Origin: a virus
Reading direction: 5' to 3' (one strand)
Virus record (IMG/VR): IMGVR_UViG_3300025132_000196
Location: 1-29,861 of that record
DNA length: 29,861 nucleotides
Shown here: positions 1 through 29,861 of the stretch, piece by piece
How positions within the stretch are numbered: position 1 is the first letter of the stretch
Layout of the letters: each line of letters opens with the position of its first letter
The notes under the pieces: generated by a model
Database searches by the model: none
Told to the model about the DNA's origin: nothing
What the model saw: only the letters and a program-made list of their open reading frames with translations
Position numbers and translations under genes: made by a program

Positions 1-75
1 ATGAGTCAAATTATGACTAATTTCCTTAGACTATTAGGTGTAATAGAAGCAGGTGCTAAGAATGAAGAAGAGTGA
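1..75 (+). CDS. Possible 3' end of an upstream gene (24 codons seen)
   Basis: An open frame runs from the first base to a TGA at 73-75 and encodes MSQIMTNFLRLLGVIEAGAK followed by NEEE. The ATG at position 1 may be internal, because the frame is open at the window edge. The acidic end overlaps the next small ORF by 14 bases, which fits the packed style of this block. No function can be assigned, and it may be only the tail of a longer protein. Confidence 0.3.
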   Translation: MSQIMTNFLRLLGVIEAGAKNEEE

Positions 76-232
76 ATGGATTTATCTTGCTAATATAATG
101 TGGGATTTTTCAGACACACATGATGGTAAATTAAGCATATTGCTTAAAGAATTAATACAAAAAATAAATAAAAATATGGAAGTGATTATAGATGACATGG
201 GAGAACATGACAAGACTATTGGAAGTGACTGA
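62..232 (+). CDS. Small hypothetical protein (56 aa)
   Basis: This short frame begins at ATG 62, with AGGTG a few bases upstream as a ribosome binding site, and ends at TGA 230-232. The product starts MKKSEWIYLANIMWDFSD and continues as an amphipathic helix rich in Leu, Ile and Lys, then an acidic tail. It overlaps the ligase start by 41 bases. That is longer than the usual four-base overlaps here and is the main reason for doubt. No family was recognised. Confidence 0.45.
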   Translation: MKKSEWIYLANIMWDFSDTHDGKLSILLKELIQKINKNMEVIIDDMGEHDKTIGSD

Positions 233-1718
233 TAGAGTTACACCAACACAGCAAGTAACAGTAATTTCAAGAGAATTAGATAAGTTTGAGGATAAGTCAA
301 GCCTATTAAGAATATTAGCGCAAGCATACAGAATCAATAACATTGGAATATCTAAGGCTAAGAAATGGATAGCCAAAATGTATAATGTGTTTGATAGTGA
401 GATAAATGCAGACTATTCAACATATGATGATTTAGGTGATGTTGTCTATTATTTAGATAGCCAAGCAGAAAAACAAAGCGACTTCAGCCTTCAAACAATC
501 ATTCGTCTTTTAGAATTAGATTGTAGTAAAATTGATTCAGACCAATTTACTTTACTTTCAGAAAGTATTGCTTCAATGTCATCATTGGCAAGAAAGTGGT
601 TTATTCGCTTTTGGTTAAGAACACCAAGAAACGGAATCAATTCTGGAACAGTGACTAAAGTTATCGCTAAACATTATGATAAAAAATTGAAAGATGTAAA
701 GAAGCATTTGAATTTTAATCCAATTAAAACTGTTATTGCTTCATATGAAAATGAAGAAACCCCATCAACTGATTTGGTTCATGGTTCCTTCGTTTCACCA
801 ATGTTAGCAAAAGAAGTACCTATGGAAAAATGGCCAACTAACAAAATTGTTGATTACAAATATGATGGTAATAGATACCAAATTCACTTAGAAGATAAGA
901 ATGTAATTATTTTTAATCGTAAAGGGAAAGTAGTTACCCATCAATTTACTGATATTGCCGAATTAGTTTCTGGCTATCCCATACATAATGGAATATTTGA
1001 TGGTGAAATATACCCAATTAAAGAAGATGGTAGTCCTGATGAGCATAAAAAGATGGCAACGAGAGTACATTCAAAGAATCATCAAGAGGCATTAGATAAA
1101 GTCGCAGTAAAATGGGTCATTTTTGATTGTCTTAAACTGAATGATGAAACAATTATGGATATTTCTTTTTCTGAAAGATTGAAGAAGATGAAAAATGTGC
1201 CAAATCAGGCTCACCGAATGAAGGATGATAATGTAATGGCCTTTTACAATCAAGCAATCAATGACGGCTTTGAAGGAATCATAGTAAAAAATGCTGATGT
1301 TCCCTATGAAGCAGGGAAAAGAAGCGCATTTTGGGCTAAGTACAAACCGCCTCGAATAGAATTAGATGTAGTTATCCTGTCGGCTAAGTACGGTGAAGGA
1401 AAAAGAGCCAATGTTTTTGGTACTTTTGAGATTGGTGTTAAGTCTGATAAAGGAATTATATCAGTGGGTAAAGTTGGAACAGGCTTTAGTGATGCAGATT
1501 TAATTAGTCTAACACACAACCTTAGAAGAAATGTGGAGAATTTTGAGAATGATACCTATTACTTCTTACCAAGAGTAGTCTTAGAAGTTAGTGCTGATTT
1601 AGTATCAAGAGATGAAAAAGGTAATTTAGGTTTGAGATTCCCAAGATGTAAAAGAATCCGTGATGATAAGTTTGCGGCAGACATCAATACTTTAGAAGAT
1701 GTGGAGAGTTTAGAATGA
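192..1718 (+). CDS. lig: ATP-dependent DNA ligase
   Basis: The product (508 aa) seals nicks, joining Okazaki fragments or repair products. The nucleotidyltransferase motifs are in order. Motif I is KYDGNR with the AMP-accepting lysine at K223. They are followed by the FDGEIYP motif III, VIFDCL (IIIa), EGIIVKN (IV) and WAKYKP (V). The first 200 residues are helical and match the DNA-binding domain of archaeal/eukaryotic-type ligases. The C-terminal third looks like the OB-fold domain. Archaeal ligases are typically about 550-600 aa, so this one is slightly compact. ATG 192 was chosen because GTGATT lies just upstream and the N-terminal domain starts there. It overlaps the histone-fold gene by ATGA. 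Family assignment is secure. Confidence 0.97.
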   Translation: MTWENMTRLLEVTDRVTPTQQVTVISRELDKFEDKSSLLRILAQAYRINNIGISKAKKWIAKMYNVFDSEINADYSTYDDLGDVVYYLDSQAEKQSDFSLQTIIRLLELDCSKIDSDQFTLLSESIASMSSLARKWFIRFWLRTPRNGINSGTVTKVIAKHYDKKLKDVKKHLNFNPIKTVIASYENEETPSTDLVHGSFVSPMLAKEVPMEKWPTNKIVDYKYDGNRYQIHLEDKNVIIFNRKGKVVTHQFTDIAELVSGYPIHNGIFDGEIYPIKEDGSPDEHKKMATRVHSKNHQEALDKVAVKWVIFDCLKLNDETIMDISFSERLKKMKNVPNQAHRMKDDNVMAFYNQAINDGFEGIIVKNADVPYEAGKRSAFWAKYKPPRIELDVVILSAKYGEGKRANVFGTFEIGVKSDKGIISVGKVGTGFSDADLISLTHNLRRNVENFENDTYYFLPRVVLEVSADLVSRDEKGNLGLRFPRCKRIRDDKFAADINTLEDVESLE

Positions 1719-2158
1719 TTAAAGAAGGAGAATTAACAATAATCAAATTTATCACATACAGATGTATTAGAGTGGAAAATGGCATAGCCCATTTGAAAAA
1801 TGTAACCACTGATAAGGGCAGACCAAAATTAGTTAGAGTCGAAGAATGTCCGTATGTTGAGAATGGTAAATTGATAGTACCGGAAATTAATGTAAAGCCT
1901 AAGTATAAACGCAAGACCACTTTGAGTATTCCTAAGATAATCAAAGAAGTTACTGACTTAACAGTATCAACAAATGCGAAATACTTTATCGCTGAATGGA
2001 TAGAAACCGCAGTGGCTAATATGGTAGCCAATGGAGAAGCAAGTGCTAAAAACCTCGGACATAAACGAATTACCGAGGCACATATCTATTGGATGGAAAC
2101 TAATGACCTGCCGATAGGACATTGGAAATCAAACATGGAGTATATGAAAGAGGACTAA
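1715..2158 (+). CDS. Protein with histone-fold-like C-terminal domain
   Basis: The product is 147 aa. Residues 1-68 look beta-rich and unrecognised. Residues 70-130 follow the pattern of an archaeal HMf-type histone: LSIPKIIKE for the first helix, VSTNAKYFIAEWIE for the long central helix (compare VSDDARI..LAK.LE in HMf), an Ala-rich stretch, GHKRIT in the position of the GRKTI loop, then EAHIYW for the last helix. Archaeal histones are usually about 66-70 aa without an N-terminal extension. The role could be DNA compaction or a histone-fold partner of a replication or transcription factor; this is inference. It lies between ligase and unknown genes, with an ATGA overlap to ligase. The match is by eye, and a histone-like regulator is equally possible. 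Confidence 0.6.
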   Translation: MIKEGELTIIKFITYRCIRVENGIAHLKNVTTDKGRPKLVRVEECPYVENGKLIVPEINVKPKYKRKTTLSIPKIIKEVTDLTVSTNAKYFIAEWIETAVANMVANGEASAKNLGHKRITEAHIYWMETNDLPIGHWKSNMEYMKED

Positions 2159-2160
2159 TT

Positions 2161-2517
2161 ATGTTTAATGATGTGGAGATTCAATCATGGATAGATAAAC
2201 ATGGAACTGCTACATCATTAACATGGTTAGTTTTTGGCAATACAAAAGAAGAAGAAACTAATCTTCTCATTAAGGGATTAATGGTACGATTAATCGAAAA
2301 TGAAATCGAAAGGAGTTTTGCTTTATTTGCTGACCCTATTGATGAAGAACAAGCAAGGGCTTGGAATAGTTTTCAAGGAACCAGCCTATCATTTGTTTTT
2401 GCAGGTGATGTGATTCCTTTTGAAGAATTAATAGTTAAGACTGTGAATGACGGTCTTGATTTTTTGAGATATAAATACAAATACTTAGGTAATAAAAATA
2501 GTGATAGTTATGTTTAA
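2161..2517 (+). CDS. Hypothetical protein (118 aa)
   Basis: Start ATG 2161 lies two bases after the previous stop. An in-frame ATG at 2122 would overlap the histone-fold gene and is less likely. The product, MFNDVEIQSWIDKHGTATS and onward, is an acidic mixed alpha/beta protein with no transmembrane segment, cysteine cluster or nucleotide-binding motif. The end reads KYKYLGNKNSDSYV. No family was recognised. It sits between the histone-fold gene and a possible LAGLIDADG-like ORF, in the same operon. Confidence 0.75.
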   Translation: MFNDVEIQSWIDKHGTATSLTWLVFGNTKEEETNLLIKGLMVRLIENEIERSFALFADPIDEEQARAWNSFQGTSLSFVFAGDVIPFEELIVKTVNDGLDFLRYKYKYLGNKNSDSYV

Positions 2518-2872
2518 TAAAGAAATATTAAAAGGAATAATAATTAGTCTTGCAAGAGGATTAATTCAATTAACTTGTGAACCTACTTATTCGATAGGAT
2601 ATAAGGTCGTATTTTCAATAAGATTGAACGGCGACCCCGAATTCTTAGATGCAATACTAAGAAGTTTAGCACAGCATAATATTGTAGCAAACATAAGCAA
2701 AAGAGAATTGAGAATATATAGGCAAGATTCAATTGCGAAATTAATTGATTTAATTGAAAATGAATATTGTCCTAAATTAGAAACCTTCATTGAAGGATAT
2801 AACATATGGAATTCTGACTTGCCTAAAGCAAGAAAGTTTGATGATTTATGTAAATTAAAAGGGTTGATTTAA
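2510..2872 (+). CDS. Hypothetical protein, possible degenerate LAGLIDADG-like fold (120 aa)
   Basis: Start ATG 2510 follows GTGAT at 2501-2505; a GTG start at 2501 is also possible. The middle resembles half of a LAGLIDADG endonuclease domain in layout: a helix SLARGLIQL, two strands ending KVVFSIRL, then PEFLDAILRSLAQHNI as the following helix, a basic strand LRIYRQ and IAKLIDLIE. The catalytic acidic residue of the LAGLIDADG helix is not visible, so activity is doubtful. It overlaps the previous gene by 8 bases and the clamp loader gene by one base (TAATG). The fold suggestion is weak; the gene itself is well supported by its packing. Confidence 0.7.
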   Translation: MFNKEILKGIIISLARGLIQLTCEPTYSIGYKVVFSIRLNGDPEFLDAILRSLAQHNIVANISKRELRIYRQDSIAKLIDLIENEYCPKLETFIEGYNIWNSDLPKARKFDDLCKLKGLI

Positions 2873-3726
2873 TGGGATTAACAAATATGAATGACAACAG
2901 ACCAATACTAATAACAGGAAAAACAGGAACCGGAAAATCAACAAAAGCAAAAGGATATTTTACTGATGAAGTAAAGATTATTTATGCTAATGATATAGAG
3001 TTTGATTTAGGTTCTCATCCTAAGAGTGCAGGTATAATTATTGAAGATGTTCATTACAAACCACAAACAGATATTATAATGAACATTATACGAACATACA
3101 GAGGCCAATTAGTATTGACATCAATCAATGAAAAGAGTGTTCCTAAGCAAATTAAGGATATGTGCAAAATAAAGAGAGCAGGTTCTCTTAATCATTTGCA
3201 GAATGAAATCAAGTATCTTGCACCTAATAGTGAACCGCCTTTCTCATATGAGAAAGATACATATTCATTAGTGGCAGAATACATGAAGAACAGTGATAGA
3301 GATTTAGTAGTTAAATTACTGTTATACAATAAACCAGCAGACACCCAAATAATGTCATGGTTAAATGAAAATATGCACCCTAACAAACTATTGTTTGTTG
3401 ATGGTGTAGTTAAGCGAAGATGGAGTCAAAGATACTTCTATGAAATGTTAGCGTACATTCACGCAGGTAATTCTTATGATAGAATATCAATGCCGAAAAG
3501 AGGGACATATTCAAAGATACCAAGTCTATCAAGAAGATTAGGTGTCAAGAATCCAAGCGTGTTGCGGCAACTTTGTATGGATAGCACCATAGCAGAACAT
3601 TTCAAAAAGAAATTAAACAATGCAGAATGCCGACTGCTTCAAATTGGCGAAAAGAAAAAGAAGGGTCGTAAAAAGAAAACCGACCCAATTAGAATAGAAC
3701 AGAAAAGAATAGGTGATTATTTATGA
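2872..3726 (+). CDS. Clamp loader large subunit-like ATPase (RFC-L-like)
   Basis: The product (284 aa) has a Walker A motif GKTGTGKST at residues 16-24 and a Walker B IIIEDVH near 55-61. The C-terminal third is helical, then a lysine-rich stretch (KKKKGRKKK), and the last eight residues QKRIGDYL fit a PCNA-interacting PIP box (Q-x-x-hydrophobic-x-x-aromatic-hydrophobic). Archaeal RFC large subunits end in the same way: a basic tail plus PIP box. With the small subunit 570 bases downstream and PCNA at 8 kb, the natural reading is the large subunit of the clamp loader, shortened from the usual 400-500 aa. The ATPase core alone would only show a generic AAA+ protein. It opens with MGLTN, as the RadA-like protein does. 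Confidence 0.72.
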   Translation: MGLTNMNDNRPILITGKTGTGKSTKAKGYFTDEVKIIYANDIEFDLGSHPKSAGIIIEDVHYKPQTDIIMNIIRTYRGQLVLTSINEKSVPKQIKDMCKIKRAGSLNHLQNEIKYLAPNSEPPFSYEKDTYSLVAEYMKNSDRDLVVKLLLYNKPADTQIMSWLNENMHPNKLLFVDGVVKRRWSQRYFYEMLAYIHAGNSYDRISMPKRGTYSKIPSLSRRLGVKNPSVLRQLCMDSTIAEHFKKKLNNAECRLLQIGEKKKKGRKKKTDPIRIEQKRIGDYL

Positions 3727-4049
3727 AAAACAAGGAATACCACATTGGAGAAGCAACCATCACATATCTTGTTGATGGTGAAGAAAGAACGGAAACAGGG
3801 CAATTAATGGTTCCATCATTAATGTTTTTAGCAGATGCCTTCATCTTAGCAAAGGGCAATAAGCAAATTGCTATCTTTATGAAGAATGTTATTAGAATGG
3901 ATATGGAATTAGGTAGTGAAGTGTATTGGGTTAAGGCTGATATGATGAATAAGGACATTAGTATTCGTCAAAAGCAAAGACTGTTTGAGCAGAAACAAAT
4001 ATCTGATTCTATTGATAGAGAAAACGATAATGGCGTAATGGTGGGTTGA
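3723..4049 (+). CDS. Hypothetical protein (108 aa)
   Basis: The start overlaps the clamp loader stop as ATGA, with AGGTGATT 4-5 bases upstream as a strong ribosome binding site. The N-terminal part (EYHIGEATITYLVDGEERTE) looks like a beta hairpin. The centre (LMFLADAFILAKGNKQIAIFMKN, quoted as a region at about residues 34-56) is hydrophobic but broken by charges, so it is more likely a buried helix than a membrane span. The tail is hydrophilic and Gln-rich. No known family was recognised. Its place between the two clamp loader subunits suggests a replication-linked role, by context only. Confidence 0.75.
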   Translation: MKNKEYHIGEATITYLVDGEERTETGQLMVPSLMFLADAFILAKGNKQIAIFMKNVIRMDMELGSEVYWVKADMMNKDISIRQKQRLFEQKQISDSIDRENDNGVMVG

Positions 4050-4051
4050 GT

Positions 4052-4336
4052 ATGGGTACAAGAACAGACCAATATATTAAAAAAATTAAAGAAGTCTTAG
4101 ATGAAAAAGAAATGACTTCAAGAGAAGTATTAAATGCTTTAATTGATTATCAAACATCAAAAAAAGTATCAAGACGACAAGTACCCACTTATAGACAAGT
4201 GGTTGCTTTGTTAAAGAATCCCATCAATTTCATAGAAATTAAAAATGAAGATTTGCCAAGAGGCAGAAAGTTAAGAATATACAAGGTGAATAAAAATGCT
4301 ATGGACAGAAAAATACAGACCGAACAAACTGAGTGA
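4052..4336 (+). CDS. Small winged-helix-like protein (94 aa)
   Basis: The helical N-terminus contains TSREVLNALIDYQ, then PTYRQVVALLKN in the position of a recognition helix. It ends with a basic hairpin, PRGRKLRIYKV. This order (helix, helix, recognition helix, basic wing ending in Y-K-V) recurs in the products at 10418 and 14905, so a DNA-binding winged helix is likely. ATG 4052 is preferred over TTG 4046 because GGTGGG lies just upstream. The last 41 bases overlap the clamp loader small subunit, and AGGTGA inside this gene serves as that gene's ribosome binding site. Function is unknown; a local regulator or DNA-binding accessory factor is plausible. Confidence 0.7.
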   Translation: MGTRTDQYIKKIKEVLDEKEMTSREVLNALIDYQTSKKVSRRQVPTYRQVVALLKNPINFIEIKNEDLPRGRKLRIYKVNKNAMDRKIQTEQTE

Positions 4337-5204
4337 TATAATAGGACAAGAACATTTTGTAATGGATGCTGAATCTTGGTTAGAAGAAAACAATATGCCT
4401 AACCTTTTGATTTACGGTAATTCTGGTAATGGTAAAACTTCAGCCGCTATTGCTTTTGCTAAGACTATGTTAGGAGATGATTATGAAGATAACTTCTTTG
4501 AGGTAAATGCTTCTGATGATAGAAGATTAGAAACAGTTAGAACCACTATCAAGAATATAGCACAAAGCGGCACAATTGGTGATGCACCATTTAGAATGTG
4601 CCTGTTAGATGAAATGGATGGAATGACAAACGATGCACAAAACGCATTGAAAAGAATTATGGAAAGATATTCCGGTAACATTAGATTTATTATTACTTGT
4701 AATGATAGAAACAAAATCATCTTTGCGCTTCAAAGCAGATGTGCAAACTATCATTTCAAACCATTATCTAATGAAGCCATGTTCAGCGTATTGAGCCAAA
4801 TACTTGAACATGAGAGAATAACTAGATTTGATGAAAATGAATTGTCCTCCTTTATATATGCTATGAACGGTGACATGAGGCGAGCAGTAACGGAATTACA
4901 AGCCGCTAAGTCAAGCGATAAAGGACTCGCAATACAACTAAAAAATTCACTAAAAGAATACGAAAAAATACTAATTAAATTACAGAATAAAAATAAAAAT
5001 ATATTGGGTGAATTACATGAATTATTGTATCAAGGCAGAACCGTTAGAGAAATCTGTCTTGGACTACATGATGCAGTAATCGCATCAGAATTTGATAGTA
5101 TTATCAAATTCAAATATTTAAGAACAATAGGAGAAAGCGAATGGCGTTCCACCACAATGACCCCTAAAGTGCTACTATCGTGGATGGTAGGACAGTTGTT
5201 GTAA
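4296..5204 (+). CDS. rfcS: Clamp loader small subunit (RFC small subunit)
   Basis: The product (302 aa) belongs to the replication factor C family, which opens PCNA and places it on primed DNA. It begins with the family signature WTEKYRPNKLSDIIGQE. It then has Walker A GNSGNGKT at 41-48, NASDDR near 71-76, Walker B LLDEMD at 103-108 (D105, E106), sensor 1 FIITCND at 131-137 and the SRC arginine-finger motif at 147-149. The C-terminal collar helices follow. RFC small subunits are usually 315-330 aa. The start ATG 4296 has AGGTGA upstream and puts WTEKYRP at the N-terminus as in relatives. It should act with the RFC-L-like protein upstream and PCNA downstream. Confidence 0.96.
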   Translation: MLWTEKYRPNKLSDIIGQEHFVMDAESWLEENNMPNLLIYGNSGNGKTSAAIAFAKTMLGDDYEDNFFEVNASDDRRLETVRTTIKNIAQSGTIGDAPFRMCLLDEMDGMTNDAQNALKRIMERYSGNIRFIITCNDRNKIIFALQSRCANYHFKPLSNEAMFSVLSQILEHERITRFDENELSSFIYAMNGDMRRAVTELQAAKSSDKGLAIQLKNSLKEYEKILIKLQNKNKNILGELHELLYQGRTVREICLGLHDAVIASEFDSIIKFKYLRTIGESEWRSTTMTPKVLLSWMVGQLL

Positions 5205-5241
5205 ACGGATAAAACAAAAAAATGAAAACGAGGCGAAAAAT

Positions 5242-6459
5242 ATGAATGAAAGTATGAAAGCAGAAATCGAAAAGAGCGCACCATATATTGATATGGGCGT
5301 TGATGAGGCAATAGCCAAGTTTGAGGAACTATGTTCAGCAAACGGGCTTGAAACAACCAACCCTGCATCTATGGGTGTATGGAGAAACTATGTGGCAAAT
5401 AGCCGCAGAATGAAAAAGAATGGTAATGAAAGTAAAAATGATAATGATTCATTTTACAAAGCAGCATTTGGATTCTTTGTTTCCCTTGACGCACCAAGAG
5501 ATATGATGGCTTGGAACAGAATGAAAGCAAAAGAAGAATACCTGCGTGATGAAAACAATGCACTTGAAAATGGTATTGTTGCAGTAGCAACAAAGAATGC
5601 TCTTGACAAGTGGGTAGTTTCCCGCTATCATAATGGTGAATATAGAGAAGCAACTCTTTCTGAATTACCTAACGGTGCAGAAGAATTAGAAGATGGCCGT
5701 ATCTATATTCCATTGGATAATACCGCTACATATATGAATGGCGGAACCAATGCTAATTATGGAAAACCTCTTCCTTCTGAACAAATGCGAAGAAGTGGAG
5801 TATTCTATGGTTCATTAGATAATGGAGATATGAGAATGTATTACTTCTCATACAAGAATCAAGGCGGTGTTGATTTTGCACCTAACACTTTTGAATGGTG
5901 TCATTTCCTTTGTGTTGAAGGTTCTAATGGTACAGATATTTATGGTGCTAAGGATTTGACTTCGGGTAGTTTGTCACTAAATGCAGACATTGACCCCGAA
6001 AGCAACATTTACCGTGATATGGGTAACTTTTCCTTTGAGAATTGTTTGAAGGAAAACTTTGAATCTAACTTGGTAAATATCCTTGATTTGGATAGAGCGC
6101 ATATTCAGCGACAAGCACTTCCTTCTAAGGAAAGATACATCATTACTGATGGAACAGTTTGTAACATGAATATGACTCCAACTAAGAACGGTAATAGAAT
6201 TATCAACATTACTGACATTAACGCTGAAATGAATTATGAAAGTGATTCTGGCGTTGTAACTTGTTGGATTCCCGAACATCTATCCTTAGATTTCGGTATT
6301 GGTTCAACAGTATATGTTGTAGGCAGAACAAGTCAAAGAACAGTTGATGGTGAAGTGGAACCTGTTACAATCAATGCCTCCGGTGTTCATTGTGTAATTA
6401 GACATGGTTCTCCGGTTGAATCTAATCAACCTGTGGAGGAAAACTTTGATTGGTTTTGA
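5242..6459 (+). CDS. Probable ssDNA-binding protein (RPA/SSB-like)
   Basis: The product (405 aa) has a helical, charged N-terminal 150 residues followed by a long beta-rich part. A stretch near residues 300-385 (ITDGTVCNMNMTPTKNG, then IINITDINAEM, GSTVYVVGRTSQRTVDG) has the strand pattern of an OB fold. The protein ends in an acidic, aromatic tail, EENFDWF, of the type SSB proteins use to recruit partners. The position between clamp loader and RadA/PCNA/polymerase genes agrees. The OB fold is inferred from pattern and not from a signature motif, so a different replication protein is possible. The start is preceded by GAGGCG. The 37-base gap before it shows no clear promoter. Confidence 0.6.
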   Translation: MNESMKAEIEKSAPYIDMGVDEAIAKFEELCSANGLETTNPASMGVWRNYVANSRRMKKNGNESKNDNDSFYKAAFGFFVSLDAPRDMMAWNRMKAKEEYLRDENNALENGIVAVATKNALDKWVVSRYHNGEYREATLSELPNGAEELEDGRIYIPLDNTATYMNGGTNANYGKPLPSEQMRRSGVFYGSLDNGDMRMYYFSYKNQGGVDFAPNTFEWCHFLCVEGSNGTDIYGAKDLTSGSLSLNADIDPESNIYRDMGNFSFENCLKENFESNLVNILDLDRAHIQRQALPSKERYIITDGTVCNMNMTPTKNGNRIINITDINAEMNYESDSGVVTCWIPEHLSLDFGIGSTVYVVGRTSQRTVDGEVEPVTINASGVHCVIRHGSPVESNQPVEENFDWF

Positions 6460-6465
6460 AGTGAT

Positions 6466-6640
6466 ACTCCTGTAAATCTCCCCTAGAAATGTCGTGCGGT
6501 TTTGCCCAAAATCGCAGTTTATAGTGGGGTATGATGTGTTGGCGACATTACAGAATTCATATTGAGATTTACATTCGGGCAAGGTAAATGTGACTTGCGG
6601 GGAAATTGACATTCAAATGGGTGCAAAGCCCACACTTTAG
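6466..6640 (+). ncRNA. Candidate structured RNA element between ssDNA-binding protein and a small gene
   Basis: This is the longest gene-free stretch in the + block, and it is richer in G+C than its surroundings. Stem P1 pairs TGTAAATCTC (6471-6480) with GAGATTTACA (6564-6573), 10 perfect pairs. Inside it, P2 pairs AATGTCG (6488-6494) with CGACATT (6543-6549). Stacked directly on P2 is hairpin P3, TGCGGTTTT (6495-6503) with AAAATCGCA (6508-6516), loop GCCC. That loop is complementary to GGGC at 6577-6580, a possible pseudoknot. Downstream are GCAAG/CTTGC (6579-6583 with 6594-6598, an alternative to the pseudoknot at its first bases) and TGGG/CCCA (6618-6621 with 6629-6632), ending just before the next ribosome binding site. 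It could be a cis-regulatory leader, a processed small RNA, or a DNA-level origin structure. No known RNA family was recognised. Confidence 0.55.
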
Positions 6641-6649
6641 GTGATTATA

Positions 6650-6931
6650 ATGGAATTATACGAAAATGCAATACAAACAGATAGAGCGTTCATTTATTTT
6701 AATAAAATAGCGCATATCTCTTGGAAAGAAACAAACTTAGGGACAAATCCGAACAGTAAAAGAATGGTTTTGTATGAAGTAAAGATATATTCAGATGCAG
6801 GAGTTATTCTTCAAAACATGACTCCGAGCGAATACCATTCCTTCATACGAACATATAAAGAAAATGTTCAAAAAACAATAGTAAGAGATGTTACAGGAAT
6901 AGATATTAATGGTGATATACATGGATATTAA
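6650..6931 (+). CDS. Small beta-rich hypothetical protein (93 aa)
   Basis: Start ATG 6650 is preceded by AGGTGATT at 6639-6646; a GTG at 6641 is inside that site and less likely. The product shows strands RAFIYFNKIAHISW and MVLYEVKIYSD, then a helix EYHSFIRTYKENV. The next gene encodes a protein with the same order of elements, so the two may be a diverged tandem pair. No family was recognised. It is the first gene after the structured element and could be the gene which that element controls. Confidence 0.75.
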   Translation: MELYENAIQTDRAFIYFNKIAHISWKETNLGTNPNSKRMVLYEVKIYSDAGVILQNMTPSEYHSFIRTYKENVQKTIVRDVTGIDINGDIHGY

Positions 6932-7184
6932 AGAAAATAGATTTTTATTAAAAGAAAACAGTTACATTGTTGATTTGTTCAATGTGGACTTTATCACATT
7001 CAAAGAGAATGAAAAGGATTTTGGTTCATATTGGATTAAATTACATATCGGCTCAAAAGAAGTCAGATACATATGTGACGATATAGACAAATTAAAAGAA
7101 ATAGTGGAATTATGGTGTGGAATACACGGCAAAACAATTTCACTTGATGAAACAGACTTGGTAGGTGAGAACCAATGGGATTGA
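6921..7184 (+). CDS. Small beta-rich hypothetical protein (87 aa), possible paralogue of the previous gene
   Basis: ATG 6921 has GGTGATAT at 6911-6918 as its ribosome binding site; a GTG twelve bases earlier is less likely. The layout repeats that of the preceding protein: SYIVDLFNVDFITF, then YWIKLHIGSKEVRYI, then a helix DKLKEIVELWCGIHGKTI. Similarity is in pattern and spacing and not in strong identity. It overlaps the previous gene by 11 bases and the RadA-like gene by 10 bases. Its final codons contain AGGTGAG, used as the next gene's ribosome binding site. Confidence 0.75.
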   Translation: MDIKENRFLLKENSYIVDLFNVDFITFKENEKDFGSYWIKLHIGSKEVRYICDDIDKLKEIVELWCGIHGKTISLDETDLVGENQWD

Positions 7185-7999
7185 CAAACAGCAATAACAG
7201 TACGAAAGCAGTAGCGAATGAGGTAACAAACAATCAAAGAGTTTTGTTATTTCACGATAAACTAAAGAAACAAACCGGAGAGAGATTAGCGAGAAACAAC
7301 CGTCTAATTTGCGGTATTTGGGGAGAACCAAAGACCGTAAAAAGCGGTATCGCTCTTGATTTCCCCGATAAACAAATCTATGTTTTAGATTGGGATGATG
7401 GTTGCGAACCAACATGGCGACAAAACCACGATATGACAGATAGAATTACACTATGGAATCCTGAAGTCAGAAATCAAAACGGTGAATTAGACATACAGAA
7501 GTCTGAAGCAAATTCAGAAGATTTTGTTTTGTTTGTTAAATCTAAGATTGAAGAAGGTGAAGATGTTCTCTTTGTATTCGATGGAATTGACAAGTGGCTT
7601 GATTGTTGCACACTTCATGTAACAGGTTCTTCTAAGATTGGAAAGCCACAGAAGATGAAGTTTGAATGGGGAAAGCGTAATGCACCATTCTATTCTCTTC
7701 TAATGATGTGTAAAAATCTAAATTGCGACCAAATTTACATTACTCATTCTAAGGCCGACTATGGCGCAACAGGAGAAGTAATTGGTTCTAAACCAAATTG
7801 GCACAATTGGGGAGATTATTTGCATCAAGTAATTAACACAAAGCGCACACTAAAGAAGGGAGATGTTGTCTATAAAGCAGAATTGCAGAGTAGTAAATCA
7901 AATACTTCTTTGGTTGGAAAGACTTGGGAAACACTAACTATTGCTAAAGGCGAAGTTAAGTGGGATGGTATTTCTGAAATGCGAGAGGGGTTAATTTGA
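7175..7999 (+). CDS. RadA/Sak4-like P-loop ATPase
   Basis: The product (274 aa) resembles the RecA-fold AAA_24/Sak4 group of viral recombination ATPases, reported in archaeal and bacterial viruses as single-strand annealing or recombinase-like proteins. The P-loop reads GEPKTVKSG at residues 50-58, preceded by strand ICGIW. The usual glycine before the lysine is replaced by valine. The strand IYVLDWDDG follows, then Walker B VLFVFDG at 131-137, and the later strand IYITHS with nearby KADYG. The C-terminus is basic and beta-rich. The neighbours are PCNA and PolB. The Walker A change may affect nucleotide binding. The assignment to the RecA superfamily is fairly secure; its exact biochemical role is inferred. 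Confidence 0.75.
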   Translation: MGLTNSNNSTKAVANEVTNNQRVLLFHDKLKKQTGERLARNNRLICGIWGEPKTVKSGIALDFPDKQIYVLDWDDGCEPTWRQNHDMTDRITLWNPEVRNQNGELDIQKSEANSEDFVLFVKSKIEEGEDVLFVFDGIDKWLDCCTLHVTGSSKIGKPQKMKFEWGKRNAPFYSLLMMCKNLNCDQIYITHSKADYGATGEVIGSKPNWHNWGDYLHQVINTKRTLKKGDVVYKAELQSSKSNTSLVGKTWETLTIAKGEVKWDGISEMREGLI

Positions 8000-8766
8000 G
8001 ATTTACTATTGATAGTAAAGAATTCAAAGAGGCTTTAGTTAGTTTGCGTGTCAAAGGAAAACACTTGGTTACTAATGGATTAGTCAATTCAAGTCTAAGT
8101 CAATATGCTTATTGTGTATTGAAAGACGGAACATTGTCTATGTTCAATGGTGATGCGACATTTATTGCTAATGTTAGATTAGATGTTGAATCAGAAGATG
8201 AAGGTACTTTCGTATTAGATACAGCAATTGTTGTGCCTTATCTAACTGAATTTGATGGTAATTTACAAATAAATGTAGGTGATTATGTTACAATTCAATC
8301 CGGTACAAAGAAAGCCTCTGTACCACTTGTAGTAAATCATCCTCAAGAAAATGCACTTGCTAAGGTTCAAAACATGCTGGCTCATGTTAGATATGAACCT
8401 GTGCCTCGAACAATGTTTAACTTCGGTAAAACTTCTAAGTTTGAAGGTGCATTTACTTTGATGCAAAGCACTTTCAAAAAGACTTTGAAAACTTGTGAAT
8501 TAGTTAAAAGTGGAATCTATAAATTAGATTACAAAGAAGGAGTGCCTTCTTTCTCCACAAGACTAAATGTGCAAAACAAATACAGTGAGTCACTTGAACC
8601 TATGTTTGCTATTGGAGAAGGCGCAACCATAGATTTCAGTGGCCCACTGTATGCTTTTTTCAAATCAGACCAATTACTTAATTTCTATATGAAAGATGAG
8701 TTTCCATTGTTGATTGTGTCTGATGATAGAATGCTAATTAAAGCACCTTATGTAAATGGGGAATAA
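7996..8766 (+). CDS. pcn: Sliding clamp (PCNA)
   Basis: The product (256 aa) has the length and two-domain beta pattern of PCNA, the ring that tethers polymerase and other factors to DNA. The N-terminal part has RFTIDSKEFKEALVSL and DGTLSMFNGDATFIANVRL. The interdomain region and the last strands, PLLIVSDDRMLIKAPYV, match the end of archaeal clamps. The start is TTG 7996, overlapping the RadA-like stop as TTGA and preceded by GAGGGG, because no ATG gives a complete first strand. Proteins with PIP-box-like ends (2872 and 11581) are its expected partners. Confidence 0.88.
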   Translation: MRFTIDSKEFKEALVSLRVKGKHLVTNGLVNSSLSQYAYCVLKDGTLSMFNGDATFIANVRLDVESEDEGTFVLDTAIVVPYLTEFDGNLQINVGDYVTIQSGTKKASVPLVVNHPQENALAKVQNMLAHVRYEPVPRTMFNFGKTSKFEGAFTLMQSTFKKTLKTCELVKSGIYKLDYKEGVPSFSTRLNVQNKYSESLEPMFAIGEGATIDFSGPLYAFFKSDQLLNFYMKDEFPLLIVSDDRMLIKAPYVNGE

Positions 8767-8768
8767 TA

Positions 8769-10421
8769 ATGATAATATCTAAAACGAATGACAATAAAAA
8801 TATTTATTCAAGTTGGAGAGAAAACGGAGAAAAGAAAAGCAAGGTTGAGGAATTCAGACCTTATTTCTATGTTCTTGATGATGCTAAGGAAATACCCTCG
8901 TATAGACCTTCTAAGACTTTGATTCGACCTTTTGAATATGAGAAAGGAGATTGGGTTAATCTTGATGGACAACCACTAAAGAAAGTATATGTGGATAATT
9001 CTTATGATATTAAGAACGCACAGAAACTATTCTCTCAAACCTTTGAAGCAGATGTACCTTACCATTTCCGCTATTGTGTGGATAACCTAAATGATATGCC
9101 AGAATATAAGATGCGTAAATGGTATTGGGATATGGAATGGCAACAAGGCGGTGAACATCATAACGAGATTACTACTATTGTAATGTATGATAATTATGAC
9201 GAAAAATACTTTCAGTGGGTTTGGTTTCCTAAAAAGAAAAATATAGGAAGAATGCCTAATTATAATATGTATATATTTGATAATGAAAAAGACATGATTG
9301 AATCTTTTATGACTACAATGGTAGCCAAAGACCCCGATATGTTGATTGCTTGGTTCGGTCACTTTGCAGATATACCTAAATTGCTTGAACGAGCGTGTAT
9401 TCTTGGAATTGACCCAACAGTAATGTCACCGTTTGGGTCAATTAAGGGCGTTAAGAAGGTCAAGGATGGATTCAAATTCGCCTATGCTGAAAAAGGGTTC
9501 TCGCCTATCGAACAGCCCATAGGAGGCCGCATAACCCTTTCATTAGACATGGCTTTTGAGCGTCAATGGAATGATTCTCAAAGAGGAACATTACCATCTT
9601 TAAGTCTTGATTATGTTTCTGAAAGTGTATTAGGTAAAAAGAAATTAGTATCAGAAAAGTTTCCCGATACAAATGAGTTTTACAGATATGGTTGGTTAAA
9701 AGATACTGAAACTTATTTACAGTATGCTATAAAAGATGTTGAATTAATTGTTGAAATAGATGAAACTAACTTTTGTAGTGAGGCTATTCTTTCACTTCAA
9801 AGATTATTGATAGCACCATTTGATGCTTGTTTCTATGCTTCTCATATGGGTTCAATCTATTTTATGCGTAATGCTGAATGGAAAGCACCAACAGGAGTTA
9901 AAGTCGAAAAGAGAAAACAATATCAAGGTGCTATGATTTATGACCCGCTAAGTGAAAACACAAACGGCTTGCATTTAGGTGTAGCCGCATTTGATTATGC
10001 GGGTCTATATCCAAGTATGATTGTAGCGAGAAATATTTCATTTGAAACTAAATCAAGCGAACCAACGGAGTTTGGAGTAAATATTCTAACCCCAAGAGAT
10101 TTTAGCGAAGTCAAAGAAACACAAATGGTGTATTTCAAAACAGATAAATTGGGATTAATCCCAAGAGCAATTTTGGAATTGAAATCATTAAGAAGTAATT
10201 ACAAAGCAAAAATGAAAGAAGCAAGAGAAACTAACAATGGAGAATACGCTAAGTGGTATAATAACCAAATGGCAGTAAAGAGATTATCTGCGTCTTTCTA
10301 TGGGATTCTTGCGTTTCAAGGGTTTGGATGGGCTGATGTTGATTTAGCCGCTTCTATTACTGCAAGTGCAAGAGAAGCAATTAGATTAGCCGCATTTAAG
10401 GCAAAGGAGATGGAAGAATGA
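8769..10421 (+). CDS. polB-N: Family B DNA polymerase, N-terminal part (exonuclease, palm and fingers)
   Basis: The product (550 aa) holds most of a PolB. Exo I is YWDMEW with D121 and E123. Exo II is a variant, WFGHFADIP, keeping D201 but not the usual Asn and Phe. Exo III is YAIKD with Y319 and D323. Motif A is DYAGLYPS from D409. Motif B in the fingers is KRLSASFYG from K504. It then stops after the helix that follows motif B, at KAKEMEE, just where a continuous enzyme would run into the strand carrying motif C. The missing part is encoded at 11581. Both halves align end to end with little or nothing lost, so the parts probably assemble into one enzyme. The stop overlaps the next start as ATGA. 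Confidence 0.95.
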   Translation: MIISKTNDNKNIYSSWRENGEKKSKVEEFRPYFYVLDDAKEIPSYRPSKTLIRPFEYEKGDWVNLDGQPLKKVYVDNSYDIKNAQKLFSQTFEADVPYHFRYCVDNLNDMPEYKMRKWYWDMEWQQGGEHHNEITTIVMYDNYDEKYFQWVWFPKKKNIGRMPNYNMYIFDNEKDMIESFMTTMVAKDPDMLIAWFGHFADIPKLLERACILGIDPTVMSPFGSIKGVKKVKDGFKFAYAEKGFSPIEQPIGGRITLSLDMAFERQWNDSQRGTLPSLSLDYVSESVLGKKKLVSEKFPDTNEFYRYGWLKDTETYLQYAIKDVELIVEIDETNFCSEAILSLQRLLIAPFDACFYASHMGSIYFMRNAEWKAPTGVKVEKRKQYQGAMIYDPLSENTNGLHLGVAAFDYAGLYPSMIVARNISFETKSSEPTEFGVNILTPRDFSEVKETQMVYFKTDKLGLIPRAILELKSLRSNYKAKMKEARETNNGEYAKWYNNQMAVKRLSASFYGILAFQGFGWADVDLAASITASAREAIRLAAFKAKEMEE

Positions 10422-10636
10422 ATAACCATAATAAGAAATGGATTAAGAAAATAATAGTTGAATTAGAAGAACCATTTACTGCTCAAAATGTAAAAGCGGC
10501 CATGATTGAAAAACATGGTACTGCTTTTACACCGAGCAACATTAGTTTAGGACAATTCCTAAACAGAATATGTGTTGTAGTAGGAAAGCATAGAGGTTCT
10601 TTACTATACAAAGTACGAATGGAGGGAGAACAATGA
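10418..10636 (+). CDS. Small winged-helix-like protein (72 aa)
   Basis: This is the first of six tiny genes lying between the polymerase halves. The product has a basic N-terminus (NKKWIKKIIVELEE), helices around FTAQNVKAAMIEKHG, TPSNISLGQFLNRI as the probable recognition helix, and a basic end HRGSLLYKV. The layout matches the products at 4052 and 14905. It is coupled to both neighbours by ATGA overlaps. A DNA-binding role is likely; its target is unknown. Confidence 0.72.
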   Translation: MNNHNKKWIKKIIVELEEPFTAQNVKAAMIEKHGTAFTPSNISLGQFLNRICVVVGKHRGSLLYKVRMEGEQ

Positions 10637-10806
10637 AAACAAAATATGTAACAGTTAAAGTGGCTTATGACACGGAAGAAACTTGGGAAACTACTTTGCA
10701 AGAAGTAAAGGAGTTATTTCAAATGATGAATAATCTAAAGCGTAATGCCATTATCATTGATGTTGAACAGGGAGTGAATACAAATGATGATGGACAGAAC
10801 GAATGA
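10633..10806 (+). CDS. Small hypothetical protein (57 aa)
   Basis: The start ATG overlaps the previous stop (ATGA), with GGAGGGAG upstream as a strong ribosome binding site. The product MKTKYVTVKVAYDTEETWE shows a strand followed by a helix (TTLQEVKELFQMMNNLK) and a second strand AIIIDVEQG, with a hydrophilic tail. It could be a compact alpha/beta protein. It overlaps the next gene by 23 bases. No family was recognised. Confidence 0.65.
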   Translation: MKTKYVTVKVAYDTEETWETTLQEVKELFQMMNNLKRNAIIIDVEQGVNTNDDGQNE

Positions 10807-10915
10807 ATTGCTTGAAGAGTTGTTGAAGATGATAGCAAGAAGCAATAAGATATTGATGATGGTAAATATCGTAAATATAGCAACCATCCTAACAATAATA
10901 ATGGTGATATTATGA
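10784..10915 (+). CDS. Tiny single-span membrane protein (41-43 aa)
   Basis: Three consecutive ATG codons at 10784, 10787 and 10790 could start it; GGGAGTGA upstream serves any of them. The N-terminal half is a charged helix (DRTNELLEELLKMIARSNK). The C-terminal half (about residues 24-43) is a hydrophobic run of Ile, Leu, Met and Val ending TIIMVIL, consistent with a membrane anchor. The stop overlaps the next start as ATGA. Its placement inside a polymerase locus is odd. Possibilities include a small membrane effector or a holin-like peptide, without support beyond hydrophobicity. Confidence 0.6.
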   Translation: MMMDRTNELLEELLKMIARSNKILMMVNIVNIATILTIIMVIL

Positions 10916-11181
10916 ATAAAGAAAATGAAGAAATAAAAAGACTAACAATGGAAAATGAAGGTCTTGCCGATAGAATAGAAGGCTTAGACGAAAGAATTAG
11001 AGATTTAGAAGGCAAAATCGAAAGATTGGAAATAGAATTAGAGGGTCTATACAGCCAAGATACGCCGGAAATGTATCTTATAGCAAGAGCAGTACATGAA
11101 ATGCAACAAGACCTGCTAAAATTGCATCCTGAATTAATAATCAATAATTTAGTATATGCGCCAAATAAGGTGGGAATGTGA
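10912..11181 (+). CDS. Coiled-coil protein (89 aa)
   Basis: Residues 1-47 form an almost uninterrupted acidic coiled coil, with repeats such as IEGLDERIRDLEGKIERLEI. This is followed by a short helical region (MYLIARAVHEMQQDLLKLHP) and a hydrophobic end. The start has GGTGAT upstream and an ATGA overlap with the membrane peptide gene, so the two may be made together and might interact. No family was recognised. Confidence 0.75.
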   Translation: MNKENEEIKRLTMENEGLADRIEGLDERIRDLEGKIERLEIELEGLYSQDTPEMYLIARAVHEMQQDLLKLHPELIINNLVYAPNKVGM

Positions 11182-11423
11182 TGCCTTTCACATACAATAG
11201 AACATGGTCTGAAATACAGGATATGCTTGATAAAGCAGAACGCAAACAAAACATGCACTTTACAAAAATGCAGAATGCTAAGAGTAACGACAGAACATCT
11301 GTCAATGGTAAAGTAGTCAAATCACGAATCTATCACATGCGTAACTATAAAGCATTAGAAGGAGTAGTTAAAGCACTTAGATGGACTCTTGGCGATAAAG
11401 ACATTGAACACCCATTGGAGTGA
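11181..11423 (+). CDS. Small basic hypothetical protein (80 aa)
   Basis: ATG 11181 shares its A with the previous stop (TGATG); a GTG at 11178 would also fit. The product is basic and helical: FTYNRTWSEIQDMLDKAERK, then a Lys/Asn-rich linker, then RIYHMRNYKALEGVVKALRW. The charge suggests nucleic acid binding but no motif proves it. It stands among the six small genes between the polymerase halves. Confidence 0.7.
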   Translation: MPFTYNRTWSEIQDMLDKAERKQNMHFTKMQNAKSNDRTSVNGKVVKSRIYHMRNYKALEGVVKALRWTLGDKDIEHPLE

Positions 11424-11428
11424 TTAAG

Positions 11429-11584
11429 ATGAATAAGAAAACGAAGCAAGAATTATTAGATTGGTTTTCTCTTCAAATTGATGATGTGACTTCAATCGCT
11501 ATTAAAAAAGATACAGTAACTCTTTTTGTCAATGGAGTAGTTAAGGGAATTATATCTTATCAAAGAATAGGTGATTCAAAATGA
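11429..11584 (+). CDS. Small hypothetical protein (51 aa)
   Basis: A short frame from ATG 11429 to TGA 11582-11584 encodes MNKKTKQELLDWFSLQIDD followed by strands SIAIKKDTVTLFVNG and VVKGIISYQ. It is coupled by ATGA to the polymerase C-terminal gene, whose ribosome binding site AGGTGATT lies in its last codons. The helix-then-hairpin layout is compact and plausible. No family was recognised. Confidence 0.62.
   Translation: MNKKTKQELLDWFSLQIDDVTSIAIKKDTVTLFVNGVVKGIISYQRIGDSK
11569..11576 (+). promoter_or_regulatory. Strong ribosome binding site for the polymerase C-terminal part
   Basis: AGGTGATT lies 4 bases before ATG 11581 and is complementary to the 3' end of archaeal 16S rRNA. It supports independent initiation of the second polymerase polypeptide, as opposed to readthrough, frameshifting or protein splicing. 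Confidence 0.7.
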
Positions 11585-12471
11585 AGGTAGTTTATGGACA
11601 TACAGATTCTATTTATGTTCAGATTGATTCAGTCGAGAAGGCTGAAAAAGCAATCAAGCAAATAGAAGAAAGCGTTAGAGAACATTTTCCTAATGTTATG
11701 GGGTTAGATGAACACCCTGTTCAATTAGAGTTTGAGAAGTATTACTCTGCATTAGGTGTTGGTACAACTAAGAACCGCAACGCTGGTTTAGTATCTTGGG
11801 AGGATGGAGTTTGGTTAGATAAGCCAAAATTCACAATGACAGGATTTACTGCCAAAAGAGTTAGTGAAACGAAGTTAGCGAAAGAAGTACAAACTAATAC
11901 CCTAACAATGTGGGTTGAAAACAAATCTCAAGCAGTAATTACTAATTATTTACATGGAGTTTATAGCGATACTTTGAATGGTAAAGTACCAATTACTTCA
12001 GTGATTAAGAGAAGCCGTCTTAGAAAAGATAGACTAACGGTGAAATGCCCCGACTGTAACAAAAAATACAGTCTAAAGGAATGTCAAAAATTACAAGAAT
12101 TACCATACTGTACTAAATGCTCATGTGCAGTTAAGAAGTTTGTAACGCTGGATAATAAGACCCCTTCTTTGGGTTCCGGTATTGCTGGCGTTATTTACGG
12201 TTGGAAAAACAATATAGAGTTTGATGACTCTTATTTGTTTTTGAAAGTAAAGACAAATGAATCGTGGATTCATCCACTGAAACACGATAGAAGAAATGTT
12301 GAGTATATTTCCGGTGCAACTTTGAAGGGCTTTGATAATGTAAAGCCCGATTGGAAGCATTATGCTGAACAAGTAGTGGATAAAGCAAAGCCCATTTACA
12401 AGGCTATGGGATGGGATATATCGAGCATAAGAACAAATAGAATACAAGCAAGTTTGGAGGAATGGTTTTGA
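11581..12471 (+). CDS. polB-C: Family B DNA polymerase, C-terminal part (motif C, thumb, PIP box)
   Basis: The product (296 aa) starts MKVVYGHTDS, so motif C is at the very N-terminus. The usual YGDTDS has His at residue 7 in place of the first Asp, while the metal-binding second Asp (D9) is kept. LEFEKYYSALGVGTTKNRN and GFTAKRVSETKLAKEVQ match the palm and thumb regions of archaeal PolB. A four-to-five-cysteine segment (C156, C159, C177, C180, C182) is inserted in the thumb and looks like a zinc ribbon. The last eight residues QASLEEWF (289-296) form a PIP box, as at the end of archaeal PolB. Together with the part at 8769 it gives 846 aa, a normal PolB length. The start has AGGTGATT upstream. 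Confidence 0.93.
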   Translation: MKVVYGHTDSIYVQIDSVEKAEKAIKQIEESVREHFPNVMGLDEHPVQLEFEKYYSALGVGTTKNRNAGLVSWEDGVWLDKPKFTMTGFTAKRVSETKLAKEVQTNTLTMWVENKSQAVITNYLHGVYSDTLNGKVPITSVIKRSRLRKDRLTVKCPDCNKKYSLKECQKLQELPYCTKCSCAVKKFVTLDNKTPSLGSGIAGVIYGWKNNIEFDDSYLFLKVKTNESWIHPLKHDRRNVEYISGATLKGFDNVKPDWKHYAEQVVDKAKPIYKAMGWDISSIRTNRIQASLEEWF

Positions 12472-13397
12472 ATACAGAAGAAAAATACGAAGCAAAAATA
12501 AAATCAATGAAAGAATATACATACAAGTTTATGCCAGAAAATTATGACGACCCTTCAAAACCTATTTTGAAGATTAGTAAATCGTCATTAGGTTCGTTTA
12601 ATTGGTGTCCTAAAAAATATGAGTTTAATTATATTGAAAGACTGCCACAAGACCAAACAGAAGCCATGATTAAAGGCACTGTATTGCATAATCATCGTGA
12701 GAATTTCTTTAATGACTTTGATGTTAAAAAGGCTGAAACGCTTAACAATCAAGAATTAATTGAATACTGTACGGGTCTTATGCCTGTTGATGATTACTTT
12801 GACATATCTCTTTCAGTAGCGGCATTTGAAGCACAGAGATTTGCAGAAGCAAAGACAGAAGAAAAGACACATGAGTATTTGCCTATTGCAAATGAAGGTC
12901 TATTTGATTGTGAAATAACTATACCTGCTGGCCCATACAAAGGCGGTGCTTGGAATGGTAATGAAGAATTCTCTCTAAATAGAGATTATGTGGTTCACCT
13001 TCAAGGTATTATTGACCGAGTATTTGTTGAAGATGGTAACTTAATTCCATTTGAATACAAGACCGGCCCTTGGAAAGATTACAAGCGCACTTCAATGCGT
13101 CAAGAAATGGCTTTCTATCAGTTAATGATTGAGAATTGTTCTGAAGAAGTATTGGCCAATCTTGGTATTGATAAGGATATGGCAGTTAGCCATTGGGGAT
13201 GGTATTATCCTGTATCGAATTATGTTTATGTTGAGCCGGTAAAACCCCGTTCAATGAGTTCTGTTAAACTTAATATCGCTAAGTTACTTTATGCTTATGA
13301 GCAGAAAGAATTCCCCACTAAGTTTTATTACAAGACTTGCTCGCATTGTTCTTACTTCGGTATATGTGATGCGGCAAATACAGATACATGGGTGTGA
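12462..13397 (+). CDS. Cas4-like Fe-S nuclease (PD-(D/E)XK family)
   Basis: The product (311 aa) has the full Cas4/RecB-nuclease pattern. C49 (NWCPKKYEFNYIERLP) and C293, C296, C302 (CSHCSYFGIC) would hold a 4Fe-4S cluster. Nuclease residues are H76 (GTVLHNH), D185 (GIIDRV), E198 and K200 (FEYKTG), followed by the QEMAFYQLMI helix. Such proteins process DNA ends with 5'-3' exonuclease activity. In viruses without CRISPR genes nearby, they are usually linked to recombination and replication. The start ATG 12462 has GGAGG directly upstream and overlaps the polymerase end by 10 bases. No cas1, cas2 or array is present in the window, so an adaptation role is unlikely. Confidence 0.9.
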   Translation: MVLNTEEKYEAKIKSMKEYTYKFMPENYDDPSKPILKISKSSLGSFNWCPKKYEFNYIERLPQDQTEAMIKGTVLHNHRENFFNDFDVKKAETLNNQELIEYCTGLMPVDDYFDISLSVAAFEAQRFAEAKTEEKTHEYLPIANEGLFDCEITIPAGPYKGGAWNGNEEFSLNRDYVVHLQGIIDRVFVEDGNLIPFEYKTGPWKDYKRTSMRQEMAFYQLMIENCSEEVLANLGIDKDMAVSHWGWYYPVSNYVYVEPVKPRSMSSVKLNIAKLLYAYEQKEFPTKFYYKTCSHCSYFGICDAANTDTWV

Positions 13398-13402
13398 TTA
13401 AA

Positions 13403-13594
13403 ATGAAATGTAGTATATGTAAAGAAGAGATAGATAAGCAATACCATAATGGTGAAATGTTTTGGGATAAGGGCCATAATGCTCAACCAATTAATGACGG
13501 AAGATGTTGTACTAAGTGTAATAATGAGGTAGTTATTCCTACAAGAATAGGAATGCACTTTAGACGCAGAAATTTTGAGAGTGAGCATCAATGA
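13403..13594 (+). CDS. Phage-type small zinc ribbon protein (63 aa)
   Basis: Cysteine pairs C3/C6 and C36/C39 (with C35 adjacent) can bind one zinc. The pattern MKCSICKEEI ... W.KGHNAQPINDGRCC..CN..VVIPTRI matches a small zinc-ribbon family common in bacteriophages, including T4-like and cyanophages, whose function is unknown. ATG 13403 is chosen over ATG 13388 because it places the first CxxC at the N-terminus as in relatives and avoids overlap with the Cas4-like gene. Presence in an archaeal-type replisome block suggests exchange between virus groups. Confidence 0.78.
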   Translation: MKCSICKEEIDKQYHNGEMFWDKGHNAQPINDGRCCTKCNNEVVIPTRIGMHFRRRNFESEHQ

Positions 13595-13962
13595 AAGAAT
13601 TAATCAGAAAAAGAGTTTTGTCAAAGAGTTGGACATTTTCAGAAATATCTGACTTAAACAATACAATACAAATCCTTTCTGAAGAAGTATGGTCTGAAAT
13701 GACTCTTCTTGAAAGAATAGATTTAGTAAGAGATATTAGAATAAATGAAACCTTAGTAGGTATGGGATTTGAACATGCTATTAGAGAAGTAGTGGTAACT
13801 TATTTGAAAGGCGATATAGCAGAAGTAATTAAAAATATGCTAAGTAATGCAACAATAAATTTTGGAGGGAATAACAATGAAATATCCGAGAGAAGTATGG
13901 GCGGGGAGTCACATAAAGAACGCACCGCAGATGAAAAGAAAGATAGCGTGGTCGAGGAATGA
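13591..13962 (+). CDS. Hypothetical protein (123 aa)
   Basis: The start overlaps the zinc ribbon stop as ATGA. The product is helical in the first 90 residues (RVLSKSWTFSEISDLNNTIQ, then LLERIDLVRDIRINE and FEHAIREVVVTYLKGDIAEV). The tail of about 30 residues is hydrophilic (Ser, Glu, Lys) and lies entirely within an 86-base overlap with the primase gene. That tail may be a by-product of the overlap. No family was recognised. Confidence 0.7.
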   Translation: MKELIRKRVLSKSWTFSEISDLNNTIQILSEEVWSEMTLLERIDLVRDIRINETLVGMGFEHAIREVVVTYLKGDIAEVIKNMLSNATINFGGNNNEISERSMGGESHKERTADEKKDSVVEE

Positions 13963-14908
13963 ATATGTTGAGTTTGTTAATGCTCAAAATAATAGGACAA
14001 ATGTTTATACAACCGTTTATGACTTTGAACATTTTTCAGAAAAAGCAAAAATAGATTCAACAGTTATATTGGATAGAATGTTTTTAGATTTTGACGGACA
14101 TGACAATGATTTAGAATTGGCTTGGAGAGATGTTCAAATGGTAATGCAAAGAGTTATCCAAAATGATTGGAAACATACTCTCTTCTTTTCTGGAAGAGGG
14201 TTTCATTTGTTTCTCTTTGGAGAACGCACGAATAATATCAGAAACATTCAAATCTTTTTTAGAGAATTCAAAGCAATACTTGAGGCAAACTTTAGAGGGA
14301 GAAATACTCTTGATGAAAGAGTTGGCCAAACTACAAGATTGCGAAGAGTACCTAATACTGTAAATATGTCGTCTGCTGATGCTAACGGCAATCCGTATTA
14401 TTGCATCCCCTTGAATAGAAAAGACCTTTCATTTGACCTTGAAAGTATTTTGTCTTTGGCTCAAAAGCCTCGGCATTTACCGTTCCAAATGAGTGGAAAT
14501 AACTTGGTTGTATTCCCCGAAGCACCCCCTATTCAAGCGGTTGGGGGCGAGGTTTCAGTGCCGGAAACAATAGGAAAATTGCCTATGTTGCCGTGTTTGC
14601 ACAATGCGGTTATGACAGAGAATCCGTCACATATTTCAAGAGCATACTTGGTATCTTGGTATCGTGACTTAATTACAGGATATACAGATTTGATTACTCT
14701 TGATGATAAAGTCGCAACTTTGAATTTAGTTGTTGATGAATTAGAAAGAGTATTTGCTGAATCAGATACAGTATGGTTAGATTGGGATAAAGATACTACC
14801 AAGAAACATGCAAGGTTCACAGTGTTCAATAACTACAATACCCCTCATTGTGATAAACTAATCAATGAAGGGTTTTGTATTGGTAAATGTTGGAGGTTCC
14901 CAGAATGA
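13877..14908 (+). CDS. Archaeo-eukaryotic primase with PriL-like Fe-S C-terminus (fused PriS/PriL type)
   Basis: The product (343 aa) makes primers. The AEP catalytic core has the DxD pair D71 and D73 (FLDFDGHD) and the SGRGFH motif at 105-110, both diagnostic of PriS-type primases. The C-terminal part has C240 (LPCLHNAVM) followed by the SHISRAYLVSWY helix, then C325, C334 and C338 (PHC ... GFCIGKC). This is the arrangement of the four cysteines in the PriL Fe-S domain. In cellular archaea the two parts are separate proteins; fused forms are described from plasmids and viruses. ATG 13877 is used because GGAGGG lies just upstream; a TTG at 13862 is less likely. ATGA joins it to the next gene. 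Confidence 0.88.
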   Translation: MKYPREVWAGSHIKNAPQMKRKIAWSRNEYVEFVNAQNNRTNVYTTVYDFEHFSEKAKIDSTVILDRMFLDFDGHDNDLELAWRDVQMVMQRVIQNDWKHTLFFSGRGFHLFLFGERTNNIRNIQIFFREFKAILEANFRGRNTLDERVGQTTRLRRVPNTVNMSSADANGNPYYCIPLNRKDLSFDLESILSLAQKPRHLPFQMSGNNLVVFPEAPPIQAVGGEVSVPETIGKLPMLPCLHNAVMTENPSHISRAYLVSWYRDLITGYTDLITLDDKVATLNLVVDELERVFAESDTVWLDWDKDTTKKHARFTVFNNYNTPHCDKLINEGFCIGKCWRFPE

Positions 14909-15234
14909 GAAAGAAAGTAAATTTTAGAATACTAAAAGAAATAACATTAAATGAATTAAATAAGGTTGCAAACGATGAGATTTGGTTATGTGACTTAGTT
15001 GAACAGGTGGCTAATAAGTACGCAGATTCGATGCCAGCATGGAATTTAATATCAATTAATTACAGAAAAATAAAACAATGTGATATGATGATTTCCAATA
15101 TAGCCAAAAATAATGGTTGGGGTTCAAAGCATAAAAGAAGAGATACAGAGTTGTATAAGATTGAGGGAATGGAAAAAAGGTTACTCAGAGAAATAACATT
15201 AACTGTATTGTATAGATTACAGGAGGAAGAATAA
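14905..15234 (+). CDS. Small winged-helix-like protein (109 aa)
   Basis: ATG 14905 overlaps the primase stop (ATGA) and follows GGAGG. The product has a basic N-terminal helix, then IWLCDLVEQVANKYAD, a probable recognition helix ISINYRKIKQCDMMISNI, and a basic wing HKRRDTELYKI, then one more helix. The core order and the closing L-Y-K-I match the products at 4052 and 10418. A DNA-binding role is likely. It lies between primase and ERCC4-like nuclease, so replication or its control is the probable context. Confidence 0.72.
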   Translation: MRKKVNFRILKEITLNELNKVANDEIWLCDLVEQVANKYADSMPAWNLISINYRKIKQCDMMISNIAKNNGWGSKHKRRDTELYKIEGMEKRLLREITLTVLYRLQEEE

Positions 15235-15923
15235 TGTTGATAATTGATTCAAGAGAAAACTCTCGTTTATCTAAATTAGTTATGCAACAAGCAAAGGCTA
15301 TCAAAGTACCTTGTGAAAAACGATGGATTGAGATAGGAGATTATGTATTTGATAATGTTTGCTTTGAGGCAAAATCAACAACAGATTTCTTAGGTTCAGT
15401 AATGAATAAAAGACTATGGACTCAATTAGATAATATGGATAGGCATTACGAAACTAATGTAGTCATTATCTATGGAGATATGCAAGAAGCAATACACAAT
15501 GTTATTCAGCATTCTCCAAGTAAAATGCCTATTGTTACAAGAAGCATTATGTTAAACAATAAGTTTCTTGGGGCAATAGGTCGCATTGTGTTAGATACCG
15601 ATGCGAAGCCCTTTTGGGTTAAATCAGAAGAAGAAGCGGCATTAATTATAACGGCAGTTAGCAAAATGAAACCAATAACAAGAGATACAATAGCACCACA
15701 AATATTCAAAAGAATAACAACAGATGATTTAAGAATAGATTTACTAAGCAGTATTAAAGGAGTATCAATAAAAAAGGCAAAACAAATGATAAGCCAATTT
15801 GGTTCTATCATGGAAATAGGCGAATGTTCAGCATATGAATTACAAGCCATAGAAGGAATTGGAGAAACCTTAGCCAAAAGAATAATCTCCACCCTAAATT
15901 CAGAAGAGAAGGTGAAAATATGA
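15234..15923 (+). CDS. ERCC4/XPF-like structure-specific nuclease
   Basis: The product (229 aa) matches the nuclease and helix-hairpin-helix parts of archaeal XPF/Hef proteins, which cut branched DNA. The core reads IDSRE near 4-8, IGDYVF with D36, then EAKSTTDF with E45, K47 and D51. The usual ERKxxxD is EAKxxxD, so the Arg is changed but both acids and the Lys remain. The end has two HhH motifs, IKGVSIKKAKQMI and IEGIGETLAKRI. There is no helicase domain, as in short archaeal XPF, and no clear PIP box at the end. The start at ATG 15234 follows AGGAGGAAG; the A of the ATG is shared with the previous stop (TAATG). It overlaps the helicase gene as ATGA. Confidence 0.9.
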   Translation: MLIIDSRENSRLSKLVMQQAKAIKVPCEKRWIEIGDYVFDNVCFEAKSTTDFLGSVMNKRLWTQLDNMDRHYETNVVIIYGDMQEAIHNVIQHSPSKMPIVTRSIMLNNKFLGAIGRIVLDTDAKPFWVKSEEEAALIITAVSKMKPITRDTIAPQIFKRITTDDLRIDLLSSIKGVSIKKAKQMISQFGSIMEIGECSAYELQAIEGIGETLAKRIISTLNSEEKVKI

Positions 15924-17461
15924 ATGACAATACAGTACAAGGCGACCAACGCCTTAATGACGATATAGAGGATGAAGAGGCATATGATGATATGCTCGGA
16001 CAAAATGCAGGTATCTTTAGTGAAGCACTACCGGCAATTGTAAGAGAGTTTCAGAAATCAGCAGTTGAGGTATCACATTACAATGATATACCGGCTGGCA
16101 TTTCATTCTTCAATATCTTAGGACAGATAGTGAAAGACTTCGTAATTATTCCTAATGGAAGAAATCACGAAGATACAAGAATCCACTTTTGTTGGGTTCA
16201 AACAAGTGGAACGGGAAAATCAACATTATGGAACTTTGTCGGGCCGGTAGCAAAAAGAACATTTGAAAAAATAAACACTACTAATCAGCACCCGCCACTA
16301 TTGACAATGCAAGATGGATTACCAATACCTATGGTTAGAAGTTTCAATACTTTTGGAGTAACTGATTATACCGATTCAGTTCTAATTGGAGGCTTTGAAA
16401 AAGTCCTTCAAACTGAAAGAGGTGATGATGGTAATGAAAGACAAACCGGAATATGGGAGATGGAAAGAAGGCCCGGAATTTTAGAAGGTAGCGGATTAGC
16501 CCATTGGGATGAATTTGAATACTCCGGTATTTTTAATCAATCCTCTCATAAAGAACAGGCAATTGTTTATCTAAATACTTTAATGAACAGTCTTTCCGGT
16601 GAATCTTGGATTATCTCTAAGGCTCTTGCATCTTACAGTGGAGAAGTTATGGAATGTTTCTGTGAGCGTTCAGTATTGGCTATGACTTATCCTCCATCTA
16701 ACTTAAATGAGATTATCGCTGAAAAGGGAGTATTACAAAGAATGCTTCTGTATGTTTGGGAGGTTCCCGAATTTATTCAACATAAGATGAGAGAAGAACA
16801 AATTGACAAAGCAGGTACTATTGAAGAAGTCAATCAACCAATTGATAAGTACGCTGATGCACTATTTACTCTATATGAAATGACTAAGAAAAGATTCAAT
16901 GATGTTGGAGGCGACCCGCTAAAAACCATGAGATTTACAAGTGATTTCAATGCGGTTCTAAAATTAGAATACAACAACATGAAGAATTACCTTAACAATA
17001 CAAGAGCAGATGTGGCTAAGTTGGCAGGTAACTTTACTACCCGTCTAATGAAGATTATGATGAAGATGTCAGTATTATGTTCCATCGCCTCAGCACCTTC
17101 AATTAAGAATGAAGATGATAGATTTTTAGTCACCGGAACCAATGTTAGACAGGCGGCTACTATTGTCCGACAGTGTTATATGACTCTCGTTGATTGGTTA
17201 GAACGAAGCCTAAGAGTTAAGCGACAGTCCTTGGCAGAGCAAACGCTTGAACCTGTTTTCATGGAAATCTATAAAAATGAAAGTGAGAAGTCGGAGGATG
17301 GATTAGTCAATAAAGCGCAGTTTTTGAAGAAGGCGGGCGCAAAGGCAAAGAAATCTCAATCACAAATTTACAGACATTATGAAAGAATCCGTCATAAATT
17401 TGAAGAAGAAAAGCATGGTCGCAGTACATACATAAGGCGAATAGGAGTGGATGAAGAATGA
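15920..17461 (+). CDS. Probable replicative helicase (DUF3987-like P-loop ATPase)
   Basis: The product (513 aa) has a P-loop TSGTGKST at 95-102 (K100), a Walker B AHWDEFE with D197 and E198, and a later sensor-like region CERSVLAMTYP followed by QRMLLYVWEVPE. This layout resembles DUF3987 proteins, which occur next to primases in viruses and plasmids and are taken as helicases. The last 55 residues (DGLVNKAQFLKKAG, SQSQIYRHYERIR, RSTYIRRIG) look like a winged helix. No MCM-like gene was seen, so this is the best candidate for the fork helicase. The acidic N-terminus is poorly conserved in style. Helicase function is inferred from context. Confidence 0.7.
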   Translation: MNDNTVQGDQRLNDDIEDEEAYDDMLGQNAGIFSEALPAIVREFQKSAVEVSHYNDIPAGISFFNILGQIVKDFVIIPNGRNHEDTRIHFCWVQTSGTGKSTLWNFVGPVAKRTFEKINTTNQHPPLLTMQDGLPIPMVRSFNTFGVTDYTDSVLIGGFEKVLQTERGDDGNERQTGIWEMERRPGILEGSGLAHWDEFEYSGIFNQSSHKEQAIVYLNTLMNSLSGESWIISKALASYSGEVMECFCERSVLAMTYPPSNLNEIIAEKGVLQRMLLYVWEVPEFIQHKMREEQIDKAGTIEEVNQPIDKYADALFTLYEMTKKRFNDVGGDPLKTMRFTSDFNAVLKLEYNNMKNYLNNTRADVAKLAGNFTTRLMKIMMKMSVLCSIASAPSIKNEDDRFLVTGTNVRQAATIVRQCYMTLVDWLERSLRVKRQSLAEQTLEPVFMEIYKNESEKSEDGLVNKAQFLKKAGAKAKKSQSQIYRHYERIRHKFEEEKHGRSTYIRRIGVDEE

Positions 17462-17700
17462 AGTGGGAAAATACATATCTTATCTTTGAAGTAGCAAAAG
17501 GGCCGAAAGTAATAACAGATTCGTTAGATACTTATGGTGACGATGGATGGGAATGTGCGTCTATGTTATTAGTCGCAGGTTCCAAAATCGTTTGTTTCCT
17601 AAAGAGAAGAACAGATTCAGAAGAACCCGTAAATAAAGAAGAAGAGAAGATTAGTAAACTATGGTCGTCTAATTCCTCTTCTTCTGCAAATAAGGAATGA
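17458..17700 (+). CDS. DUF4177-like small protein (80 aa)
   Basis: The start overlaps the helicase stop as ATGA. The first part reads KWENTYLIFEVAKG, followed by DTYGDDGWECASMLL and IVCFLKRR. This is the pattern of small DUF4177-type proteins (a strand, L..yG.eGWE, then a strand ending LKR), found widely in bacteria and phages with unknown function. The C-terminal 30 residues are Ser/Glu/Lys-rich and probably disordered. The resemblance is by eye and the function unknown. Confidence 0.65.
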   Translation: MKWENTYLIFEVAKGPKVITDSLDTYGDDGWECASMLLVAGSKIVCFLKRRTDSEEPVNKEEEKISKLWSSNSSSSANKE

Positions 17701-17704
17701 TAGC

Positions 17705-18298
17705 ATGTCAGTATTAGCATTGGATATTGAAACCAAAAATATGTCCTATGAAATAGGCGGATTTGGTAATACCCATATGTTTCAAGTATCAACTGTTGCT
17801 ACTTGGGATGGCAATACAGGAACAGTTTATGTTGATGAGTCGGTTGATTCATTTGCTAAGTCTGGCCATGTGATAAAGCCCCTTTCTGAATTAAAATATG
17901 ATTTAGATAATCATTTTCAGAAAGGAGGCTCTTTGTTAGGACATAACATAGTGGCTTTTGATTTGCCTATTCTTAGAGATTCTATGGATATTTATTGTAT
18001 TCATAAGTATCTAAAAGATGAGAAGTACATTGATACTTCAAAGATTCTATTGAAGGAACATGGCGAAAGATTCCAACTAAAGAATCTTGTTAAGTGTACT
18101 ATGAATGATGCTAAACTAATGGAAAGCGCAGATGCGCCAAGATTATGGAAAATGGGGCAATATGATGAAGTGGTGGAGTATTGTATGAAAGACACACAAT
18201 TAGTTTATGACCTATGGAAATACGGTCAAACAAATGGAATAGTCAAGGCTTTTTCTTTAGAGAAAGCCGAACATAAAGATTTAGAGGTGAAGTGGTAA
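17705..18298 (+). CDS. RNase H-fold 3'-5' exonuclease (DEDDy type)
   Basis: The product (197 aa) carries the three exonuclease motifs. Motif I is ALDIET with D7 and E9. Motif II is GHNIVAFDLPIL with D86. Motif III is YCMKD with Y159 and D163. This group resembles the proofreading domain of family A/B polymerases and stand-alone viral exonucleases. It could proofread, process DNA ends or degrade nucleic acid. PolB in this genome has its own exonuclease domain, so this is an additional activity. It starts 4 bases after the previous stop and shares TAATG with the next gene. Confidence 0.88.
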   Translation: MSVLALDIETKNMSYEIGGFGNTHMFQVSTVATWDGNTGTVYVDESVDSFAKSGHVIKPLSELKYDLDNHFQKGGSLLGHNIVAFDLPILRDSMDIYCIHKYLKDEKYIDTSKILLKEHGERFQLKNLVKCTMNDAKLMESADAPRLWKMGQYDEVVEYCMKDTQLVYDLWKYGQTNGIVKAFSLEKAEHKDLEVKW

Positions 18299-18450
18299 TG
18301 ACAGGTTGGGATTGGTTCGGTCTGATTACCTTTGTCATCATTCTGATGCTTTTGTTCTTTGCGGCATTTGGAGGTTCTAATATCTCTGATGAAACCGTTG
18401 AAGATTACATGAAGCGTTTAATGAAGAATGATGGTAAAGGCGGTCTTTGA
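18298..18450 (+). CDS. Tiny membrane protein (50 aa)
   Basis: The frame runs from ATG 18298 (TAATG overlap, GAGGTGAAG upstream) to TGA 18448-18450. Residues 8-25 form a clear membrane span (GLITFVIILMLLFFAAFG) after an N-terminal WDW, followed by a hydrophilic tail with DETVEDYMKRLMKNDG. The short single-span layout resembles small virus membrane proteins in general; no family was recognised. It is coupled to the zinc ribbon gene by ATGA. Confidence 0.68.
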   Translation: MTGWDWFGLITFVIILMLLFFAAFGGSNISDETVEDYMKRLMKNDGKGGL

Positions 18451-18596
18451 TGAGTCTAAAGCAAAAGTGTATATTTTGTAATGAACTCACAATTGCCAAG
18501 AGAATTCTTGGCTTTTATGTTGGTTCTAATGAGCAAATCAAATTATGGGAATGTCGGTCATGCAAAGGCATTTGGTCTAGTAAAACGAAAAGTTAG
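18450..18596 (+). CDS. Small zinc ribbon protein (48 aa)
   Basis: The frame from ATG 18450 to TAG 18594-18596 encodes MSLKQKCIFCNELTIAKR and on to WECRSCKGIW. Cysteines C7/C10 and C35/C38 form a zinc ribbon. It is the last gene of the + block, starting within the previous stop and ending 20 bases before the terminator hairpin. Function unknown; such ribbons often bind nucleic acid or transcription proteins. Confidence 0.72.
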   Translation: MSLKQKCIFCNELTIAKRILGFYVGSNEQIKLWECRSCKGIWSSKTKS

Positions 18597-18615
18597 AAAT
18601 GAAAACAAAATAATT

Positions 18616-18646
18616 GAGGGGGGCTTCGGCCTCCCTCTTTTTTTTT
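18616..18646 (+). terminator. Hairpin terminator with UUCG loop and T tract between convergent blocks
   Basis: GAGGGGGGC (18616-18624) pairs with GCCTCCCTC (18629-18637), with one G-U pair, around a TTCG loop, and is followed by nine Ts (18638-18646). On the minus strand the same hairpin is followed by a T-rich stretch (ATTATTTTGTTTTC), so it may stop both converging transcripts. This is a classical intrinsic terminator shape. Archaeal RNA polymerase can terminate on the T tract alone, so the hairpin could instead protect transcript ends. Confidence 0.85.
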
Positions 18647-18682
18647 GGCTTTTTGAATTCTGGTAAGTCGTTTTTTATTATA

Positions 18683-20077
18683 TCACGCTATTCCAATAAT
18701 CATCCAGCCGGGAGTAATTGGTGGGGCTGAATCATTTGCACCTTGTAAAATAACACCTGTTTGTGGTGCTAATGTAATTACATTAGCGGAAGTAACATAG
18801 GGATGGCCGGTATCATTCAGGTCAAAATGTTGAACAGTTGTAATAGTAATTGGATTAGCAGGGTCTATATTTTTAATATGATGAATTTGAAATGCTACTG
18901 CGGCTGGCATAGCAAATGTATTTCCTGCTGGTGCTAAATCAAATGAATAAATAACTTTTTTAGTTAATGTTGGTGCGGGTAGGCCACCTCCACCAATATC
19001 TAAAACTTCATATCCAGCAGAAAAGGTTCCACCCGATATTACACCTATTGTGCCTGTAACTGTTTGGTCTGCGGCTATTGTGGTTGTTGCCGCAATTGAA
19101 CCTGTAACAGACAATGCTGAACCTGTAAATTGCATATTTGCTTCAGCATTCATAGTATCTGCCGTTAATGCAGTAACAACATAATTATTAGCACCATTCG
19201 TCAAAAAGTCTGAAACATCAACTGCAATTGTAGCGGTTGAGCCTTCAGCCGGAGTATGGGTAACATCTATTCCTGTTCCAGCCGAAACATCAGTCATATA
19301 GTTTCCAGCCGTGTCTGTTCCTAATGCAACACTATTTGCTTGTATTGTAGCCGCACCACCAGCCGCTATTGCTATATCTCCCGAAACATTTCCAAAGATT
19401 GCATCTTCTAAATTAGTAAATGAAATCTTTTTCTCAGTACCATTATCAGAGAATACAAAATGGTCTTGGGTTTGATGTAGTCCCGTACCACCTAATGCTG
19501 AATAACCGTCAATATCTAAACCGATTCCATCTGTTTCAGAACTTGTTAGATATTGTATTCTTCTTGTTGCTTTAGCCGCACCTTTCTGCACTTCTAAAAT
19601 AGCAATAGGAATATCACCTGCTGTTAAATCTGCAACTTTATCAACCCCTGCCGCATGTCTAATTTTAACTACATTAGAACTATTGACTACAATTACAGAA
19701 TAGCGATTTTGTCCGGTAGTATCTGAACTTCCTTCTTGAAATTGAACATCAGTTTCAGTACCGCTTGTAACTTCAGTAATTGTTGCTTCAGTCGTAGCAC
19801 TCTGTAATGTTCCGTTTCTAACTACCTTACCTGTTCTAACAGTAATTACGCTGACTCCTGTACCATCATTCATTTGCATATTGAAGTTTTTAGAACCTGT
19901 ACCAACTGCCGCAGTTAGCACTGCATAGCCTGTTGTAGCCATAGCGTTTAATGCCTTAATTAAACCCGAATGGGGGAAATCCACACCATCAACAGGTTGA
20001 CCTGCTGAACCATTATGCGTACTATTATCTCCCATTTTTGTTATATATCCACTGTTAATATATTCGTTATCTGCCAT
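18683..20077 (-). CDS. Tail-fibre-like protein (464 aa)
   Basis: The product is Thr-, Ala- and Gly-rich and beta-structured throughout, as in tail fibres or appendage proteins that touch the host. Segments such as NSVALGTDTAGNYMTDVSAG and GTGIDVTHTPAEGSTATIAV, and FTGSALSVTGSIAATTTIAA, resemble repeat regions in fibre proteins of marine phages. The N-terminal region (SGLIKALNAMATTGYAVLTA) may attach to the tail. The C-terminus is a compact beta domain. It is the last gene of the late block, with its ribosome binding site GAGGTGGAG lying in the final codons of the upstream gene. The host receptor is unknown. Confidence 0.7.
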   Translation of the reverse strand: MADNEYINSGYITKMGDNSTHNGSAGQPVDGVDFPHSGLIKALNAMATTGYAVLTAAVGTGSKNFNMQMNDGTGVSVITVRTGKVVRNGTLQSATTEATITEVTSGTETDVQFQEGSSDTTGQNRYSVIVVNSSNVVKIRHAAGVDKVADLTAGDIPIAILEVQKGAAKATRRIQYLTSSETDGIGLDIDGYSALGGTGLHQTQDHFVFSDNGTEKKISFTNLEDAIFGNVSGDIAIAAGGAATIQANSVALGTDTAGNYMTDVSAGTGIDVTHTPAEGSTATIAVDVSDFLTNGANNYVVTALTADTMNAEANMQFTGSALSVTGSIAATTTIAADQTVTGTIGVISGGTFSAGYEVLDIGGGGLPAPTLTKKVIYSFDLAPAGNTFAMPAAVAFQIHHIKNIDPANPITITTVQHFDLNDTGHPYVTSANVITLAPQTGVILQGANDSAPPITPGWMIIGIA

Positions 20078-20078
20078 A

Positions 20079-20426
20079 TTACTCCACCTCGACTTCTATA
20101 AAAAATTCGACTTCTTCACTTGTACTGAAAGGCCCAATTGCATCAAAGGGTATTCTTAGAAGTAAATTACCCGAAGAATCTTCTAAACTAATTTCTCTCA
20201 ATGTGCGACCCGTTATTGATGATTCAGAACCTTGTACGGTTACTTTCCATTGAACAGTATTTTCTGCTGACTTTACTCCCGATGCAGATATATTACTACT
20301 TAACAAAGGAACATCTAATTCCAATTGTGCAGGAGAAGTGGCGTTTCCACCAGAGCCTACATTAGCCTCACTAAATGTACTAACTAAGTAACTTGCTATC
20401 AGTGATTTTCCTTTGTCCGTTATCAT
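20079..20426 (-). CDS. Short tail or baseplate protein (115 aa)
   Basis: The product begins MITDKGKSLIASYLVSTFSE and continues with VGSGGNATSPAQLELDVPLL, then strands to the end FFIEVEVE. The opening (start of a frame with G-K-x-L-I-A, then a G-S-G motif and a D/L-rich strand) is common in small phage tail or collar proteins found beside tail fibres. The function in assembly is inferred from neighbours: the giant hub gene before it and the fibre-like gene after it. The upstream start overlaps the giant gene's stop as ATGA. Confidence 0.65.
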   Translation of the reverse strand: MITDKGKSLIASYLVSTFSEANVGSGGNATSPAQLELDVPLLSSNISASGVKSAENTVQWKVTVQGSESSITGRTLREISLEDSSGNLLLRIPFDAIGPFSTSEEVEFFIEVEVE

Positions 20427-23400
20427 AATTCTTCCTCAATTAAGTCCGTATATGTCACCGACTGACCGCCTGTGAATCCCATTGGAGTGGTCGAAGTATT
20501 TAATACTGAACCGAAACCAAGTGTAGCCCCTCCCGTAGCAAGGCGTTTTCTTATCTTAATTCTCAGTTCTTTAATCTTAAAATCCTCAAAGTGGTCTGTC
20601 GATTTAGAGGGTTCTTTGAAAACTCTTGGCCGAGTTAATCCAAATAATTTTTTATTATCCATTAAAACCTCAGTAAATCTATCTCCGATATTTTTATTAT
20701 TATTTCCTAATTTTAATTTACTGAAGCCATCTAAATTATGTTCTATTTCTATAATTAAGTATCTGCTTCTTTTAATATTTTGTGAAGGAAAAGATATTTC
20801 TATTTCATCAGCAGGTCGCAAAGTGAATAAGTCATTACCCCTTACTTCTATATCAACTAATTCTCCGGCATCCTTATGTTCTTTCAATAACTTGTTGGCT
20901 CTCGCATCTGCCTCTTTTTGAGTATAAATATTTTCATCAGTAATTTCTAAGGTTTTTCTATCTCCCATTCTTTTTATACTTTTAACATTTTTTCTATGTG
21001 CTTTTACATTTCTTCCTTTAATAATAATTTCATTATATTGGTCGAAAAGTTTTCCTTCTTTTGTAATGCTTCTTATACTGTATTTATCATCTTTTTCAGA
21101 AATAAGAACCTTTGGTTTATTTAATGAGGAATCTGCATCTCGCATTATGAATTTTTTATCATGTAATATTCTTCTATTTTTCTTATTTAATATGTAATTA
21201 GAAGCAGTTAATAGACTAACCCCCTTATATTCGGGTGATAAAAACACAGGATATTCCGTAGTATCTTGTTTTGTGAATTCTAATCCTTCATCCTCAAACA
21301 AATCATTTAACAAATCATCTGATTCAAAACAAATATTAACTCCGCAACCAATAGTAGCATCTGTATAATTCCCTTTTATTTCCTTTGATACTGTTATCTC
21401 AAAAGTTTCTCCTATTGATACTGCGCCTATCATATTTCCAATTTTAGAAAACTCAAATTCATGCACATTCAAATCAGAAATATATGATACTTGCATTTGT
21501 GATAATAAATTAGATGTTCCATCAGTTATTCCAACAGGAATATTATCATTGTGTTCTAATAATTTACTTGAGCCAAAGCAATCTGAAGGTGTTCTATAAA
21601 CTAAATGAGTACCCGACCCTTTGTTACTTGGGTCGGCTATAATATACATAGAAGATACTCCTTCACCAAACCCTGTTTCTGAATACAGTTTTTCGGCATT
21701 ATTTGTGGGGTCGGCATATCTTACTTCCCCCGTAAATTGCTCATGTCTAGCGTTATGCAATTTGAACGACTTAGTAGGTTCATAGCAACTATCTTCATAT
21801 GCCTTCTTAGTATATTCGGGAGTTAGAGTATTTATTTTTATTTTTGTAGGACTAAAATCATAAAATGTGTTTTCTGCGGTTCTCATCACTTTATACACTT
21901 TGCCAATAGTACCTGCATTATCAATTACTATCTGATGTTTAGTACAGTCAGCAGTACGCTTAATTGTATGAGAAACAACATAGTGAATATAACTTGGAAT
22001 TGTTTCATGTAATCCTTTAAGTGTTTTATTATTGTTAGCCGCACTCGTAGCATCACTTGTGTAATATGCTTCAGTAGTTGTTGAAGCCGCTACTTGGAAA
22101 CTTTCATCATATCCACCGTGTTTATTCAGTCCGTATTGTTTGCCATGATGACTAACCAAATAACAACCTGTTAGGTTAGGCGCATAGTTTAACCACGCAT
22201 TATTATTTTGCGTTGCTGAACTATCGCCATCAATATCTTTTACAGTAAATTCATACAATTTAGTATTTGTTGAGCCTACTCCGACAACTGTTTGAGAAGC
22301 ACTGTAACAGTTAGTGCCTCCTTTATTTACAAATTTCAAATAAGGCTTGAATAACATATACGCCCCATCAGCAATATATGGAGAACTACCATCGCTGCTT
22401 TCCTTTCCTTCACTTTCATAAAAACCAAACCCTTGTCTTGACTTAGTTTCTAACATAACTTTATGCGGCCCATATGCGGGGCCACCCATACTTTGTAATA
22501 ATGGTACTGCGTTTTCTATTTCTGATGAAACTATACCAGCCTCAATACTACTTTGTCCTCCATCTTCAATATCAAACCTATCTAAAAATACTGCTAAAGT
22601 ATCTGCGTACAAGTTTTTTAGATGGTTTTCTTTATTGTTTAGGCTTTTAATAACTTCTGAAATTTGCATATTTCCTTCAGTATGAACTAATGATTCATCA
22701 ATGGCAAGGCTATATTTCAATTCTCTATTTGTTAAAGAATAGTCATTAAACTTTTCATCAAAGTAACAGTATTCCATAATTAGATATTTATTTCCATAAG
22801 TTTGATTTGCGGCAGTTTTACCTAAGTATTGGCCAGAGGATAGCCAAATATGATATTGGAGATTATTAGTTAATACTGATGTACCAGAAGAACCAAAAGA
22901 AGTTTTCACTAATAAACAATAAGGGTGTTCTCCCGAATAAGGTTCATTTCTAATTCTATATCCTTGATAAGAACCAGATGCAGGGTTAGTATAAGCAATA
23001 TCACTACCCGAACCTCTGGCAGTTAGTAATTGTGTGGAGGTTCTGCCCTTTAATGAATAATAAACCCCTGTCCAATTATTTTCCGAAGCACTATACAAAG
23101 GGCCAGACCCTATACCTGCCGATGCCAACAAAGAAATTTTAATTCCTCTTAATGAATCAGTACCAATAGGCCCGTAGTCTGCGGCTTCTGCTTGATAGTT
23201 TTCTGTTGTCGGAGAACCGGAAGAATTGTCTTGTAAAACCAATTCATAGGCATTTGAAGTATTTACTATTGCATATTGAAAGGGAGATACAATATCTTCT
23301 GCCACTTCTTCATGAGTATCAATTATGTGAACGCCGGATAATGTTGTTTTTGAGGCATCTAAAGCAGTAAATGTAGGAGGCAAAGCAATAGCGGCAGTTC

Positions 23401-26400
23401 TTTTTTCTGAAGCCAAATTATCAATTAAACTAAAATGATTATCTCCGTCATTGTCCGGCAAAAAATTATCATGGTAAGCATCATTATTATCTTCTGCATA
23501 CCCATCCATAGTGCCTGTTCTTCCCGCTTCATTATTCATAACTGCGCCTTTTAACATATGAATTGCGCCTATTTTTGGCATAGATGCGAAAGTATCTTTT
23601 GAATTATGTCCTCTAACATAAAAATCTTCATAGGAATCTGTATCAATACAAAATGCAAACACTTGTTGTCCTGTGGTTAAAGCGCAATCATCATTTACAT
23701 GAGGGCCGGTTAAACCATATTGTGCGCTAAATTGAATAATTTGCGCCCATGCTTGGGCCGCCCCATAACCAATATAATTTCCTTCAGCAGTAAAGAAAAG
23801 ATAATTTTTACTTTGATGTAGTTTGCTTTTTTCATTTGTTGTGCCGCTTACATAGTCGGGTGCGTCAGATAAGACCATTCTGTTACTAGAAGCATAACTG
23901 CTTATTGTTAGATTAACACCGCTTGAGTTTTTAATTTGAAATAAATTAGCCATTCTATTAACTGTGTCTAACTGTAAGGTTTTCTTCTTATTAGGTAAGT
24001 TTTCAGCATCCACAGAATTAAAGTGCCAATCTAATGTCATTTCCACTAAACGCAACATACTAAATTTCTTCAAAGAATTAATGGTTGGTGCTGTTGCTAT
24101 TGTCATTATGGGGTTATTATCATCATTATCAGAAATTGAGGAACCCCCTCCCAAATAAGTAGTATGAGAATTAAATGTATTAGAAGGAGTTCCTTTATTC
24201 TTTAACATAATACTAAAGTTCGTTAAATCTCTTGAACCATAGTATAGGCTTGTTTTTCTTAAATCCGATTCGGGTAGTAAATCAGAAGTAGTAAATAAGA
24301 AATGTCGAGAAACTTTAGCATCCATTTGTCTTAGTGTTCTTTCCCATGTCCTTGCTATGTTTGCATTCATAACATGAGGCAAACCGGCAATAGGGTATCT
24401 TGCTCGCACTGTCGCAGTATTACCTGTTAAATAATAATCAAAAAAGTTTGTTCCTCTTGATGGCTTATTTCCTCTTCTTTCATAAAATCCTTGCATCTCT
24501 CTTATCGTACTAAATGAAGAATCATCTTGGTGTGTTTGAGTAAATGTTGGCGTACTACCTGTATAAGAAGGTCTAAATCTATGTGCCTTGGCATAATAAT
24601 TAGTTTTGCTAATAACATCATAATAGCCTCTTGCATTAGAACCTTCATTTACGGTTGATGCACTGCTACCATCTAAGTTTATTTGAGTTAAAGCACCTAT
24701 TGGGAATTCATCAATTGCCGAGTAGTTGCCTTCTTCTAAATCAACAAACCTGTAATATGGTGAACCATATCTTTTGATATAATTAGTAGTAATAGTTGCA
24801 TCTGAAGCATCATGTATGTCAATATTAAATGGTAATAGTCCTTTAGTGTTACTAATATATGGGCTGGCTAATTGAAGTAGTGCCGCAGGGCGATTGATAA
24901 AATACATATCAGTAGTATTCTTTTGAGTTAATTTGTAAATGTTATCTCCATTACCTGAAGTTGCTTTTCTATCTAATCTAATTTCATTATAAGAATAATG
25001 TGACCCGCCGCTACCCGAACCTGCTTCTGCACGAATAAAATATCCTTGAAATGTAAATACCCCACTATTTTCAGTAAATACAGGTTCGCCTCTTTTGAAA
25101 TGACTATTTATTGCGGCAGAAGTAGTACGGATTCCTCCCGATGTTGATACATGGTAAGCATTCATTGTTGTGTCTGTTAATTTCATATAGTCACTTTCAT
25201 ATACATCGGGACTTGTATCTGTAAGAACAAACTCTTGGTTTGCATCTGTATCATTTCTATCAACTCTCCCTAAATATAATCCTATTCTTGGTGCAAGAGT
25301 AAGGGTAGTAACATCATCCTCTCCTTTACTATTTAACACTATAAAATCACTTAAACCATTAACTACATCATAACTAAAGTAATTACCGGAAACATCATCT
25401 TTTAGTTTTGCTTGAAAGGCTCTGTCGTTTTTAATATTACCAATAGCATCTAAATTATATCCTATTGCTTCAGCATTTGTGTTTTCTGAAGTACCTGTTA
25501 AGAAAAACTCTTTATTTCCTGTTTTAGTATAAACAGGCGGAGTAGCAGTGGTTCTGCTTGATACCGATACACCACTTGTAAAATATATTCCCTTATCTGA
25601 TGCGCCTTCTAATGAACTAACTGTATTTGAATTTACAGCACTTGCACTAAGAGCCTTTTTGAAAGTATAATGTTTATTAGATGACCCAACAAAAATTTGT
25701 TCAGATGCAGAAGCAGTAGCGCAGGAACCAAACTCTATGGTAACATTGGCTTGGTCTGCACCAGAAGAAACAATTCCTATAAAATCACCATTAGCATTGT
25801 ATAAAGTATCTCCTACATTTAATCCTGCAATTGCGGCATTACAAACAACCGAAGTGGCGTTTAGAACAAGATTAGAAGAGAATGTAACATTTGCGCCTCC
25901 ACTCGTTTTACCAGCAGATACATTAGATAAAGGTGACATAGAAGAGTGGATTAAATCAGAAGCAAATAAAGTGTTTTTGTTTATAGTAGGATTAATCAAT
26001 TTAGAGAAATCATTACGGCCAGCAACTTCAACAACAGGCTGACCCATTTCATTATCTTCTATTATTTCTTCCACTTTACCATCAAAAATTTCTAAATCAA
26101 TAGTGAAATTACCGAAGTTATAATCAATACTTGTTTTAGAATCGGCTTCGGTTCTATAATGGGTTCTTTCTGGTTCTAATCTAAAATACTGATGCGTTTT
26201 ATCTCCAAAAGAAACCCGTATTTCCTTTTCAGTGTAGTTTTTTCCTGCTAAGGTAACTATGGCATTATTGAATCTTGATTCAGTATAAGAACCTAATGTA
26301 ACACTACTTATCTTGTAGGTTAAATCGTCTATGTCTAAAGGATGGTCTGTTAATGCACTTAGTCCTGTGTAAGTAACATCAGTATCTAATTCTAAAGTAG

Positions 26401-27856
26401 TCATTAGTGTTCTTGTTTTAGGCGACCACATTCTTCTGTAAATTTTATCTCCTGCACTAAATGGCGCAGAACCATAATTTGTAAAGGTGGATTCTGTTTC
26501 TAATCTCCAATAAGATTGGCATACAACGGTATGTAATGATGAAGAAGGCGCACTTATGGTGCTAATAAAACCTATGTAATTGCCAATCTTAACTTCTTCA
26601 TGTTGGCCCCAAAGTGTTCTTGCATCATAATTTGTTTCTGTCTTAAATTTGAGATTTGTGCTACCGCTTGTAATTGAATCTAATGTTAATTTGGTTTCAA
26701 ACCAGCCTTTCAATTGACCTTCGGAAATTTTTTCTTTTAGAACATATTTATCACTTAGAACATTTTTTGAAGTAAAGGCTCTATTTCCATCAACTATTTT
26801 AGATTCGGCAAAACTCGCCCTATCTTTCATTGAAGAGAATACTCTTGAACTATACATATCTATTATTTTATTCAATACTTTAGGAGATTCTTCATAGTGT
26901 AAATAGGTATAAGGGCCAACTCTTCCAGCAGTACCATTAGAGTCATCAGTATCTCTTCGGATATTAGGAAAATTAGTAGTATAATTTGTAAATGAAGTGA
27001 CTGCGGAAAATTGGTTTCTATCGTCATAATAATAAGAAGCCGAACTTGAAGTTGTTGGATTATCCATTTTTCTTTTATTATCTATTAGTGTGGTGGATAA
27101 TGTAAATTTACTGTTATCTATTATTTTTAAGTGAGCATCTTGAACAGTAACAAATACTGAAGTTTCATCACTTAGAGTAATTGCCGAATTATCTGTGCTA
27201 TAATTATAACATAATCTATATTTGGTATTGTGGTCTAATTCATTCTTTTTGTTTAATCTATCGTTGTAAAAATACCAAAGTGGCCTTGCAACTATAAAAT
27301 TGTATAAATGTGTATCATCAGAACTCGTAACTAATGCACCAGCAGAAATAGCAACTACCGAAGTATCTGTTACTGCTGGCCCCTTGAATACAATAAACTT
27401 AGTACCTTTTGGTATTTCACTACCTAATTTGGGAGTAAATTCTAAAGCATCTCCTTCGACATCATCTGTGACTTCAGCAGTAATTTTAGCAAAATGGTGT
27501 TGTTTATTGTCATCAGCAAATAAAAGAATAAAATAATCATGCGTTGCTAAATTAATAGAATTATATTGTTGTCCTGTTTGAGTTTCGTTAAAATAGGTCT
27601 TTACTCGATAGCCGGGAGTTTTTGCTAAATTTTCACTATAAGAATTATATGCACCTGTTGTTTCTTTAACCATAGTAGTGGCCGTACTAGCGTCTGTTCT
27701 TATTTCTGCACAGATATAAGAATCTCGTTTTACATCAGTATTTGTAATAGAAGGATTTGTAGGACAATCAAAATTAACATTAAAGCCAGCATTATTCCAA
27801 GTAGTATTAGTCGCAGTGTCTTTGTGAACACCTGTTTTACGAACATATACTGCCAT
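20423..27856 (-). CDS. Giant tail-tip/baseplate hub protein (2477 aa)
   Basis: This product, one of the largest expected for a tailed virus, is Ser-, Thr- and Asn-rich and beta-structured. The C-terminal 300 residues resemble hub proteins of the gp27/gpD/VgrG type. They contain the GVSLLTASNYILNKKNRRIL helix, then KLFDQYNEIIIKGRN, YTQKEADARANKLLKEHK near residue 2307, LFTLRPADEIEISF, and a final strand pair. Around residues 590-620, GKVEEIIEDNEMGQPVVEVAG has the look of an earlier hub segment. About 1500 residues of mostly unknown sequence lie between. It probably forms the tail tip and carries host-recognition domains. Start ATG follows GAGGTGGAT. No frameshift is visible. Confidence 0.72.
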   Translation of the reverse strand: MAVYVRKTGVHKDTATNTTWNNAGFNVNFDCPTNPSITNTDVKRDSYICAEIRTDASTATTMVKETTGAYNSYSENLAKTPGYRVKTYFNETQTGQQYNSINLATHDYFILLFADDNKQHHFAKITAEVTDDVEGDALEFTPKLGSEIPKGTKFIVFKGPAVTDTSVVAISAGALVTSSDDTHLYNFIVARPLWYFYNDRLNKKNELDHNTKYRLCYNYSTDNSAITLSDETSVFVTVQDAHLKIIDNSKFTLSTTLIDNKRKMDNPTTSSSASYYYDDRNQFSAVTSFTNYTTNFPNIRRDTDDSNGTAGRVGPYTYLHYEESPKVLNKIIDMYSSRVFSSMKDRASFAESKIVDGNRAFTSKNVLSDKYVLKEKISEGQLKGWFETKLTLDSITSGSTNLKFKTETNYDARTLWGQHEEVKIGNYIGFISTISAPSSSLHTVVCQSYWRLETESTFTNYGSAPFSAGDKIYRRMWSPKTRTLMTTLELDTDVTYTGLSALTDHPLDIDDLTYKISSVTLGSYTESRFNNAIVTLAGKNYTEKEIRVSFGDKTHQYFRLEPERTHYRTEADSKTSIDYNFGNFTIDLEIFDGKVEEIIEDNEMGQPVVEVAGRNDFSKLINPTINKNTLFASDLIHSSMSPLSNVSAGKTSGGANVTFSSNLVLNATSVVCNAAIAGLNVGDTLYNANGDFIGIVSSGADQANVTIEFGSCATASASEQIFVGSSNKHYTFKKALSASAVNSNTVSSLEGASDKGIYFTSGVSVSSRTTATPPVYTKTGNKEFFLTGTSENTNAEAIGYNLDAIGNIKNDRAFQAKLKDDVSGNYFSYDVVNGLSDFIVLNSKGEDDVTTLTLAPRIGLYLGRVDRNDTDANQEFVLTDTSPDVYESDYMKLTDTTMNAYHVSTSGGIRTTSAAINSHFKRGEPVFTENSGVFTFQGYFIRAEAGSGSGGSHYSYNEIRLDRKATSGNGDNIYKLTQKNTTDMYFINRPAALLQLASPYISNTKGLLPFNIDIHDASDATITTNYIKRYGSPYYRFVDLEEGNYSAIDEFPIGALTQINLDGSSASTVNEGSNARGYYDVISKTNYYAKAHRFRPSYTGSTPTFTQTHQDDSSFSTIREMQGFYERRGNKPSRGTNFFDYYLTGNTATVRARYPIAGLPHVMNANIARTWERTLRQMDAKVSRHFLFTTSDLLPESDLRKTSLYYGSRDLTNFSIMLKNKGTPSNTFNSHTTYLGGGSSISDNDDNNPIMTIATAPTINSLKKFSMLRLVEMTLDWHFNSVDAENLPNKKKTLQLDTVNRMANLFQIKNSSGVNLTISSYASSNRMVLSDAPDYVSGTTNEKSKLHQSKNYLFFTAEGNYIGYGAAQAWAQIIQFSAQYGLTGPHVNDDCALTTGQQVFAFCIDTDSYEDFYVRGHNSKDTFASMPKIGAIHMLKGAVMNNEAGRTGTMDGYAEDNNDAYHDNFLPDNDGDNHFSLIDNLASEKRTAAIALPPTFTALDASKTTLSGVHIIDTHEEVAEDIVSPFQYAIVNTSNAYELVLQDNSSGSPTTENYQAEAADYGPIGTDSLRGIKISLLASAGIGSGPLYSASENNWTGVYYSLKGRTSTQLLTARGSGSDIAYTNPASGSYQGYRIRNEPYSGEHPYCLLVKTSFGSSGTSVLTNNLQYHIWLSSGQYLGKTAANQTYGNKYLIMEYCYFDEKFNDYSLTNRELKYSLAIDESLVHTEGNMQISEVIKSLNNKENHLKNLYADTLAVFLDRFDIEDGGQSSIEAGIVSSEIENAVPLLQSMGGPAYGPHKVMLETKSRQGFGFYESEGKESSDGSSPYIADGAYMLFKPYLKFVNKGGTNCYSASQTVVGVGSTNTKLYEFTVKDIDGDSSATQNNNAWLNYAPNLTGCYLVSHHGKQYGLNKHGGYDESFQVAASTTTEAYYTSDATSAANNNKTLKGLHETIPSYIHYVVSHTIKRTADCTKHQIVIDNAGTIGKVYKVMRTAENTFYDFSPTKIKINTLTPEYTKKAYEDSCYEPTKSFKLHNARHEQFTGEVRYADPTNNAEKLYSETGFGEGVSSMYIIADPSNKGSGTHLVYRTPSDCFGSSKLLEHNDNIPVGITDGTSNLLSQMQVSYISDLNVHEFEFSKIGNMIGAVSIGETFEITVSKEIKGNYTDATIGCGVNICFESDDLLNDLFEDEGLEFTKQDTTEYPVFLSPEYKGVSLLTASNYILNKKNRRILHDKKFIMRDADSSLNKPKVLISEKDDKYSIRSITKEGKLFDQYNEIIIKGRNVKAHRKNVKSIKRMGDRKTLEITDENIYTQKEADARANKLLKEHKDAGELVDIEVRGNDLFTLRPADEIEISFPSQNIKRSRYLIIEIEHNLDGFSKLKLGNNNKNIGDRFTEVLMDNKKLFGLTRPRVFKEPSKSTDHFEDFKIKELRIKIRKRLATGGATLGFGSVLNTSTTPMGFTGGQSVTYTDLIEEEL

Positions 27857-29079
27857 TACATATCCACCTCTTCAAATGTCAAAAACAGTAGTGATTTGTC
27901 GTAATAAGGATAAAGTGATTTCCCATTAAAAGCAGAATAAGTATGTGTAGTCATGCTTAATTCGTGAAAAACTCCATAGAATTGACTATTAGTATATCCT
28001 ATATGGTCGGGAAATGAAGATGCCGTGGCGTGTGTATTTGTTCCGTTTGCACCTAAATATAAATCTTCAGCCGCTAATTGAAAATTATTATCATTTTCAT
28101 TATGAGTAACTGTTTTAGAAACTCCACCATTAAATAAAATACTTAGTTTTCGGGTAGCATTATCAAATGAAACTCCTATGTGATAAGAATTATTTACATA
28201 ATTTGCTTCTTTTGGTGCTTTCTGATAAATTGTTTCTGAATTCAAAGACACAGAGGGAGTGCCGCTAAGATATACAGTAGTGGTACTCGTTGAAGGCCAA
28301 CCCGAACCGAAAGCAACCGTACCAATTGATTTGAAACTAAATCCTCTTTTAACAAATAATTCTTGACCTAAATGATATTTGTTAGATGCGGGGTTTGTTC
28401 CTGATGTAAAAGATGCGCCGCCTCCATGTGCGCTACCTCCTAATGTTTCTATTTTAGTATGGGTTAATCTTCCTTTTTTATCGAAACCGCCTGTTAAAAT
28501 ATCAGCAGTATAGGTGGATGGTTGAGCGTGGTCGGGGAAAATTAAGGTGTCACTAACTAATGTAGTAGTTGTACTACCCGTAGTTAATTGTACTTCTAAC
28601 TTATATGATGCAGGGTTATTAGTATTGACTGTTTGATATGTGCTATGTAATACATCATTAGTAGCATTACATAAGTATATTTTCAAATTAGTGCTGTAAA
28701 ATATAGCCATCTTGTGATTTGCTCGATTGGCCGCTTGAGTAGTGTGCGCTCTCGGTAAATGCTTATCAGAGTAATAGCCCGAAGTAGTGGTATATGGTGA
28801 AGAATGTTCTCCATCGGGAAATGTCTTTTTTGAATTGGTAACGGTTGTTGCTGATGTTCCGGTAGTATGATTGCCACTACCGTTCACATCATATGGAGTA
28901 ATTATCGCATCAAAACAAAATGAGCCATTATGCCCCCAAATACCATAAGGCATATCATTTGAAGTATCTGTATCTGAGCCAATATCCGGTATATTGTCTT
29001 GATAATCTATTTTAATACAACCATTACACATTACAGGAAAAACCAATCCCTTTTTATTTCCTATTGATAATGTCTGCAT
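27856..29079 (-). CDS. Concanavalin A/LamG-like lectin-domain tail protein (407 aa)
   Basis: The C-terminal 140 residues have the pattern of a LamG/concanavalin-like sandwich: NSYHIGVSFDNATRKLSILF, then a Gly and Asn turn with EDLYLGANG, and FYGVFHELSMTT. Early segments (GSFCFDAIITPYDVNG, MAIFYSTNLKIYL) also suit such folds. These domains bind sugars, so a role in host surface recognition is plausible. ATG at 29079 is chosen because GGTGTGATT lies upstream; a GTG at 29088 would be inside that site. The tail ends FEEVDM; its last codons hold the next gene's ribosome binding site. Family placement is by pattern and not firm. Confidence 0.62.
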   Translation of the reverse strand: MQTLSIGNKKGLVFPVMCNGCIKIDYQDNIPDIGSDTDTSNDMPYGIWGHNGSFCFDAIITPYDVNGSGNHTTGTSATTVTNSKKTFPDGEHSSPYTTTSGYYSDKHLPRAHTTQAANRANHKMAIFYSTNLKIYLCNATNDVLHSTYQTVNTNNPASYKLEVQLTTGSTTTTLVSDTLIFPDHAQPSTYTADILTGGFDKKGRLTHTKIETLGGSAHGGGASFTSGTNPASNKYHLGQELFVKRGFSFKSIGTVAFGSGWPSTSTTTVYLSGTPSVSLNSETIYQKAPKEANYVNNSYHIGVSFDNATRKLSILFNGGVSKTVTHNENDNNFQLAAEDLYLGANGTNTHATASSFPDHIGYTNSQFYGVFHELSMTTHTYSAFNGKSLYPYYDKSLLFLTFEEVDM

Positions 29080-29084
29080 AATAA

Positions 29085-29813
29085 TCACACCGTTATTGCT
29101 ACTTCAAATTCTAATTGAAAACTTATTGCAGAAGGTTCTTCTGCATTTAAGTCACAAGAAAAAGACCTAACAAACCCTTTCATTCCTGAATCAGTATTAC
29201 TGTTTGGGAAAGCAGAAGTAGCAACTATTGTTCCTTCATTATCTAAAGCATCAACAGTACCTCTTGCCGCAAAAGTCCAAGGAATTAAATCGGTGCTTCT
29301 ATCAGCGTTACGATACTGATAATGGCTATCAACTTTAGATGGAATTAATATGACTATTTCGTTCATATTCTGCATATCTTGTAAAGCGGTTCCATCTGTG
29401 TTCGAGTGAATTAATTGAGCAATTTCTTCCTTTGTCATATCAACGCTCATCTCTCCATCAGAATTAAGTGAAGGAGATAAAGCAGTATCATCATCAAAAT
29501 TTGATTCAAGAGGGCTGTCAACCGACTTATCAAAGTTTTTAGGGTCATCATCATCAAATCTTCTTATGATTGTCATATCTGTAATGAATCCTTGAACACT
29601 AATTGTTTTAGAAGCCATTCCCATATTAAAGGCTAATGTTCGAGATTCTCCGGTGAACATTCCAGAAAAAGGAACATCAAAAGAAGGTATAGTTTTATTT
29701 GTTGCTATTGAAATAGTTTCTGCTTTAAGCGGTATAGTGTTAATTTGAATATCATCTTTTTTAGATGCGCCAAGACGCAAAAATACATAGTGTGTGCCAT
29801 CGGGAGAACTCAT
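29085..29813 (-). CDS. Probable baseplate or distal tail protein (242 aa)
   Basis: The product is beta-rich with opening segments HYVFLRLGASKKDDIQINTIP and ETISIATNKTIPSFDVPFSG, and then MASKTISVQGFITD, a pattern seen in tail-end proteins of phages. The middle is acidic (DDDDP, EMSVDMTKEE) and the end, AISFQLEFEVAITV, is a strand. The position at the head of the lectin-like and hub genes supports a tail role. The start has AAGGTGATT upstream. No exact family was recognised. Confidence 0.6.
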   Translation of the reverse strand: MSSPDGTHYVFLRLGASKKDDIQINTIPLKAETISIATNKTIPSFDVPFSGMFTGESRTLAFNMGMASKTISVQGFITDMTIIRRFDDDDPKNFDKSVDSPLESNFDDDTALSPSLNSDGEMSVDMTKEEIAQLIHSNTDGTALQDMQNMNEIVILIPSKVDSHYQYRNADRSTDLIPWTFAARGTVDALDNEGTIVATSAFPNSNTDSGMKGFVRSFSCDLNAEEPSAISFQLEFEVAITV

Positions 29814-29822
29814 TTAATCACC
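29814..29822 (-). promoter_or_regulatory. Ribosome binding site for the distal tail gene
   Basis: On the minus strand AAGGTGATT lies immediately before the ATG at 29813 and after the stop of an upstream frame. The extended match to the 16S rRNA 3' end fixes the start choice. Confidence 0.6.
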
Positions 29823-29861
29823 TTAACTGTAACTTGAAGAAGTACCTCTATTTACTTCTCT
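29823..29861 (-). CDS. Partial 3' end of an upstream tail gene
   Basis: Twelve codons, REVNRGTSSSYS, are open to the window edge and end in TAA at 29825-29823 on the minus strand, nine bases before the next start. This fits the close packing of the late block. Its family cannot be judged from the fragment. Confidence 0.4.
   Translation of the reverse strand, partial: REVNRGTSSSYS

Follow-up and report, generated by a model that had tools for sequence, protein, structure and literature searches.

The gap between an SSB-like gene and a small gene (X) in virus record IMGVR_UViG_3300025132_000196 is a structured RNA on the + strand, probably one of a new and uncatalogued family of cis-acting leader RNAs with a role in translational control. 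The properties by which cis-regulatory leaders are recognized (covarying structure, sense-strand use, a position directly 5' of a coding sequence and recurrence at several genes) were all observed, together with pseudoknots in both domains of the RNA (A and B), the recurrence of the leader before different genes and the exchange of leader types between viruses. It is rather probable that the gap works as a cis-acting leader within a polycistronic viral mRNA, its folded core most likely controlling translation initiation.

Among the microbes of the surface ocean, Poseidoniales (marine group II archaea) rank with the most abundant. The window (the whole stretch of 29,861 nucleotides that was analysed) is part of the virus record named above and carries genes for a DNA ligase, an RFC-like clamp-loader ATPase, a primase-like protein, a Sak4-like ATPase and a family B DNA polymerase in two pieces (Pfam and PHROG assignments). 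Judged by gene content, this set presumably resembles that of magroviruses, viruses of Poseidoniales. The polymerase halves (8769-10421 and 11581-12471) were separated by approximately 1.2 kb with small genes, and their Pfam matches were consecutive (profile positions 38-193, then 222-370). A small protein (..YHMRxxKALEGVxKxLRWxLGDKDxEHPL) was common to the window (11178-11423) and to one record of a second virus lineage discussed below (L095, 4053-4271). The gap, its flanking genes and its elements were as follows:

5242-6459, + strand: upstream gene, OB-fold SSB-like protein of 405 aa with an acidic C-terminal tip (...DWF)
6460-6649, + strand: gap with the leader RNA, between the SSB-like gene and gene X
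6471-6573, + strand: domain A, an outer helix (P1) and two crossing helices (P2 and P3)
6471-6480, + strand: P1 5' strand, two-sided changes in 9 of 10 pairs (35 sequences)
6481-6484, + strand: P2 5' strand, crossing P3, 100% paired
6488-6495, + strand: P3 5' strand, 99.6% paired, two-sided changes in two pairs
6496-6515, + strand: P4, variable hairpin between the P3 5' and P2 3' strands
6526-6529, + strand: P2 3' strand, with covariation
6530-6541, + strand: near-invariant strand UAUGAUGNGUUG
6542-6549, + strand: P3 3' strand, with covariation
6550-6560, + strand: near-invariant strand ACAGANUUCAU
6564-6573, + strand: P1 3' strand, with covariation
6579-6632, + strand: domain B, an H-type pseudoknot followed by a hairpin of T-arm geometry, just 5' of the Shine-Dalgarno and start codon
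6579-6583, + strand: stem 1 5' strand GCAAG, 99% paired, two-sided changes
6587-6591, + strand: stem 2 5' strand AATGT, within the loop of stem 1 (H-type pseudoknot)
6594-6598, + strand: stem 1 3' strand CTTGC, with covariation
6609-6613, + strand: stem 2 3' strand ACATT, with covariation
6618-6632, + strand: T-arm-like hairpin TGGG-TGCAAAG-CCCA (loop UGCRAAG, core GGUGCRAAGCC)
6633-6644, + strand: small predicted hairpin (6633-6636/6640-6643) over the Shine-Dalgarno GGTGA (6640-6644)
6650-6931, + strand: gene X, 93 aa, from the small-protein family 3' of the leader, optional in relatives
6921-7184, + strand: gene Y, approximately 87 aa, predicted beta5-alpha fold (pLDDT 91.7)

The SSB-like protein belonged to no Pfam or PHROG family, and no relatives of it were matched among named phage records. 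Its AlphaFold model was of moderate confidence (pLDDT 73.8), with best Foldseek matches mostly to SSB and other OB-fold chains. The model of Y, with five predicted strands and one helix, was confident and gave no significant or informative fold match in the PDB.

Domain A was aligned in 35 distinct sequences. Helices P2 and P3 cross inside P1, forming a pseudoknot, one helix of which had been missed in the original prediction. The helices were paired in 95.0% of the alignment cells, compared to 85.0% after shuffling and 31-51% after sliding, and two-sided changes were found at 13 of the 26 pairs. One P2 pair was C-G in 17 sequences and G-C in 18, and an extra change in P3 (C-G to U-A) was seen in three further contigs (L426-L428). 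Neither sequence nor length was conserved in P4, which was missing from the shortest copies; its region folded at -2 kcal/mol or below in 28 of the 35 sequences. The linkers UAGAA, UAUGAUGNGUUG and ACAGANUUCAU were nearly invariant, a pattern of conservation pointing to a core for binding or catalysis. A further helix, of AUGA (6531-6534) with UCAU (6557-6560), is possible but cannot be judged because it never varies. Exceptions to pairing, read on the + strand, were G-U in 86 cells and A-C in 7; these G-U exceptions, together with the sense-strand position ahead of a gene in all copies followed, fit an RNA and not a duplex-DNA element.

For domain B (42 sequences), the alignment of stem 1 had to be corrected by hand, by one column, in the window-like group; that of stem 2 did not. 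Stem 2 was paired in 210 of 210 cells (88% in shuffled alignments), lost its pairing on sliding and showed 36 two-sided changes against 7.5 in the shuffled controls. The T-arm-like hairpin was the most conserved segment of the leader family, the pairs of its stem varying with pairing retained, and among the viral loci examined a search with its pattern gave instances only in leader context. A short form of the leader (S) had an equivalent stem 2, paired in 252 of 252 cells with one-sided steps G-C, G-U and A-U at one pair, and the same T-arm. In the leaders listed the T-arm hairpin precedes the start codon and adjoins the Shine-Dalgarno. The hairpin over the Shine-Dalgarno was visible in many leaders, and Shine-Dalgarno pairing in 71 distinct leader tails was slightly above shuffles (0.514 vs. 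0.449, p = 0.015); simple sequestration of the Shine-Dalgarno is not established by so small a difference.

The original prediction, a multi-stem non-coding element with nested stems and a loop contact, was confirmed in part. The gap and its three complementary arm pairs exist where they had been placed and pair as described: an outer stem of 10 pairs (TGTAAATCTC at 6471-6480 with GAGATTTACA at 6564-6573), a stem of 7 pairs (AATGTCG at 6488-6494 with CGACATT at 6543-6549) and, around 6495-6516, a hairpin with as many as 9 pairs and the loop GCCC. The two further small hairpins are also present, the last overlapping the Shine-Dalgarno. Simple nesting, however, does not hold: CCCT (6481-6484) pairs with GGGG (6526-6529) across the 7-bp stem, and in domain B the pairing of 6587-6591 with 6609-6613 makes an H-type pseudoknot, both with the support of covariation. 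The contact proposed between loop GCCC and a downstream GGGC is not conserved, GCCC being there in the window and in only 1 of the 34 other sequences. Two observations had been named as decisive against a conserved RNA: a lack of compensatory changes in relatives, and a folding energy no better than that of shuffled sequence. Compensatory changes were abundant in both domains, but neither the whole gap (z = -0.72; matched by 48 of 200 shuffles) nor domain B alone (z = -1.11) folded better than its shuffles, and only domain A alone did so (z = -2.73; 2 of 200). Energy is a weak test here, because both domains are pseudoknots, which the folding program cannot represent.

Eighty relatives of the SSB gene were retrieved with their flanks and the gaps read; extra contigs with domain A came from an exact search with its core, and three more from a pattern tolerant of P3 changes. 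Three leader types were found: domain A with domain B, as in the window, domain B alone, and the short form S. The leader sits between the SSB gene and X/Y at almost every locus, and in 91 of 92 loci domain B or the short form precedes one small-protein family as the first downstream gene, X being optional and Y regular. Domain A is optional too: in close relatives, nearly identical flanks enclose alternative leaders. Leader types mapped onto a tree of 91 SSB proteins switched many times, with 12 changes needed for the S label and 16 for domain A. In two pairs of viruses (L036 and L047; L066 and L068) the flanks on both sides showed 93-100% identity per 60-base block along most of the stretch compared, and the leaders differed from the SSB stop to the T-arm. 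Another relative (L062) encodes the same SSB protein as the window, and has a short hairpin in place of domain A. The T-arm and ribosome binding site are constant and the part preceding them is swapped. In the closest relatives (L062 and L001), the small hairpin replacing window positions 6471-6573 appeared to retain a P1-like stem. One virus record of 184,733 bases (G303), approximately twice the usual size, carried two SSB-leader loci (36,925 and 127,088) and may be a chimera or a join of two genomes.

Covariance models for the short form (R2) and domain B (R3), both constructed from this locus, picked up more copies, some in virus records and some in Poseidoniales genome bins; two separate models were used, since stem 2 was misplaced when all core copies were aligned jointly, whether with MAFFT or with the model. 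The stronger matches were read and the weaker ones (L442-L447) left out. The pseudoknot, T-arm and ribosome binding site were found before small genes that follow a UvrD-like helicase gene (L448, L460 and L462), and a leader was found at another SSB-X/Y locus (L449). Leaders in genome bins preceded small genes (L450, L455 twice, and L464, where the small gene adjoins a ThiF/E1-like gene), a ThiF/E1-like gene (L452) and a small gene followed by a JAB-like gene (L454; ThiF/E1-like and JAB-like by Pfam). Some of these bin matches may be binned viral or mobile DNA. Stem 2 pairs in all 12 of the other-gene copies tested. Stem 1, which lay outside the search models, was found in most of them, with a total of 134 against 52.7 for shuffled sequence over the 12 copies and p values from 0.007 to 0.395 for single copies. 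Several copies of domain B were found within some genomes.

Other matches (L451, L453, L463, L465, L466 and L467) were discarded, as they lay within coding sequence or were without leader features. In a magrovirus-like record (L461, approximately 1220-1363), a real domain B leader preceded a gene and lay directly 3' of a putative tRNA-Arg (TCT) gene, the tRNA being recognized by eye. Four bins (L431, L452, L454 and L464) carried ThiF/E1-like and JAB-like genes and small proteins of ubiquitin-like appearance, several with a domain B leader; in L431 a tRNA-Leu gene was close to a copy of domain A.

Away from this SSB gene, convincing copies of domain A were found only in a second virus lineage (two tandem copies in L090 and one in L095, all without domain B) and in one Poseidoniales bin (L424), whose contig has one gene in common with L090. 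All of these copies are on the sense strand, upstream of a gene. Each full-size record searched had at most one convincing copy, and no full-size record with the short leader had one anywhere. In the second lineage, domain A lay in a long non-coding leader (L090, 7150-7920, - strand; L095, 8700-9733, + strand) preceded by AT-rich repeats and accompanied by other repeated units of structured appearance (GTCCACACTGG...). A match of 26 bits in G128 was doubtful and was discarded, a loose gapped pattern run against the viral and genome collections gave chance matches among those listed, and when the new pattern loci were searched again with the covariance model only L195 was real among the matches listed.

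Taken together, covariation, G-U and not A-C exceptions and constant use of the sense strand give good support to the conserved RNA that had been predicted. The suggestion that it might be a regulatory leader is likewise well founded: the element always lies between or before genes, its domain B ends at the ribosome binding site, and it recurs before unrelated genes. The interpretation first offered, which had also listed a processing site, a small RNA and a DNA structure, is in this way partly supported.

As a leader, the RNA would be transcribed together with the SSB gene in one polycistronic viral mRNA. The core in domain B would fold into the H-type pseudoknot and then the T-arm-like hairpin, immediately 5' of the next gene's Shine-Dalgarno. 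It would most likely control translation start, either by governing access to that Shine-Dalgarno or by contacting the ribosome or a tRNA-binding factor, much as the tRNA-like yjdF leader does in bacteria. Domain A would be a pseudoknot module, optional and exchangeable on its own, whose single-stranded core is near-invariant; it probably serves as an aptamer-like sensor or stabilises the mRNA. The downstream genes have no obvious common pathway pointing to a ligand. Because the second lineage has domain A without domain B, the two domains may do different jobs. A bolder version of this leader, which we regard as possible though doubtful, is a modular translational switch of Poseidoniales viruses and mobile elements, in which a tRNA-mimicking core of pseudoknot and T-arm would act on the ribosome under an interchangeable sensor (domain A), the cassette being swapped between near-identical genomes as if under diversifying selection, for example by host defence or host factor type.

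It is unlikely, though worth weighing, that the leader is instead a protein operator, at which SSB, X/Y or a host protein would bind the pseudoknots and repress or activate translation of the X/Y operon. Its place between the SSB gene and X/Y at almost every locus and the single family of first downstream genes in 91 of 92 loci speak for this, and a protein could well bind at the near-invariant unpaired strands of domain A. However, domain B is also found before genes unrelated to X/Y, domain A does not follow this SSB gene in the second lineage, and the swapping of leader types between viruses with near-identical SSB goes against a tight pairing of SSB and operator.

Quite improbable as well is a processing or stability element, self-cleaving, nuclease-recruiting or exonuclease-resistant, which would separate the SSB message or protect the message downstream. 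The intercistronic position fits this, a double pseudoknot with invariant core strands has the general look of ribozymes and exonuclease-resistant RNAs, and the T-arm-like hairpin could attract tRNA-processing enzymes, one copy lying directly 3' of a tRNA gene; but no catalogued ribozyme matches, domain A is optional, and domain B is held tightly at the ribosome binding site, which processing does not need. Resemblances to RNase P, HDV-like and hammerhead RNAs were considered and found no supporting match. Readthrough of the SSB stop or frameshifting was also considered and dropped, the frames past the stop in the window soon meeting stops.

We think it very unlikely that domain A is a virus-encoded small RNA, released from the message or separately transcribed and acting in trans. 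In the second lineage it is found in non-coding DNA with no domain B, in one case as a tandem pair, which would agree with such a role; but these copies likewise have the sense orientation and a gene downstream, the sequences of P1 and P4 vary freely and so leave no conserved antisense-like seed outside the core, and no full-size record searched has more than one convincing copy. A DNA structure, for instance a replication origin (the alternative proposed originally) or a recombination site, is scarcely credible. It would accord with the location among replication genes, with the AT-rich repeats that precede domain A in the second lineage and with the exchange of leader types as cassettes; against it stand the G-U exceptions with few A-C, the strict sense orientation, the constant tie of domain B to a start codon and the several copies of domain B in some genomes.

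The cis-acting leader was compared with catalogued and published RNAs. Rfam 15 gave no match to the gap at gathering or relaxed E-value, besides one chance match to a miRNA (16 bits), and cmscan of the gap and the short-form leader at E <= 5 gave no match to the yjdF family or a T-loop-RNA family. ARAGORN found no tRNA or tmRNA cloverleaf with an acceptor stem in the window. No description of either fold was found in the part of the literature that was covered, the portions of a magrovirus survey reached by keyword do not mention structured regulatory RNA, and none of the papers found describes such an RNA in Poseidoniales viruses. Two folds supported by covariation, placed before several genes that include ubiquitin-like conjugation cassettes in genome bins, would open a way into gene regulation of a host-virus system that is uncultivated, and would be a ready source of aptamer-like modules.

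Protein gp32 of phage T4 acts on translation at a pseudoknot in its own mRNA (the gene 32 translational operator). The present leader is similar, with a pseudoknot close to a start codon in an operon that serves viral replication and encodes an SSB, but it lies downstream of the SSB gene, before another family, and its core recurs at unrelated genes. The preQ1, SAM-II and fluoride riboswitches are small pseudoknot riboswitches; like them, domain B is a compact pseudoknot directly 5' of a ribosome binding site, but its sequence is different and it has no match in Rfam. The cobalamin riboswitch contains a T-loop. T-loops are also present in T-box RNAs, RNase P and the L1 stalk, and are used in recognition of the tRNA elbow (PMC4810234). 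The loop UGCRA fits the five-nucleotide T-loop pattern, although the rest of all these RNAs, the cobalamin riboswitch included, is absent here; that T-loops serve in recognizing the tRNA elbow makes the ribosome or tRNA-binding factors reasonable, though no more than guessed, contact partners.

The yjdF riboswitch is a tRNA-like leader that activates translation and whose T-loop arm can pair with the Shine-Dalgarno in the off state (PMC9142559). It shares with the present RNA a structured mRNA leader and a T-loop hairpin adjoining the Shine-Dalgarno, and by analogy may be its nearest functional precedent. Domain B is not a yjdF member by topology or by covariance model: yjdF is bacterial and forms a four-way-junction cloverleaf related to tRNA-Lys, whereas domain B is an H-type pseudoknot with one T-arm, in archaeal viruses. 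A structured mRNA leader is a known kind of element, while the two folds, the archaeal-virus setting and the exchange of cassettes appear to be new within the searchable scope.
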